A stretch of 64,000 bases of DNA from Pseudarthrobacter oxydans (lineage in GTDB: Bacteria > Actinomycetota > Actinomycetes > Actinomycetales > Micrococcaceae): the NCBI RefSeq assembly GCF_030812335.1, contig NZ_JAUSSN010000003.1, positions 124,001 to 188,000 of the forward strand. The letters run 5' to 3'. The translations under genes were made by a program, and so were the position numbers. This document shows, piece by piece, positions 1 through 64,000 of this stretch; the first letter of the stretch is position 1, and each line of letters opens with the position of its first letter. Under the pieces are notes generated by a model. It saw only the letters and a program-made list of their open reading frames with translations. It was not told the origin of the DNA and ran no database searches.

Positions 1-2
1 AG

Positions 3-2462
3 AAGCACGCGCGTTTCCGGGACGAGAACTCGGACTTCACCGGCTTCCTGAACCTCTGGAACTACATCCAGGAGAAGCAGCAGGAGCTCTCCTCCACGGC
101 CTTCCGCCGGCTCTGCCGCGCCGAGTTCATCAACTACCTGCGCGTGCGCGAATGGCAGGACCTGTTTGCGCAGCTGCGCCAGCTGGCCCGGCCGCTCGGC
201 ATCAGCCTGGACAACAAGCGCCTGGCCGATCCGGTGGGCAACCATGAAGGCATCCACATCAGCCTGCTCTCGGGCCTGCTGAGCCACGTGGGCATCCTCG
301 ATGAGCGCAAGCGCGAGTACGTCGGCGCCCGCGGCAGCCGCTTCGCGATCTTCCCGGGCTCGGCGCTGTTCAAGAAGTCCCCCACGTTTGTTATGGCCGC
401 GGAGCTCGTGGAGACGAGCCGGCTGTGGGCCCGCGTGGCGGCGAAATTCGACCCGCTCTGGGTGGAACAGGTGGCACCGGACCTGGTCAAGCGCAGCTAC
501 AGCGAACCGCACTGGTCCAAGAAGATGGGCTCGGTGATGGCCCATGAGAAGGTCACCCTGTACGGCGTGCCCATCATTCCGAGCCGCCGGATCAACTACG
601 GCAAGGTGGATCCGGAGCTCTGCCGGGAAATGTTCATCCGGCACGCCCTGGTGGAGGGCGACTGGCAGACCCACCACAAGTTCTTCCACCGCAACCGGGC
701 GCTCCTCCTCGAGATCGAGGAGCTCGAGGCGCGGATGCGGCGCCGGGACATCCTGGTGGACGACGAGACACTCTTCGAGTTCTACGACGCCCGGATCGGC
801 AGCGACGTCGTGTCCGAGCGGCACTTCGACAAGTGGTGGAAGGAAGCGCGGCAGCAGGACCCTGCGCTGCTCGACTTCGACCAGGCGCTGCTGATCAGCG
901 AGGACGCCGATGCCCTGGATGACTCTGCCTACCCGAAAACGCTGCTGCACAAGGGCTTTGAGCTGCCGCTGAGCTACGAGTTCCACCCGGTGGCCCCCGG
1001 CTCGCCGCCCAACCCGTCCGACGGCGTCACCGCCGAAGTGCCCGTGCTGTTCCTGAACCAGCTCGACGACGCCGCGTTCCGCTGGCTGATTCCCGGCCAG
1101 CGGGTGGAGCTGGTCACGGCCCTGATCAAGTCGCTGCCCAAGCAGGTGCGCAAGAACTTCGTGCCGGCCCCGGACGTCGCCCGGCAGGCCGTCGCGGCCT
1201 TGGAGGCGGACTTCGATCCGGCCACCGACGAACTGGAGGCCTCCCTGGAGCTCGTCCTGCGCCGGCTCCGCGGCCAGGTCATCCCGCCGAAGTCGTGGAA
1301 CTGGGAGGCCATTCCGTCGCACCTGCGGGTCAGTTTCCGTGTCGTGGATTCGCAGGGAAAGATCCTCGACGAGGGCAAGGACCTCGGTGTGCTGCAGGAA
1401 CGGCTGGCACCGGCCACCCGCCGGGCGATCGCCGAGTCGCTGGGCGCCACGCCCGCGACCACGGCTCCCGCCTCGGTCGGCACATCCAACGGGAGGTCCA
1501 GCGGCAAGACCGCAGCCAAGACGGCAACCCAGTCCGCCGGAGCGGCGCCGGGCACTGCGGCTTCCGCTGTGGCAGCGGCCGCAACCGGTTTTGCCGAGCA
1601 GGCGGGGCTGACCTCCTGGTCCTTCGGAACCCTGCAACGCCAGGTCCAGGGCACGGTGAAGGGGCACACCGTCACCGGCTATCCTGCGCTCGTGGATGAG
1701 GGCCAGTTCGTGGCATTGCGGCTGTTCCAGACGCGTTCCGAACAGGAACAGGCCATGCGCGGCGGCGTCATCCGACTGCTCGCCCTGAAGGTGCCGCCGC
1801 CGAACCGCTATGTCCTCGAACACCTGAACAACACCGAGAAACTCACGTTCAGCCAGAACCCGCACGGTTCCGTCACGGCACTGATTGCCGACTGCGCCCT
1901 CGCCGCCATCGACAAGCTCACCCCGGCGGAACTGCCGTGGGACGAGGCGTCCTTCAACGCGCTGTACGAGAAGGTCCGGGCCGAGCTGATCGACACGGTC
2001 TTCACCGTCACCGCCGTGGTGGAGCGCATCCTGGCCAGCACGCGGCGGATCGAGAAGGCGCTCAAGGGCACCACAAGCCTGGCCCTGATCAGCGCCCTCA
2101 ACGACATCAAGAGCCAGCTCGAGCAACTCGTGTTCCCCGGTTTTGTGGCACGCACGGGCTACAGCCAGCTCAGCCAACTACCGCGCTACCTTGCCGCGAT
2201 CGAGAAGCGGCTCGAGAAACTCCCGACCAACGTCCAGCGGGACGCCCAGAACATGGCCGCGGTCCAGGCCCTGGAGGACGACTACGACGACGCCGTGTCG
2301 GCGCTGCTCCCGGGCCGGCGCGCGGGAGCGGAGTTAACCCAGGTCCGCTGGATGATCGAGGAGCTCCGGGTGAGCCTCTTCGCCGTCGAACTCGGGACCG
2401 CCTATTCCGTCTCCGAGAAGCGGATCCGCGCGGTGCTTAACAAGGCGCTGGCGCCGGTCTGA
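3..2462 (+). CDS. hrpA: ATP-dependent RNA helicase HrpA, C-terminal part (5' truncated by window edge)
   Basis: The reading frame is open from base 3, so the gene begins outside the window; about 819 C-terminal residues are present. The DEAH helicase core with its Walker motifs lies upstream and is not seen. The visible part matches the long C-terminal region of bacterial HrpA (DUF3418-type), with the characteristic stretch LYGVPIIPSRRINYGKVDP early on. In bacteria HrpA is a DEAH-box helicase acting on RNA and on stalled ribosomes. An Ala/Thr/Ser-rich low-complexity insert at about residues 480-540 of the fragment looks like a flexible linker. The last residues run to a TGA shortly before the convergent HIT gene. 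Identification rests on the conserved C-terminal region only. Confidence 0.9.
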   Translation, partial: KHARFRDENSDFTGFLNLWNYIQEKQQELSSTAFRRLCRAEFINYLRVREWQDLFAQLRQLARPLGISLDNKRLADPVGNHEGIHISLLSGLLSHVGILDERKREYVGARGSRFAIFPGSALFKKSPTFVMAAELVETSRLWARVAAKFDPLWVEQVAPDLVKRSYSEPHWSKKMGSVMAHEKVTLYGVPIIPSRRINYGKVDPELCREMFIRHALVEGDWQTHHKFFHRNRALLLEIEELEARMRRRDILVDDETLFEFYDARIGSDVVSERHFDKWWKEARQQDPALLDFDQALLISEDADALDDSAYPKTLLHKGFELPLSYEFHPVAPGSPPNPSDGVTAEVPVLFLNQLDDAAFRWLIPGQRVELVTALIKSLPKQVRKNFVPAPDVARQAVAALEADFDPATDELEASLELVLRRLRGQVIPPKSWNWEAIPSHLRVSFRVVDSQGKILDEGKDLGVLQERLAPATRRAIAESLGATPATTAPASVGTSNGRSSGKTAAKTATQSAGAAPGTAASAVAAAATGFAEQAGLTSWSFGTLQRQVQGTVKGHTVTGYPALVDEGQFVALRLFQTRSEQEQAMRGGVIRLLALKVPPPNRYVLEHLNNTEKLTFSQNPHGSVTALIADCALAAIDKLTPAELPWDEASFNALYEKVRAELIDTVFTVTAVVERILASTRRIEKALKGTTSLALISALNDIKSQLEQLVFPGFVARTGYSQLSQLPRYLAAIEKRLEKLPTNVQRDAQNMAAVQALEDDYDDAVSALLPGRRAGAELTQVRWMIEELRVSLFAVELGTAYSVSEKRIRAVLNKALAPV

Positions 2463-2512
2463 CACCCGGAGAGGGGCGGCAGACCCGCGCCAGCGGGGGT
2501 CACTACGGCGGA

Positions 2513-2941
2513 TTACGACTCCGGAACGTGGGCCGCGTGTCCGGCTTTCCGGAGGCCGTCGCGGAGCTTCTCCGCGTTGGCGTCCAGCTGCGCGGGATCC
2601 GGGTTCTGCTCCACCGAACCGAAATCGAAGTCCGCCATGGTGTTGGACGGCCACACGTGAACGTGCAGGTGGTTGATCTCGTAGCCGGCAACAATGAGTC
2701 CGGCGCGCGCCGCGTCGAACACGTCGACCTGGACGGCGCCGATCTTCTGGGCGACCTGCATCACACGGGCCAGCAGCTCGGGGGACGCATCGGTCCAGCG
2801 GTCCACTTCCTCGGTCGGCACCACGAGTGTGTGGCCGTCGGCGAGGGGGCCCATGGTCAGGAACGCCACGACGTCGTCCTCGCGCCAGACGAAGCGGCCG
2901 GGGATCTCGCCCTTGATGATCCTGGTGAAGAGAGTGCTCAT
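2513..2941 (-). CDS. HIT family protein (nucleotide hydrolase/transferase)
   Basis: A 142-residue protein with the histidine-triad signature HLHVHVW (His91, His93, His95) near its C-terminus, preceded by the usual HIT pattern (early FLTMGPLADGHTLVVP). HIT proteins act on nucleoside phosphoramidates or dinucleotides in the cytoplasm; the substrate cannot be read from sequence. Its ATG overlaps the stop of the upstream alcohol dehydrogenase gene by 4 bp, so the two are probably translationally coupled. Confidence 0.88.
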   Translation of the reverse strand: MSTLFTRIIKGEIPGRFVWREDDVVAFLTMGPLADGHTLVVPTEEVDRWTDASPELLARVMQVAQKIGAVQVDVFDAARAGLIVAGYEINHLHVHVWPSNTMADFDFGSVEQNPDPAQLDANAEKLRDGLRKAGHAAHVPES

Positions 2942-4095
2942 GCGTCTGCCCTTTCCGAGGGTGTTCCGAGGGTACTGGTGTCTAAGACAAAACGGTACTT
3001 CACGTCGCCGGCCACCATACGGTTATAGGCCTCGTTGAGCTGGTCGGCACGGACCACTTCAACATCGGAGGTGACGCCGTGCTCGGCGCAGAAGTCCAGC
3101 ATCTCCTGGGTCTCGGCAATGCCGCCGATCAGCGACCCGGCGTACGCGATCCGGCGCCGGATCAGCGCACCGGGGTTCACCGGGGGCATGTCCTCCGAGG
3201 GGAGCCCGAGCTGGAAGAGTGCCCCGTCGACGCGCAGGGTGCGGAAGTACGGGTTGAGGTCGTGGGGCGCGGCGACGGTGTCGATGATGACGTCGATGCT
3301 CCGGTTCGCGGCGTCCATCGCGGCCTCGTCGCGGGACAGGATGACCTCGTCCGCGCCGATTTCCCGGGCTGCGGCGATTTTGGACTCCGAGGTCGTGAAG
3401 ACCTTCACTTCGGCGCCCATGGCCTTGGCCAGCTTCACGGCCATGTGGCCCAGTCCGCCCAGGCCGATGACGCCGACGACGTCGCCGTCCTCGACGTCGA
3501 AGTGGCGCAGCGGTGAGTAGGTGGTGACGCCGGCGCAGAGCAGCGGCGCGGCCGCGGCGGGGTCGAGGCTCTCCGGGACGTGCAGCACGTAGCGGCGGTC
3601 CACCACGACGGAGGTGGCGTAACCGCCCTGAGTGATGGCGTCCCCGTTGCGGCGGTCCTTCGAGCCGTAGGTCCCGGTCATGCCGTTTTCGCAGTACTGC
3701 TCGAGGCCGTCGAGGCAGCTGTCGCAATCACGGCAGGAATCGACCAGGCAGCCGACGCCGACCAGCTCGCCGGGGGTGAAGTCGTCGACGGCGGACCCGA
3801 CGCGGCTGACCCTGCCCACGATTTCGTGGCCGGGGACCAGCGGGTAGTTCTGGTGTCCCCATTCGCCCCGGGTGGCGTGGACGTCCGAATGGCAAAGTCC
3901 GCAGAATTCGACGGCGATCTCGACGTCGTCTTCCTTCGGCGCGCGGCGGGCCACCGTCAGGGGAACCAGGCCGCTGTCGCTGGCTGTCGCACCGTAGGCC
4001 GCGGCAAGGCGCGGGCCGTCAGCAACTTCGTCCCGCGCGCCGAGATCGGGCAGCGGCTTGGCGAGGGGCGGTGGTACGGGGCGTCCAGGAGTCAT
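2938..4095 (-). CDS. Zinc-dependent NAD(P) alcohol dehydrogenase (YahK/cinnamyl-alcohol type)
   Basis: A 385-residue medium-chain dehydrogenase. Visible are catalytic-zinc residues (Cys68 in GLCHSD, His90 in PGHE), four structural-zinc cysteines (121, 124, 127, 135), and the Rossmann nucleotide loop GLGGLG in the middle. The GLCHSD and GTYGSKDRRNG features are typical of the broad-range aldehyde reductase/cinnamyl alcohol dehydrogenase group, which usually reduces aldehydes with NADPH. About 30 residues precede the usual family start, so a later start is possible. It is first in a two-gene unit with the HIT gene, with a 4-bp overlap. The physiological substrate is unknown. Confidence 0.88.
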   Translation of the reverse strand: MTPGRPVPPPLAKPLPDLGARDEVADGPRLAAAYGATASDSGLVPLTVARRAPKEDDVEIAVEFCGLCHSDVHATRGEWGHQNYPLVPGHEIVGRVSRVGSAVDDFTPGELVGVGCLVDSCRDCDSCLDGLEQYCENGMTGTYGSKDRRNGDAITQGGYATSVVVDRRYVLHVPESLDPAAAAPLLCAGVTTYSPLRHFDVEDGDVVGVIGLGGLGHMAVKLAKAMGAEVKVFTTSESKIAAAREIGADEVILSRDEAAMDAANRSIDVIIDTVAAPHDLNPYFRTLRVDGALFQLGLPSEDMPPVNPGALIRRRIAYAGSLIGGIAETQEMLDFCAEHGVTSDVEVVRADQLNEAYNRMVAGDVKYRFVLDTSTLGTPSERADA

Positions 4096-4258
4096 GGCTC
4101 GACGCTACCCCCGGGTGACTGAACTTATCCAATCAGCGCGTCCACACGGGCGTGCTTAGGCCGCGTCCCCGCGGTGGCAATCGGGCGGGCACGTCGTGGA
4201 ATGCCTACGGCGGATCGGCCGGAGTCTTTTTGTCTGAGGTGCCCGATAGCGTGGTTCC

Positions 4259-5752
4259 ATGGACGGCAATCAGGGGCCCGACCAGCCTCATCCAAAACAG
4301 GCTCGGCCAAAACAGGCTCAGCCAGAACAGGTGACAGTCATGGATGCGGCCCGTTCGCTGGCCGCTGTCCGGCCGTCCGGGGCCGTGCCTGAGCCGGACG
4401 GTGCGCGTTTGATTGCTGAAATCCGGTCCCTGGAAGACCAAAAGTCTGCCCTGGCTGCCCGTCAGGCCCGGCTGTCCGTCGCCTTCGACCTGATCCAGCG
4501 CCGCGAACAGCGGGACCGTGGGGTGCCGGCCGGGGAGCTGGGCTCCGGGGTCGGCGCGCAGATCGCCCTGGCCCGGCGGGAATCCCCGGCCCGCGGCGGA
4601 CGGCTCCTGGGCCTGGCGAAGGCCCTCGTCACCGAAATGCCCCGCACCCTCGCGGCCCTGGAGACCGGGCAGCTCAACGAATGGCGCGCCACCCTGCTGG
4701 TGAAGGAAACCGCGTGTCTCTCCGCGGAGGACCGGGCCGCCGTCGACGCCGAACTCGCCCCCGATACCGGGACCTTCGACGGCGCCGGGGACCGGGGAAT
4801 CATCGCCGCGGCCCGCACCGCGGCGTACCGGCGGGACCCGCGCTCGGTCACCCAGCGGGCCAGCCACGCGAGCACCGAACGGCACGTCAGCCTCCGCCCG
4901 GCCCCGGACACCATGTGCTACCTCACCGCCCTGCTCCCCGTCGCCGCCGGGGTTGCCGTCTATGCCGGCCTCACCCGGCACGCCGACACCCTCCGGGCCG
5001 CCGGGGACCCCCGGACCCGCGGGCAGCTCATGGCCGACACCCTGGTCGAACGCACCACCGGCAAGGCCGGCGGGATCAGCGGGATCGAGATCCAGCTCGT
5101 CATGACCGACCGCACCCTCTTCCAGGCCGACAGCGAACCCGCACGCCTCCCCGGCTACGGCATCGTCCCCGCCGGCTGGGCCCGGGACCTCCTCACCAAC
5201 GCCGGGGACGCCGCCGGAAACACTGCCGGGGACGCCACCGGCGGCACCGGCTTGAACAGCACCGGGGCCAGGGCCAGGAACGTCTGGCTGCGCCGGCTCT
5301 ACACCGCCCCCGGCACCGGCGAGCTGACCGGGATGGATTCCCGTGCACGGCTCTTCCCGGCCGGGCTCCGCCGCTTCCTCACCGCCCGCGACGACACGTG
5401 CCGCACGCCCTACTGCGACGCCCCGATCCGCCACTTCGACCACATCATCCCCTGGCACCGTGGCGGCACCACCACCCATGACAACGGGGCCGGGCTCTGC
5501 GAAGCCTGCAACCACACCAAAGAAACCCCCGGCTGGTCCTCCCGGCCACGCCCCGGCCCCCGACACACCCTCGACGTCACCACCCCCACCGGCCACACCT
5601 ACCAAGCCACCGCCCCGCCCCTGCCGGGAACCCCGGCCCGCCAGCCGGAGGCGGACCTGGCCGTGGCAAAGAGCCCGGACCACCGCCGCCAACGCCACCG
5701 CCGAGCCAACGACCTCCACCGCACCCGAAGACAAAACCAACCCGCAGCCTGA
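4259..5752 (+). CDS. DUF222 / HNH endonuclease domain protein
   Basis: A 497-residue protein with a DUF222-type N-terminal helical region and a C-terminal HNH nuclease domain at about residues 380-425 ([25 protein letters not shown]). The HNH residues look intact, so a metal-dependent DNA nuclease fold is expected. These proteins (13E12-like family) occur in many copies in Micrococcaceae and their role is not settled. The N-terminus is odd: codons near 4292-4331 form three 15-bp-type repeats encoding K/E-Q-A-R/Q-P units before the DUF222 region. An alternative ATG at 4340 would skip them. No clear ribosome binding site precedes 4259. The C-terminus is basic and Pro/Arg-rich. Confidence 0.85.
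4292..4331 (+). repeat. 15-bp tandem repeat in the 5' end of the HNH gene
   Basis: Two near-identical 15-bp units (CCAAAACAGGCTCGG, CCAAAACAGGCTCAG) followed by a partial third copy (CCAGAACAGG). The period is a multiple of 3, so copy-number change keeps the frame open. Local base use is A-rich compared with the rest of the gene. Confidence 0.8.
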
Positions 5753-5823
5753 ACAATCAACCGGCAGCCCGAACGAACAACCGGCAGCCTGGCAAGCAAC
5801 CGTGGAGCGCCGCCGGCTTCCGC

Positions 5824-6696
5824 TTAGTCCGCGGCGGTGCCGTCGGCGTAGGGTGCATCCCCGGTGACAACAGGGTTCGAGTCATTGTTGGACCATTCCG
5901 AGAATGACCCCGGATAGAGCGCCGCAGGGAATCCGGCGATTTCGAGAGCCGCAATTTCGTGGGCCGCCGTGACGCCGGAACCGCAGTAGACAGCGGTGGG
6001 GACGTCGGCGCGCACTCCAAGACCGGTAAAGCGCTCCCGCAAGGCCGCCGGGGACAGGAACCTGCCGTCGGCACCGAGGTTGCCGGTGGTGGGGGCGCTC
6101 ACGGCTCCGGGAATGTGGCCGGCCCGCGGGTCCACCGGTTCGAAGTCGCCCCGGTACCGTTCCCCCGCCCGGGCGTCCAGCAGCAGGCCCCGCTGTCCCC
6201 AGGAGGCTGCCTCCCCGGCGTCGATCACGGGCATGGCACCGCCCGTCAGCACGACGTCCCCGGGCGCCGAGTGGCGTTCGCCGCTTTCGACGCCGAAGCC
6301 CGCGCCGCGCCAGGCGGCCAGGCCGCCGTCGAGCAGGTAAACGTCGGCAAAGCCGGCGCTCCGCAGCATCCACCAGAGCCGCGCGGCGGCCTGGTTGCCG
6401 CTGTCGTCATAGGCCACCACGACGTCACCGCTGCGGACGCCCCAGGAGCGGACGCTTGCCTGGAACTGCTCCAGGGGCGGGAGCGGGTGCCGGCCGCGGC
6501 CCGGATCTGCGGGTCCGGCCAGTTCGGTGGCGAGGTCCACGAAGACGGCGCCGGGGAGGTGTCCAGCGAGGTAGTGGTCCCGGCCATGCGGGTCGCCGAG
6601 CGCCCAGCGCACATCCAGCAGCACGGTCCTCCCGCCGGTGTTGTCGGCTGCGTCCAGCCGGTCCTTCAAGGTGGCTACATCCATGAGGGTCTGCAT
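5824..6696 (-). CDS. sseA: Two-domain rhodanese, 3-mercaptopyruvate sulfurtransferase type
   Basis: A 290-residue tandem rhodanese: an inactive N-terminal domain (about 1-135) and a catalytic C-terminal domain (about 155-280). The active-site loop is YCGSGVTA with Cys238. The CGSGVT form is the mercaptopyruvate sulfurtransferase signature, whereas thiosulfate sulfurtransferases usually carry a charged CRKGVT-like loop. It should move sulfane sulfur from 3-mercaptopyruvate to a thiol or cyanide acceptor in the cytosol. It is divergent from a cysteine-synthase-fold gene, with only 48 bp between starts, suggesting shared regulation of cysteine-derived sulfur. Confidence is high for family, lower for exact donor. 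Confidence 0.86.
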   Translation of the reverse strand: MQTLMDVATLKDRLDAADNTGGRTVLLDVRWALGDPHGRDHYLAGHLPGAVFVDLATELAGPADPGRGRHPLPPLEQFQASVRSWGVRSGDVVVAYDDSGNQAAARLWWMLRSAGFADVYLLDGGLAAWRGAGFGVESGERHSAPGDVVLTGGAMPVIDAGEAASWGQRGLLLDARAGERYRGDFEPVDPRAGHIPGAVSAPTTGNLGADGRFLSPAALRERFTGLGVRADVPTAVYCGSGVTAAHEIAALEIAGFPAALYPGSFSEWSNNDSNPVVTGDAPYADGTAAD

Positions 6697-6744
6697 CCGC
6701 CAACTCTATCCATCGGAATCTGCCGCCGCGGGTAGGCTTGTGCG

Positions 6745-7917
6745 GTGATCAGAGGGCGACAGCAGGACAGGGCGTGGGCCGCCGAGGCCATCCGCAGAAT
6801 CAACGCAGAGAACAACCGGTCCGCGGACACCCACCTGTACGCAGTCCCGTTGCCCCCGCAGTGGGGTGTCCAGCTGTACCTCAAGGACGAATCAACCCAC
6901 CGGACGGGCAGCCTGAAGCACCGGCTGGCCCGCTCGCTGTTCCTCTTCGGCCTGGTCAACGGCTGGATCTCGGAGGGCACCACCATCGTTGAGGCCTCCA
7001 GCGGCAGCACGGCGGTGTCGGAAGCCTACTTCGCCCAATTGCTGGGGCTGCCGTTCATTGCGGTGATGGCCCGGACCACCAGCCGGGAGAAGATCGCCCT
7101 GATCGAGCAGTTCGGCGGCTCCTGCCTGCTCGTGGACCACGCCTCGGAGGTCTACGAGGCTGCCGCGGAACTAGCAAAGCACACACACGGGCACTACATG
7201 GACCAGTTCACCTACGCCGAACGGGCCACCGACTGGCGCGGCAACAACAACATCGCCGAGTCCATCTTCGACCAGCTGTCCCTGGAGGAGCACCCGATCC
7301 CCCGCTGGATTGTGGTGGGCGCCGGCACCGGCGGCACCAGCGCAACCATCGGCCGCTACCTGCGGTACCACCGCCACGATACGGAACTCGCCGTCGTGGA
7401 TCCGGAGAACTCCGCGTTCTACCCCGGCTGGCTGGAAAGCCGCCAGGCTGCCGACGGCGGACACCCCTCCGATACGGCGGACCCCGCCGGCATGGCCAGG
7501 GTCCCCGCCATGTCCCGGATCCCCGCCACGGTCCCGGCGGGCCAGCCCTCCCGGATCGAGGGAATCGGCCGGGCACGGCTGGAACCCAGCTTTGTCCCGG
7601 CGGTCATCGACCACATGGTCCAGGTCCCGGACGCGGCCTCGGTGGCCGCGATGCGTCATCTGCTCGAGCACGCCGGCCTGCACGCCGGACCATCCACCGG
7701 CACCAACCTGTGGGGCGTCTGGCAGCTCATCGCGGAGATGATCGACCAGGGCCGCCGCGGCAGTGTCGTGTCGCTGATGTGCGACGGCGGAGACCGCTAC
7801 GCCGGGAACTACTACAACCCGGAGTGGCTGCAGTCCCAAGGCCTAGACCCCGACCCGCATGAAGCGACCATCCGGGAATTCTTCGCCACCGGGGCGTGGC
7901 CGGCCCAGTCTTCCTAG
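6745..7917 (+). CDS. PLP-dependent cysteine synthase-family enzyme, Cds1-like (putative cysteine desulfhydrase)
   Basis: A 390-residue fold-type II PLP enzyme starting at GTG. The Schiff-base lysine is Lys59 in HRTGSLKHR, followed by the substrate loop [12 protein letters not shown] and the PLP phosphate loop [10 protein letters not shown] near residue 195. The overall pattern (long C-terminal domain, [16 protein letters not shown] near the end) resembles mycobacterial Cds1 (Rv3684), reported to release sulfide from cysteine, more than biosynthetic CysK. The divergent mercaptopyruvate sulfurtransferase gene supports a role in cysteine breakdown or sulfide production. A cysteine or cystathionine synthase activity cannot be excluded. 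Confidence 0.82.
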
Positions 7918-7928
7918 ACGTACTACGC

Positions 7929-8585
7929 CTAGACCTCGACGCTGTCCCCGCTGGAGAGATGCCGGTATTCGGTGCCGTACTTGGCGCCGATCCGGGTCAC
8001 GTGCCCTTCCACGATGCCGCGCCCGTTGTCATTGAGCAGCGCGTCGTGGATCGGGAAGGCTTTGGGGGCACGAACTCCGATCACGAAGTCGACCACCTCC
8101 CCCACTTTGTTCCAGGGCGCGTGGATCGGCACGAGCAGCGTCCGGACGTCCGCGCCGTCGGGCACGATGAACGAATCTCCCGGGTGGTAGACATTGGAGT
8201 CCACGAAGTAGCCGATATTGGCCACCACCGGAATCTGCGGATGGATCAGCGCGTGCTGCCCGCCAAAGCACCGGACGGAGAACCCGGCCGTCTCAAAATC
8301 CTCGCCGGGGGCCACCGTATGGATCCGCGGCCCGGCGCCGGGCTCCTTGTCGCGCAGTTGTGCCGCGACGCCGGCCGGCGCATACAGCTGCAGGGCCGTG
8401 CCGGCCGACAGGGCCCCAGCGACGGCGTCGATGTCGATGTGGTCGGCATGTTCGTGCGTGATCAGCACGGCGTCGGCACCGGCGAGGGCCTGGTCGGTCT
8501 CGGAGAAGTTCCCCGGATCGAACACCAGCACCTTGCCGTCCTTCTCGAGCCGGACACAGGCATGCGTGAACTTCGTCAGCTTCAT
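7929..8585 (-). CDS. MBL-fold metallo-hydrolase (UlaG-like)
   Basis: A 218-residue metallo-beta-lactamase-fold protein. The metal motif THEHADHID gives His44, His46, Asp48 and His49; further ligand candidates are His114 (GGQHA), Asp137 (YHPGDS) and the late HD in FPIHDALL. This is the small beta-lactamase_2 group that includes UlaG and many uncharacterised hydrolases, so the substrate is unknown. It is convergent with the preceding PLP gene and divergent from the Zur-type regulator. Confidence 0.85.
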   Translation of the reverse strand: MKLTKFTHACVRLEKDGKVLVFDPGNFSETDQALAGADAVLITHEHADHIDIDAVAGALSAGTALQLYAPAGVAAQLRDKEPGAGPRIHTVAPGEDFETAGFSVRCFGGQHALIHPQIPVVANIGYFVDSNVYHPGDSFIVPDGADVRTLLVPIHAPWNKVGEVVDFVIGVRAPKAFPIHDALLNDNGRGIVEGHVTRIGAKYGTEYRHLSSGDSVEV

Positions 8586-8690
8586 CCGGCCAGCCTAGGG
8601 TCCCGCCCCGGCGGTGTCCACGCGCCCGGCTGGTAATCTGGGACCTTGCCACCACCCCGTATCAAGACCACCAGCGAAGCGAGTTCCACG

Positions 8691-9145
8691 ATGTCCCACG
8701 GCGCCACAACCGACGGCAGCCGGGCCACGGTGCCGGCTCCTGCCGCGGCCAAGGAGCAGCGCGTCACCAAGCAGCGCCTCGCGGTCAGCGCCGTCCTCGA
8801 CGAACTGACGGACTTCGTCAGCACCCAGGAGCTGCACCGCATCCTGCAGGACCGCGGCACCTCGGTGTCCCTGGCCACGTCCTACCGGATTCTGCAGTCC
8901 CTCGCGGACGAGGGCCTGGCGGACGTCCTCCGGAACGCCGACGGCGAGGCCGTGTACCGTCGTTGCGCCGTCACCGGCCACCACCACCACCTGCTGTGCC
9001 GCAGTTGCGGCAAGGCCGTTGAGGTCGAGGCACCCGCGGTCGAGGCCTGGGCCGCACGGACGGCAACCGAGCACGGCTTCACCTCGGTCGAACACACGGT
9101 CGAGATCTTCGGGCTGTGCCCCGACTGCACGGCCCGGGCTGCCGG

Positions 9146-9149
<4 letters not shown>
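8691..9149 (+). CDS. zur: Fur-family transcriptional regulator, Zur-like
   Basis: A 152-residue Fur-family repressor. A winged-helix domain (TKQRLAVSAVLDEL, then SLATSYRILQSLADEGL) is followed by the dimerisation domain with the metal-rich stretch GHHHHLLCRSCGK and the C-terminal pair CPDC. The two CxxC motifs form the structural zinc site. The double cysteine pairs and VYRRC are typical of actinobacterial Zur. ATG at 8691 was preferred over an upstream in-frame TTG at 8646 because family members start near here. A Zn/Mn ABC uptake operon lies 2.4 kb away and is a natural target. It ends in a stop that overlaps, within CTAG, the stop of the convergent exporter gene. Confidence 0.85.
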
Positions 9150-10785
<1,636 letters not shown>

Positions 10786-10789
<4 letters not shown>

Positions 10790-11415
10790 GAAAGTTTCCT
10801 TAGTAAATGGTGGAGCAGTGTCAACGACGGTTCGAGGGTCTCCTCGGAGATTCCCTCGACGGGGTCGTAGTCAGCTGAGGAAAGATTGAAGCGGATGGGG
10901 ACGCCGGCGATCATGACCAGCATGCGCGCGGCTTCCTCCAGGCTGAAGCCCTCGGCACCATCCGTCCAGGACGGGTCCCGGGCCAGCACGCCGGAGATCC
11001 CCTGGCAGACGAGGCTCTCGGCTTTGACCATGTAATCCATGTGGCGGCGTCCCAGATTGGGGTACCGGGCAATCAGCTGGCGGCGGCGGGTGCGGTCGGT
11101 GCCCCCGATCGCCGTCCAGGCGACCGTCATCAGCAGCCGCGACACCTGCCCGACCAAATCATCGGCAGTGGTGGAGATCCGGGACAGTTGTTCCTTGTCG
11201 AGGACAGGTTCACGCAACCCCACGATCGCGTCTTCCTTCACCGGAAAATAGTTGAAGAAGGTCCGCGGGGAGACGCCGGCACTGGAGGCGATGGCCTCCA
11301 CTGTGGTCTGGTCCACGCCGTGTTGCAGGGCAAGCGACGCGGCCGCCTCATGGAGGGCGGTCCAGGTCTCGGCTTTTTTGCGCTGACGCAGGGGCAGAGG
11401 AGCGGCTGTAGTCAT
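10786..11415 (-). CDS. TetR-family transcriptional regulator of the adjacent exporter
   Basis: A 209-residue TetR-type protein. The N-terminal helix-turn-helix is TTVEAIASSAGVSPRTFFNYFPVKED in pattern (given in parts: VEAIASSAGVS, RTFFNYF), at about residues 37-62; the rest is a ligand/dimer domain of the usual length. ATG at 11415 was chosen over an upstream in-frame start at 11457 because three operator-like palindromes occupy 11427-11473 and the earlier start would fall inside them. The stop overlaps the exporter start by 4 bp, so it most likely controls its own operon. Confidence 0.88.
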
Positions 11416-11426
11416 GGATCCAAGAA

Positions 11427-11473
11427 TTGCACGACTGCAAAGATTGCACAAATGCATTCTTGCAGTGATGCAC
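11427..11473. promoter_or_regulatory. Three tandem TTGCA-N4-TGCAA-type palindromes upstream of tetR
   Basis: Site 1 at 11427-11440 is a perfect palindrome (TTGCACGACTGCAA). Site 2 at 11444-11457 (TTGCACAAATGCAT) and site 3 at 11460-11473 (TTGCAGTGATGCAC) keep both half-site cores with one mismatch each. Site starts are 17 and 16 bp apart. They lie just 12 bp upstream of the tetR start codon. The arrangement strongly suggests an autoregulatory operator; binding is inferred. Confidence 0.7.
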
Positions 11474-11510
11474 TATTGCCACTGGGAGAGGGTGTGTAGG
11501 TCAGGTCGGC

Positions 11511-12401
11511 TCAGGCGGCCGGCACTGCCGCGCTCCGCAGCACCCGGCCGTTGATGCCGCGCTTGGCACGGATCCCGCCGACCACCCGGCAGACGACGTA
11601 GATCAGGAAGGACAGCGTCGTCACGTACGGGCTGATGGGAATCCGGCCGCCGAGGGCCAGCAGGATGCCGCCGACGGTGGCCGTCATGGCGAACGCCACG
11701 CTGAGCATCACCACCAGCCGGGGCGACGACGTCACCCGCATGGCCGCCGCCGCGGGAGTGATCAGCAGCGCCAGCACCAGCAGGGCGCCGACGATCTGGA
11801 TAGAGAGCGCCACGCTGACGCCGAGCAGCAGCATAAACCCGATGGCAAGTGCCCGCACGGGCACACCGCGGGCGGAGGCGACGTCGGGATCGACGCTGGC
11901 GAAGGTCAGCGGACGCCAGATCGCCACCAGGGCAATCATCACCACGACGGCGGCGATGGCCAGGACCTGGAGCTGGACGGTTCCGACGGACACGATCTGG
12001 CCGGTGAGCAGGCCGAACTTGTTGGCGGCGCGCCCCTCGTACAGGGAGAGGAACAGGATGCCCAGGCCCAGCCCGAACGGCATGATGACCCCGATGATCG
12101 AGTTCTTGTCCCGGGCGCGGACGCCCAGCAGGCCCAGGAGCAGCGCCGCCAGGACGGACCCCACCAGGGAGCCCAGGACGATGTCGGCCCCGATGAGCAG
12201 GGCGAAGGCCGCTCCGGCAAAGGACAGCTCGGAGATTCCATGGACGGCGAAGGCCAGGTCACGCTTCATCACGAAGGTGCCGATCAGCCCGCCCAGCAGG
12301 CCCAGCACCGCACCCGCCCAGAGGGAGTTCTGCACCAGCGCGACCAGTTCGCCGTAGTTTTCGAAGTTGAAGATTGAATTGAGCAGGCTGTCCAGGTCCA
12401 T
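11511..12401 (-). CDS. Zn/Mn ABC transporter permease (ZnuB/TroC family)
   Basis: A 296-residue integral membrane protein with about eight hydrophobic segments, typical of ABC-3 family metal permeases. Recognisable features are GISELSFAGAAFALLIG in the middle and SVALSIQIVGALLVLALLI toward the end. It forms the membrane channel of the importer encoded with the two genes upstream. Its start directly abuts the ATPase stop (12401/12402), showing operon organisation. Metal specificity cannot be told from the permease. Confidence 0.9.
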   Translation of the reverse strand: MDLDSLLNSIFNFENYGELVALVQNSLWAGAVLGLLGGLIGTFVMKRDLAFAVHGISELSFAGAAFALLIGADIVLGSLVGSVLAALLLGLLGVRARDKNSIIGVIMPFGLGLGILFLSLYEGRAANKFGLLTGQIVSVGTVQLQVLAIAAVVVMIALVAIWRPLTFASVDPDVASARGVPVRALAIGFMLLLGVSVALSIQIVGALLVLALLITPAAAAMRVTSSPRLVVMLSVAFAMTATVGGILLALGGRIPISPYVTTLSFLIYVVCRVVGGIRAKRGINGRVLRSAAVPAA

Positions 12402-13256
12402 CTAGCCCATCTCCCCCGCCACCGCGTGGGCGTCCTCGTGGTGGTGCGTTGTGGCGTCCGGCAGTCCGACGACGATCAGCCGTCCGTTGGCGTTGATCAC
12501 TTCGACGTGGCTGCCGTAAAGGTCGGACAGGACTTCCGTGGTCATAACCTCTTCCGGCGGGCCTACCCGGAACCGTCCGCCGGCCAGGTACAGCACCCGG
12601 TCCACGTAGTCCATGATCGGGTTGATCTCGTGCGTTACGAACACCACGGCACTGTCCTGGTCGTGGCATTGTTTGTTGATCAGAGCACTCACGGCCTGCT
12701 GGTGCTGCAGGTCGAGGGACAGCAGGGGCTCGTCGCAGAGCAGCACCTTGGGATCGGTGGCAAGGGCCTGCGCCACCCGCAACCGCTGCTGCTCGCCGCC
12801 GGAGAGCTGCCCGACGGGGACGCGTGCGTAATCGGCCGCTCCCACCAGATCGAGGAGCTCATCGATTCTGCGGTTCACTTTCGCCGTGCCGAGCCGGAGC
12901 CCCCAGCGGTGGCCGTCGACGCCGAGCCCGACGAGGTCGCGGGCGCGCAGCGGCGTGTCAGGGTCGAAGGACTTCTGCTGCGGGACGTAGCCGATCCCCC
13001 GGCTACCCCGCTCCACGGGCCGCCCCGCGAGCACGGCCGTGCCTGAGCTCAGCTCCTGCAGGCCCAGCAGCACCTTGAGGAACGTCGTTTTTCCGCTGCC
13101 GTTGGGTCCGAGGACAGCGAAGAATTCACCCGGGTTGATGTCCAGATCCAGGCCCTCCCACAGGGTGCGCTTACCGAACGCGAGGGAGGCGCCACGGAGG
13201 CTCACTACGGGTGTCAACTTGGCTTTCCTCGAATTCTGCACAAGCCGCAGGCTCAC
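12402..13256 (-). CDS. Zn/Mn ABC transporter ATP-binding protein (ZnuC-like)
   Basis: A 284-residue ABC ATPase. Walker A GPNGSGKTT is at residues 50-58, signature [13 protein letters not shown] in the middle, Walker B VLLCDEP followed by LLSLDLQHQQ, and H-loop VTHEINP. It energises metal uptake with the adjacent permease and solute-binding protein. The C-terminus carries a short His-rich stretch (TTHHHEDAHAV) that might bind metal. The gene starts 15 bp after the solute-binding protein gene. Confidence 0.9.
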   Translation of the reverse strand: MSLRLVQNSRKAKLTPVVSLRGASLAFGKRTLWEGLDLDINPGEFFAVLGPNGSGKTTFLKVLLGLQELSSGTAVLAGRPVERGSRGIGYVPQQKSFDPDTPLRARDLVGLGVDGHRWGLRLGTAKVNRRIDELLDLVGAADYARVPVGQLSGGEQQRLRVAQALATDPKVLLCDEPLLSLDLQHQQAVSALINKQCHDQDSAVVFVTHEINPIMDYVDRVLYLAGGRFRVGPPEEVMTTEVLSDLYGSHVEVINANGRLIVVGLPDATTHHHEDAHAVAGEMG

Positions 13257-13271
13257 GCTGTCCAGCTAATC

Positions 13272-14249
13272 TTAGGCCAGTGCCTTGCCGATATTGTCGA
13301 CGTTGTCCGTCATCCACTGCAGGAAGGACTTGCCCTCCGGCAGGGTCTCGCTGAAGTTCACCACCGGGACGCCGGCTGCTGCCGCCGCGTCCTTGACGGC
13401 GACCGTCTGCGGGCCTTCGGTCTGCTGGTTGTAGGCCAGCAGCCTGATGCTGCCCGAGCCCATCAGGTCGGTGGTTGCCTTCAGCACGGCGGGCGGAACG
13501 TCGGTGTCTTCTTCGATCGCAGCGGTGTACTCATCCGGGGTCTGGTTTTCCAGGCCGGCGGATTCGAGCAGGTAGAGCGGCACCGGCTCCGTCACGGCGA
13601 CGGGCGCCGCACCGGCGGACGCCTTGATTCCCGCGAGCTTGGCGTCGAGGCCGCCGAGCGACGCCTTGAAGGCTGCGGCGTTGCTGCGGAAAGTCTCGGC
13701 GGAGGACGGTTCAAGCTCGCCGAGCTTGGCCGCGACGGCGTCAGCCAGCCGGGCCATGGCCGGCAGGCTGTACCAGACGTGCTCGTTGAAGCCGGCAGGT
13801 TCATGGCCGTGGCCGTCGGCGTCGGCTTTGGCGGACGGGCCGGCGGTCTCTTCCGGGGCCAGCCCGGACAGCTCCACGGCATTCAGGACGTTGCCCTGGT
13901 CCAGTCCCGTGTCGTCCGCGAGCTTGTCGATGAAGCTGTCATACCCGCCGCCGTTTTCCACTACGAGTTCGGCCTTGGACACCGCCAGCTTGTCCTGCGT
14001 GGTGGCCTCGTACGAGTGCGGGTCCTGGCTGGTGCGCGTGATGATGGAGTTGACCCGGACCTTATCCGCGCCGATGGTGCTGACGATGTCCCCGTAGACG
14101 CTGGTGGAGGCGACCACCTCGACGACTCCGTCGCCGGCACCGGCGGAATTCCCGGAAGCGGATTCTCCCGACGTCGGGGCGCAGGCCGTCAGCAGCAGGG
14201 TGGCGCCGGCAAGAGCGGCGGCAATGGCGCGGGCAGCGGGACGGTGCAC
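13272..14249 (-). CDS. Zn/Mn ABC transporter solute-binding lipoprotein
   Basis: A 325-residue cluster A-I metal-binding lipoprotein with lipobox LLLTAC (Cys23) starting at GTG. Likely metal ligands are the His in DPHSYE, the His in FNEHVWY and a third residue in VTEPVPLYL. The loop AKADADGHGHEPAG is a short His-containing insert typical of zinc-type proteins. However, the third-ligand position, His in classic ZnuA, appears to be Glu here, as in manganese-type PsaA. Zn versus Mn is therefore open. It is first in a three-gene operon; a perfect 37-bp palindrome lies upstream. Confidence 0.88.
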   Translation of the reverse strand: MHRPAARAIAAALAGATLLLTACAPTSGESASGNSAGAGDGVVEVVASTSVYGDIVSTIGADKVRVNSIITRTSQDPHSYEATTQDKLAVSKAELVVENGGGYDSFIDKLADDTGLDQGNVLNAVELSGLAPEETAGPSAKADADGHGHEPAGFNEHVWYSLPAMARLADAVAAKLGELEPSSAETFRSNAAAFKASLGGLDAKLAGIKASAGAAPVAVTEPVPLYLLESAGLENQTPDEYTAAIEEDTDVPPAVLKATTDLMGSGSIRLLAYNQQTEGPQTVAVKDAAAAAGVPVVNFSETLPEGKSFLQWMTDNVDNIGKALA

Positions 14250-14303
14250 GGAAAACCTCGGATCTGTTATTGAGAATCAGGAGCAATAGCAACAGCTCCG
14301 AGT

Positions 14304-14340
14304 GTAACCCTAAATAGGAATGATTCCTATTTAGGGTTAC
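14304..14340. promoter_or_regulatory. Perfect 37-bp palindrome upstream of the metal-uptake operon
   Basis: Two 18-bp arms (GTAACCCTAAATAGGAAT and its exact reverse complement) flank one central G. The core AGGAATGATTCCT has the odd-length AATGATT centre often seen in Fur/Zur/DtxR-type operators. It lies 55 bp upstream of the solute-binding protein GTG and 9 bp downstream of the preceding gene's stop. An operator for Zur or MntR is favoured; a terminator for the upstream CBS gene is the alternative. Confidence 0.6.
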
Positions 14341-14348
14341 ACCGACGG

Positions 14349-15413
14349 CTACTGGTCCTGGCCGAGCCTCCGATAGCCGGTGGCCTGGGTGGCGTCCCGG
14401 ATCTCGCCGACCAGCTGCTCGATAACGTCCTCCAGGAACAGGACGCCCTGGGTGAGGCCGTCGGGGCCGATCACGCGGGCCAGATGCGAGCCGGTCCGCT
14501 GCATGACGGACATGGCCTTCTCGATTTCGTCGTCCATCGCCAGGTTCGCCAGCGACCGGATGTGGCTCTCCGCGATCGGCTGGTGGTACGCCGCGTCGGG
14601 GATGGAGAGCACGTCCTTGATGTGCAGGTAGCCGGAGAGCATCCCGTCGTCGTCGAGCATCGGGAAACGGGAGAACCCGGTGCGGCTCACGGCCTTCTCA
14701 AACTCCACCGGAGTGGTGTTCGATTTCATCATCACGAGCTTGTCGAGCGGGACCATCACATCGGCCGCGGTGTGTTCGGAGAACTCCAGTGCGCCGGTGA
14801 TGAGTCCGGCGTCGTCGTCCACGAGCCCGTGGCGGGTGGATTCCTGCACGATCGACTGGACTTCCTCGAGCGTGAAGGAGGAGGTGACTTCATCCTTCGG
14901 CTCGATCCGCATCAGCTTCAGGATGTGGTTCGCGGACCAGTTGAGCGCCACGATCACCGGCTTCACCAGCCGGGCGATGAACATCAGCGGCGGCGCCAGC
15001 AGCAGGGCTGCCTTGTCCGCCACGGAGACCGAAATGTTCTTGGGGACCATCTCCCCGATGGTGACATGCAGGAAGGTGACCAGCAACAGGGCGACGGCGA
15101 AGGCCACAATGTCGGCGATCTCCACCGGGATGCCGACCGCCTCCAGCGGCACGGCCATCAGGTGGTGGATCGCCGGTTCGGCCACCTGCAGGATCAGCAG
15201 CGAGCAGACCGTGATCCCGAGCTGCGCGCAGGCGAGCATCAGCGAAACGTTTTCCATGGCCCGCAGGGTGGTTTGCGCCCGCTTGGATCCCGCCTCGGCG
15301 AGCGGCTCGATCTGGCTCCGGCGGGCGGACATGACCGCAAATTCGGCACCAACGAAGAAGGCGTTGCCGAGCAGCAGCACCACCAGCCAGAAGATTCCCG
15401 CCCAGTCGCTCAT
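14349..15413 (-). CDS. CNNM/DUF21 membrane protein with CBS pair (hemolysin-family, short form)
   Basis: A 354-residue protein: an N-terminal DUF21 membrane domain of about four helices (1-190), followed by two CBS domains (about 210-330). Motifs IGEMVPKNISV and AEFAVMSARRSQIE are conserved in CNNM/CorC-type magnesium exporters. It lacks the C-terminal CorC_HlyC domain found in its neighbour. The start overlaps the upstream paralogue by 4 bp, so the pair is cotranscribed and may form a heteromer. Despite the old hemolysin label, divalent cation transport is the likelier role. Confidence 0.87.
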   Translation of the reverse strand: MSDWAGIFWLVVLLLGNAFFVGAEFAVMSARRSQIEPLAEAGSKRAQTTLRAMENVSLMLACAQLGITVCSLLILQVAEPAIHHLMAVPLEAVGIPVEIADIVAFAVALLLVTFLHVTIGEMVPKNISVSVADKAALLLAPPLMFIARLVKPVIVALNWSANHILKLMRIEPKDEVTSSFTLEEVQSIVQESTRHGLVDDDAGLITGALEFSEHTAADVMVPLDKLVMMKSNTTPVEFEKAVSRTGFSRFPMLDDDGMLSGYLHIKDVLSIPDAAYHQPIAESHIRSLANLAMDDEIEKAMSVMQRTGSHLARVIGPDGLTQGVLFLEDVIEQLVGEIRDATQATGYRRLGQDQ

Positions 15414-16747
15414 GCGGCACCGACCTGGCCGTTGGAGTGCTCCTCGTGGTGCACCCGGACCGGTTTAAAGCAGATCCGGTCAATCCTGCGCCCGTCCATG
15501 CGCGTGACGGCCAGCGTGCCGCCGTCGACGTCGACCGTGTCCCCCACCGCCGCGATCCGGCCCAACTTGCTCATGACGTAGCCTCCCACCGTTTCGTAGG
15601 CAGACTCGTCGGGCACGGTCAGGCCCGGGATCTGTTCGGAGAGTTCGTCGGGGCGCAGCAGCCCGGGGAAGTACCAGTCCCCCGATGCGCTCTGCAGCAG
15701 CCCCGGGCGGACCTTGTCGTGTTCGTCGGCCACTTCCCCGACGATTTCCTCGACCAGGTCCTCCAGGGTGGCGATGCCGGCGGTGCCGCCGTACTCATCC
15801 AGGACCACGGCCAGCTGCAGATTGCCTTCGCGCAGTTCGGCCAGCAGGGCGTCCAGGTGAATGGTTTCCGGAACCCGGAGCACATCGGTCATGATGGCTC
15901 CGGCCTCCAGCTTGGCGCGCCGCCCTGAGGGTACGGCGATGGCCTTCTTGATGTGCACCACGCCGCGGATGTCATCCGAGGATTCCCCGATGACCGGGAA
16001 GCGCGAATAACCGGTGCGGCGTGCGGCTTCCACAATGTCGGAGACCGGCTGGTCCCCGTCGATGGTCTCGACCCGGATGCGGGGCGTCATGACGTCCGCC
16101 GCTGTCCGGCCCGAGAACTTCAGGGTCCGGGCGATGAAGTTGGCGGTCCCGGCGTCGAGGGTTCCCATCGCCGCCGAGCGGCGCACGAGGGAGGCCAGCT
16201 CGGCCGGTGTCCGGGCGCCCGAAATCTCCTCCTTGGCCTCAAGGCCGAAGATGTTGAGAACCTTGTTGGAGAAGCCGTTGAGCACCACAATGGCGGGCTT
16301 GAAGACCGCCGTGAACATCAGCTGCGGCCGGGCCAGGGCTTTGCCGACCTGGAACGACAGCGCAATGGCCATGTTCTTCGGAACCAGCTCGCCGATCAGC
16401 ATGGACAGGAGGGTCGCAAAGGCCATCGCCATGACCAGCGACACGGAGGAAACTGCCGCTTCCGGCAGTCCCAGGGCGCCCAGCGGGGCTTCGAGCAGTT
16501 TGCCCACCGACGGCTCCATGACGTAACCGGTGAGCAGGGTGGTGATGGTAATGCCCAGCTGGCAGCTGGAGAGCTGCGTGGACAGCGACTTGAGGCATTT
16601 GAGCAGGGGCGCGGCGGCGGTATCGCCGTCATCCACGGCCCGCTGGACGGTGGCCTGGTCGAGGGCCACAAGGGAAAATTCAACGGCAACGAAGAAGCCG
16701 GTTCCGAGGATGAGCAGCAGGCCTGCCCCGAGAAGAAGCCACTCCAC
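15410..16747 (-). CDS. CNNM/DUF21-CBS-CorC protein (hemolysin-family, long form)
   Basis: A 445-residue protein with the DUF21 membrane domain (about 1-200, including IGELVPKNMAIAL), a CBS pair (about 220-335) and a C-terminal CorC_HlyC domain (about 350-430, with LAVVLDEYGGTAGIATLEDL just before it). The full architecture matches bacterial CorC/MpfA-like cation exporters. It is the first gene of a two-gene unit. Upstream is a roughly 400-bp gene-free stretch with a 30-bp tandem repeat and a hairpin. Confidence 0.88.
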   Translation of the reverse strand: MEWLLLGAGLLLILGTGFFVAVEFSLVALDQATVQRAVDDGDTAAAPLLKCLKSLSTQLSSCQLGITITTLLTGYVMEPSVGKLLEAPLGALGLPEAAVSSVSLVMAMAFATLLSMLIGELVPKNMAIALSFQVGKALARPQLMFTAVFKPAIVVLNGFSNKVLNIFGLEAKEEISGARTPAELASLVRRSAAMGTLDAGTANFIARTLKFSGRTAADVMTPRIRVETIDGDQPVSDIVEAARRTGYSRFPVIGESSDDIRGVVHIKKAIAVPSGRRAKLEAGAIMTDVLRVPETIHLDALLAELREGNLQLAVVLDEYGGTAGIATLEDLVEEIVGEVADEHDKVRPGLLQSASGDWYFPGLLRPDELSEQIPGLTVPDESAYETVGGYVMSKLGRIAAVGDTVDVDGGTLAVTRMDGRRIDRICFKPVRVHHEEHSNGQVGAA

Positions 16748-16790
16748 TAGCGGCCTGCTTCCGGGGCGGCGGCGCGGCGCGGCGCCCGGC

Positions 16791-16850
16791 TACCGGGATG
16801 CCGGCTGCCGGGGTGTCGGGTGCCGGGATGCCGGCTGCCGGGGTGTCGGG
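16791..16850. repeat. Two-copy 30-bp tandem repeat
   Basis: Two adjacent 30-bp copies at 16791-16820 and 16821-16850 differ at one base near the start (TACCGGGATG versus TGCCGGGATG); both end CCGGGGTGTCGGG. The repeat is in noncoding DNA upstream of the CNNM/CBS operon. Confidence 0.85.
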
Positions 16851-16993
16851 ACGGGCTGCCCGGCGGAGGATGGTCAGCCGCGGCCGACCCTGTTTCCTGG
16901 AAGGTCCCGGATTTCTGAAAGGCACTTGGCTGGCGTGCCGCCGGGGAGTGATGGGCGCGTGAACGGGGTTTGCCGGCTCTTCGGGTGGGCTGC

Positions 16994-17016
16994 GCGGGAA
17001 CGGTTTCCGTTCCCGC
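16994..17016. repeat. Perfect 10-bp hairpin with 3-nt loop
   Basis: Arms GCGGGAACGG and CCGTTCCCGC flank TTT. It sits in the gene-free stretch between the guaB1 3' end and the CNNM/CBS promoter region. No T-run follows, so it may be a factor-independent terminator of the GC-only type or a regulatory element. Confidence 0.6.
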
Positions 17017-17146
17017 CTGACAGCCCCCAGGCCGGCACCTAGATTTACTGTCCATAAGAGTTTCAGTCTACAGGAGCGGGGGGAGCCGGCCGCCGTCGGA
17101 CACCGTAGGTGACGCCCGACGGCGGCCGCTGCGCCAGCGCCGCGGC

Positions 17147-18646
<1,500 letters not shown>

Positions 18647-18941
18647 TTAAATGGCATTCCGGTGCTCAACGGGTTCTCAGTGTGATTCTAGCGAGGCTTT
18701 CCACAGGCCCCGGCACCGGTCCGGGCAGCCGCTGCGGGCGGCGCCGGACGGCAGGATGGGGTGCCGTGACGGCGCGTTGAGGCGACTTCATGATTTGAGT
18801 CACCCTTATTGGCGGTTTGGCAAGAATCGTCACTAGACTGGCAGAGGTCTGGGTTCACTGGACGCGGAGACTGGTTCAATCGTCGTGCTGAGGCACCGTG
18901 AAACCAGTGGGAATCAAACTCATGGAAGAGGCGTAATTCAA

Positions 18942-22739
<3,798 letters not shown>

Positions 22740-22748
22740 GGTCAGCGC

Positions 22749-22788
22749 TGCCCGGCCGGAGATGGAAATACGCAACTCCGGCCGGGCA
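22749..22788 (+). terminator. Hairpin terminator after kgd
   Basis: Perfect 13-bp arms TGCCCGGCCGGAG and CTCCGGCCGGGCA with a 14-nt loop, starting 10 bp after the kgd stop and followed by GTTGTTT. Confidence 0.75.
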
Positions 22789-22868
22789 CCGTTGTTTAAC
22801 CGGCTTTGTCCCCTCCATCGCGGATGGTGGGGACGGCTTAATGGACGCTCTGAAGTGAAGAGGTAGTC

Positions 22869-23468
22869 GTGGAAGATCGAAAGCTGCGGATCGCAGCCGT
22901 GGGCGATGAAATGCTGGCCGGCCTGGGCGACCCCCGCGCGCTGGGCTGGCTGGGGCGGGTGCTGGCGCGCACGCCGCAGGACGGGCTGTCCCTGGAGTGC
23001 TATTCCCTGCCCTGCCCGCAGGAAGGCACGGAAGGCCTGGCCGCCCGCTGGTTCCAGGAAGCCGGCCGGCGCTTCAACGACCACCACGAGAACCGGCTGG
23101 TGATCGGGCTCTCCGGACGCGATGTCGAATTCGGGCTCTCCACGGCCCGCAGCCGGCTCAACCTCGCCAACATCCTCGACTCCGCGTCGCAGAACAAGAT
23201 CGAGGTCTTCGTCGTGGGCCCGCCGCCGACCCTGGACCCGACCCAGAACCGCAGGCTCGGAGAGCTCAACACCGCCTTCGCCGACGTCACGACGCGGCGC
23301 AAACACCTCTACGTCGACACGTTCTCCCCCCTGCTGAACCACGAGCAGTGGCGCCAGGACCTCGCCGCCAACGGCGGCACCCCCGGCCAGGCCGGCTACG
23401 GGCTGATGGCCTGGCTCGTGCTGCACCGCGGCTGGTTCCAGTGGCTCAGAATCGACGCCCCGGAGTAG
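22869..23468 (+). CDS. SGNH/GDSL-like protein with degenerate catalytic residues
   Basis: A 199-residue cytoplasmic protein from GTG with the alpha/beta layout of SGNH hydrolases. The first strand motif reads VGDEMLAGLGDPRALGW, where the nucleophile Ser of GDSL is replaced by Glu14. Near the C-terminus the expected DGxHP block reads NGGTPGQAGYG (Thr171 in place of His, Asn in place of Asp). Block I and block V residues both look lost, so ordinary esterase activity is doubtful. It is transcribed with neither neighbour obviously. It could be a binding protein or an enzyme with a changed mechanism. Confidence 0.75.
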   Translation: MEDRKLRIAAVGDEMLAGLGDPRALGWLGRVLARTPQDGLSLECYSLPCPQEGTEGLAARWFQEAGRRFNDHHENRLVIGLSGRDVEFGLSTARSRLNLANILDSASQNKIEVFVVGPPPTLDPTQNRRLGELNTAFADVTTRRKHLYVDTFSPLLNHEQWRQDLAANGGTPGQAGYGLMAWLVLHRGWFQWLRIDAPE

Positions 23469-23496
23469 CCTGCCCCCACACCCGCCGGCGGACTTC

Positions 23497-23559
23497 GCGA
23501 TATATCTTGACTCTGCAAATCCGGCGATATATCGTGACTTCATAGTCACGATATATCGC
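23497..23559. promoter_or_regulatory. Perfect 36-bp operator-like palindrome plus an extra half-repeat upstream of DUF4097-padR
   Basis: At 23524-23559 two exact 16-bp arms (GCGATATATCGTGACT and its reverse complement) flank TCAT. A third, direct copy (GCGATATATCTTGACT) lies at 23497-23512, 27 bp upstream of the first arm. The AT-rich ATATAT core stands out in this GC-rich DNA. The element is 38 bp before the first start codon of an operon encoding a PadR repressor, so autoregulation by PadR is likely. Confidence 0.7.
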
Positions 23560-23596
23560 AATGATTTCGCAGAAGTATCGCCCGCCCGGAGGAACC

Positions 23597-24424
23597 ATGA
23601 CAGAGAACTACTGGACCGTCACCGGTCCGCAGACCATCGACGTCGACGGCGTCCGCTCGCTTAAGCTCGGCATCGTCCGGGGCCGCTTCGACATCGTCAG
23701 GCACGATGAGGCCGTCACCCGGGTCGAAGTGTCCGACGTGCACGGCGACCCGCTGGCGGTCAGCCTTGTCGACGGCCGCCTGGAGGTCCGGCACCAGCTG
23801 CACGGGCCGCAGGGCTGGTTCAAGAACCTCATGGGCACCGTCAACAACAGCAGCAGCAACTCGGTGGTCGTCAGCATCGCCCTGCCCGCCGGCGTCGAGG
23901 TCGAGGCCGGCACCGTCAGCGGCGACGGCATGGTCTCCGGGATCAGCGGGCGCACCCGGCTGAACACGGTGTCCGGTTCCGTCCTGGCCGACGGAACCTC
24001 CGGGGACCTGTCCGTCAGCACCGTGAGCGGCGAAGTGATCGCCCGCAACCACCACGGCGTGCTGACGGCCAAGAGCGTCTCCGGCGAGGTCACGGCCTCC
24101 GGCGATTTCAGCCACATCCGCGCCAACACCGTCAGCGGGGACCTGAGCTTCGACCTGCACGGCTTCACCCAGGACTTCGGGGCGAATTCGGTGTCGGGTG
24201 ATGTCACCATCCGCCTCCCGCACGACGTCGGCGTCGACATCATCGCCAAGTCCGCCAGCGGCGCCATCGTGATCAACGACCAGCGGTACAACCAGCCCAG
24301 CGGGAGCGTGCAGACCATTGCCGGCCCCGACTCCCAGCTCATGCTGGTCCGCACCAACTCCGTCTCCGGGAAGACATCGATCTTCCACGGGCGGCCGGGC
24401 GCGGATCCCACGAAGGGCCCCTGA
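23597..24424 (+). CDS. DUF4097 beta-helix (adhesin-like) protein
   Basis: A 275-residue protein built of short repeating strands rich in the pattern TVSGxxxxS (TVSGDGMVSG, TVSGSVLADG, TVSGEVIA, SVSGEVTASG, TVSGDLSFD, SVSGDVTIR), the parallel beta-helix signature of DUF4097/DUF4098. No signal peptide or membrane helix is seen, so it is probably cytoplasmic. ATG 23597 follows a good GGAGGA site; an upstream ATG at 23561 touches the operator and lacks one. The stop overlaps the padR start (TGATG), indicating coupling. These proteins commonly sit beside PadR regulators or envelope-stress genes; function unknown. Confidence 0.83.
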   Translation: MTENYWTVTGPQTIDVDGVRSLKLGIVRGRFDIVRHDEAVTRVEVSDVHGDPLAVSLVDGRLEVRHQLHGPQGWFKNLMGTVNNSSSNSVVVSIALPAGVEVEAGTVSGDGMVSGISGRTRLNTVSGSVLADGTSGDLSVSTVSGEVIARNHHGVLTAKSVSGEVTASGDFSHIRANTVSGDLSFDLHGFTQDFGANSVSGDVTIRLPHDVGVDIIAKSASGAIVINDQRYNQPSGSVQTIAGPDSQLMLVRTNSVSGKTSIFHGRPGADPTKGP

Positions 24425-25044
24425 TGCCTCCGGTCTTTGCCCACGGGGCGCTGCGCCTCTACCTGCTCGCGCTGCTGGAGTCGGGTCCGAAGCACGGCTA
24501 CGAACTCATCAAGGCGCTCAGCGAACGCTTCGGCGGCACCTACTCCCCCAGTGCCGGCACCATCTATCCGCGGCTTAGCAAGCTCGAGGAGGAGGGGCTG
24601 GTAGCCACCCACACCGAGGGACGCCGGACGTACTACAGCATCACCCCGGACGGCCTTGCGGAGCTGGACAGCCGGCGGGACGAACTCGCCGGCGTGGAAA
24701 ACGACATCTCCGCATCGATCCGGCGGCTCGCGGACAACCTGCGGCAGGACATCAAAGCCAACATGCGCGGGCTGCGGGCCGACCTGGCCGCCACGGCCGA
24801 GGCCGCGCGTTCCTCGGCCCGTGCGGCCGGATCAACGGTCGCCTCGCTGGCAGGCCAGCGCTACTCGCAGGAGGGCGACAGCCGGCTGCGCGAGGCGGAG
24901 ATGCTGGTGCAGGCCTTCCGCGATGACATCCGCGTGGAACTGCGGCGGCACGGCGGCCGGCATCCGATCACGCCCATGACGCTGGAGACGGTCAAGACGG
25001 TGCTGGACCAGGCCCGGATCTCCATTCGCAACTCCCTGGAGTGA
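24424..25044 (+). CDS. PadR-family transcriptional regulator
   Basis: A 206-residue protein with an N-terminal PadR winged helix (LLALLESGPKHGYELIKAL, GTIYPRLSKLEEEGLV, then the wing TEGRRTYYSITPDGLAEL) and a helical C-terminal part (about 85-200) for dimerisation. It is translationally coupled to the DUF4097 gene and likely binds the palindrome at 23524-23559. The effector is unknown. Confidence 0.9.
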   Translation: MPPVFAHGALRLYLLALLESGPKHGYELIKALSERFGGTYSPSAGTIYPRLSKLEEEGLVATHTEGRRTYYSITPDGLAELDSRRDELAGVENDISASIRRLADNLRQDIKANMRGLRADLAATAEAARSSARAAGSTVASLAGQRYSQEGDSRLREAEMLVQAFRDDIRVELRRHGGRHPITPMTLETVKTVLDQARISIRNSLE

Positions 25045-25234
25045 TCCGCCGGCCGTGATCGCCCTCTGTTTGTCCCCGCGCTTGTCGCTGCGCTTGTCCC
25101 TCTGATTGTCCCTGCGCTTGTCCCTGCGCTTATCCCTGTGGCGCGCTTCCCGCCCCGCCGGTTCGCGGCCGGTGCCCTGATGTGGGAGACTTGAGGGCAG
25201 CTCTTTTGAGTACCAAAAATTAAGGAGGCCAGCT

Positions 25235-25309
25235 ATGAGCAAGCGTGCACGTAAACGTCGTGACCGTAAGCGTGGCGGCGCGAACCACGGCAAGCGCCCC
25301 AACGCCTAA
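25235..25309 (+). CDS. Ribosomal protein bL37, 24 residues
   Basis: A 24-codon frame starting with ATG after a strong AAGGAGG site. The peptide begins MSKRARKRRDRKRGG and ends ANHGKRPNA. It is almost entirely basic and matches in length and C-terminus the small mycobacterial large-subunit protein bL37. Micrococcaceae genomes carry the same short gene next to the sigR-rsrA region. It binds rRNA in the 50S subunit. A 21-bp hairpin terminator follows 24 bp after the stop, so it is an independent transcript. Confidence 0.85.
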   Translation: MSKRARKRRDRKRGGANHGKRPNA

Positions 25310-25332
25310 GCAAAGCTTGGAATGACAGCTTT

Positions 25333-25378
25333 AAACGAATGACCCCGGAAACCTCACGGTTTCCGGGGTCATTCGTTT
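25333..25378. terminator. Bidirectional hairpin terminator between bL37 and rsrA
   Basis: A perfect 21-bp stem (arms 25333-25353 and 25358-25378) with loop TCAC. The core is GACCCCGGAAACC / GGTTTCCGGGGTC, with AAACGAAT / ATTCGTTT ends giving a T-rich tail on both strands. It can end the bL37 transcript and the convergent sigR-rsrA transcript. Confidence 0.9.
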
Positions 25379-25411
25379 TGACGGGCGGGACGTCGGAACG
25401 TCCCCGCCGGG

Positions 25412-25672
25412 TCAGGCCTCGACCGGGTTGCTGTTGTGAATCCGGTCCAGGATCGAGTTCTTGAGGTTCTCCGGGGCAGCCTCGGTGCAGGAACGCTTCA
25501 CCATGACGCGGATGACACATTCGAGGTCGTACTGCTCAAAGCACTCCGGGCACCCATCCAGGTGGTCCTTGATCTCGGCGATGTCATCGTGTGTGAGGGC
25601 ACCATCCAGATACTCATAGATACGTTGCATCCGGGCGTCGTCGCAGTCGCCCAGTCCCTGGCAGTCGCTCAT
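25412..25672 (-). CDS. rsrA: Mycothiol-system zinc anti-sigma factor RsrA
   Basis: An 86-residue ZAS-family anti-sigma factor. The zinc-binding motif HLDGCPEC supplies His37, Cys41 and Cys44; Cys4/Cys10 near the N-terminus supply the remaining redox thiols. In actinobacteria reduced RsrA holds sigma-R inactive, and disulfide stress forms a disulfide, expels zinc and frees the sigma factor. Its ATG overlaps the sigR stop by 4 bp, the expected coupling of sigma and anti-sigma. Confidence 0.93.
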
Positions 25673-26643
25673 TTCCTGTTCTCCTGTTTGTTGCTTCCGG
25701 CCGCCGCAGTGGCATCGGCGCCCTTGAATCCCCGCTCGGCGGCGTAATCAGCGAGCATGTCCCGCAGCATCTTCCGGCCCCGGTGCAGGCGGGACATCAC
25801 GGTCCCGATCGGGGTGTTCATGATGTCTGAAATTTCCTTGTACGCGAAGCCCTCGACGTCGGCAAAGTAGACCGCCAGCCGGAATTCCTCCGGGATGGCC
25901 TGCAGGGCGCGCTTCACGTCCGAGTCCGGCAGATGGTCGAGCGCCTCCGCCTCTGCCGAGCGGAGCCCGGAGGAGGTGTGGGACTCGGCCCGGGCGAGCT
26001 GCCAGTCCTCGATGGTGTCCGAATTCGACTGCAGCGGTTCGCGTTGCCGCTTGCGGTAGAGGTTGATGTACGTGTTCGTCAGGATGCGGTAGAGCCAGGC
26101 CTTCAGGTTGGTGCCCGGTTTGTACTGGTGGAACGCGGAAAACGCCTTCGTGTAGGCCTCCTGGACCAGGTCCTCGGCATCAGCAGGATTCCGGGCCATC
26201 CGCATGGCGGCAGAGTACAACTGGTCGACGTACTGCATGGCGTCGCGCTCGAAGCGTACCCGGCGTTCCTCCGTGGTCTCCGTCGCCACGTCCAGGGCCT
26301 GACCGTCCACGATCGTCTCCCGGGCGGCAGCCTCCCGCACGGCGTCAGCCGCTGAGGCGTTCGTTGCCGGGGCGCCGGACTCCGGGACCGCTCCCGGGGC
26401 AGGTTCGGGGAGTGCGCCGGCGGGGCCGGCTACAGGTGACTTCGCGGGCGTGGCGCCGTTTCCGGCAACCTCGTGCATGGCCGCAACGGCCGGATCCATG
26501 GTGCTCATTGCGTCCCAGTCTACTGTCACCTTGCGGCGGGCGCCCGGAACAGCCGGAATTGCCGGACTTGTCCGGTCCTGCCGGGCCATGCTCCACAATT
26601 CCGCGGGTTCCGCGTCCAGTTGCGCATCCTTCACCAGAATCAA
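25669..26643 (-). CDS. sigR: ECF sigma factor SigR/SigH (thiol-oxidative stress)
   Basis: Region 2 ([20 protein letters not shown], then [20 protein letters not shown]) and region 4 ([19 protein letters not shown], then [19 protein letters not shown]) are clear. The sequence matches actinobacterial sigma-R/SigH. The 324-residue form begins at TTG 26643, which has a strong GGGAGG site 7 nt upstream, and carries a Pro/Ala-rich N-terminal extension of about 110 residues before region 2. Shorter starts (ATG 26589, ATG 26508) are possible. A sigma-R-type promoter lies upstream at 26714-26739, implying positive autoregulation. It directs thiol-redox and proteostasis genes and is inhibited by the coupled RsrA. 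Confidence 0.92.
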
Positions 26644-26713
26644 ATGTCCGCCTCCCTGCTCGTCATCAGCTCATTGTCCGGCCGCAAACCGGCGGCCGGG
26701 ACCTTTCATGCAC

Positions 26714-26739
26714 AACCCCGCCCGGCAGGCAAATATTCC
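26714..26739 (-). promoter_or_regulatory. Sigma-R-type promoter of sigR
   Basis: Read on the minus strand, GGAAT (26739-26735) is followed after exactly 18 bases by GTT (26716-26714). GGAAT-N18-GTT is the known sigma-R/SigH consensus. It is 71 bp upstream of the TTG start, placing the expected transcript start before the long-form ribosome binding site. Confidence 0.8.
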
Positions 26740-26808
26740 GCAAAAGTGCAAGACTAGAACCGGTTCTCCCGCATTGATTCCGCGGTTCGTCCATCCAGGA
26801 GGAAATTC

Positions 26809-27390
26809 ATGTCGTTTGTCCGCTTTCTCGCCCGTCCCATGCTCGCCTCCAGTTTCGTCCTCGCAGGCATGGACAAGCTTAAGAACGCGGACGACACGGC
26901 CACGCAGCTGTCACCCCTGCTGCGCCGCGCGGCTGAATCCCTGCCGTTCCAGACCAACGAAAAGGTCCTGGCCCGCGTTATCGGCGGCACCCAGGTCGGA
27001 GCGGGCGTGCTCTTCGCGCTCGGCAAGTCTGCGCGCCTCGCCGCGACTGTCCTGGCCGTCATCTCCGCACTCAACGGTTACGTTGAATGGCGCAGCGCCG
27101 ACATCACCTCCAAGGAGGGCCGCGATGCCCGCCGCAAGCAGCTGCTCAAGAACGTCTCGCTGACCGGCGGCGTCCTGCTGGCTGCCGTCGACACGAACGG
27201 CCGGCCCAGCCTGGCCTGGCGCGCCGAGCACCTGGCCGCGGATGTCAAGAAGTCCACCGGCCACCTCGCCGCCGACGTGAAGAAATCCACCGGCCACCTC
27301 GCCGCCGACGTCAAGAAGACCACCGGCAAGCAGCTGAAGAAGGCCGACAAGGCCGTGCGCAAAGCCGTAGACCACACCGTCGGGGCCTAA
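26809..27390 (+). CDS. DoxX-family membrane protein with C-terminal amphipathic repeats
   Basis: A 193-residue protein. The N-terminal half is DoxX-like, with [20 protein letters not shown] and about four hydrophobic segments, ending near residue 120. The C-terminal 60 residues are a lysine-rich tail with three 11-residue repeats [11 protein letters not shown] (33-bp DNA repeats from 27229). The start has a strong AGGAGGAAA site. DoxX proteins are linked to thiol-redox complexes at the membrane in mycobacteria, and this gene is divergent from the sigma-R gene, but no sigma-R promoter is visible on its side. Function unproven. Confidence 0.82.
27229..27327 (+). repeat. Three 33-bp tandem repeats in the DoxX gene
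   Basis: Copies at 27229-27261, 27262-27294 and 27295-27327 encode [22 protein letters not shown] and [11 protein letters not shown]. The first two peptides are identical while their DNA differs mainly at third positions, so the protein repeat seems to be conserved by selection. Confidence 0.88.
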
Positions 27391-27397
27391 GACAGCA

Positions 27398-28816
27398 ATG
27401 ACAGGCACCACCCCCACCGCAGCTGCCCACGCCGACCCCGCCGCAGGCGCTCCGCTCTGGCGGGCGCCGTTCGCCGGACAGCCGCTTGACGCAACGGTCA
27501 CGGTTCCGGGATCCAAGTCCCTGACCAACCGGTACCTCGTGCTGGCCGCACTCGCCGATGGACCTTCACGGTTGCGCGCGCCGCTGCATTCCCGGGACTC
27601 AGCGCTCATGATCGAGGCACTGCGGCAGCTCGGGGCCACCATCACGGAGGTTCCGGGGGACGGCGATTTCGGTCCCGACCTGGCCATCACGCCCATCGGC
27701 CTGGACGCCGCCGGGGCCCGGACCGGTATCGACTGCGGACTGGCCGGGACGGTCATGCGGTTCGTGCCGCCCGTCGCGGCCCTGCGCCGGGGAGTGACAC
27801 TGTTCGACGGCGACCCGCACGCGCGCAAGCGCCCGATGGGGCCGATCATCGAGGCGCTCACCGGGCTGGGCGTCGCCGTCACCGCGCCCGACGGCGGCCC
27901 CGCCTCCTCGCTGCCCTTCGCCGTCGACGGCACCGGCGAAGTGCGCGGCGGGCACCTGGTCATCGACGCCAGCGCCTCGTCGCAGTTTGTTTCCGCGCTG
28001 CTTCTGGCCGGAGCCCGCTTCACCGAGGGCCTGCACCTCGAACACCGGAGCAAGGACCACGCCGGGACGCCCGTCCCCAGCCTGGACCACATCAACATGA
28101 CGGTCGCCGTGCTCCGCGGAGCCGGGGTGGCCGTGGATGACTCCCGCCCGAACCACTGGATTGTCTCCCCCGGGCCGATCCGCGCCTTTGACCTCAGGAT
28201 TGAACAGGACCTCTCCAACGCGGGCCCCTTCCTCGCGGCGGCCCTGGCCACCCGCGGCACCGTCCGCATCCCCAACTGGCCGGCCGAGACCACCCAGGTC
28301 GGCGATCTGTGGCGCAGCATCCTCACGACGATGGGGGCCGCGGTGACGTTCACGGACGGCACCCTGACCGTCACCGGCGGCCCGGAGATCAAGGGCGCGG
28401 ACTTCGACGAGACCAGCGAGCTCGCCCCCACGGTCGCCGCGCTCTGCGCCCTGGCCAGCGGCCCCTCGCGGCTGAGCGGCATCGCCCACCTCCGCGGGCA
28501 CGAAACGGACCGGCTGGCCGCGCTCGTCGCCGAAATCAACCGCCTGGGCGGCGACGCCGAGGAGACCTCCGACGGGCTCATCATCCGGCCCGCACCGCTG
28601 CACGGCGGTGTCGTCCACAGCTACGCCGACCACCGCATGGCCACGGCCGGCGCCATCCTGGGCCTGGCCGTTCCCGGCATCGAGGTCGAGGACATTGCGA
28701 CCACCGCCAAGACCATGCCGGACTTCCCGCAGCTCTGGGAGTCCATGCTCGCCCAGGGCTCCGCCGGCAGCGCAGCCCCCGCCAAGAAGGGCCCGTCCGG
28801 TGGCACGCAGCACTGA
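27398..28816 (+). CDS. aroA: 3-phosphoshikimate 1-carboxyvinyltransferase (EPSP synthase)
   Basis: A 472-residue EPSP synthase. Visible are the substrate motif [17 protein letters not shown] (Lys40), [11 protein letters not shown], the loop [13 protein letters not shown] and the late [15 protein letters not shown] and [12 protein letters not shown] motifs. It joins shikimate-3-phosphate with PEP in the aromatic amino-acid pathway. It starts 7 bp after the DoxX stop and overlaps the rsgA start by 17 bp. Slightly longer than typical because of a 25-residue N-terminal extension. Confidence 0.96.
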
Positions 28817-29915
28817 CTCCTGGGATGAATCCGACGTCCGGATCCGCCCCAACAAGAAGGGCACGCGGCCCCGCACCAAGGACCGGCCGGCCTACGACGA
28901 CGCCGTCACCGGGCGGATCATCACCGTGGACCGCGGACGCTACACGGCCGTCGTCGCCGAGGGCACGCCCGAGGAACGCAAGATCATTGCCGCCCGGGCC
29001 CGGGAACTGCGCCGCAACCCCGTCGTCGCCGGCGACTTCGTCTCGCTCGTCGGGGACGTCACGGGCGAGCCGGACACCCTGGCACGGCTGGTCAAGATCC
29101 AGGGCCGCAGGACGCTGCTGCGGCGCAGCGCGGACGACACGGACCCGATCGAGCGCGCCGTCGTCGCCAACGCCGACACGCTGGTGATCGTGGTCGCGGC
29201 CGCCAATCCGGAGCCGCGGACCGGGTTCATCGACCGGGCCCTCGTGGCCGCGTACGACGCCGGAATCGCGCCGCTGCTGCTCGTCACCAAGGCCGACGTC
29301 AAGGATCCCGCGGAACTCCTCGCCAACTACCAGCACCTTGCCTTCCCGGTGATCATCTCCAAGACGGCCGATTCCGCCGCCTCCGGCATCGATGCCCGCT
29401 CGGATGACGGGCTCTCCGCCCGGCTGGACAAGGACGCCGTCTCCCAGCTGCGCGCCCACCTCGACGGGAAGGTCACCGTCATGCTGGGCCACTCCGGCGT
29501 CGGCAAGTCCACCATGGTCAACGCCCTGACCGGCGCCGAGCGCGCCACCGGCGGCGTGAACGCCGTGACCGGGCGCGGCCGCCACACCTCCTCCTCCGCT
29601 GTGGCCCTCAAGGTCAACGATGCGCCGCCGGGCAGCTGGATCATCGACACCCCCGGCATCCGTTCCTTCGGCCTGGCCCATGTGGACCCCGACCGGATCC
29701 TGCGGTCCTTCCCCGACCTCGAGCCCGGCACCGACGACTGCGAGCGGGGCTGCAAGCACGATTCCAGCGCCGTCAACTGCGGCGTGGACGCCTGGGTGGC
29801 CGCCGGCCATGCCGGCGAATCAGGCCCCGCCAGGCTGGCCTCACTCCGCCGCCTGCTGGGGACCGACCCGCGGATGGAAGCCCAGGACGTCAAGGAATTG
29901 GGCACCGTCTCCTAG
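28800..29915 (+). CDS. rsgA: Ribosome small-subunit-dependent GTPase RsgA
   Basis: A 371-residue circularly permuted GTPase starting at GTG 28800. After an N-terminal OB fold come G4 (TKAD), then G1 (GHSGVGKST, residues 230-238) and G3 (DTPG), the permuted order typical of RsgA/YjeQ. The C-terminal zinc-binding domain shows Cys314, Cys318, His320 and Cys327. It assists late 30S maturation and is activated by the 30S subunit. The start overlaps the aroA end by 17 bp; AAGAAGGG lies upstream. Longer upstream frames overlap aroA further and are unlikely. Confidence 0.94.
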
Positions 29916-29970
29916 CGGGCTGCGGCGCAGCCTACCGCTCCCCCGCCCGCTTTGGCGGTAGTTTGGAACC

Positions 29971-30783
29971 ATGAGTCAACCCGCTTCGAGCTACAACGAT
30001 GACCTGCGCCTTGCCCATGTACTGGCAGATTCCGTAGATTCCCAGACCATGAGCCGCTTCAAGGCGCTCGACCTTCGGGTGGAGACGAAGCCGGACCTGA
30101 CGCCGGTGACCGACGCCGACAAGTCGGTCGAGGAAGCCATCCGCGGCCAGCTCTCCCGCTCCCGTCCCCGCGACGCCGTCCTCGGCGAGGAGTTCGGCAG
30201 TTCCGGCCACGGCTCCCGCCGCTGGATCATCGACCCGATTGACGGGACCAAGAACTTCGTCCGCGGCGTCCCCGTCTGGGCCACGCTGATCGCCCTCGTC
30301 GACGAGGGCGAGCCGGTCGTCGGCGTCGTCAGCGCCCCGGCGCTGGGCAAGCGCTGGTGGGCCGCCAAGGGCGCCGGAGCGTACATGGGCCGTTCGCTGG
30401 CGGCCGCCACCCGGCTGAAAGTCTCCAACGTCGCCAAGCTCTCGGACGCCTCCCTGTCCTATTCGAGCCTGGGCGGCTGGAAGCAGCGCGGCAACCTTGA
30501 CGAGTTCCTGGGCCTCACCGAGGAGGTCTGGCGCACCCGCGCCTACGGGGACTTCTGGTCCTACTGCCTCGTGGCCGAAGGCGCCGTCGACATCGCCTGC
30601 GAGCCCGAACTGAACCTTTACGACATGGCCGCGCTGGTCCCGATCGTCACGGAGGCCGGCGGTCGCTTCACCTCCCTCGAGGGCGAAGACGGCCCGTTCG
30701 GCGGCAACGCCCTCGCCACCAACTCCATCCTGCACTCGGAGGTCCTCAAGCGCCTGAACCCGGGCCTGGACGACCTGCTCTAG
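29971..30783 (+). CDS. hisN: Histidinol-phosphatase, inositol-monophosphatase type
   Basis: A 270-residue Mg-dependent phosphatase of the inositol monophosphatase superfamily. The metal site is formed by Glu73 (LGEEFG) and Asp88/Asp91 in [11 protein letters not shown], plus the late Asp in [12 protein letters not shown]. The sequence and its position after aroA-rsgA match actinobacterial HisN, the histidine-pathway phosphatase that replaces the PHP or HAD forms elsewhere. Some substrate breadth (inositol phosphate) cannot be excluded. Confidence 0.9.
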
Positions 30784-30888
30784 AGAAGCCCCGTTCGGAT
30801 GCCGCCGTCCCGGCGGCGTCCCGTAACAAAGCGCTTCACATTCCTGCTCCGTCTTTTCTGCGGCAGCGGGCATGACCTACGCTCGATG

Positions 30889-30994
30889 CAGGTCACGAGT
30901 GCCAGCGCGAAACCCCGGTTTGCTGGCCGGCAACCCTCCATTCGCGGTGGGGTGCCCCGGGTGACGACCTGGCCGGTCCGGAACGGACCCGGCA
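30889..30994 (+). promoter_or_regulatory. SAM-IV-type S-adenosylmethionine riboswitch
   Basis: The 5' stem CAGGTCA (30889-30895) pairs with TGACGACCTG (30962-30971). Between them are the conserved blocks GAGTGCCAGCG, CCCCGG, TTGCTGGCCGGCAACCCTCC, GCGGTGGGGTGCCCCGGGTGA, as in actinobacterial SAM-IV and related SAM aptamers. A further hairpin (GCCGGTCC ... GGACCCGGC) follows at about 30972-30994, which is expected for SAM-IV. The gene start lies 45 bp downstream. High SAM should reduce expression of the aminotransferase gene. Confidence 0.85.
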
Positions 30995-31038
30995 AGCGCG
31001 GATCCCCGGCGTGTGGGGTCCTTTTCGAGCGAGGTCCC

Positions 31039-32505
31039 ATGACGACTGCCACTATTCCCGCCACTCCTGAATTCAAGACCGGCGCCGCCGAGTCCCGTCC
31101 CGACGCGCGGTTTGCCGTCGCCCGCCGGCCGCTGGCCGCCGTGACCGGCGCCGAGATCCAGGCACCGCTGATCCAGGGCGGCCACGTCCGCTACGCGAAC
31201 CTTGACTACGGCGCCTCGGCCCCTGCCCTGTCCGTCGTCTCGGCCTACCTGAACGAGATCCTGCCGTTCTACGCCAGCGTCCACCGCGGCGCCGGCTACG
31301 CCTCACAGATCAGCACCTCGGTCTACGAAAACGCCCGCACCATTGTCCGGGAGTTCGTGGGCGGCCGGCCGGACGATGCGGTGATCTTCACCCGGAACAC
31401 CACCGATTCCCTGAACCTGCTGGCCGGGTGCCTGCCCGCCCCCGGCGGTGTGCACACCGGCGAGGTGCTGTACCTCGACATCGAACACCATGCCAACCTG
31501 CTGCCGTGGCAGCGCGTCCCGCACCGCAGCGTCATCGCCGCGCCCACCCTCGCCGCCACGCTCGAGCTGCTCCGCGCGGAGCTCGCCCAGGGCGGCGTCA
31601 GCCTGCTCGCGGTGACCGGCGCCTCCAACGTCACCGGGGAGATCCTGCCGATCCGGGCCCTGGCCGCCCTGGCCCACGACTACGGCGCCAGGATCGTCGT
31701 CGACGCCGCCCAGCTGGCGCCGCACCGGCGGATCGACATCGCTGCGGACGACGTCGACTACCTCGCCTTCTCCGGGCACAAGCTCTACGCACCGTTCGGC
31801 GCCGGCGTACTGATCGGCCGCCCCGACTGGCTCGACGCCGGCATCCCGCACCTGGCCGGCGGCGGGGCCGTGCAGGACGCCCGGATTGACAGTGTCAGCT
31901 GGACCACCGGCCCCGCCCGGCATGAAGGCGGCTCCCCCAACGTCCTCGGCGCCGCCGCCCTCGCCAAGGCCACCCAGGTGATCGCCGACCTGGACGTGGA
32001 CCAGTGGCACGCGCACGAAAACGCGATCCGGTCCTTCCTCGTCGAGGGCCTCGCCCGGATCGAAGGCGTGACCGTCCACCAGATCTTCCCGGACAGTGCG
32101 TCCTTCGACTCTCCGGCTGGCGCCGGGCCTGACACCGCCACGGGAACCGGCACCATCGGCGTCGTTAACTTTTCGCTGGAAGGCTACGACGCGGGCCTCG
32201 TGGCGGCGTACCTGTCGGCCGAACACGGCATCGGCCTGCGGGACGGCCGCTTCTGCGCGCACCCCCTCCTCCGGCGGCTCGGGCTGCCCTCGGGCTCCCT
32301 GCGGGCCAGTTTCGGCCTCGGTTCCCGGCTGGAAGACGCCCAGCGGCTGCTCGCCGGCCTCCAGGAACTGCGCCGGACCGGCCTCGGCTGGGACTACGTG
32401 GTGGATGCCGGACGCTGGGTGCCGTCCAACGACGCCCGCACCTACCCGCACTGGGCCCCCAACACGCCCGGCACCGCCGGCGCGGCCCCCTGCACCCAGG
32501 ACTGA
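31039..32505 (+). CDS. Class-V aminotransferase / SufS-like cysteine desulfurase-fold enzyme
   Basis: A 488-residue fold-type I PLP enzyme. The Schiff-base lysine is Lys248 in AFSGHKLYAPFGAG; other signs are DAAQLAPHRRID (PLP Asp), GGSPNVLGA and the C-terminal GRFCAHPLLRRLG. The Cys in RFCAHP corresponds in position to the catalytic Cys region of SufS (HHCAMP), so sulfur removal from cysteine is possible. It carries about 60 extra N-terminal and 50 extra C-terminal residues. ATG 31039 is used because the longer frame runs through a SAM riboswitch. That riboswitch ties the enzyme to sulfur or methionine metabolism. Exact substrate unknown. Confidence 0.87.
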   Translation: MTTATIPATPEFKTGAAESRPDARFAVARRPLAAVTGAEIQAPLIQGGHVRYANLDYGASAPALSVVSAYLNEILPFYASVHRGAGYASQISTSVYENARTIVREFVGGRPDDAVIFTRNTTDSLNLLAGCLPAPGGVHTGEVLYLDIEHHANLLPWQRVPHRSVIAAPTLAATLELLRAELAQGGVSLLAVTGASNVTGEILPIRALAALAHDYGARIVVDAAQLAPHRRIDIAADDVDYLAFSGHKLYAPFGAGVLIGRPDWLDAGIPHLAGGGAVQDARIDSVSWTTGPARHEGGSPNVLGAAALAKATQVIADLDVDQWHAHENAIRSFLVEGLARIEGVTVHQIFPDSASFDSPAGAGPDTATGTGTIGVVNFSLEGYDAGLVAAYLSAEHGIGLRDGRFCAHPLLRRLGLPSGSLRASFGLGSRLEDAQRLLAGLQELRRTGLGWDYVVDAGRWVPSNDARTYPHWAPNTPGTAGAAPCTQD

Positions 32506-32510
32506 CGGCC

Positions 32511-32560
32511 CGCTGCGGTCCCGCTGCGGTCCCCGGGGGTCCCGGTGTGTCCCGGTGTGT
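32511..32560 (+). repeat. Short GC-rich direct repeats after the aminotransferase gene
   Basis: Two copies of CGCTGCGGTCC (from 32511 and 32522) and two of CCCGGTGTGT (from 32541 and 32551) follow the stop codon. They are noncoding and may reflect slippage. Confidence 0.6.
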
Positions 32561-32649
32561 CCCGGCGGCGCCCTGTGGGGAACCACCGGCGCCGCCGCGT
32601 GCGGTAAATTCGAAAGGTACCCATACGGACCTGCCGAAGGAGAGCGCCC

Positions 32650-33408
32650 GTGGCACGCGGCGGACCCAAACTGCATGAGGAACGCCGCCAGGAGCTGGGG
32701 CAGAGCTTCCAGGACGGCGGGGAACACTACGACCGCGTCCGCCCCGGGTATCCGGCCGATTCGGCTGACTGGCTGATCCCACCGGGCGCGAGGGACGCCG
32801 CGGACCTCGGCGCCGGAACCGGGAAGTTCACGGCGCTGCTGGTCGGGCGCGGCCTGCATACGGTCGCGGTGGACCCTTCCGCGGACATGCTGGAGCAGCT
32901 GCGCCGGACGCTCCCGGGCGTCACCGCCGTCGAGGGAACCGCCGAGCACACCGGGCTGCCCGCCGGGGCGTTCGACGTCGTGACCGTCGCCCAGGCCTGG
33001 CACTGGTGCGATCCGCGCCTGGCCAGCACGGAGACCGCACGGATCCTCCGCCCCCACGGTGTGCTGGGGCTGATCTGGAACCAGCTGGACACCTCCGTTC
33101 CCTGGGTGCACCGCCTCTCGCGCATCATGCATGCCGGCGATGTCCACAAGCCGGATTTCAGACCGCCCCTCGGCCCGGAATTCACGGCGCTGGAGAGCCA
33201 CCTCACGCGCTGGGAAGATCCGGTGCGCACCGCGGACATCATCGAGCTGACGAAGTCCCGCAGCTACTACCTGGCGGCCAGTGAGGCGACCCGGGCCAAG
33301 GTCCTGGGCAACCTCGACTGGTATCTGCACGAGCACCTCGGCCACCACCCCGGCGAGGTCCTCCCGCTCCCCTACCTGACGCAGAGCTGGCGGGCGGTCC
33401 GGGCCTGA
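32650..33408 (+). CDS. Class I SAM-dependent methyltransferase
   Basis: A 252-residue methyltransferase starting at GTG after AAGGAGA. SAM-binding motif I is ADLGAGTGKFTALL (about 51-64), followed by the acidic VAVDPS loop and VVTVAQAWHW. The AQAWHW feature is typical of a common methyltransf_11 group of unknown substrate in actinobacteria. It is 145 bp downstream of a SAM-regulated gene but has its own start region. Confidence 0.85.
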   Translation: MARGGPKLHEERRQELGQSFQDGGEHYDRVRPGYPADSADWLIPPGARDAADLGAGTGKFTALLVGRGLHTVAVDPSADMLEQLRRTLPGVTAVEGTAEHTGLPAGAFDVVTVAQAWHWCDPRLASTETARILRPHGVLGLIWNQLDTSVPWVHRLSRIMHAGDVHKPDFRPPLGPEFTALESHLTRWEDPVRTADIIELTKSRSYYLAASEATRAKVLGNLDWYLHEHLGHHPGEVLPLPYLTQSWRAVRA

Positions 33409-33444
33409 CGGTCTCCGGCGCCGCCTGACGGTAGGCTGGAAACT

Positions 33445-34152
33445 GTGAAGACCAGTCTGCCCTCCTCCTCGATCGAGGACTACGTCAAGGTCATCTACTC
33501 CTTTACGGAGTGGCAGGACAAGCCCATCACCTCCACCCAGCTGGCCCAGCGACTTGGCGTGGCCAACTCGTCGGTCTCTGAGATGGTCCGCAAGCTCAAG
33601 GACCAGGGCCTCGTGGACCACCAGCCCTACAGCGCCATCACGCTGACGGCCGACGGCGTCCGGCTGGCGTTGTCCATGGTCCGGCGGCACCGGCTGATTG
33701 AAACGTTCCTCGTCCGGGAGCTCGGCTACCGCTGGGATGAAGTCCACGACGAGGCCGAACTCCTGGAACACGCCGTCTCGGACACGTTCATCGAACGGAT
33801 GGCAGCCAAGCTCGGGAACCCGGTGCGGGACCCGCACGGCGATCCGATCCCGGCGGCGGACGGTTCCGTACAGGTGCCCGCGGCCCACCGGATGAGCGAC
33901 CTCGACGACGGCCACACGGGCCGGATCACCCGGATCAGCGACGAGAACCCCGAGCTGCTGCGCTACCTTTCGGCCGAGGAGATCGACCTGGACGCCGAGG
34001 TCGAGGTCCTGGGCCGCAAGCCGTTCGGCGGTGCCCTGGTGGTGCGCATCGGATCCGGTGCGGCCCGGCACGAGTTCGACCTCGCCGAGGAAGTCGCCTC
34101 CGCCCTCTGGGTCCACAGCGAGTCCCGCCATCCCGGCTGCAGTCTTGAGTGA
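33445..34152 (+). CDS. DtxR/MntR-family metal-dependent regulator
   Basis: A 235-residue DtxR-type repressor: winged helix (TSTQLAQRLGVANSSVSEMV), dimerisation/metal domain (HRLIETFLVRELGY, HDEAELLEHAVSDTF) and a C-terminal SH3/FeoA-like domain (about 155-230). The three-domain layout fits IdeR/MntR in actinobacteria. MntR-like control of manganese uptake is favoured over iron, but ligand residues do not settle it. The stop overlaps the following fluC start by 8 bp. Confidence 0.88.
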   Translation: MKTSLPSSSIEDYVKVIYSFTEWQDKPITSTQLAQRLGVANSSVSEMVRKLKDQGLVDHQPYSAITLTADGVRLALSMVRRHRLIETFLVRELGYRWDEVHDEAELLEHAVSDTFIERMAAKLGNPVRDPHGDPIPAADGSVQVPAAHRMSDLDDGHTGRITRISDENPELLRYLSAEEIDLDAEVEVLGRKPFGGALVVRIGSGAARHEFDLAEEVASALWVHSESRHPGCSLE

Positions 34153-34558
34153 CACCAGCGGCTGGCGTGCGTGGACGGCGGTCGCCGTCGGCGGCCTGAT
34201 CGGAACGGAACTGCGCTACGGTGCCGGCCTGGTGTTTCCCGAGACAGCCGGCGCCATCCCCTGGACCACCCTGGTGATCAACGTCGTCGGCAGCTTTGTC
34301 CTCGCGGCCCTCACCACGGTCTGGATCGCACGGCCGAAAACCGCGTTCTGGCTCCGGGCCGGGCTCGGGCCCGGACTGCTGGGTTCCTTCACCACCTTTT
34401 CGGCCGTGGTGTTCGCCGTCGACCAGCAGTTCCGCGCCGGATTCCATGCCAGCTGGCTGGCCTACCTGGGCCTGTCGCTGGTCCTGGGCCTCGGCGCCGC
34501 GGCCGCCGGCTGGAAAACCGGCAAGGCCCTGGCCGACCTCAGCGGCGGAGCCGCATGA
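34145..34558 (+). CDS. crcB: Fluoride channel subunit FluC/CrcB (first copy)
   Basis: A 137-residue four-helix membrane protein with the Fluc signatures VINVVGSFVLAAL and GLLGSFTTFSAVVF. Fluc proteins export fluoride as dual-topology dimers; tandem genes in actinobacteria form heterodimers. The only in-frame start near the domain is TTG 34145, which overlaps the regulator gene's end by 8 bp, so translation is probably coupled. The stop overlaps the second copy by 4 bp. Confidence 0.88.
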   Translation: MSDTSGWRAWTAVAVGGLIGTELRYGAGLVFPETAGAIPWTTLVINVVGSFVLAALTTVWIARPKTAFWLRAGLGPGLLGSFTTFSAVVFAVDQQFRAGFHASWLAYLGLSLVLGLGAAAAGWKTGKALADLSGGAA

Positions 34559-34929
34559 TCACCGCTGCGCTGGTGGGTGTCTTCGGCGTCGCCGGCGCCC
34601 TGCTGCGTTTCGCCGTCGACTCCTGGTTTGCGCACCGCCCGGGGCGCCACCCGCACTGGCCGTGGGCGACCCTCACCGTCAACGTGGCCGGCTCCTTCAT
34701 CATCGGCGCCGCCCTGGGCATCACCGGGCAGCTGGGGCTCGGGCCCGAGTGGCAGTCCGGCCTCACGGCCGGGCTCGCCGGCGGTCTCACCACCTTCAGT
34801 TCCTGGACCACCGCCACGGTGCGGCTGGTGAGCGAGACGCGCTACCGCGCCGCCGCCCTCAACATCACCGCGAACCTTGTCGCCGGCCTGGCGGCGGCAG
34901 CGCTCGGACTGACCCTCACCGGGCTGTGA
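34555..34929 (+). CDS. crcB: Fluoride channel subunit FluC/CrcB (second copy)
   Basis: A 124-residue Fluc paralogue with four hydrophobic segments, LTVNVAGSFIIGAALG and GLAGGLTTFSSWTTATV. Its ATG overlaps the first copy's stop (ATGA), so the two subunits are made together and likely assemble as a heterodimer. No fluoride riboswitch was recognised upstream. Confidence 0.9.
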   Translation: MITAALVGVFGVAGALLRFAVDSWFAHRPGRHPHWPWATLTVNVAGSFIIGAALGITGQLGLGPEWQSGLTAGLAGGLTTFSSWTTATVRLVSETRYRAAALNITANLVAGLAAAALGLTLTGL

Positions 34930-34991
34930 CGAGCCTAACTCCGGCGCCCTGACGGCGATTCGGGGACCGTCCCATCCCGTATCGTTGAAGG

Positions 34992-35363
34992 ATGGTTACC
35001 CGACGTGAAGCAGCCCAGATCCTCGACATTCCGCTGGAAATGGCCCACCGTCACGGCATCCCGTCCCGGCTGAGCGACGCCGAACTCGGCGACCTCCTGG
35101 ACAACCCGCCGGCCTGGCTTGTCCAGTCCAAGGCCAACCGCACCGGCAAGCGCCCCATCTGGGTCCAGCTGACCTGCGCGGTCTGCGGGTTCTCCGAGGC
35201 GGCACGGCCGAAGAAGTGGTGGCCGGAGTTCACCTACGTGTGCTGCCCCCACCACGCGCCGTACGAGGTCCCCGGCGTCGCCGCCGGGCTGGTCCGCAGC
35301 GAATATGAGGGCGTGGGCAGCCGCTTCGTCGGCATCGTGGACGTTGCGGTGCCCGAGGCGTAA
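34992..35363 (+). CDS. Conserved small protein with Cys motif, function unknown
   Basis: A 123-residue protein I cannot name. The N-terminal half looks helical (RREAAQILDIPLEMAHRHGI, LGDLLDNPPAWL) and might be a DNA-binding-like helix pair. The C-terminal half has a CAVCGF pair and a later CCPHH cluster spaced as in a zinc ribbon. No signal peptide or membrane segment. The gene is separate from the fluC pair, and the codon use and acceptable start context support it being real. Confidence 0.72.
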   Translation: MVTRREAAQILDIPLEMAHRHGIPSRLSDAELGDLLDNPPAWLVQSKANRTGKRPIWVQLTCAVCGFSEAARPKKWWPEFTYVCCPHHAPYEVPGVAAGLVRSEYEGVGSRFVGIVDVAVPEA

Positions 35364-35412
35364 CTTAATATCACGGGGCCATCCCGGCCCCCTGCTGTTA
35401 GGGAGCGCCCAC

Positions 35413-35547
35413 ATGCCTGACAAAACGCCGCACCAGAGCACGGCCAAGAAACCGGTAAAAACCATCAAGGAAAAACGCGCCGAGAAAAAGTCCAAGAACG
35501 TCGCGGAAACGCACACGGACCCCGTCGCCCACATCAAGAAGCGCTGA
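35413..35547 (+). CDS. Small basic protein, 44 residues, function unknown
   Basis: A short frame with a GGGAG site before ATG and a perfect hairpin terminator just after. The peptide is lysine-rich and charged (KTIKEKRAEKKSKNV), without hydrophobic segments, consistent with an RNA- or DNA-associated peptide. The defined start site and terminator argue that it is genuine. No family recognised. Confidence 0.65.
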   Translation: MPDKTPHQSTAKKPVKTIKEKRAEKKSKNVAETHTDPVAHIKKR

Positions 35548-35580
35548 GCAAAGCCCGCCAGCCGGGCCAGCCCAGGCAAA

Positions 35581-35616
35581 GCAAAAGACCGGAAGCTTAC
35601 GCTTCCGGTCTTTTGC
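35581..35616 (+). terminator. Intrinsic terminator after the 44-residue gene
   Basis: Perfect 16-bp arms GCAAAAGACCGGAAGC and GCTTCCGGTCTTTTGC with loop TTAC. The A-rich and T-rich ends make it usable from both strands, also for the convergent acetyltransferase gene. Confidence 0.9.
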
Positions 35617-35665
35617 AGCCGCGAGCGAGGGCCGGTCGCTAGCCTCAGGCCAGGAGGAAGGCTTC

Positions 35666-36607
35666 TTAGTGTTGCGCCGTACTCTTGGGCAACCGCGTCG
35701 AGTCTCTTGACGCGAGCGGTGCCGCCGCCAGGAACGATTCGATGTCCGGACCCAGTATCAGCGGAAGAAACTCATCGACCTGTTCGTCCGGCCAGTTCCA
35801 CCATTCGATTTCAAGAAGCTGGTCGATAATTTCCGGCTGGAACCTGTACTTGAGGACTCTCGCCGGGTTCCCACCCACAATGGCATAGGGTGCCACGTCT
35901 TTCGTGACAACCGCGTGGGCTCCGATCACGGCCCCGTGCCCAATCGTGACACCCGATGTGATGAAAGCAGAAGCTCCGATCCAAACGTCGCTGCCGATGG
36001 TCACAGCGCCGTGGGACCGGTGGTCCGCCAGTCCGGCCGCGGACGGCCACCATGTGGCGAGTGTCGAGAAAGGATATGACGAGACGGAATCAGTTCTGTG
36101 ATTCCCCAGCGCGATCTGCACTCCGGCCGCCACCGAGCAGAACTTTCCGAGCTCCAGGTGGGCTGAGGGACGCTCAAATATCACGGGCTTCCCGTACGTA
36201 TGATCTCCAATGTCCCAGCCGAACTTAGCAATGTCATCCGCCATCAGCATTCTCGTCAGCTGCGGCCAGCGTCCCCTGTCCTCCCAGGAAACGGAACTTG
36301 CCGTGAATATCACACTGGGATTCATCAGGGACGGTCCCTCGAAGGCCTCGCCTCCCCCTGATGCGGGCATGCGATCCAAGCGGCTGGTGACGCGACCGTC
36401 CTTGTGGATGAAGACGAGCGCGCCGTCCTCCACGCGCCAGCCGCTCTCGTACGGGTGGTTGTAACCGGACAAGCTGCCGTCGGGCAAGAACCGGAGGGCC
36501 GGACTCAGCACGCGATCGTTGGCTCGAAGCGACCAGATTCCGCGGGTAAGTTCCTTCTCTACGTCCCGACTGGCGGGCGCTGTCTCATCAACTTCAGAAA
36601 AAGGCAT
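35666..36607 (-). CDS. CatB-type hexapeptide-repeat acetyltransferase with N-terminal extension
   Basis: A 313-residue protein. The C-terminal two thirds form a left-handed beta-helix of the xenobiotic/streptogramin acetyltransferase (CatB/Vat) type: catalytic His in LGNHRTDSVSSYPF and hexapeptide turns IGSDVWIGASAFI, IGHGAVIGAHAVV, ending VGGNPARVLKYRF. About 110 N-terminal residues form an extra domain resembling a small beta-rich surface domain (FLPDGSLSGYNHPYESGW). In such a context it more likely O-acetylates a sugar than an antibiotic. It follows the GT61 gene on the same strand by 64 bp. Base composition is clearly lower in GC than the flanks. Confidence 0.82.
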   Translation of the reverse strand: MPFSEVDETAPASRDVEKELTRGIWSLRANDRVLSPALRFLPDGSLSGYNHPYESGWRVEDGALVFIHKDGRVTSRLDRMPASGGGEAFEGPSLMNPSVIFTASSVSWEDRGRWPQLTRMLMADDIAKFGWDIGDHTYGKPVIFERPSAHLELGKFCSVAAGVQIALGNHRTDSVSSYPFSTLATWWPSAAGLADHRSHGAVTIGSDVWIGASAFITSGVTIGHGAVIGAHAVVTKDVAPYAIVGGNPARVLKYRFQPEIIDQLLEIEWWNWPDEQVDEFLPLILGPDIESFLAAAPLASRDSTRLPKSTAQH

Positions 36608-36671
36608 TCTGGAAGCCTACAGCGGGACCGGTGGCGCACGTGATTTTGCCGGGCGGCACCTTCCTCATCGT

Positions 36672-38429
36672 TCAGAGGTCGTTGAGGATCTGCTCCAGGC
36701 GGGCGCCGTCCCGTTCAAAGTTGAACTCATAGTCCCAATTCGTGGCTCCAAGGGGGCGACCCGCCGAATCCACGTCCCGGTTGCCCTTGATGTCATCGCA
36801 CCAGAAGTTGTGTAACCGATGGTTCATGACCGTAGTGATGAAGTACTCGTTGGTCGCGACATAGGCAGTGTTCACGAACCCGATGATGTCCATGGGCTGC
36901 GCGGAGAACATCGCGCTGTACAGCCCGGAGCCGATGTAGCCGGCGGCGACCTTTGCGTTGGCGAACGCCGTGGCTTGCTCCTGGAGGGACAGGTCCTCCG
37001 GATAGATGACACGGAAGCCGTGCCGAACGAACAAGGTCTCAAGCTCCTCCATGTTCAAGCACTCACGCCACATTCCCGGCCGGCGTGAGACAAAGATTCG
37101 ATCACCAAAAGGGGACCGCCCACGGTCCAGGTTCTTCCCGAGCCGCTCGAAGGTTTCTCGGAGCATGGGATGGACATACTTCATGTTGTGGAACAACGGC
37201 ATGGGTGCAAACAGAGAGGCCAGCCGCACCGGACCCTTGAAGATGTGTATGTCTGACTCTCCGATACCGTAGGCCTCCAGTAGCGCAGATTGATAGGGCA
37301 GCAGATTGCCCTCCGCGGTCGGAGAACTGATGAGGATCTTCAGGTCAGGGTTCTTCGCCTTCACTTCGTCCCAGGCGTAGAGCCTCGGCACTGCCTCCGT
37401 CATGAAGTGGCCAAAGTGCCGGCTGTATTCCAAATCGAGGTAGTAGTACTGGCCAGCCAGGCTCACCGGTTCCGCGTCGGGTAGCGGGGACCAGGCGAAG
37501 TAGTGGTTGAGGGCGTTCAGGGCCGTGTTGCCCAGGCGGCCGATGAGACCCAGCCGGAACGTGTCGGGCAGGGCCAGAGAGTCCTTGAGGAGGACTTGAC
37601 GGGGCAGAGCGACGACATCATGGTATTCGCGGACATAGAGTTCCGGGACGTGGATGGGATTAGGGAACTTCTGAGCGGCCAAATCCGGATTGTTACCTGT
37701 GACGAGGGCCTCCGAGGTGACTACGGCCGCCTCCGTCCGTGACACAACACGACCCCAAGTTTCACCGTACCGGGCCTGCAAAATGCTGTTGGCTTCTCCG
37801 TGCCGGAGCTTGCATGCCTTGTGTCCCTTGCTGGAGATGGCAAGCAACTTCCCGTCAAACTCGATCCGGTGGACGGCCCGCGCCAGTTCCTTGTCGTCAG
37901 CACTCGCGCCAGCGGGTGCTTTGCCGCCGGAGCCCTTGATCACCAGCAAGCGGCTGACCAGCTGCCACAGATCCTCTTTGTCATCGTCCAGAAGTGACGG
38001 GATGTAGCTGGCGTGGAGGTCCTCAGCGATGTAGATCCCTGCATCGCCAACATAAGGAAAAAGTTGTCGAAAGATCTCGCGCTTTTGGCTTTTTCGATTG
38101 GGGCTGTCCTCGATGAGGACGTCGTACGGTCCTGAAGACGCCAGGGCCCTGTGCACACCGATCAGGTCACGGACGGGTTGCATGCGAACGTTCGGTCGGA
38201 GCCTTGCGTAGTCATCGACAGCCGCGAAGCTGATGGCAGTGACCGTTGCGTCAGGAAGGAACTCGGCGAAGGTGTTCGCGATGGCCACCGGGCGAGTCCC
38301 CAAGATGATCGCAAGGTGCCGAACGTCCTTGCCTTCGAGCAGTGACTGGTATCGGTCGAGGTAGTCGTGGCCCCCGGACGCTTGATCAATCTTGTTGCGC
38401 AGGCCAATGTCATTCAAGCTGATCGCCAA
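36672..38429 (-). CDS. Two-domain protein: methyltransferase-like domain fused to a GT61 glycosyltransferase domain
   Basis: From TTG 38429 the protein has about 585 residues. The first part contains a Rossmann-type, methyltransferase-like fold (HLAIILGTRPVAIANTFAEF, VLIEDSPNRKSQK, GIYIAEDLH). The C-terminal part is GT61/DUF563-like (YYYLDLEYSRHFGHFMTEAV, RIFVSRRPG, IYPEDLSLQEQATAFANAKV). The frame is open to 38648, but that start falls in the ssrA terminator; TTG 38429 has GGAG 8 nt upstream, and TTG 38489 is another option. It probably modifies a surface glycan together with the downstream acetyltransferase. Low GC suggests acquisition by transfer. Confidence 0.75.
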   Translation of the reverse strand: MAISLNDIGLRNKIDQASGGHDYLDRYQSLLEGKDVRHLAIILGTRPVAIANTFAEFLPDATVTAISFAAVDDYARLRPNVRMQPVRDLIGVHRALASSGPYDVLIEDSPNRKSQKREIFRQLFPYVGDAGIYIAEDLHASYIPSLLDDDKEDLWQLVSRLLVIKGSGGKAPAGASADDKELARAVHRIEFDGKLLAISSKGHKACKLRHGEANSILQARYGETWGRVVSRTEAAVVTSEALVTGNNPDLAAQKFPNPIHVPELYVREYHDVVALPRQVLLKDSLALPDTFRLGLIGRLGNTALNALNHYFAWSPLPDAEPVSLAGQYYYLDLEYSRHFGHFMTEAVPRLYAWDEVKAKNPDLKILISSPTAEGNLLPYQSALLEAYGIGESDIHIFKGPVRLASLFAPMPLFHNMKYVHPMLRETFERLGKNLDRGRSPFGDRIFVSRRPGMWRECLNMEELETLFVRHGFRVIYPEDLSLQEQATAFANAKVAAGYIGSGLYSAMFSAQPMDIIGFVNTAYVATNEYFITTVMNHRLHNFWCDDIKGNRDVDSAGRPLGATNWDYEFNFERDGARLEQILNDL

Positions 38430-38646
38430 GTTTGGAGCTCCGATGTTGTCGCTATGCGCCGATACTCCCGGCGTATTGGTCTCCGTCAATCCTAGGGCAG
38501 CAGCGGGAGTGTCCGGCCCTGACTTAAGGCGGCGGCCATCTTCCGGTACTTGGCGATGGTCCCTTGCTGGGGTCTGCGCATCGCTTCCATGCCTGTCCCC
38601 GATCGGTGCCGTTCTCGCCGACAAAACGAGCCTTTCGCCACCAGGC

Positions 38647-38689
38647 AAAAAGATAGGCCCCGGATCGCTGGGATCCAGGGCCTGTCTTG
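38647..38689 (-). terminator. Intrinsic terminator of ssrA
   Basis: Read leftward, a 17-bp stem (AAGACAGGCCCTGGATC pairing with GATCCGGGGCCTATCTT; one mismatch, one G-U) with loop CCAGC is followed by a run of five T. It starts one base after the tmRNA 3' end. Confidence 0.85.
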
Positions 38690-39057
38690 GGTGGAGATGG
38701 GGGGAATTGAACCCCCGTCCGATGTCGTGTTGTCAGGTCTTCTCCGGGCGCAGTTTGCGTCGGATTTTCTCGGCCCCAGCCATGCTGCAAACAGCTGGCT
38801 GATCCGGGCCCAGTCATCAAAGAGTCCCGTTCACCCCGATGACGGGGGTAAACAGCAGTGGCTATTTAAATGACGCCAGGATCCGGGGCAATAGCAACCT
38901 CGGGCTGACGGACTGTCTTACTGCTTAGGCAGCGAGAGCGAAGTCAGTGCGTTTTGATTCGGCACTTATTGGTTTGCAGACAGCGTTTACGAGATAATTC
39001 TGCATCCTCGGCCCGCTTCACCTGTCGCGACTAACATCGTCGAAACCGATCATCCCC
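38690..39057 (-). ncRNA. ssrA: tmRNA
   Basis: About 368 nt. The 5' end GGGGATGATCGGTTTCGACG is the conserved tmRNA start and pairs with the 3' acceptor strand CATCTCC; the tRNA-like T arm reads GGGGGTTCAATTCCCCCC. The tag reading frame (complement of 38925-38963) encodes AESKRTDFALAA and a stop, ending in the usual LAA-type degradation signal. It rescues stalled ribosomes with SmpB, encoded directly upstream. Confidence 0.96.
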
Positions 39058-39187
39058 GTATTTTTTTATCAAACCGGACAGGCCTGGCGCTTGACCGCTA
39101 TTGCGGTTTCCGCGCCGTTCCTTCCCGGACTACTAGCATAACGCACGTCCCCGCGGAATCATTCCCGCGGGTTTCTGGTGTTGGTCC

Positions 39188-39658
39188 CTAGCGCCGGTTC
39201 CGCTCGCGCATGACGCGCAGGGCCTCGCGCTTGTCCTGCTGTTCGCGCAGGGTCTGGCGCTTGTCGTATTCCTTCTTGCCGCGGGCGACGCCGATCTCCA
39301 CCTTGGCCCGCCCGTCCAGGAAATACAGCTGGAGGGGGACGATCGTGAAGCCTGATTCGCGGATCTTGTGCGAGATCTTGGTGAGTTCGTCGCGGTGCAG
39401 CAGCAGCTTCCGACGGCGGCGCGCGGCGTGGTTGGTCCAGCTCCCCTGGTGGTACTCGGGGATGTGGATGCCCTCCATCCACAGCTCGTCGTTGTAGAAG
39501 GTGCAGAAGCCGTCAACCATGGAGGCGTGTCCCTCACGGAGCGACTTCACCTCGGTGCCCATGAGCGCGATCCCGGCCTCGTACGTGTCGAGGATCGTAT
39601 AGTCGTGCCGGGCCTTACGGTTGGTGGCCACTACCTTACGGCCACTTTCTTTCGGCAC
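39188..39658 (-). CDS. smpB: SsrA-binding protein SmpB
   Basis: A 156-residue SmpB from GTG with the family hallmarks ATNRKARHDYTILDTYEAGI, LMGTEVKSLREG and the conserved basic C-terminal tail after KKEYDKRQTL. It binds the tRNA-like part of tmRNA and brings it to stalled ribosomes. The tmRNA gene follows 131 bp downstream on the same strand. Confidence 0.96.
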   Translation of the reverse strand: MPKESGRKVVATNRKARHDYTILDTYEAGIALMGTEVKSLREGHASMVDGFCTFYNDELWMEGIHIPEYHQGSWTNHAARRRRKLLLHRDELTKISHKIRESGFTIVPLQLYFLDGRAKVEIGVARGKKEYDKRQTLREQQDKREALRVMRERNRR

Positions 39659-39766
39659 GGTAGAACTCCTTGAATCGATGGGTGGGCCCGCTGCCGGGGC
39701 GGCGCGGGCTTCTTCCAGTTTACGGCAGAGCCGCAGCCCAGCCGCGGGCCTTCCGCTCCGGGCGGA

Positions 39767-41212
39767 TCAGAGCAGGTTCATCGGGTCCACGGCCCGGCCG
39801 TTGAGCCAGGTCTCGAAGTGCGAATGGCAGCCGGTGGAGTTGCCGGTGGTTCCCGAATACGCGATCAATTGTCCCTGGCTGACCTGCTGTCCGGGGGAAA
39901 CCGTCACACTGACGTTGTGGTAGTAGATGGTGGTCAGCGAGTTTCCCTGGACGACGCCGTGGGAGATCTTCACATTGTTGCCGCCGCCGTCGTTGGCCCA
40001 GCCGGCTGAGAACACGTTGCCCGCCGCGGCGGCGTAGACCGGCGTGCCGCAGGCCGCGGCGAAGTCGATGCCGGTGTGCATGTAGCCACCCTGGCCGTAG
40101 AAGTCGGTGGTGCCCGGCGGCGTAACGCGCCAGCCGAAGCCGGAACTAATCCGCACGCCGTTGAAGGGGTGCCGCAGCCCGAACGCCGACGGGTTTCCGG
40201 GCGGGGCGGGGACGTACGGAGCCGGGGGCCTGACCTGCCCGGCGGCACGGGCGGCAGCCGCGGCCGCTGCCGCGGCGGCCTCGGCGATCCGGCGCTGTTC
40301 AGCTTCCCAGGCCTCGCGCAGCTTGCGGTCGCGCTCGACGATGTCCGCCGCGACGGCGTCCTGCTGGGCCTTGACCTGGGCGATCTGGGTCTGGATGGCG
40401 GGCTTGGCGGCCTGGAGTTCGGCGTCGAGCCGGGTGGTGTCGGCGATGAGCTGGTCCACCTGGGCCTTTTTGGCCTCGGCCTCGTCACGGGCGGCCTGTT
40501 CACGGGCCAGGGCGGCGTCGGCCTTGGCCTTGAGATCCTTGATTTCGGCTTCCACCGCTTCGAGCCTGGCCTGGGAGTTGACGTTGGTGGCGTTTTGCTG
40601 GGTGAGCTTGCCCATCGCCGAGTTCTGGCTGCGCATGGCCTGGTCGGCCAGGTCGATGGTCTCCGTGAGGCTGCCGCCGCTGTTTGAACCGAAGAACAGC
40701 GACAGGTTGGAGGGCACACCGCCGGACTTGTAGGCCTGGGTGGCGATCTGCCCGATCAGCTTCTTGGTGTCGGCGATTTTCTGCTTGTCCGTCTCAAGCT
40801 GCTGGGTGATCTTGGCCTTGTTCTGCTGGGCAAGGTCCACGCGCGCGGCGAGGGCCTCGGCCTCCTTCACGGCACTGGCCACGCGGCCCTGGGCCTCCAG
40901 CAGGGCCTGCTGCGCACCCGGGAGCTGGCCCTGGTACAGGACGAGGTCCGAGGCGGCCTGCGCGATCCTGGAGTCCACGAATTCGAGGGAATGCTGGACC
41001 CGGGCCGCTTCTTCGCGGAGCGCGGCCTGCTGGTCCTCGAGGGTATCGGCGAACGCCACCGGGGTCGGGCCGCCAAGGCTCGCCGCCAGAACGAGCGCCA
41101 GCGCGGCGCTGACAATACGGCTGCGGCGGCCGGCCGCCGGGAGCCGGGTCGAAACCGGCCGGGGGGCGGGTCGGTGCATCCGTGTCATGGGTATTCCCTT
41201 TTCGTTGCGCAC
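39767..41212 (-). CDS. M23 (LytM) peptidoglycan endopeptidase with coiled coil, FtsEX-linked
   Basis: A 481-residue secreted protein: signal peptide (about 1-55, ending near VAFADT), a long coiled-coil region (about 60-320, with LEDQQAALREEAARVQHSL and many KAxAD heptads), an Ala/Pro linker and a C-terminal LytM domain. The zinc ligands His379, Asp383 and the HSH pair (His463, His465) are intact, so it should be an active endopeptidase. The gene begins one base after the ftsX stop. Coiled-coil-LytM proteins such as EnvC are activated by FtsEX; here the protein may be both the partner and the hydrolase. Confidence 0.88.
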   Translation of the reverse strand: MRNEKGIPMTRMHRPAPRPVSTRLPAAGRRSRIVSAALALVLAASLGGPTPVAFADTLEDQQAALREEAARVQHSLEFVDSRIAQAASDLVLYQGQLPGAQQALLEAQGRVASAVKEAEALAARVDLAQQNKAKITQQLETDKQKIADTKKLIGQIATQAYKSGGVPSNLSLFFGSNSGGSLTETIDLADQAMRSQNSAMGKLTQQNATNVNSQARLEAVEAEIKDLKAKADAALAREQAARDEAEAKKAQVDQLIADTTRLDAELQAAKPAIQTQIAQVKAQQDAVAADIVERDRKLREAWEAEQRRIAEAAAAAAAAAARAAGQVRPPAPYVPAPPGNPSAFGLRHPFNGVRISSGFGWRVTPPGTTDFYGQGGYMHTGIDFAAACGTPVYAAAAGNVFSAGWANDGGGNNVKISHGVVQGNSLTTIYYHNVSVTVSPGQQVSQGQLIAYSGTTGNSTGCHSHFETWLNGRAVDPMNLL

Positions 41213-41213
41213 T

Positions 41214-42128
41214 CTAAACCCTCAAGTATCGCCGGAGGGTCAGGAGCGATGATACTCCTGCCAGCAGGACGCCGAGGCCGATCAGGGCCGGCGCCAGGAT
41301 CAGCGTCTGAGCTGCGGAGATAAAGGCGGTGTCCGGATACTGCTGGGACAGGTAGCCGCCGAGGAAGAAGTGCGCCACGGCCCACAGTGTTGCCGAGGCC
41401 AGCGCCGCGCCGATCACGGCGGCAATCACGCCTTCCAAAATGAACGGCAGCTGGATCACAACTTTCGAAGCCCCGACCAGGCGCATGATCCCGGTCTCCC
41501 GCCGCCGGCTGAAGGCCGAGAGCCGGATCGTGGTGGCAATCAGCAGGATCGCGCAGACGATCATCACGCCGGCGACACTGACGGCCACGAGCGACGCGGC
41601 GTTCATGACCGAGAAAAGCCGTTCCAGGAGCTGGCGCTGGTCGATCACGGTTTCGACGCCGGCCTGGGAGGAGAACGTCTCGCTGATGATCTGGTACTTC
41701 TCCGGGTCCTTCATGTTGATCCGGAACGAGGCCGGAAGCTGGTCCGGCGTCACCGAGTCCACAATCGGGGAGTTGGAGAACTGCTCCTTGAAGTGCTTGT
41801 ACGCGTCGTCCTTGGACTCGAACTGGAAGTCGTTGACGTACTGGGCCACGGCGGGCGATTCCAGCAGCTTGCCCAGGTTGTCCTGCTGCTCCGGGGTGGC
41901 GGGGCCGGTGGCGCAGCCGGCCGCCGTCGAACCGTCACTGCAGAGGAAGATGGCGACCTGGACCTTGTCGTACCAGTAGCCCTTCATCTGGTTGATCTGC
42001 AGCTGCAGCATGCCGGCGGCGCCGACGAAGGTCAGGGACACGAACGTCACCAGGATGACCGAGACCACCATGGAGAGGTTCCGGCGCAGGCCGCTGCCGA
42101 TCTCGGCCAGGACAAACTGGAGCCTCAC
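41214..42128 (-). CDS. ftsX: Cell-division ABC transporter permease FtsX
   Basis: A 304-residue FtsX: N-terminal helix ([19 protein letters not shown]), a large extracytoplasmic loop (about 50-170) and three C-terminal helices. The extracellular loop contains a Cys pair ([15 protein letters not shown]). It overlaps ftsE by 4 bp and precedes the M23 peptidase by one base. FtsX transmits ATP-driven conformational change from FtsE to a cell-wall hydrolase at the division site. Confidence 0.95.
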
Positions 42129-42931
42129 AGCTGGCCCTCCCCTGCGGCGCGGGCGTCGGCCCCGGTGCCGGCCGCCGGGACGGCAGCGGGCTCGGGTTCC
42201 CGTCCGCTCGCATCCCGCAGGCGGCGTGACTGTCCCACGATCGGAATCATGGAGGTGTAGAGGGCCTTGGCTTCGTCCCGGATGATGACGCCGTTGCGGA
42301 GCTCGACGACGCGTTTGCGCATCTCGTTGACGATGTCGTCGTCGTGCGTGGCCATCACGACGGTGGTGCCGTTCTGATTGATCTTGTCCAGCACCCCCAT
42401 GATGCCCATGGAGGTGGTGGGGTCCAGGTTGCCGGTGGGCTCATCGGCCAGCAGGATGCCCGGCCGGTTGACGACGGCGCGGGCGATCGCCACGCGCTGC
42501 TGCTCGCCGCCGGAGAGTTCGTGCGGAAGGCGGTTTTCCTTGCCTTCGAGGCCGACGGTCTTCAGGACCTCGGGAACAGTGTCGCGGATGACGCTGCGGC
42601 TCTTGCCGATGACCTGCATGGCGAAGGCGACGTTGGCGAACACGGTCTTCTGCGGCAGCAGGCGGAAATCCTGGAAGACGACGCCGATCCCGCGGCGGAG
42701 GCGGGGCACGCGCCAGCTGGAGATGTTGGCTACGTTCTGGCCCGCGACGTAGACGGCACCGGAGGAGGCGCGGTCCTCTTTGAGGACAAGGCGCAGGAAG
42801 GTGGACTTGCCGGAACCGGAGGCCCCGACCAGGAAGGCGAATTCGCCACGGTCGATCTCAAGGTTGATCGAATCCAGCGCCGGTCGCGCCTTCTGGTCAT
42901 AGACCTTGGTGACATTTTCGAAACGGATCAT
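42125..42931 (-). CDS. ftsE: Cell-division ABC transporter ATP-binding protein FtsE
   Basis: A 268-residue FtsE starting [11 protein letters not shown]. Walker A is GASGSGKST (36-44), signature [19 protein letters not shown], Walker [11 protein letters not shown]-loop ATHDD. Sequence upstream of ATG 42931 is not conserved, so the longer frame to 43126 is rejected. It has an Ala/Pro-rich C-terminal extension of about 40 residues. It overlaps ftsX by 4 bp and follows prfB. Confidence 0.95.
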
Positions 42932-43174
42932 GGCCCTAAGTACCCTGCAGGACGTGGACGGGTACGGCCCTGTTCTGCTGCCGGCGCGCGGGCTTTCTAG
43001 TGGGGGAAGTAGAGCTCCGGCTTCTCGACTATACGCACGGGTCCCGGCGGATCGGCCCGCGCGCGGGGCGTGTCGCAGGATTAAACCGGAGGGGCAGGTG
43101 TGGCACAAGAGGCAAGAGGGGCGCACGTCAAGGCCGCCGGGGCAGCTCTGCCGCCGGCGGGAATTAGCCCGAGG

Positions 43175-44290
43175 CTACTTGTCCGCGTTGCGGTTGTCTG
43201 TCCGCCAGCGGATGCCGGCGTCGATGAAGTCGTCGATCTCGCCGTCGAACACTGCGGAGGTATTGCCGACCTCGTGCTCGGTGCGGAGGTCCTTGACCAT
43301 CTGGTACGGGTTCAGGACGTAGGAGCGCATCTGGTCGCCCCAGGAGGCCTTCACATCGCCGGCGAACGCCTTCTTCTCGGCGTCCTCCTGTTCCTTCTTC
43401 AGCAGCAGCAGCCGGGACTGCAGCACGCGCAGGGCCGCCGCGCGGTTCTGCAGCTGGGACTTTTCGTTCTGCATGGACACGACGGTGCCGGTCGGGATGT
43501 GGGTCAGGCGGACGGCGGAGTCCGTGGTGTTGACGGACTGGCCGCCCGGGCCGGAGGAACGGAAGACGTCGACGCGGATCTCGTTGTCCGGGATGTCGAT
43601 GGAGTCCGTCTGCTCGATCAGCGGGATGACCTCGACGGCGGCGAACGAGGTCTGGCGGCGGCCCTGGTTGTCGAAGGGGCTGATCCGGACGAGGCGGTGG
43701 GTGCCGGCCTCGACGCTGAGCGTGCCGTAGGCGTAGGGGGCCTTGACCTCGAAGGTGGCAGACTTCAGCCCGGCCTCTTCGGCGTAGGAGGTGTCCATGA
43801 TGGTTGTCGGGTAGCCGTGGCGTTCGGCCCAGCGCAGGTACATCCGGAGCAGCATTTCGGCGAAGTCCGCGGCGTCCACGCCGCCGGCGCCGGCGCGGAT
43901 GGTGACGACGGCTTCACGCTCGTCGAATTCGCCGGACAGCAGGGTCACGACCTCGAGTTCCTTCAGTGCCTTGCGGATCGATTCCAGCTCGACGGCGGCC
44001 TCGCCCATGGAGTCGGCGTCGTCCTCGTCCTGGCCCAGCTCCACGAGGACCTCAAGATCGTCGATCCGCGAGGTGAGGGAGTCCAGCCGGGCCAGCTCGG
44101 ACTGGCGGTGCGAGAGCCTCGAGGTGATGACCTGGGCGGCCGCGGGGTCATCCCACAGATTGGGTTCGCCGGCGCGTTCGCTCAGTTCGGCGATGTCTTC
44201 CTTCAGCGCCTCGACATTCGAAACGTTCTCGATGGAGGCGTAGGTGGCGCGCAGGGCGCGGATTTCTGCGGGAAAATCAATGTTTGCCAT
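43175..44290 (-). CDS. prfB: Peptide chain release factor 2
   Basis: A 371-residue RF2. The stop-codon-reading tripeptide SPF lies in RISPFDNQG, and the catalytic GGQ is at residues 249-251 (GPGGQSVN). RF2 frees the peptide at UGA and UAA codons. Unlike E. coli prfB, the frame is continuous with no in-frame stop near codon 26, so no programmed frameshift is needed. It is the first gene before ftsE on this strand. Confidence 0.96.
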
Positions 44291-44354
44291 GGTTTTTTAA
44301 GCCTACGCTATCCGTGCGAGCCACCCGGACTGGGTTGCGGGGCCGTCCGGGCAG

Positions 44355-44858
44355 CTACCGCGTGAGCTGGGAACGCGCCGTCGAACTCGCTTCGATCCTG
44401 ATGCCGTCGGGGACCAGGAAGTTGACCACGGGCGGGTGGACGGCGGCGCTGAGCACCACGACGGCGGTGGAACCGTCCGGGCTGCCCGTTCCCGGCCCGA
44501 GGGCGAGGCCGCTGAACCGGGCGGAGGCGCTGCTGCGGTCCAGGAACTCGACGGCGGCGCCCCGCACGCGGGCTCCGGTCAGGACGGCGGTGGGGCTGCC
44601 GCCGCCCGTTTCAAGCTGCCCGAGGGTGAAGCTGTCCGCGGCTGCCACCGAGGCGCCGTCCGCCAGCGACAAAAGCTTTTTGTGTTCGATGTAGACGCTG
44701 GAGGCGGCGACGACCACGGTCGCTAGAAGCAGCGCGAGCAGCACGAAGCCGATGATCAGCACCGTCATTTGCCCGGCGCTGCGGTGGCCGCGGGGTGGCT
44801 GAGCCCTTTCCGGGCCCTGCCGCGGGCGCCCGGCGCGCTGCCTCCGGGGTCGGCTCAT
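44355..44858 (-). CDS. Tad-cluster TadG/TadE-like pseudopilin (Rv3654c-like)
   Basis: A 167-residue protein with a basic N-terminus (about 28 residues), one strong hydrophobic helix (MTVLIIGFVLLALLLATVVV) preceded by Gly-His-Arg-Ser-Ala-Gly-Gln, then an extracytoplasmic domain. This is the TadE/TadG-like layout at the end of actinobacterial tad operons. The start overlaps the upstream tadE by 4 bp. Probably a minor pilin or assembly component. Confidence 0.75.
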   Translation of the reverse strand: MSRPRRQRAGRPRQGPERAQPPRGHRSAGQMTVLIIGFVLLALLLATVVVAASSVYIEHKKLLSLADGASVAAADSFTLGQLETGGGSPTAVLTGARVRGAAVEFLDRSSASARFSGLALGPGTGSPDGSTAVVVLSAAVHPPVVNFLVPDGIRIEASSTARSQLTR

Positions 44859-45364
44859 CGGAAGCGGCCCACCAGTTGTGTGGCGGAGGCGTCGAGCTGC
44901 CCGGCGTTCAGGTTGAGCGTCTCGCTGAACGGGACGAACGGCAGCGGCACCGTCAGATGGACGGTGACCGTCACGGCCGATCCCGCGGCCATGCAGTCCG
45001 CGGGGGCGCAGCTGGTTTCGACCCGGGCATTCGACGCGGCGTGCCCGTGGTCGGCGAGCGCCAGCAGGACGGCCTGCTCGGCGGCGGCCCGGCCGGCGGC
45101 GGCATCAGTCTGGGCAACGAAGACCTTCGCGGCCTGGTCCGCGGCGCCGACGACCGCGAAGGAGCCGCCCTGGAGCTGGCCCATCGTGATGATGAAGTAG
45201 ACCAGCGGCACCATCAAGAGCGCAGACAGGAACGTGAACTCGACGACAGCGCTTCCCCGTTGTGCATCGTCGGGGACACGGGAGTCCGCTGTCGCGGCCT
45301 CTCCCCCGGGCCCAGGGCCCGGCGCGTCAGGGCTGGCCGGCGCGTCAGGGCTGGATGGCCGCAT
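44855..45364 (-). CDS. TadE-family minor pilin (second tadE-like gene)
   Basis: A 169-residue protein with a basic, Pro-rich N-terminus (about 45 residues) and the TadE signature GSAVVEFTFLSALLMVPLVY leading a hydrophobic helix; Glu in VEF is the conserved +5-type residue of TadE pseudopilins. Cys97 and Cys104-region residues (CAPADC) may form a disulfide outside. Overlaps the preceding gene's end by 20 bp. Confidence 0.8.
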   Translation of the reverse strand: MRPSSPDAPASPDAPGPGPGGEAATADSRVPDDAQRGSAVVEFTFLSALLMVPLVYFIITMGQLQGGSFAVVGAADQAAKVFVAQTDAAAGRAAAEQAVLLALADHGHAASNARVETSCAPADCMAAGSAVTVTVHLTVPLPFVPFSETLNLNAGQLDASATQLVGRFR

Positions 45365-45743
45365 GCCCTTTCACCTCCAGGACTGCGCGGGGACCGATCA
45401 GTCCGATCACGGGCAGCGGCGCGCGGACCGTGACTTCCAGGGTCCGGATGCCCTGGTACGTCGCTTCGCTCGTCGTCACGTCCTGGGCGAACGCAGGGTT
45501 GAGCGCGACGCCAATCAGCTGCGCCGTCCGTTCCTTGGCGTCAACGGCGCTGCGGTCCGCGAGGGTGCCGTATCTGGCGCCCGACGCCGCCGCGTCGATC
45601 AAGGTGTTCCGGACGTGCAGGACGAGGGTGAGCTGGACGATGGCGAGGAAGAACAGCGTCAGCAGCCCTCCCACAAGGACGAAGTCCACCACCGCCGACC
45701 CTCGTTCGTCAGTCTTGCCCCAGCCGGCGCCGGGCAGGCGCAC
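45345..45743 (-). CDS. TadE/TadG-family minor pilin
   Basis: A 132-residue TadE-like protein with GSAVVDFVLVGGLLTLFFLAI, the pseudopilin hydrophobic helix, at about residues 15-40 and an outside domain containing ARYGTLADRS. In place of the usual Glu after AVV there is Asp. It begins 3 bp after the pilin-like gene stop and overlaps the next tadE by 20 bp. Confidence 0.8.
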   Translation of the reverse strand: MRLPGAGWGKTDERGSAVVDFVLVGGLLTLFFLAIVQLTLVLHVRNTLIDAAASGARYGTLADRSAVDAKERTAQLIGVALNPAFAQDVTTSEATYQGIRTLEVTVRAPLPVIGLIGPRAVLEVKGHAAIQP

Positions 45744-45746
45744 GCG

Positions 45747-45995
45747 CTACTGCCCGACCTTGTCCATGGCCTGGTTGAACAGTCCTTCCAGGGCAGGGAC
45801 GGCGATCGCGAGGAGTGCGGCGACGAGGACGGCCGACATCAGGGTGATCATTACCCAACCGGGCACATCGCCCCGCTCTCGGGGACCACCGGGCCGTTCG
45901 GGCTTCCGGACGATGGCCGAATGCGTCCTGGCAACCCCGGGCACCAGGCTGATGGTGCACAGCAACAGCGCCATGCGGTTAAGGATCCGTTTCAC
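45747..45995 (-). CDS. Small Tad-locus membrane protein, candidate Flp-type pilin
   Basis: An 82-residue protein at the position where tad clusters keep the Flp major pilin (after tadC, before tadE). It has two hydrophobic stretches: a short N-terminal one (ALLLCTISLVPGV) and a strong one (WVMITLMSAVLVAALLAIAV), followed by LEGLFNQAMDKVGQ. The GDVPGW sequence before the second helix could hold a prepilin-type cleavage site, but the usual Glu-Tyr of Flp pilins is absent. Position rather than sequence supports the assignment. Confidence 0.62.
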   Translation of the reverse strand: MKRILNRMALLLCTISLVPGVARTHSAIVRKPERPGGPRERGDVPGWVMITLMSAVLVAALLAIAVPALEGLFNQAMDKVGQ

Positions 45996-46062
45996 GTTCT
46001 CCCCTTTTGGTTGGTGCTTCGTTGGTCTTCCTGCGCCTTCCCTGCTGTTCCTTGTGCGGTTG

Positions 46063-47004
46063 TTACAGACCCATGCTGATGGCGGCCAGCCCCGGAAAAA
46101 CTGCGAACACGACCGTCAGCGGCAGGACTCCGAAAACGACGGGAACCATCATTCCGATTTCCTTCTTGCCGGCCGACTCCATCAACTCCCGCTTTGCCGT
46201 GTCCCGGACGTCCTGGGCCTGGGCCGTGAGCACATCAGCAAGGGGCGTCCCGCGTTCGACCGCCACGATCAGCCCGTCGACGAAACGCAGCAACGGGCCA
46301 AGCTCCGTCCGTGAAGAGAACTCCTGCAGGGCTTCCACAAGTGGTTTCCCTGCCCGGGTCTCTGCCAGGACGCGGGTGAAGTCTTTGGAGAGCTCTCCCC
46401 GGGCACTGCGGCATACCCTATCCAGTGCCCCCGTGGCGCTCTCTCCCGCGCTGACGGCGAGGGCCATAAGCTCGGCGATGCTGGGGAACTCCGCCATCAT
46501 GCGCGCCTCGCGCTTCCTGACCTGGGCGCCCAGCAGGTAGTCGCGCAGCAGAAATCCACCAGCGGCGCTGCCAAGCACCACCACGACGGCGAGCAGGGGG
46601 CTGGACCGTCCGGCCGCACCGAAACCCGTCACGGCAGCGACCGCCGCGACAAAACCGCCGGCGCCCCAGAGAAGCTGTTCTGCCCGGAAGTCCGCCGGCG
46701 ACTTGTCGCCCCCTGCCCGCGCCAGGCGGCGATCCAAGGCGGCGGAGCCGGGGTTCAGCCGCCCCAGCCACGAGACGGCATCGCCAACGACCGGGCGCAG
46801 GATCCGTTCCAGCGGACCGAACGGAGTGAAGTTTCGCGGCACGGCGCGCAGGAGCCGGGATTCCAGGTTGTGGGACTTCAGCTGCGGACGGATGCGCTCC
46901 ACGAAGGTGGTTGGCCGCAGGAACGGCAGCCTGATCAGCAACAACCAGGCACCGCAGCCAAGGACCACGCCGCAGGCGGCGGCAGCAGCCGTCAGCCCTG
47001 TCAT
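46063..47004 (-). CDS. tadC: Type II secretion F-family protein TadC
   Basis: A 313-residue inner-membrane protein with hydrophobic helices at the N-terminus, middle (about 130-160) and C-terminus, and a T2SSF domain (FPSIAELMALAVSAGESATGAL). It forms the platform for Flp pilus assembly with TadB. Overlaps tadB by 4 bp. Distinguished from TadB by order and by the stretch VERGTPLADVLTAQAQD. Confidence 0.87.
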   Translation of the reverse strand: MTGLTAAAAACGVVLGCGAWLLLIRLPFLRPTTFVERIRPQLKSHNLESRLLRAVPRNFTPFGPLERILRPVVGDAVSWLGRLNPGSAALDRRLARAGGDKSPADFRAEQLLWGAGGFVAAVAAVTGFGAAGRSSPLLAVVVVLGSAAGGFLLRDYLLGAQVRKREARMMAEFPSIAELMALAVSAGESATGALDRVCRSARGELSKDFTRVLAETRAGKPLVEALQEFSSRTELGPLLRFVDGLIVAVERGTPLADVLTAQAQDVRDTAKRELMESAGKKEIGMMVPVVFGVLPLTVVFAVFPGLAAISMGL

Positions 47005-47855
47005 CGGAGGACCCGCTCGTCTGCCGGCAGCGCTCCAATGCGCAACATGGCGGCATAGGAGACCAGGGACACCGCCAGCCCGCCAATCAAGACGGCGGCG
47101 CCGAGGGGCGTGTTGTAGGCCGCCACCGCCTCGGGCCGGCTGGCCAGCAGCATCAGGACGATCCAGGGCGCGGCCACCGCCAGCCGTGCGGCGTTGACGG
47201 TCCAGGACTGCCGGGCCTCCAACTCGCTCCGGGTCCGGGCACTTTCGCGCAGGAACTCCGCCAGCGTGCCCAGCAGCCGGCCGAGATCCGAGCCGCCCAC
47301 TTCCCTGGTTAACCGCAGCGCCTCCACGATCCGGTCGGCGACCGGATCCGCCAGCCGGTCCTTCAGCCGGGTCAGGGAGGGATCGAACTGTCCTCCGGCA
47401 CGATAGTCGGAGCCAAACTCGCGGAACACATGACGGAGTTCCTCAGGACCTTTGTCGCCCAGCTGGATGAGGGCTTCCGGCAGCGACAGGCCGGCGCGGA
47501 TCGCCGAGCGGAGGTGGTCGACGACGTCGGGCCACAGTTGGCGCAGGACAGCCGAGCGTTTCCGCGCGCGCCACTTCACGATGGCCAAGGGCAGCCAGCC
47601 CCCAAAGAGGCCAAAACAGCCCGCGATCGGCCACGACCTGGTCACCGCAAAGAAGACGAGCGTCGTGAACGCTCCGACGCCGAGGCAGCTCGCCAGCAGG
47701 CCCGGTCCGCTGACCCTTTCGATTCCAGCGGACCGCAGCAGATCCTCCAGACGGCCGGGGCCAGGCCGGCGGCTGGACGCCTTCGGCTGTTCCCAGGCAG
47801 ACCACCAGATCAGCAGGAGTCCGGCACCGGCAAGCATGCCCAGCAGCGCCGCCAT
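47001..47855 (-). CDS. tadB: Type II secretion F-family protein TadB
   Basis: A 284-residue polytopic protein with N-terminal helices (AALLGMLAGAGLLLIWW, then FTTLVFFAV) and the T2SSF cytoplasmic domain (LWPDVVDHLRSAIRAGLSL, then PEALIQLG). It partners TadC as the pilus platform. Its start touches the tadA stop, sharing base 47855. Confidence 0.87.
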   Translation of the reverse strand: MAALLGMLAGAGLLLIWWSAWEQPKASSRRPGPGRLEDLLRSAGIERVSGPGLLASCLGVGAFTTLVFFAVTRSWPIAGCFGLFGGWLPLAIVKWRARKRSAVLRQLWPDVVDHLRSAIRAGLSLPEALIQLGDKGPEELRHVFREFGSDYRAGGQFDPSLTRLKDRLADPVADRIVEALRLTREVGGSDLGRLLGTLAEFLRESARTRSELEARQSWTVNAARLAVAAPWIVLMLLASRPEAVAAYNTPLGAAVLIGGLAVSLVSYAAMLRIGALPADERVLR

Positions 47856-49090
47856 CAGTGCTGCACCAGCAGTGCGGCGACGTCGTACCCTGCCCGGGCA
47901 AACTTCTCGGCTGACGGCATCGAGTTGGCCCTGGGCTGCAGCCGGCCGTCAGCGAGCGCGAACACCATGGACGACTCGATAATGCCGTTCTCCACCCTCC
48001 GGCCCAACGACAGTATCTCCGTCACTTCCCTGCGCCCGCTGGCGTGGCGGGCGCAGTGGACCACGAGGTCGATACAGGAAGCAACCGTCGGAACTACAAA
48101 GGCACTGGAGATATTCTCGCCGGCCAGCAGCGGGAGCGTGCAGATCTTGGTCACCGCGTCGTGGGCCGAATTCGCATGGACTGTGCACATCCCCGGCAAC
48201 CCGGAATTCAGGGCGATCAGCATGTCCAGGCTCTCGGCTTCCCGGACCTCGCCCACCACCAGCCGGCCGGGGCGCATGCGCAGGGCCTCCTTGACCAGCC
48301 GGCGCATGGGAATTTCACCTTCGCCCTCCAGATTCGGCTGCCGGCACTGCAGGCCCACTACGTCCCGCAGCGGAAACTGCAGCTCGAAGATCTCCTCGAC
48401 GGTGATGACACGCTCGCGGGTTCCGATGCTGGCCGCCAGACAGTTGAGCATGGTGGTCTTGCCCGCCTGGGTGGCGCCGGAGACCAGGATGTTCAACCCG
48501 CTGGCCACGGCAGCGCCGAGGAACCGGGCCGCCTGCGGGGTCAGCGTGCCCAGTTCCACCAGGTGTTCGAGCCGGCTGGCCTTCACCACGAACTTGCGGA
48601 TGTTGACTGCCCAGTGTCGCCGCGTCACGTCCGGGATGACGACGTGCAGGCGGGACCCGTCGGGCAGCGCGGCGTCGACGAACGGAGAGGACATGTCGAG
48701 GCGGCGCCCGGAACTCTTGAGCATCCGTTCCACCAGGTCCCGGACTTGCTGGTCCGTGAGCGAGACAGAGGTCAGCTCGGATTCGCCGTTCCTGGCCACG
48801 AAGATCTCATTGGGAGCGTTGAGCCAGATTTCCTCGATGGCAGGATCATCCAGCAAGGGCTGCAGGGCACCGAACCCGGCCACGGCGTCGAAGACGAACC
48901 TTCTTGCGGTCTCCAGCGGACCGATCGGCGGGAGTGGCCCCAGCAGGGCGCGCTCGTCGTAATCCAGCACCGCTGCCTCCACGAGGCGGCGGACTTCACC
49001 GGCCTGCCTGAGCGGGTCGAGGCCGCGCCGGCGCATCAACTCGCGGACTTCGTCCTCGACAATGCGTACAGCCTCCACGATGGCCCCCAT
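47855..49090 (-). CDS. tadA: Tad secretion ATPase TadA/CpaF
   Basis: A 411-residue PilT/VirB11-family ATPase. Walker A is GATQAGKTT (205-213), the Asp box/Walker B region is RPGRLVVGEVREAESLDML, and the His box MCTVHANSAHDA follows. The N-terminus carries the CpaF-type helical domain. It powers Flp pilus assembly in the cytoplasm. It is the first gene of the leftward tad operon; no tadZ or prepilin peptidase gene lies upstream within the window. Confidence 0.93.
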   Translation of the reverse strand: MGAIVEAVRIVEDEVRELMRRRGLDPLRQAGEVRRLVEAAVLDYDERALLGPLPPIGPLETARRFVFDAVAGFGALQPLLDDPAIEEIWLNAPNEIFVARNGESELTSVSLTDQQVRDLVERMLKSSGRRLDMSSPFVDAALPDGSRLHVVIPDVTRRHWAVNIRKFVVKASRLEHLVELGTLTPQAARFLGAAVASGLNILVSGATQAGKTTMLNCLAASIGTRERVITVEEIFELQFPLRDVVGLQCRQPNLEGEGEIPMRRLVKEALRMRPGRLVVGEVREAESLDMLIALNSGLPGMCTVHANSAHDAVTKICTLPLLAGENISSAFVVPTVASCIDLVVHCARHASGRREVTEILSLGRRVENGIIESSMVFALADGRLQPRANSMPSAEKFARAGYDVAALLVQH

Positions 49091-49368
49091 CTGACTGCCG
49101 CCCTGTCCCGGGGCGCTGCAATTGGCTTAAAGCTATGGGTGGGCGGCCCGCCGGACAAGGGCCTGCAGGGTCGCATGTGGAAAAACCGACACCACGGTTC
49201 ACAACATTTGTCCCACCAGTAACAACAGAAACTCTGGTTCCGCTTAACAGGTGGTGTTAGGGTGAGCGCGACAAGTCAGACATTCTCACATCCGGGCAGC
49301 CTCGTCTGCAGCCACCGGGCGCGGGATCACTATGACACTGCCATGAGCGTGTTGTTCCGGAGCGACAA

Positions 49369-52017
49369 ATGATGCGGACCTTACTTTCCCCCAACAGTCA
49401 CCTCGGCAGCCGGGTCGGGGCGGCGCTGCTGGCCGTCTCCCTGATCGCCGGTCCCGGCCTGGCCACGCCGGCAGCCGCCGTCGAGCCGTCACCGACGGCA
49501 TCCCCTGCCGCAACGGGTGACGCAGGTGCGCCTCCGGTGACCGCCGCCCCGACGGCGTCGGTTGCTCCGGCCCCGGCCACCGCGACGGCGGCCCCCACGG
49601 CTGCCCCCACGCCGGCGGCGGATAGTGCCCCGGCGACGGTTGACAAGTCCACGGAGGCCTACCGCAGCGCCATGGCGGAGGCCACCAAGACCGGCGGGGC
49701 GGAGATGGGGCAGGGAACGCGCGCTGCCGACGCATCGCTCGACGGGGACAAGGCTGCGGGCACCGAGGCCCTGGCCACCGAAGGCACCTGGATGCCCAGC
49801 TATGGGGTCCAGGGACTCGACGTCAGCAAGTACCAGGCCGGAATCAACTGGCAGACCGAGTGGAACATGGGCGCCCGCTTCGCCTACATCAAGGCCACCG
49901 AGGGGAACTACTACACCAGCACCACGTTCAGCGACCAGTACCTGGGCTCCAGGGCTGTTGGCATGATCCGCGGCGCCTACCATTTCGCCAACCCGGCAGC
50001 CTCCTCCGGCGCCGACCAGGCCCGGATCTTCGTCCAGAACGGCGGTGGCTGGAGCGCCGACGGGTACACCCTCCCTCCCGTGCTCGACTTTGAGGGAAAC
50101 CCCTACGCCGGCCAGACCATTGGCGGCTACTACCAGGGCAACACCTGCTACGACATGACCCCCGCCCAGCTGACGTCCTGGGCCCGCGACTTCGGCAACA
50201 CCATGCAGGCCCTGACCGGCCGGCTGCCGGTCATGTACACCACCACCACGTGGTGGAACTACTGCACCGGCGGGCCCTCCGGTTTCGGCGACTGGCCGCT
50301 GTGGATCGCCCGCTGGCCAAGCTCGCCCAGCGACAGCCCCGGCGCCCTGCCCTCCAGCTGGGCCAACTTCAGCTTCTGGCAGTACAGCGAGTCCGGCCCC
50401 TTTGCCAACGGCGGCGACTCAAACGTCTGGAACGGCTCGTACTCTCAGCTGTCGACGTTTGCAGCTGGGGGTGGGACCCCCGCCCAAGCGCCGCCAGTGG
50501 CACTTTCGAACGCCTACAAAGTGTCCTGGGCAGGAGATGCCGACAGTGACGGCAAACCGGACATGGTAGCCCACCATTCGGATGGGTCCCTGTGGTTTTC
50601 GGCAGGGACAGGAGCAGGCGGGTACCGTACGGCTCGGAACATCGGCAGTGGATGGAACATCTACGACAAGATCGTGGGCGTAGGCGACTCCAACCGGGAT
50701 GGCAAACCCGATGTGGTCGCCCGCCGAGCCGACGGCACCCTCTGGTTCTACGCCGGCGATGGCAAGGGCAGCTACCAGGGAGCCCGCCAGATTGGCACCG
50801 GCTGGCAGGCTTTCAACGAGCTGGCACGTGCCGGCGACTCCGACGGCGACGGCATCGCGGACGTTGTGGCACGAGATGCCGGAGGCGGCCTCTGGAGCTA
50901 CTCCGGCGACGGGAACGGCGGTTACAAGAACGGCCGGAAAATCGGATCGGGTTGGGACATCTTCAACTTGCTCGTGGGAACTGGCGACTTCAATTCCGAC
51001 GGCATCCCCGATGTTCTCGCCCGCCACACCAGTGGCAGCCTGTGGATATACCCGGGTGACGGAAGCGGCGGCTACCGAACCGGACGCCAGATCGGCACCG
51101 GGTGGTCCATCTACGATCAGGTCCTCGGCGCCGGAGACAACAACGGCGATGGCCGGGCCGATATCCTGGGGCGCCGCGCCGATGGCAGCCTCTGGTTCTA
51201 CGCGGGCGACGGCATGCGCAGCGACGGTTACACTGTCGCGCGTAAGGTCGGCACCGGCTGGAACATCTTCAGCCGTGTCACCGGCGTCGGAGACTCCGAC
51301 AGCGATGGCAAACCCGATCTGCTCACGCAACATACCGATGGCTCCCTCTGGTTCTACGCTGGAACAGGCACCGGAGGATACCGGACCGGGAGGGTTATCG
51401 GCAGCGGATGGAACATCTACGACAGGATCGAAGGCATCCCTGACGCCAACCGCGATGGTAAAGCCGATCTGCTCGCCCGCCGCCCGGACGGTAGCCTCTG
51501 GTTTTACGCCGGTGACGGCAAGGCAAACTACCAAGGCGCCCGCCAGGTCGGCACCGGTTGGCACGTGTTTTCACAGCTGATCAGCGCTGGCGATTCCAAT
51601 AGGGACGGCATCTCCGACGTTGTTGCGCGGGACTCCGCCGGCGGCCTCTGGAGCTACGCCGGTGACGGCACCGGCGGGTACCAGACCGGCCGACTAATCG
51701 GAACCGGCTGGGGCATTTATAACCAGGTGTTGAGCCCCGGCGATTTCGACGCCGACGGCATCCCCGACATTCTGGCGCGCCACACGAATGGCACCCTCTG
51801 GTTCTACCCGGGTGACGGCCGCGGCGGCTATGGCAGCGGACGCCAGATCGGTACTGGTTGGGGCATCTACAACCAGATTGTCGCGCCAGGCGACAACACC
51901 GGTGACGGATTGGCCGACGTCGTGGGGCGCCACACTGACGGCGGCCTATGGTTCTACGCCGGCGACGGCATGCGCACCGACGGGTACAACGGCGCTAGAG
52001 CCGTCGGGAGTTTCTGA
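49369..52017 (+). CDS. Secreted GH25 muramidase with ten propeller-like FG-GAP/tachylectin-type repeats
   Basis: An 882-residue exported protein: signal peptide (about 1-38), Ala/Pro/Thr linker (to about 140), GH25 lysozyme domain (about 145-355) and ten repeats (about 385-882). The GH25 catalytic acids are visible: Asp151 in GLDVSKYQ and Asp240/Glu242 in VLDFEG. Each repeat, about 50 residues, has a DxDxDG-type calcium loop, then DGSLWFYAGDG and IGTGWxxF. Repeats 1-5 and 6-10 form two copies of one 252-residue superunit. Likely binds and cuts peptidoglycan outside the cell. Repeats such as these usually bind glycans. Confidence 0.9.
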   Translation: MMRTLLSPNSHLGSRVGAALLAVSLIAGPGLATPAAAVEPSPTASPAATGDAGAPPVTAAPTASVAPAPATATAAPTAAPTPAADSAPATVDKSTEAYRSAMAEATKTGGAEMGQGTRAADASLDGDKAAGTEALATEGTWMPSYGVQGLDVSKYQAGINWQTEWNMGARFAYIKATEGNYYTSTTFSDQYLGSRAVGMIRGAYHFANPAASSGADQARIFVQNGGGWSADGYTLPPVLDFEGNPYAGQTIGGYYQGNTCYDMTPAQLTSWARDFGNTMQALTGRLPVMYTTTTWWNYCTGGPSGFGDWPLWIARWPSSPSDSPGALPSSWANFSFWQYSESGPFANGGDSNVWNGSYSQLSTFAAGGGTPAQAPPVALSNAYKVSWAGDADSDGKPDMVAHHSDGSLWFSAGTGAGGYRTARNIGSGWNIYDKIVGVGDSNRDGKPDVVARRADGTLWFYAGDGKGSYQGARQIGTGWQAFNELARAGDSDGDGIADVVARDAGGGLWSYSGDGNGGYKNGRKIGSGWDIFNLLVGTGDFNSDGIPDVLARHTSGSLWIYPGDGSGGYRTGRQIGTGWSIYDQVLGAGDNNGDGRADILGRRADGSLWFYAGDGMRSDGYTVARKVGTGWNIFSRVTGVGDSDSDGKPDLLTQHTDGSLWFYAGTGTGGYRTGRVIGSGWNIYDRIEGIPDANRDGKADLLARRPDGSLWFYAGDGKANYQGARQVGTGWHVFSQLISAGDSNRDGISDVVARDSAGGLWSYAGDGTGGYQTGRLIGTGWGIYNQVLSPGDFDADGIPDILARHTNGTLWFYPGDGRGGYGSGRQIGTGWGIYNQIVAPGDNTGDGLADVVGRHTDGGLWFYAGDGMRTDGYNGARAVGSF
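50533..52014 (+). repeat. Ten ~150-bp coding repeats arranged as two 756-bp superunits
   Basis: Protein repeats start near residues 388, 438, 489, 538, 588, 640, 690, 741, 790 and 840. Repeat 1 pairs with 6, 2 with 7, 3 with 8, 4 with 9 and 5 with 10, as shown by private features: YQGARQ in 2 and 7, GGGLWSY or AGGLWSY in 3 and 8, GDF with YPGDG in 4 and 9, and GDGMR with DGY in 5 and 10. The period between homologous repeats is 252 residues. Confidence 0.88.
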
Positions 52018-52286
52018 CCAGACGATATGAAGTGATGGGGGTGCAGGTCCTTGCCCGTCCGTGACCGGTCATGATCGCCGGGCGGTCCCGGCAGTGCCGG
52101 TTTTGGTGAAATCCGCGGCCGTCTGCGTGGTGGGCGGCGCTGCGGGGCCTGATCCCGGCGGTGAGGCCGGGGCCTTCTGTTTCACGGGATTCGTGGGTTG
52201 CCATTAAGGGTTCCCTTGGCCTGTCGGCTCGTCGGGGGTGCAATGGTAGTGCCATGGCAGACCGGGGACCGCGGACCGGGTCGCCG

Positions 52287-52721
52287 TCAGGCGGAGATTT
52301 CTTCGGAGTCGTCCGCCGCGCGGCGGGCGGGGCGGAAGATCCAGTGCTTGTACAGGAGGAAGTTCCAAGCGGTAATCATCGCGGTGGAAACGACCTTACC
52401 GATCTGATAGCCGAGCCCCAGCCATTCAGCACCATTGACAATCAAGTCAACCGCCAGAGTGTTGAAAGCTACGAGCAAGCAGTACTTGAACAAGCTGACA
52501 CTACGGCCGTTCTGTGCCCGGAACGTGAAGACCCGTTGCAGTATGAAGTTGAAAACCAGGCTGGTCAGGAATGCGATGGGAGTCGCGAGCCACAGTTCAA
52601 CACCGAAAACCTCGTGAAGCAGCATGAGCATGCCCAAATCTATGGCGAATGAAAGTCCGCCAACGATGATGAACCTGACAATCTCATTATTGAGCACAAC
52701 TTTTGAATGCCTTCTAAGCAC
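52287..52721 (-). CDS. GtrA-family membrane protein
   Basis: A 144-residue protein with four hydrophobic segments and the family motifs RFIIVGGLSFAIDLGMLM and FNFILQRVFTFR, ending in WNFLLYKHWIF. GtrA-like proteins are thought to carry undecaprenyl-linked sugars across the membrane for surface glycan decoration. It starts the polysaccharide region on the minus strand. Base composition is lower in GC than the flanks. Confidence 0.9.
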   Translation of the reverse strand: MLRRHSKVVLNNEIVRFIIVGGLSFAIDLGMLMLLHEVFGVELWLATPIAFLTSLVFNFILQRVFTFRAQNGRSVSLFKYCLLVAFNTLAVDLIVNGAEWLGLGYQIGKVVSTAMITAWNFLLYKHWIFRPARRAADDSEEISA

Positions 52722-53063
52722 TTATCCTCTTCGCTTCCAGTGGATTCCTGCGCTATCCACGCTAGTACCAACGCTGTCAAACCGGTGAAAATGAACCAAG
52801 CAATTGTCAGCTCTGAAGCCTAACGCCGATCCAGCGTAGAGGTGGCATGTCCTGTAGTACCCCGAGGGGCTGCGGCACCCGATGCCCCGCTGCCGCGCTG
52901 CCGGCGGGGCCATACTGCGGGAGGTCCGCACGTGAAACGCTCCACATTACGGTAGCATACTGAGGTCGCCGTGTCCGGCTGGGGCTAGCCGCCGCACGGC
53001 ACTATCGGCCGTGCTTTTAGATTCCAAAGCGATTCCACGACGAGCTTTTTAGGACCAATAGTT
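52722..53063. other. Divergent gene-free stretch between gtrA and the polytopic protein
   Basis: About 340 bp with no supportable gene. It must carry the promoters of both divergent genes. A 7-bp hairpin (GCCCCGC at 52884-52890, GCGGGGC at 52904-52910) is present, and the right half is AT-rich near 53020-53060. Nothing else recognised. Confidence 0.6.
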
Positions 53064-55025
53064 TTGACAACTACAGCGTCATTTTCTTCACACATTTCAG
53101 GCGCCAGGGAGAGATTTCTGACGTGGGTGTGTCTCAATGACAACAGACTCAAGCTTGCGGTTGTCGTCGCTTATCTGGTCGCAGTGGCCTGCGGGGCCAC
53201 AACCTCGTCCATAGGAATATCCACCCTCAGGGAGGACTCCAGCGATCCTTTCGGGCTTCAAATAGGTGAAGCGTCGAGAATTCGCGCGGATGAATATAAT
53301 GCGTTCTCCCCTATAGCACTGTCGATCATGGCTACTGGCGGCGCGCCGACGACCAGCGTACTTTCCGCCCCTGCGGACCTCGTCCACCGTTACTCCTCCG
53401 GAGGGTTCTTTGGATCGGTCGTGTTTTTCGATTCCACATTCCTCCAGACGGCGTCCTTCTTGCCCGACGCGATGCTGTTCGCCGCCCGGTGGTGGCTGCC
53501 GTCCCTGCTGCTTTTCCTTTTTCTCCCCAAGTGGTTCGTCCAGGTGGGTGCAGATCGCCGCTGGGGGTGGCTGGCGGCAATCTTGATCGCGCTTTCTCCG
53601 GCCGCCTCGTGGTGGACCATGATGCCGATCCAGTTGATCGCCTACACGGTAGCAGGGTGCAGTCTTCTCCTGTCCGCGTTCCAGAGGTTCATTCGCCGGG
53701 AGCGCCTCACTCCGGCACTCCAAAGCCTGGCGGCAGGAATTCTGATCGCCGGTATGCCCAGTTTCTACATTCCGTGGTCACTGGTGCTGGGCCTGCCTAT
53801 GCTCGTTGCTACCGTCGCGTGGATCTTCGGGTCGAAGGAAGAGTGGAAGCCGAAAATCCTGGCTTTGAGCAGCGCCGGCCTGGTCGCCATGGTATTCGCC
53901 GCAGGCATCCTCTGGGAGAACCGCGCCGGAATATCATCACTGCTGGAATCCGTTTATCCGGGCTCACGCAGGTCTGCCGGTGCGGCCCAGTCCTTCAGCA
54001 TGCTCTTTGGCGCTCCGGCGCTGGGTGCGCTGCAGGAAATGACTCCCATCGGAAGCAACGAAAGTGAACTGTCAACCGCCTTCACCATCACGTTCGTTTG
54101 GGCAGCCTTCCTACTTGTTGGCTTGAAATCGTTTGGGCCGCTGCGGCAGAACGTCGTCATCTTGGTGTTGATGGGATTCGGTCTAATCTGGATCGCCTGG
54201 TGCACCATCAACCTCGGGGACAAAAGCGCGGCAATGCCGTTGTTGAACTTCGTGCAGCCCGCGCGCGCCGCCCAAGTCTGCGGAATCCTCGGAACCATCT
54301 TGGTCTGCCTGTTGCTGTCCCGCTTACCCGCCAGGTCAGGCTGGCGGCTGCCGACAGTCTCGGCTGTTGTCTGCGGCATGATCACAGCCTTCGCGGCATC
54401 CGCCCTTCAACAGACGCATCTTCCCGTCATCTCGCATAAGTTCATTGCACTCGTGGCCGTCGCCGTGGCCGTTTCGGTCTTCTGCGTGACACGATTTCCG
54501 CACAGGATCTGGCCCATGGTCCTGATCACCGTGTTGGCGGCGGTACCAGTCCTCAACTCCAACCCGCTACTCTTCGGCTTGGGCGACCTGAGGGGGTCCG
54601 CAACAGCTGACTACCTGAACGATGAGGGAAAGACCACTCGGTCGGCCGACGGCGTGTGGGCGTCGGACTCGCCCTCCTTCGACACCGCCATGATTGCCAA
54701 CGGTGTCCCGTCACTTAGCGGGCTGCAGCGGTCGGGCCCTGACAAGTCGCAGTGGGCCAAATTGGATCCGGATCAGAGCCACTCCCAGGAGTGGAACCGC
54801 GGCGGCGGATTCGTGTACTTCCAATGGTTGGCCGGACAGCCCCTCATCTTCGGCAATAATGGCTCGGACTCAGTCATGGTCGGAGTGGACCCGTGTGACC
54901 TGAAGCGGCGCATCCCAAATCTTCGGGGAATCGCTTCCACTCATCCGCTGGACGTCCCCTGTCTGGTGCCAGATCGTACCTTGAGATGGTCCGATCAGGA
55001 CATGTTCATTTACAAGTTCTCCTAG
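53064..55025 (+). CDS. Large polytopic membrane protein, GT-C-like, function unknown
   Basis: A 653-residue protein from TTG with an AGGA site 10 nt upstream. It has about 12 hydrophobic segments from residue 28 to 500 and a C-terminal extracytoplasmic domain of about 130 residues. The first outside loop has EASRIRADEYNAFSPIALS, where an Arg-Ala-Asp-Glu group sits as in GT-C glycosyltransferases of the DUF7657/YfhO-like group. A polyprenyl-linked sugar transferase is the best guess. The gene lies between gtrA and a lipoprotein gene. Confidence 0.72.
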   Translation: MTTTASFSSHISGARERFLTWVCLNDNRLKLAVVVAYLVAVACGATTSSIGISTLREDSSDPFGLQIGEASRIRADEYNAFSPIALSIMATGGAPTTSVLSAPADLVHRYSSGGFFGSVVFFDSTFLQTASFLPDAMLFAARWWLPSLLLFLFLPKWFVQVGADRRWGWLAAILIALSPAASWWTMMPIQLIAYTVAGCSLLLSAFQRFIRRERLTPALQSLAAGILIAGMPSFYIPWSLVLGLPMLVATVAWIFGSKEEWKPKILALSSAGLVAMVFAAGILWENRAGISSLLESVYPGSRRSAGAAQSFSMLFGAPALGALQEMTPIGSNESELSTAFTITFVWAAFLLVGLKSFGPLRQNVVILVLMGFGLIWIAWCTINLGDKSAAMPLLNFVQPARAAQVCGILGTILVCLLLSRLPARSGWRLPTVSAVVCGMITAFAASALQQTHLPVISHKFIALVAVAVAVSVFCVTRFPHRIWPMVLITVLAAVPVLNSNPLLFGLGDLRGSATADYLNDEGKTTRSADGVWASDSPSFDTAMIANGVPSLSGLQRSGPDKSQWAKLDPDQSHSQEWNRGGGFVYFQWLAGQPLIFGNNGSDSVMVGVDPCDLKRRIPNLRGIASTHPLDVPCLVPDRTLRWSDQDMFIYKFS

Positions 55026-55131
55026 CCGTTCGTGCCGGGAGCGGGCCCCGGATTGCCCGCCGCAAGCACGTGAGCGGCTAGGGTTGTAGGCAGGTACGAC
55101 AAGGCACGCACCAGATCGGAAAGGGAAGTCG

Positions 55132-56193
55132 TTGCGCACACGGTCCATAGGCGGCGCTCTCGCCTGCATTCTGCTCGCTGGGATAGGAGCGGCTGGTTGC
55201 TCGAGCAAGACGTCCGTCACCGATGTCAGAGGTTCTCTGACAGCGATCGGTACACCGGTGCAGCAAGACCCCATCGGAGCATGGAGCAGTGCCTGGACGA
55301 AGGTGCACAACGCCACTTCCGTTAACTACTCTCCCGATGGTTCCGAGGTCGGGATTTCTGCCCTGTCGACGGGGCAGGCTTACTTCGCGGCGCTCGACAC
55401 GCCCCTAACGCAGGCGCAGCAAGACCAGACGAAGCAAGTGTGTGGGCCGACCGGGGCGTTCTCCATCCCGGTTTCGATCACCTCCCTCGGCGTGGCATTC
55501 AACATGCCCAGTGTCCAGAGTCTCAAACTTAGCCCTGCCGTCCTGGCTGGCATCTTTTCGGGAGAAATCACCCGCTGGGACGCAGCCGAGATTATCGAGT
55601 TGAATCCCGGCACAACTCTTCCGTCGTCGGAGATCGTCCCGGTCACGGCAGCGCAGCGAAGTGCCGAGACCACAGCGGCGACCAGGTATCTCAGCAGCGT
55701 CCCTGAATGGACAGCCGGCGTCACCGATGTCTGGCCGAAACCGAAGAACGGAATCGAAGAAAAGAAACTCTCCGACATCGGAACCAAGGTCGACCAGACA
55801 GCCGGTGCCATAGCGTTCATGACCACCGGCGCGAACGGAGGCCGCTTCGACACTGCGCTTATGTCATTTGGGGAGGGTTTCGTGCGCATGTCCAAGGACT
55901 CCACCGCTGTCGCAGCCAAGGAGGGCGCCACGCGGAAGATCCCCACTGGTGTCGAGTTCACCCTCCCGGAAAAAAGCGCCGAAGGCTACGCCCTTGGCGT
56001 CGTCGGGTACCAGGCCTTCTGCCCCAGGTACAAGAATGGCCCATTGACCACCCTCGTGAAGTCTTGGGGGAAGTTCGTTCTCAGTCCGGACGGCCAGGTC
56101 GCCTCGACTTATTTCGCGAACGTCGTTTCGCCCAGTGAGGAAGCTCTGAGGGCTTCTAACACCATGATTGAAGCTATACGGGAGGAGGCATGA
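55132..56193 (+). CDS. PstS-like phosphate-type substrate-binding lipoprotein
   Basis: A 353-residue protein from TTG after AAGGGAAG. The lipobox is GIGAAGC, so it is a lipoprotein. The rest has the PBP-like layout of PstS: SGEITRWDAAEI, IPVSITSLGVAFN, and GAIAFMTTGANGG. The phosphate-binding pattern T-G-S-x-x-G is not evident at the start (NYSPDGSEVGISAL). No pstCAB genes adjoin it; it overlaps a DUF2142 membrane protein gene by 4 bp. It may bind phosphate or another anion for a surface-assembly role. Confidence 0.78.
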   Translation: MRTRSIGGALACILLAGIGAAGCSSKTSVTDVRGSLTAIGTPVQQDPIGAWSSAWTKVHNATSVNYSPDGSEVGISALSTGQAYFAALDTPLTQAQQDQTKQVCGPTGAFSIPVSITSLGVAFNMPSVQSLKLSPAVLAGIFSGEITRWDAAEIIELNPGTTLPSSEIVPVTAAQRSAETTAATRYLSSVPEWTAGVTDVWPKPKNGIEEKKLSDIGTKVDQTAGAIAFMTTGANGGRFDTALMSFGEGFVRMSKDSTAVAAKEGATRKIPTGVEFTLPEKSAEGYALGVVGYQAFCPRYKNGPLTTLVKSWGKFVLSPDGQVASTYFANVVSPSEEALRASNTMIEAIREEA

Positions 56194-57857
56194 CCCACAC
56201 AACCGTGACAAATAATCCGTCGTCGGCGGTCCCCCTTGCCACAGATGCATCACCGCGGGGTCGACGCCAGTACGAACTCTCACCGGTCACACGCAGCGGG
56301 CTGAAGTTCTTCTTTCCCGTCTTCGCTCTTCTATCTGTCCTAATCACGATCTGGATCCTGGCGACTCCGTTGATGGCGTACCCGGATGAACCCTCGCACA
56401 CCATCAAGGCGGCCGCCGTGGCGCGGGGCCAGTTCTTCCCCGGCCCGGGGGAGTCCTACGGTCACGGCGTGCATGTTCAGGTTCCGTCCTACATCGCCAA
56501 CTTGGAATCACAGATGTGTTTCTCCTTCCACATGGAGAAGACCGCTGGCTGCGCTCCCGCCATTCCGGTGGATGACAACTACCTCACCATCGGAGTTACC
56601 TCGGCGGGTCTGTATAACCCGTTCTACTACTGGCTGGTGGGGCTACCCAGCCTCTTCATGTCGGGCGCCCCGGCCCTGTTTGCCATGCGCATCGTCAGCG
56701 GCCTCTTATCAGCGGCGTTCTATGCGGCGGGCTTCACCGCGTTGTCACGTCTCCGCCACCCGAAGTGGCCGCTCATCGCCGCCGGTGTGGCAACGACGCC
56801 CATGGTGTTGTTCCTTGCGAGCGGCATCAATCCCAACTCGCTTGAAATCGCGGCCTCCATGGCTGCGTTCTGCGGGCTGGTGTCCGTGCTGGAGAACTCC
56901 CGGAACCTGAAACGGGCCCGCCCCGGCATCCTGACCGTCAGCGTCGCGGCCGCGACCTTAGCCAACACCCGGAACGTATCGCTGCTCTGGCTGTTGTGTG
57001 GCGCGATCGTTGCCTGTCTCTTCTTCCGTTGGGCCGACATCGCCGCCATCTTCAGAAATCGGCTGGTCCAGGTGGTCAGTGCGCTGACGGCAGTTGGCAT
57101 AGCCCTGGGCCTGGCGTGGAACTTCCTCATGCTCAGGGCACCTGCTTCCGCGGGTGAGGCCCCGGCGGGCATCTCCAACGTCAGCGGTGAGGTACGCCCG
57201 TATAACGCTTTCCTGACAATGCTGGACAGGTCATTTGACTTCGTGCACCAGTACGTCGGTGTCGCGGGCTGGCTGGATGCGCCCGTGCCGCTGGGTGTCG
57301 TCGCTTTCTGGAGCATGTTGCTCATCGGGACTGTACTCATGGTGTTCCTCGTCCGGCCCGTGCGGCTACAGATAGCGTTCTGGGTCGCACTGGGATTCCT
57401 TACCGTGGTTCCGGCCGCGGTCCAGGCGGCGCTGGTCAACACAACCGGCTTTATCTGGCAGGGACGCTACAGCCTCCCGCTGTTTGCCATTGCTCTGATC
57501 TCCGCTGGGCTGGCCATGAGGTTTCGCCCCTTCGGCCAACGTCCGCAGAACCGGACCGTCACCCGGATCGTGCTGCTGGCAGCGTGTGTCGCGCACGTCT
57601 ACGCCTTCCTGAACGTGCTCCGGCGCTACGTTGTCGGGCTGCAGGAATGGGGAAATTGGCAGACCATGTTCACTGTGCCCGGCTGGCAGCCTCCCCTGAC
57701 CTGGGAGGTCCTGACCGTCGTGTTCACAGCGGTGGTGGTCTTCGCCGCGTCGAAGCTGTTCCGCTTTCTGCATCCCGGCGCCGACCTCGTGCCGAAACTG
57801 GCCCGGTACGTCCGGAAGATCCGCCCGGCCCTTCGGCGAAAAACCGCGGACCGCTAG
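56190..57857 (+). CDS. DUF2142 polytopic membrane protein
   Basis: A 555-residue protein with about ten hydrophobic segments. The first outside loop has PLMAYPDEPSHTIKAAAVARG, where an acidic DEP...H group is typical of DUF2142 and resembles the catalytic Asp/Glu loop of GT-C glycosyltransferases. Other helices include WLLCGAIVACLFF and YSLPLFAIALISAGL. It overlaps the PstS-like gene by 4 bp, so they form one unit. Acts in the envelope, probably as a sugar or lipid-linked transferase. Confidence 0.82.
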   Translation: MTHTTVTNNPSSAVPLATDASPRGRRQYELSPVTRSGLKFFFPVFALLSVLITIWILATPLMAYPDEPSHTIKAAAVARGQFFPGPGESYGHGVHVQVPSYIANLESQMCFSFHMEKTAGCAPAIPVDDNYLTIGVTSAGLYNPFYYWLVGLPSLFMSGAPALFAMRIVSGLLSAAFYAAGFTALSRLRHPKWPLIAAGVATTPMVLFLASGINPNSLEIAASMAAFCGLVSVLENSRNLKRARPGILTVSVAAATLANTRNVSLLWLLCGAIVACLFFRWADIAAIFRNRLVQVVSALTAVGIALGLAWNFLMLRAPASAGEAPAGISNVSGEVRPYNAFLTMLDRSFDFVHQYVGVAGWLDAPVPLGVVAFWSMLLIGTVLMVFLVRPVRLQIAFWVALGFLTVVPAAVQAALVNTTGFIWQGRYSLPLFAIALISAGLAMRFRPFGQRPQNRTVTRIVLLAACVAHVYAFLNVLRRYVVGLQEWGNWQTMFTVPGWQPPLTWEVLTVVFTAVVVFAASKLFRFLHPGADLVPKLARYVRKIRPALRRKTADR

Positions 57858-57865
57858 CTCTGTCG

Positions 57866-57920
57866 GTCATGAGAAAGGACCCGTTCAAGCTGCACGCTTG
57901 AACGGGTCCTTTCTCATGAC
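57866..57920. terminator. Perfect 25-bp inverted repeat, bidirectional terminator
   Basis: Arms at 57866-57890 and 57896-57920 are exact reverse complements with loop TGCAC. The outer part carries GAGAAAGGACCCG / CGGGTCCTTTCTC, giving an A/T-rich base on both strands. It lies between two convergent genes and can stop both. Confidence 0.9.
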
Positions 57921-57943
57921 GGACTTCGCCGATGCCGGCCACC

Positions 57944-59368
57944 TTAGCCCCGGGAAACCTCAGCGTTCAGGTATGCCTTGAGGCGTTCGGACGACTGTGC
58001 CGGGAGGAAGCCGGTGGCCCTGATCTTGTCGAGCGCCAGGACACTGTTCAGCGGCCGCGGCGCCGCTGCCTTGCCCCTGAAGTACTCCTCCGTCGTGACG
58101 CCCGAAACATCCGACGGTTTTCCGCCCGTCATGCCGAAGACCTCGGCTGCAATCGCGGCCCAGGACTGCGGCTCGCCGTCGTTGCTGAAATTGTACGTTC
58201 CGAAGGGCGCCGCAGTGTCCAGCAGGTGGCGGATGGCTGCGGCGATGTCCGAGGTGAAACTCAGCCGGCCGATCTGGTCATCGACAACGCTCGGCTTGAT
58301 GCCACGGCCGGCCAGGGACGCCATGGTCCGGACGAAATTGTTGCCGTCACCGATGACCCAACTTGTCCGTACGATGTAGTGCCGGGGCACGGCGCCGACA
58401 ATGGCGTCCCCTGCGGCCTTGGTCTGCCCGTAAACACCGAGGGGGCTCAGCGGCTCGTCTTCAGAGTGCTGGGTCGCGGTGCCATCGAAGACGTAGTCGC
58501 TGGAGACCTGCACAAATGTGATGCCGTGGGCGGTGGCGATCTTGCCCAGTTCGGCCACGGCCTGGACGTTGATGACCCAGGCGTTACGGCGGCCTTCGGG
58601 CGTCTCAGCCTCGTCCACCGCGGTGTATGCGGCGGCGTTGATGATCGCCGAGTAGTTCTTCCAGTTGCGCCCGGAAAAGCTGTCCGCGGCGGAGATATCG
58701 AATTCTGACCGGCCCGCGAACTCGACCTCGGCGCGGTCTTGGTATGCCTCCCGCAGGGCCCTGCCCAGCTGGCCGTTGGCGCCGAGCACCAGGATCTTCT
58801 TCGGCGGCATCGGGACGACGTCCGCGAGGTGCGGATGCGCCTTGTCCTTGTCGGACAATGCGGCCTCGTCCAACGGAACGGGCCACGGGATGTTGGCCGT
58901 CCTGTCCGCGAGGTTCAGGAAGGTGTACTGGCCCTGGGCGTCCGCGCTCCAGTGATCGTTCACGAGGTAGGTGTACGCGGTGTCGTCCTCAAGCGTCTGG
59001 AAGGCATTCCCCACCCCCCGGGGGATGAAGATTGCCTGGCTGGCGTCGAGCTCGGCGGTGAAGACAGTGCCGAAGCTGGGACCTTCGCGGAGGTCGACCC
59101 AGGCGCCGAAGATGCGCCCGGTCGCCACGGAGATGAACTTGTCCCACGGCTCTGCATGGATGCCGCGGGTGGTGCCGGCCGTCTCGTTGAACGAAATGTT
59201 GTTCTGGACCGGCGCGAAATCGGGCAGCCCAAGGGCCAGCATCTTTTCCCGCTGCCAGTTCTCCTTGAACCAGCCGCGGTTGTCGCCGTGGACCGGGAGG
59301 TCGTAGAGGACGACACCGGGGATGGGAGTCGGGGTGGCCTTCAGCGGCTTCGAGAATTCGATCGTCAC
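57944..59368 (-). CDS. RmlC-RmlD fusion: dTDP-4-dehydrorhamnose 3,5-epimerase and reductase
   Basis: A 474-residue fusion from GTG. The N-terminal part (about 1-190) is RmlC-like with DNRGWFKENWQ, RGIHAEPWDKF and IPRGVGNAFQ. The C-terminal part (about 195-474) is RmlD-like with GANGQLG, the YxxxK pair in GVYGQTKAAGD and VSSDYVFDG. It completes dTDP-L-rhamnose from the product of RmlB. The longer frame to 59620 overlaps rmlB and is rejected. It starts one base after the rmlB stop, so the pair is one operon. A 25-bp terminator follows. Confidence 0.92.
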   Translation of the reverse strand: MTIEFSKPLKATPTPIPGVVLYDLPVHGDNRGWFKENWQREKMLALGLPDFAPVQNNISFNETAGTTRGIHAEPWDKFISVATGRIFGAWVDLREGPSFGTVFTAELDASQAIFIPRGVGNAFQTLEDDTAYTYLVNDHWSADAQGQYTFLNLADRTANIPWPVPLDEAALSDKDKAHPHLADVVPMPPKKILVLGANGQLGRALREAYQDRAEVEFAGRSEFDISAADSFSGRNWKNYSAIINAAAYTAVDEAETPEGRRNAWVINVQAVAELGKIATAHGITFVQVSSDYVFDGTATQHSEDEPLSPLGVYGQTKAAGDAIVGAVPRHYIVRTSWVIGDGNNFVRTMASLAGRGIKPSVVDDQIGRLSFTSDIAAAIRHLLDTAAPFGTYNFSNDGEPQSWAAIAAEVFGMTGGKPSDVSGVTTEEYFRGKAAAPRPLNSVLALDKIRATGFLPAQSSERLKAYLNAEVSRG

Positions 59369-59369
59369 G

Positions 59370-60377
<1,008 letters not shown>

Positions 60378-60394
60378 CTACCGAACGCCCGCCG

Positions 60395-61168
60395 CTACCT
60401 CAGAACTGCGGGCTTGGAAGCGCGGCGGGACCTGCGGAAGGCTTCCACGATCAGCCGCAGCAACATGACACGGGCCGACAGTATCTTAGGGAGCGAACGC
60501 CAGCCCGCCGGAGTCTGGTTTTCCTCGTGGAGCCGCCGGTAGATGGTGGACTGATCGAGGTGCGTCATGGAGCCCGCAATATTCCCGCAAATGGCCAGCC
60601 AGAGGTCGTGGGACTCCCGGACGTACGGCGGAATGGGGGTGAATAATTGTGCCGCCTCCCGGCGGAACGCCATGCCGCAGCCGTAGTAGGCCCGGTATCC
60701 CACCAGGATGCCGGCAAGGTTTGCCAGATGACGGCGGGAGTCCGATGACCTCAGGCGCGGTATCCAGGGCCGGGGACCGCCACCGAGCATGTCGAAGTTG
60801 CTGGCGACCACCTGGGATTTCGTCAGCCCGGCGAGCATGAGTTCGAGCCGTCCTGGAATCCAGATGTCGTCCTGGTCGGACAGGAAGATGTACTCCCCAC
60901 GGCTGATCCGGACCGCCTCCTCGAAGGTCCGGACGTAGCCCCTGTTGCTCGCCGCCCGGATCAGGCGGATGCGCCCGTCCTCGATCTTGTCAACGATGTC
61001 GGCGGTCTGGTCAGGGGATGCATCGTCCACGATGACGAGTTCGTCGTTGGCCCCCAGTTCCGCGAGGATGGAGGCTATCTGCTCCTCAACGAAGGCAGCT
61101 CCCCTGTAGGTGGCCATGCACACGCTCGCCCGGATTTTCCGCCCGCCGGGCGCCGTCACATCGTTCAT
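60395..61168 (-). CDS. GT2 glycosyltransferase
   Basis: A 257-residue family-2 glycosyltransferase. Motifs are SVCMATYRGAAFVEEQI, DDASPDQT (nucleotide-binding Asp), SDQDDIW (metal-binding DxD) and RESHDLWLA. It resembles rhamnosyl- and related transferases with GT-A fold. ATG 61168 is used because the longer frame to 61894 overlaps the flippase gene on the other strand. It probably adds a sugar to the surface polymer, perhaps the rhamnose made by the adjacent enzymes. Confidence 0.88.
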   Translation of the reverse strand: MNDVTAPGGRKIRASVCMATYRGAAFVEEQIASILAELGANDELVIVDDASPDQTADIVDKIEDGRIRLIRAASNRGYVRTFEEAVRISRGEYIFLSDQDDIWIPGRLELMLAGLTKSQVVASNFDMLGGGPRPWIPRLRSSDSRRHLANLAGILVGYRAYYGCGMAFRREAAQLFTPIPPYVRESHDLWLAICGNIAGSMTHLDQSTIYRRLHEENQTPAGWRSLPKILSARVMLLRLIVEAFRRSRRASKPAVLR

Positions 61169-61264
61169 GCAGACCACTCTAGGTGACGATGGCGCAGCAG
61201 TCGGGGCCGGGCGATCGCGTATCATCGTTAGGTCAATCCCCCCAGCCATAGGACCGTACACCGA

Positions 61265-62506
61265 ATGAGACCCGTATTGCTCCGGCTGGCAGGCTTTACC
61301 CTGCTGCCGCTGCTGGCGCTGGTCCTCCCGTTCCTCCTCTTGCCCATAGTCGCCCGGGTGGTTGGCGCCGCGGGCTGGTCCAGCATCACCTCCGGCCAGG
61401 CACTGGGTGTTTTTGCGGCGACCATCATCCTTTGGAGCTGGAATATTTCGGGTCCGGTGGAGATAGCCCGTTCCGGCGCCTTCCCTGCAAGGGCAGCCCT
61501 TTACTCCAGCAGCGTGCGCACCCGCGTGGTGATTGCCGCGGTGGTGCTGCCTCTGATGACCGTGATCGTCCTCATGGTGGCCCACGAAGGCTTCCGCCTT
61601 GACGCCGTCACCATGGCCTGGGCGACCGCCCTCACCGGCTTCTCGCCGGCGTGGTACGGGATCGGGACCGGGCAACCCCGGATCCTCGCCGTCTACGACA
61701 CCCTCCCCCGCTTCCTCGCGGCCGTCATCAGCGCACCTCTCATTGTGGCCACCGGCCAGGTCTGGACTTACGGCGTCGTATCCGTGCTGACCACCGTTCT
61801 GGCGCTGGTGTCCTTCCAGAGACGGTTCGGCGAGGCAAAAACGTGGATGCCGAGGAACCTGGGGAAAGTTGTTAGCAAGGAGATCTTTCCCCATGCGGGT
61901 ACGGCAGGCATTAACCTCACCGGCAGCGCATACGCCTCCACTCCCGTGCCGATCGCCACCGCGACCGTACCGTCAGCAGCGGCGACCGCGGGCCTGGCCT
62001 CCGCGGATGCGATCTACCGGATGGGTCTCTTCAGCGTTGTAGCGCTCGGCAACACCTTCCAGGGCTGGACGCTCGAACATGACGCGGCGGACCCGCGGCG
62101 CCGACACATCATCGCCCTGACGGCGCATGCAATCCTCGGAGTGGCGGGCGGAGCTTTTCTGGGCCTGTTCGGGCCGTGGATCTCCGGCGTGATGTTCGGC
62201 GAAGCCGTGCGCGCCGATACGCTGACGTGTGTCTACTACGGTGTCTCCTTCTTCTTCCTGTCCGCGTCAACGCCGCTCATTCGAAACATCCTGATTCCGT
62301 CCCGTCGCCAGAAGTCGGTCCTGCTGTGGACCGGAATATCCGCGGTTACGGGCGTTCTCCTCATGGTTGTCGCCGGCACGATGTCCAACGTTCCGGCCGT
62401 CGCACTGGGAATGGCTGTGAGCGAGGCGCTGCTCTTCGTGGGACTGTTGGTGCCCGCAGTGCGGCTCATGCCCTCGGTCGCCCGCCCCTCTACAGTCGGA
62501 AGGTAG
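61265..62506 (+). CDS. Polysaccharide flippase, MATE/Wzx-like (MviN superfamily)
   Basis: A 413-residue polytopic protein with about twelve hydrophobic segments (LLPLLALVLPFLLLPIVARV, VVIAAVVLPLMTVIVLMVA, and others). Its pattern matches Wzx-like oligosaccharide flippases. It would move lipid-linked repeat units across the membrane. It starts the right-hand transcript; the GT2 gene at 60395-61168 is divergent. Confidence 0.82.
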   Translation: MRPVLLRLAGFTLLPLLALVLPFLLLPIVARVVGAAGWSSITSGQALGVFAATIILWSWNISGPVEIARSGAFPARAALYSSSVRTRVVIAAVVLPLMTVIVLMVAHEGFRLDAVTMAWATALTGFSPAWYGIGTGQPRILAVYDTLPRFLAAVISAPLIVATGQVWTYGVVSVLTTVLALVSFQRRFGEAKTWMPRNLGKVVSKEIFPHAGTAGINLTGSAYASTPVPIATATVPSAAATAGLASADAIYRMGLFSVVALGNTFQGWTLEHDAADPRRRHIIALTAHAILGVAGGAFLGLFGPWISGVMFGEAVRADTLTCVYYGVSFFFLSASTPLIRNILIPSRRQKSVLLWTGISAVTGVLLMVVAGTMSNVPAVALGMAVSEALLFVGLLVPAVRLMPSVARPSTVGR

Positions 62507-62516
62507 GATCAACACC

Positions 62517-63449
62517 GTGACCGAAAGACGCCAGCGGCGGATTGCCGCCGTAATTGCAGCGTTCAACCCCGACGACGAACTGCTGGCCAATGCTGCTGCC
62601 ATTCGGACCCAGGTGGATGAGCTGGTCGTGGTCGACGACGGCAGTTCCGCCCCGGCAGCGGCCGGCATCTTCACCCGGCTTCAAGACCAGGGCGTTACAG
62701 TGCTGGCCCTGCCGTCCAATTCAGGTATCGCGGCGGCTCTCAACCGGGGCATCGAGGAGCTCCAGGCCACGTCCTCGCCTGAATTCATCCTCACTTTCGA
62801 CCAGGACTCGTGCCCGGTGCCCGGGTATGTTGACAGCGCACTCACGACCTACGAGCGGGCGACCGCCGGGGGCCGGAGGGTCGGGTTCGTGTCCGCGGAA
62901 TCGTTCAGCGGACACCAGGTCCCCGTTCTCGGACGGAACGACGGCTTCAGCGAGGCTTTCGACCCCATGCAATCCGGCTTCTTCATCCCGGTCTCCACCC
63001 TCGCCGCGATCGGCACCTTTGAGACCGGCTTCTTCATCGACTGTGTGGACTCCGAATACACCGCGCGGGCCAGAGCTGCAGGCTACAGCGTCCTGATCGG
63101 CGCCGGCTGTGAAGTCCAACACCGGCTTGGGGCGCGCCTTCCTGCCACAGTGTTTGGCCGGCAGCTGCGGTTCAGGGGCGAGGACTTGTCCTTTAACTAC
63201 TATTCCCCGTTCCGGATGTACTACATCATGCGCAACGGGACGACCCTACTTAGACGGTATTGGCGCCGGAACCCTTCCTGGATCCTCCGGCGACTCGTGG
63301 AGGAAGCCAAGGCGCAGGCGCTTCGGTTCGCTTTCAGCCCTGACCGACGCAACCTGGTGATTGCCGCGTGGCATGGAGTTGCCGACTCCAGCCGCGGACA
63401 CGACGGCCGGATCAGCAACGACCTCGTCAACCGCTTCCGAGCCCGTTGA
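62517..63449 (+). CDS. GT2 glycosyltransferase, rhamnosyltransferase-like
   Basis: A 310-residue family-2 transferase from GTG. Motifs are AVIAAFNPDDELLANAAAI, VDDGSS, PSNSGIAAALNRGI and the metal-binding FDQDS. The FNPD and FDQDS pair is typical of dTDP-rhamnosyltransferases (RfbF/WbbL type). It starts 10 bp after the flippase stop and is probably cotranscribed. Together with the Rml genes this supports a rhamnose-containing polymer. Confidence 0.87.
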   Translation: MTERRQRRIAAVIAAFNPDDELLANAAAIRTQVDELVVVDDGSSAPAAAGIFTRLQDQGVTVLALPSNSGIAAALNRGIEELQATSSPEFILTFDQDSCPVPGYVDSALTTYERATAGGRRVGFVSAESFSGHQVPVLGRNDGFSEAFDPMQSGFFIPVSTLAAIGTFETGFFIDCVDSEYTARARAAGYSVLIGAGCEVQHRLGARLPATVFGRQLRFRGEDLSFNYYSPFRMYYIMRNGTTLLRRYWRRNPSWILRRLVEEAKAQALRFAFSPDRRNLVIAAWHGVADSSRGHDGRISNDLVNRFRAR

Positions 63450-63463
63450 TATATTGGAGAACT

Positions 63464-64000
63464 ATGAAAATTCATGACTCGACGCGGGTCCTGGTCATCA
63501 TGCCGGCATGGAACGAAGCCGAGTCCGTGGGCAACACCGTCCGTGAGGTGCTGGGTGTCGGACGCTCCTACGATGTTCTCGTCGTCAACGACGGTTCGAC
63601 GGATGCCACCGCAGCCATCGCTAAGGAGGCCGGCGCGACCGTCCTGACACTGCCGTTCAACCTCGGAGTCGGCGGCGCGATGCGCGCAGGTTTCAAGTAC
63701 GCCCAGCGGCTTGGCTACCGCCGGGTGATCCAGGTGGACGCTGATGGCCAGCACGATCCCCGGAATATAGACGAAGTCCTTGCCGGACTGGAACACGCCG
63801 ATATCTCAATTGGCGCCCGCTTCGCTGACCGCGGCGACTACGAGGTCAGCGGCCCGCGCAAATGGGCGATGCAGTTTCTGGCCAAGGTCATTTCAGGCCT
63901 CGCCAAGACAAGGCTGACCGACGTCACATCAGGCTTCCGCGCGGCCAACGAGCGCGCCATCTCCCAGTATCTGGACCACTATCCGGCGGAGTACCTGGGC
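63464..64000 (+). CDS. GT2 glycosyltransferase, dolichol/polyprenyl-phosphate mannosyltransferase-like (3' truncated)
   Basis: 179 codons are present and the frame is open at the window end. The ATG follows TTGGAGA. Motifs are VIMPAWNEAESV, VVNDGSTDATA, NLGVGGAMRAGFKYA and QVDADGQHDP, the DPM1/GT2 GT-A set, with SIGARFADRG and TSGFRAANERA later. It likely charges a polyprenyl phosphate with a sugar for surface polymer assembly. It lies 14 bp after the rhamnosyltransferase-like gene. Confidence 0.87.
   Translation, partial: MKIHDSTRVLVIMPAWNEAESVGNTVREVLGVGRSYDVLVVNDGSTDATAAIAKEAGATVLTLPFNLGVGGAMRAGFKYAQRLGYRRVIQVDADGQHDPRNIDEVLAGLEHADISIGARFADRGDYEVSGPRKWAMQFLAKVISGLAKTRLTDVTSGFRAANERAISQYLDHYPAEYLG

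What the first reader, a model, noticed from the sequence alone, without database searches (positions are those of the whole stretch)
35666..38429. Lower-GC pair beside ssrA: methyltransferase-like/GT61 fusion plus CatB-type acetyltransferase
Two same-strand genes with visibly lower GC than both flanks lie between the ssrA terminator and a converging terminator at 35581. One protein joins a Rossmann methyltransferase-like part to a GT61 part; the other adds a novel N-terminal domain to a hexapeptide acetyltransferase. tmRNA genes are frequent integration points. This may be a transferred glycan-decoration module in which one protein both recognises or methylates and glycosylates.
Basis: partly seen in the sequence, partly recalled or inferred. 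Interest (0 to 1): 0.62.

Follow-up and report, generated by a model that had tools for sequence, protein, structure and literature searches.

The report
Decayed prophage carrying sugar-decorating genes
Two genes that probably add a sugar and an acetyl group to a bacterium's cell-wall polymer sit in the remains of a virus-like element that had inserted itself at the end of the tmRNA gene, an example of how such elements can repaint their host's surface.

Summary
The pair (GT61 fusion 36672-38432, O-acetyltransferase 35666-36607, minus strand) lies in a 3,074-bp insert (35616-38689) starting at the ssrA 3' end, absent from all 39 relatives' 9-kb ssrA flanks examined. Its first 160 bp match six ssrA-adjacent elements of the genus, four with an integrase there, including a ~50-kb prophage and ~5-kb islands. 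They keep an element-type ssrA terminator and an integrase fossil of about 17 codons; the far att site is gone. So the pair is probably cargo of a decayed ssrA prophage or island. A structure model confirms both halves: residues 14-203 resemble the sugar O-methyltransferase MycE, residues 221-586 the GT61 enzyme POMGNT2. But the catalytic His is Asn, and no SAM-binding loop is recognisable in 11 aligned relatives, so I read the N-part as a pseudo-methyltransferase. In 7 of 10 other cellular genomes the relative sits within 5 kb of a TagF-type polymerase. Best mechanism (inferred): glycosylation and O-acetylation of a polyol-phosphate wall polymer, resembling phage-borne seroconversion.

The parts
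38690..39057 (-). ssrA (tmRNA); bases 348-367 of 368 are the attachment core of the element family
   Evidence: ARAGORN; core position; the core recurs at the distal side of ssrA elements in G087, G019, G041, G009, G120, G024 and on another contig in G080
38650..38688 (-). ssrA terminator brought by the element
   Evidence: fold -27.1 kcal/mol, z -4.3; similar sequence in the same place in G087, G019, G041, G080, G053, G101; only the window copy was folded
38581..38688 (-). left end (attL-proximal leader) of the ssrA element
   Evidence: 81% identical over 110 bp to the G087 prophage left end; also G053, G080, G019, G101, G041
38530..38580 (-). integrase fossil, about 17 codons (RRPQQGTIAKYRKMAAA), joined to the leader by a deletion of about 0.44 kb relative to G087
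   Evidence: 88% over 51 bp to positions 555-605 of the G087 element, 84% to G080; also G019 and G041; these positions lie inside open frames that hold PF00589
36672..38432 (-). MT-like/GT61 fusion, 586 aa; residues 14-203 (about 37824-38393) MycE-like fold, residues 221-586 (36675-37772) GT61 fold
   Evidence: PF04577 76.6 bits, cut-off 27; model pLDDT 81.9, pTM 0.83; POMGNT2 Z 17.8, MycE Z 14.8
35666..36607 (-). hexapeptide (xenobiotic-acetyltransferase type) O-acetyltransferase, 313 aa, with an N-terminal extension of about 125 residues
   Evidence: PF00132; Vat/CatB-like over residues 135-292, His170 in the NHR motif
35581..35616 (.). chromosomal bidirectional terminator; right boundary of the insert (no attR left)
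   Evidence: fold -30.6 kcal/mol; lies directly 3' of ssrA in relatives such as G129
34992..35547 (+). chromosomal right flank: DUF5997-like gene and an 80-aa ORF
   Evidence: near ssrA in relatives; PF19460 match below its cut-off
39188..39658 (-). chromosomal left flank: smpB (name recalled; not scanned against a family library)
   Evidence: 156-aa ORF, found in all 39 ssrA flanks

Best explanation
The 3.07-kb insert is what is left of a temperate phage or small integrative element that entered at the 3' end of ssrA with a tyrosine integrase. Shown: exact left junction, element-type terminator and leader, an integrase fossil, loss of most of the integrase and of attR, and absence from the relatives examined. 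Inferred: its two cargo genes are a lysogenic-conversion module. The GT61 fusion would transfer a sugar to a polyol-phosphate (teichoic-acid-type) wall polymer made by the host's TagF-like enzymes, encoded on another contig. Its N-terminal domain keeps a sugar-O-methyltransferase fold but would serve acceptor or polymer recognition rather than methylation. The acetyltransferase would O-acetylate the same polymer. The outcome would be an altered surface that other phages bind less well.
For: Insert boundaries against G129: ssrA ends at 38690 and homology resumes at 35615; 0 of 39 ssrA flanks carry either gene. Left-end match to six ssrA-adjacent elements, E down to 4e-24; 2 of 186 random window pieces gave a hit, each of 21 bp. 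Intact elements show ssrA core - element - core - empty-site flank. G087's element has integrase, portal, terminase, head and tail-spike genes. Left end in 13 of 206 genus genomes, own included; near a detected tmRNA in 8 of the other 12. Relatives of the fusion lie within 5 kb of a TagF-type (PF04464-like) gene in 7 of 10 other cellular genomes and directly after a gene annotated CDP-glycerol glycerophosphotransferase family in a C. freundii plasmid capsule locus. One lies beside a tail spike in an IMG/VR contig. The host has two PF04464 proteins in a cluster syntenic with G086's; in G086 the corresponding slot holds two fusions. Fold matches.
Against: No intact element of this family carrying these two genes was seen: tblastn of both proteins against 14 fetched element pieces found nothing. 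The pair could therefore have entered the scar later. A phage-collection scaffold with a relative of the fusion also holds a TagF-like gene, so it may be cellular DNA; that leaves one viral contig as phage evidence. The acetyltransferase has no observed link to TagF loci; its Pseudoroseomonas relative sits among transport and metabolic genes. Three of ten other genomes, an Aeromicrobium plasmid (16.6 kb seen) and the viral contig (6.5 kb seen) show no TagF-type gene near the relative. The sugar donor, acceptor and any surface phenotype are untested.
Confidence: 0.6

Rival explanations
1. The ssrA element decayed first, and the two genes reached the scar later by another route, for example recombination with a glycopolymer cluster such as that of G086; they are then not phage cargo.
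For: Relatives of the fusion in cellular genomes mostly sit in glycopolymer clusters, in G086 beside transposase-like ORFs. None of the 14 fetched element pieces carries the genes. The right end is missing, so co-arrival cannot be read from the right junction.
Against: The genes follow the integrase fossil directly, on its strand, and by eye no IS remnant lies in the 97 bp between them. A relative occurs in a viral contig beside a tail spike.
Confidence: 0.27
2. The fusion is a true bifunctional enzyme that O-methylates the sugar before or after transferring it.
For: MycE-like fold. In the window protein and both G086 copies the positions of the MycE metal Asp residues are kept (D109, D138). 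phrog_21658 methyltransferase matches weakly (E 1.6e-5).
Against: No SAM loop recognisable in 11 aligned relatives and the His278 position is Asn in the window protein; of the other eight relatives none keeps D109 and two keep D138, and only A. oris aligns a His at the His278 position.
Confidence: 0.1
3. The acetyltransferase is a CatB or Vat drug-modifying enzyme and the island is a resistance element.
For: Closest solved structures are streptogramin A and chloramphenicol acetyltransferases; the catalytic-type His is kept.
Against: Scores are under half of the curated cut-offs (146.8 of 300 for Vat, 138.5 of 350 for CatB). There is an N-terminal extension and a glycosyltransferase partner.
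Confidence: 0.05

Closest known systems
GT61 (POMGNT2 and bacterial capsule GT61)
   Same: Pfam Glyco_transf_61 well above cut-off; model matches POMGNT2 at Z 17.8 over 289 residues. A GT61 gene is listed in one Neisseria weaveri capsule locus (passages of PMC6202450)
   Different: Fused to a methyltransferase-like domain; often near TagF-type polymerases; POMGNT2 acts on O-mannosyl peptides (titles)
MycE/SpnK sugar O-methyltransferases
   Same: Fold over residues 14-203 (Z 14.8, 183 aligned, rmsd 4.0); D109 and D138 at the metal-Asp positions
   Different: Catalytic His is Asn; no recognisable SAM loop; fused to a GT
Phage seroconversion genes (P22 gtr, D3 oac) and prophage tarP of S. aureus
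   Same: Mobile element carrying a glycosyltransferase and/or an acetyltransferase for a surface polymer (passages of PMC11436027; abstract start of PMC9650247 in a listing)
   Different: Other enzyme families (recalled); Gram-positive wall polymer and phenotype inferred only; element decayed
Integrative islands at tmRNA genes (Islander database)
   Same: Insertion at the ssrA 3' end; in intact relatives an integrase next to ssrA and the core repeated at the far end (abstract start of PMC4383910 in a listing)
   Different: In this genome integrase and attR are lost

Membership tests
Glycosyltransferase family 61 | Pfam PF04577 above curated cut-off | tested here: met
   76.6 bits against 27
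Glycosyltransferase family 61 | GT61 fold | tested here: met
   POMGNT2 Z 17.8, rmsd 5.3, 289 aligned, residues 221-586
Glycosyltransferase family 61 | Glycosyl transfer activity | not testable with these tools
   needs protein and substrates
MycE-type SAM-dependent O-methyltransferase | MycE-like fold | tested here: met
   Z 14.8, rmsd 4.0, 183 aligned; modelled for the window protein only
MycE-type SAM-dependent O-methyltransferase | Metal Asp275 and Asp304 | tested here: met
   D109 and D138 in the window protein by the alignment; roles from passages of PMC9275233; I matched the numbering by the spacing D-x-x-H and +29. In the eight relatives outside this genus D109 is kept in none, D138 in two
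MycE-type SAM-dependent O-methyltransferase | Active-site His278 | tested here: not met
   Asn112 aligned
MycE-type SAM-dependent O-methyltransferase | Glycine-rich SAM loop and acidic residue after strand 2 (motif recalled) | tested here: not met
   not recognisable by eye in 11 of 11 aligned relatives; no ligand test
CatB / Vat xenobiotic acetyltransferases | NCBIfam equivalog score | tested here: not met
   146.8 of 300 (Vat), 138.5 of 350 (CatB)
CatB / Vat xenobiotic acetyltransferases | Hexapeptide repeat and catalytic-type His (His role recalled) | tested here: met
   PF00132 35.5 bits, cut-off 27; His170 aligns with the NHR His of a streptogramin A acetyltransferase
ssrA-targeting integrative element or prophage | Junction at the ssrA 3' end with element left-end sequence | tested here: met
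ssrA-targeting integrative element or prophage | Integrase gene | tested here: not met
   only a 51-bp fossil remains; the five PF00589 matches of the genome lie on other contigs
ssrA-targeting integrative element or prophage | attR repeat | tested here: not met
   with up to 3 mismatches: one core copy in ssrA itself and one 3-mismatch site on another contig
Phage seroconversion (lysogenic conversion) module | Changes the surface polymer and phage adsorption | not testable with these tools
   needs mutants and phage

The most novel reading that the evidence does not exclude
An unnamed enzyme family, a pseudo-methyltransferase fused to GT61, partners TagF-type polyol-phosphate polymerases from actinobacteria to an enterobacterial plasmid capsule. 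Mobile elements carry it as a surface-conversion gene: a distant analogue of prophage TarP, in which a dead sugar-methyltransferase fold has become the polymer-recognition part.
Probability: 0.35. Interest if true: 0.62.

Novelty: new variant of a known kind. Interest (0 to 1): 0.48.

Why it matters
If true, it extends prophage-driven surface conversion, best known for O-antigens and for S. aureus teichoic acid, to another group of actinobacteria. It would also give a role to a fusion family whose partner fold has lost its chemistry. Practically, linkage to TagF-type genes predicts the acceptor polymer, and the ssrA left-end sequence gives a search handle for further cargo.

Tried and rejected
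Rejected: attR remnant in the window. A k-mer and short-BLAST scan with the ssrA 3' end found no second copy, and the pattern search in the whole genome, up to 3 mismatches, found only ssrA and one 3-mismatch site.

Rejected: the pair is an ancestral ssrA neighbour. 0 of 39 flanks have it; these genomes were picked mainly for high ssrA identity, not at random. In the genus, 5 of 150 genomes have a GT61 match: the own genome; G086, full length and 192 kb from its ssrA; and three that match in the GT61 half only.

Led nowhere: the acetyltransferase alone gave a useless model (mean pLDDT 35.5), so the fold of its extension is unknown. A viral-contig scan with the acetyltransferase found no relative. 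PADLOC was not searched. Two ORFs in the slot of the host's own cluster had no Pfam match at 0.001; one had a sub-threshold Asp2 hit.

Against my reading: none of 14 fetched element pieces carries the two proteins. Two of the six left-end matches, G053 and G101, showed no integrase beside ssrA (G101; G053 was not scanned for it). Four of the 12 other genomes with the left end have it with no tmRNA detected in the fetched 3 kb. The fusion is rare: 0 of 395 other genomes in a phylum-wide draw and 6 of 296 others in the order at E 1e-30; only the best few candidates per genome were scored. PF04464 was absent from two of ten fusion genomes, own included. An Enterobacter plasmid locus of similar layout has a shorter GT61 without the N-part. 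For the more distant relatives the N-part is only loosely alike: profile or BLAST matches often begin at residues 81-181, so that they share the MycE-like fold is an inference from length and alignment.

The linkage count became 7 of 10 after adding A. oris WE8B-23 (L037).

Dropped before counts: one of 39 flanks (L114) was not oriented, but tblastn covers both strands. Nine of 39 flanks showed no downstream chromosomal genes within 9 kb, so their right side could not be compared.

Papers: the listings of searches show no paper on a methyltransferase-GT61 fusion; of these only PMC6202450 was opened (passages). No other search was made for it.

Full report
What is there. Two minus-strand genes lie between ssrA (38690-39057) and a strong terminator at 35581-35616. 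The first is a 586-aa GT61 protein with an N-terminal extension; I place its start at TTG 38432 because GGAG lies 8 nt upstream and its 70% relative in G086 starts the same way. The second is a 313-aa hexapeptide acetyltransferase that starts 64 bp after the first stop. The insert has 60.3% GC against 66.8% for the rest of the window; 15 of 549 windows of the same size are as low, all starting at 51.4-53.0 kb. GC3 is 0.756 and 0.713 against 0.841-0.894 for six flanking genes. So the composition is unusual but not unique in the window.

It is an insertion. I fetched 39 ssrA flanks, 9 kb on the 3' side, from the same genus, picked mainly for high ssrA identity. None holds either gene. Thirty of the 39 show the chromosomal genes that follow in the window, 16 of them with the DUF5997-like gene within 0.75 kb of ssrA. 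Against one of the closest, G129 (94.2% and 92.6% identity on the two sides), homology stops at ssrA base 38690 and resumes at 35615. The 3,074-bp insert replaces some 43 bp that lie between ssrA and the terminator in G129. In the genus only G086 of the 149 other genomes searched has a full-length fusion, and it is 192 kb from ssrA there.

It is the wreck of an ssrA element. In 8 of 24 genus genomes scanned, partly chosen for odd ssrA flanks, a tyrosine integrase lies next to ssrA. The first 160 bp of the insert match what follows ssrA in six genomes: G087 81% over 110 bp and then 88% over 51 bp, also G080, G019 and G041, these four with an integrase beside ssrA, and G053 and G101, where none was seen. 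Of 186 random 160-bp pieces of the window, 2 gave a same-strand hit to these six left ends, each of 21 bp at E 5e-4, against 4e-24 for the insert. The matched piece includes an element-type ssrA terminator and about 17 codons from inside the integrase frame, brought next to the leader by a deletion of about 0.44 kb relative to G087. In intact elements a 20-base core from the ssrA 3' end (bases 348-367) recurs at the far end; in G087 and G019 it is followed by sequence like that after ssrA in empty sites. G019 and G041 are about 5.1 kb long. G087 is about 50 kb and has integrase, portal, terminase, major head and tail-spike genes, so it is a prophage. G087 also carries a short second copy of the left end between two cores. 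The left end occurs in 13 of 206 genus genomes, own included, and lies near a detected tmRNA in 8 of the other 12. In G000 the far core is gone.

What the fusion is. Pfam gives GT61 at 76.6 bits. An AlphaFold2 model from 15 sequences has mean pLDDT 81.9 and pTM 0.83. Residues 221-586 match POMGNT2, a GT61 enzyme (Z 17.8, rmsd 5.3, 289 aligned). Residues 14-203 match the sugar O-methyltransferases MycE and SpnK (Z 14.8 and 14.7; MycE rmsd 4.0 over 183). phmmer finds MycE too (E 6e-5) and its alignment pairs D109, N112 and D138 with the residues I take, by their spacing, as MycE Asp275, His278 and Asp304; the roles of these come from passages of PMC9275233. Both Asp residues are kept in the window protein and the two G086 copies; in the other eight aligned relatives D109 is kept in none and D138 in two. 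By eye none of the 11 shows a glycine-rich SAM loop or an acidic residue after strand 2 (motif recalled). I therefore read the N-part as a pseudo-methyltransferase. The fold of the N-part was modelled for the window protein only.

What the acetyltransferase is. Residues 135-292 resemble Vat and CatB enzymes and keep the His of the NHR motif, but scores are under half of the curated cut-offs. The extension is shared with at least two alphaproteobacterial proteins and its fold is unknown.

Function. In 7 of 10 other cellular genomes the relative lies within 5 kb of a TagF-type gene: G086, G607, G662, G565, Nocardioides insulae and two A. oris strains. As a control, 1 of 8 genus genomes without a full fusion has PF04464 at all. 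A full-length relative (29%) also directly follows a gene annotated CDP-glycerol glycerophosphotransferase family in a Citrobacter freundii plasmid capsule locus. The host's own PF04464 pair is on contig C6 in a cluster largely syntenic with G086's: four proteins are 78-82% identical, the TPR-TagF-GT4 protein only 44%. In G086 the corresponding slot holds two fusions; in G000 it holds other genes, including a hexapeptide acetyltransferase. A relative also occurs in a viral contig beside a tail spike. A phage-collection scaffold with another relative holds a TagF-like gene and may be cellular DNA. I infer that the pair glycosylates and O-acetylates a polyol-phosphate wall polymer as a lysogenic-conversion module. 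Precedents are P22 gtr and D3 oac (passages of PMC11436027) and prophage tarP (abstract start of PMC9650247 in a listing).

What is not shown. Co-arrival of genes and element: no intact element with the pair was seen. Also the donor sugar, the acceptor, and any phenotype. An Aeromicrobium plasmid, the viral contig and three genomes show no TagF-type gene near the relative.

Noticed in passing
window 51400-56000: A second, lower-GC stretch (down to 0.590 over 3 kb) that overlaps the end of a large FG-GAP-like repeat protein gene (49369-52017) and reaches a membrane-protein ORF (53064-55025); names from reading only.
   Followed up: no
L148:14624-17691 (G041): A 5.1-kb ssrA element with integrase carries a DUF6270 gene and a weak polysaccharide-deacetylase match; by eye a similar ORF lies in the A. 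oris fusion cluster (L038:14170-15096). Small ssrA elements may often carry surface-glycan genes.
   Followed up: partly
L147:693-1625 (G101): An ssrA remnant of about 1.2 kb with the same left end holds a DUF6492 gene.
   Followed up: partly
L151:10861-11056 (G087): A solo left end between two att cores 176 bp apart beside the prophage, as if a second element had been deleted down to its end.
   Followed up: partly
L160, L162, L169, L170 (G835, G853, G107, G842): Left-end matches of the element with no tmRNA detected in the fetched 3 kb; perhaps another site or an assembly break.
   Followed up: no
L118:5500-10000 (G086): ORFs that by eye look like broken transposase remnants around a fusion gene in the glycopolymer cluster.
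   Followed up: no
L149:2809-7691 (MT836422.1): A record in the phage collection, a human faecal scaffold, holds a TagF-like gene and a relative of the fusion; it may be bacterial DNA filed as phage.
   Followed up: partly
L167 (G054): tmRNA tag peptide reads ANSKRTDFALAA instead of the AESKRTDFALAA of the other eight tmRNAs detected.
   Followed up: no
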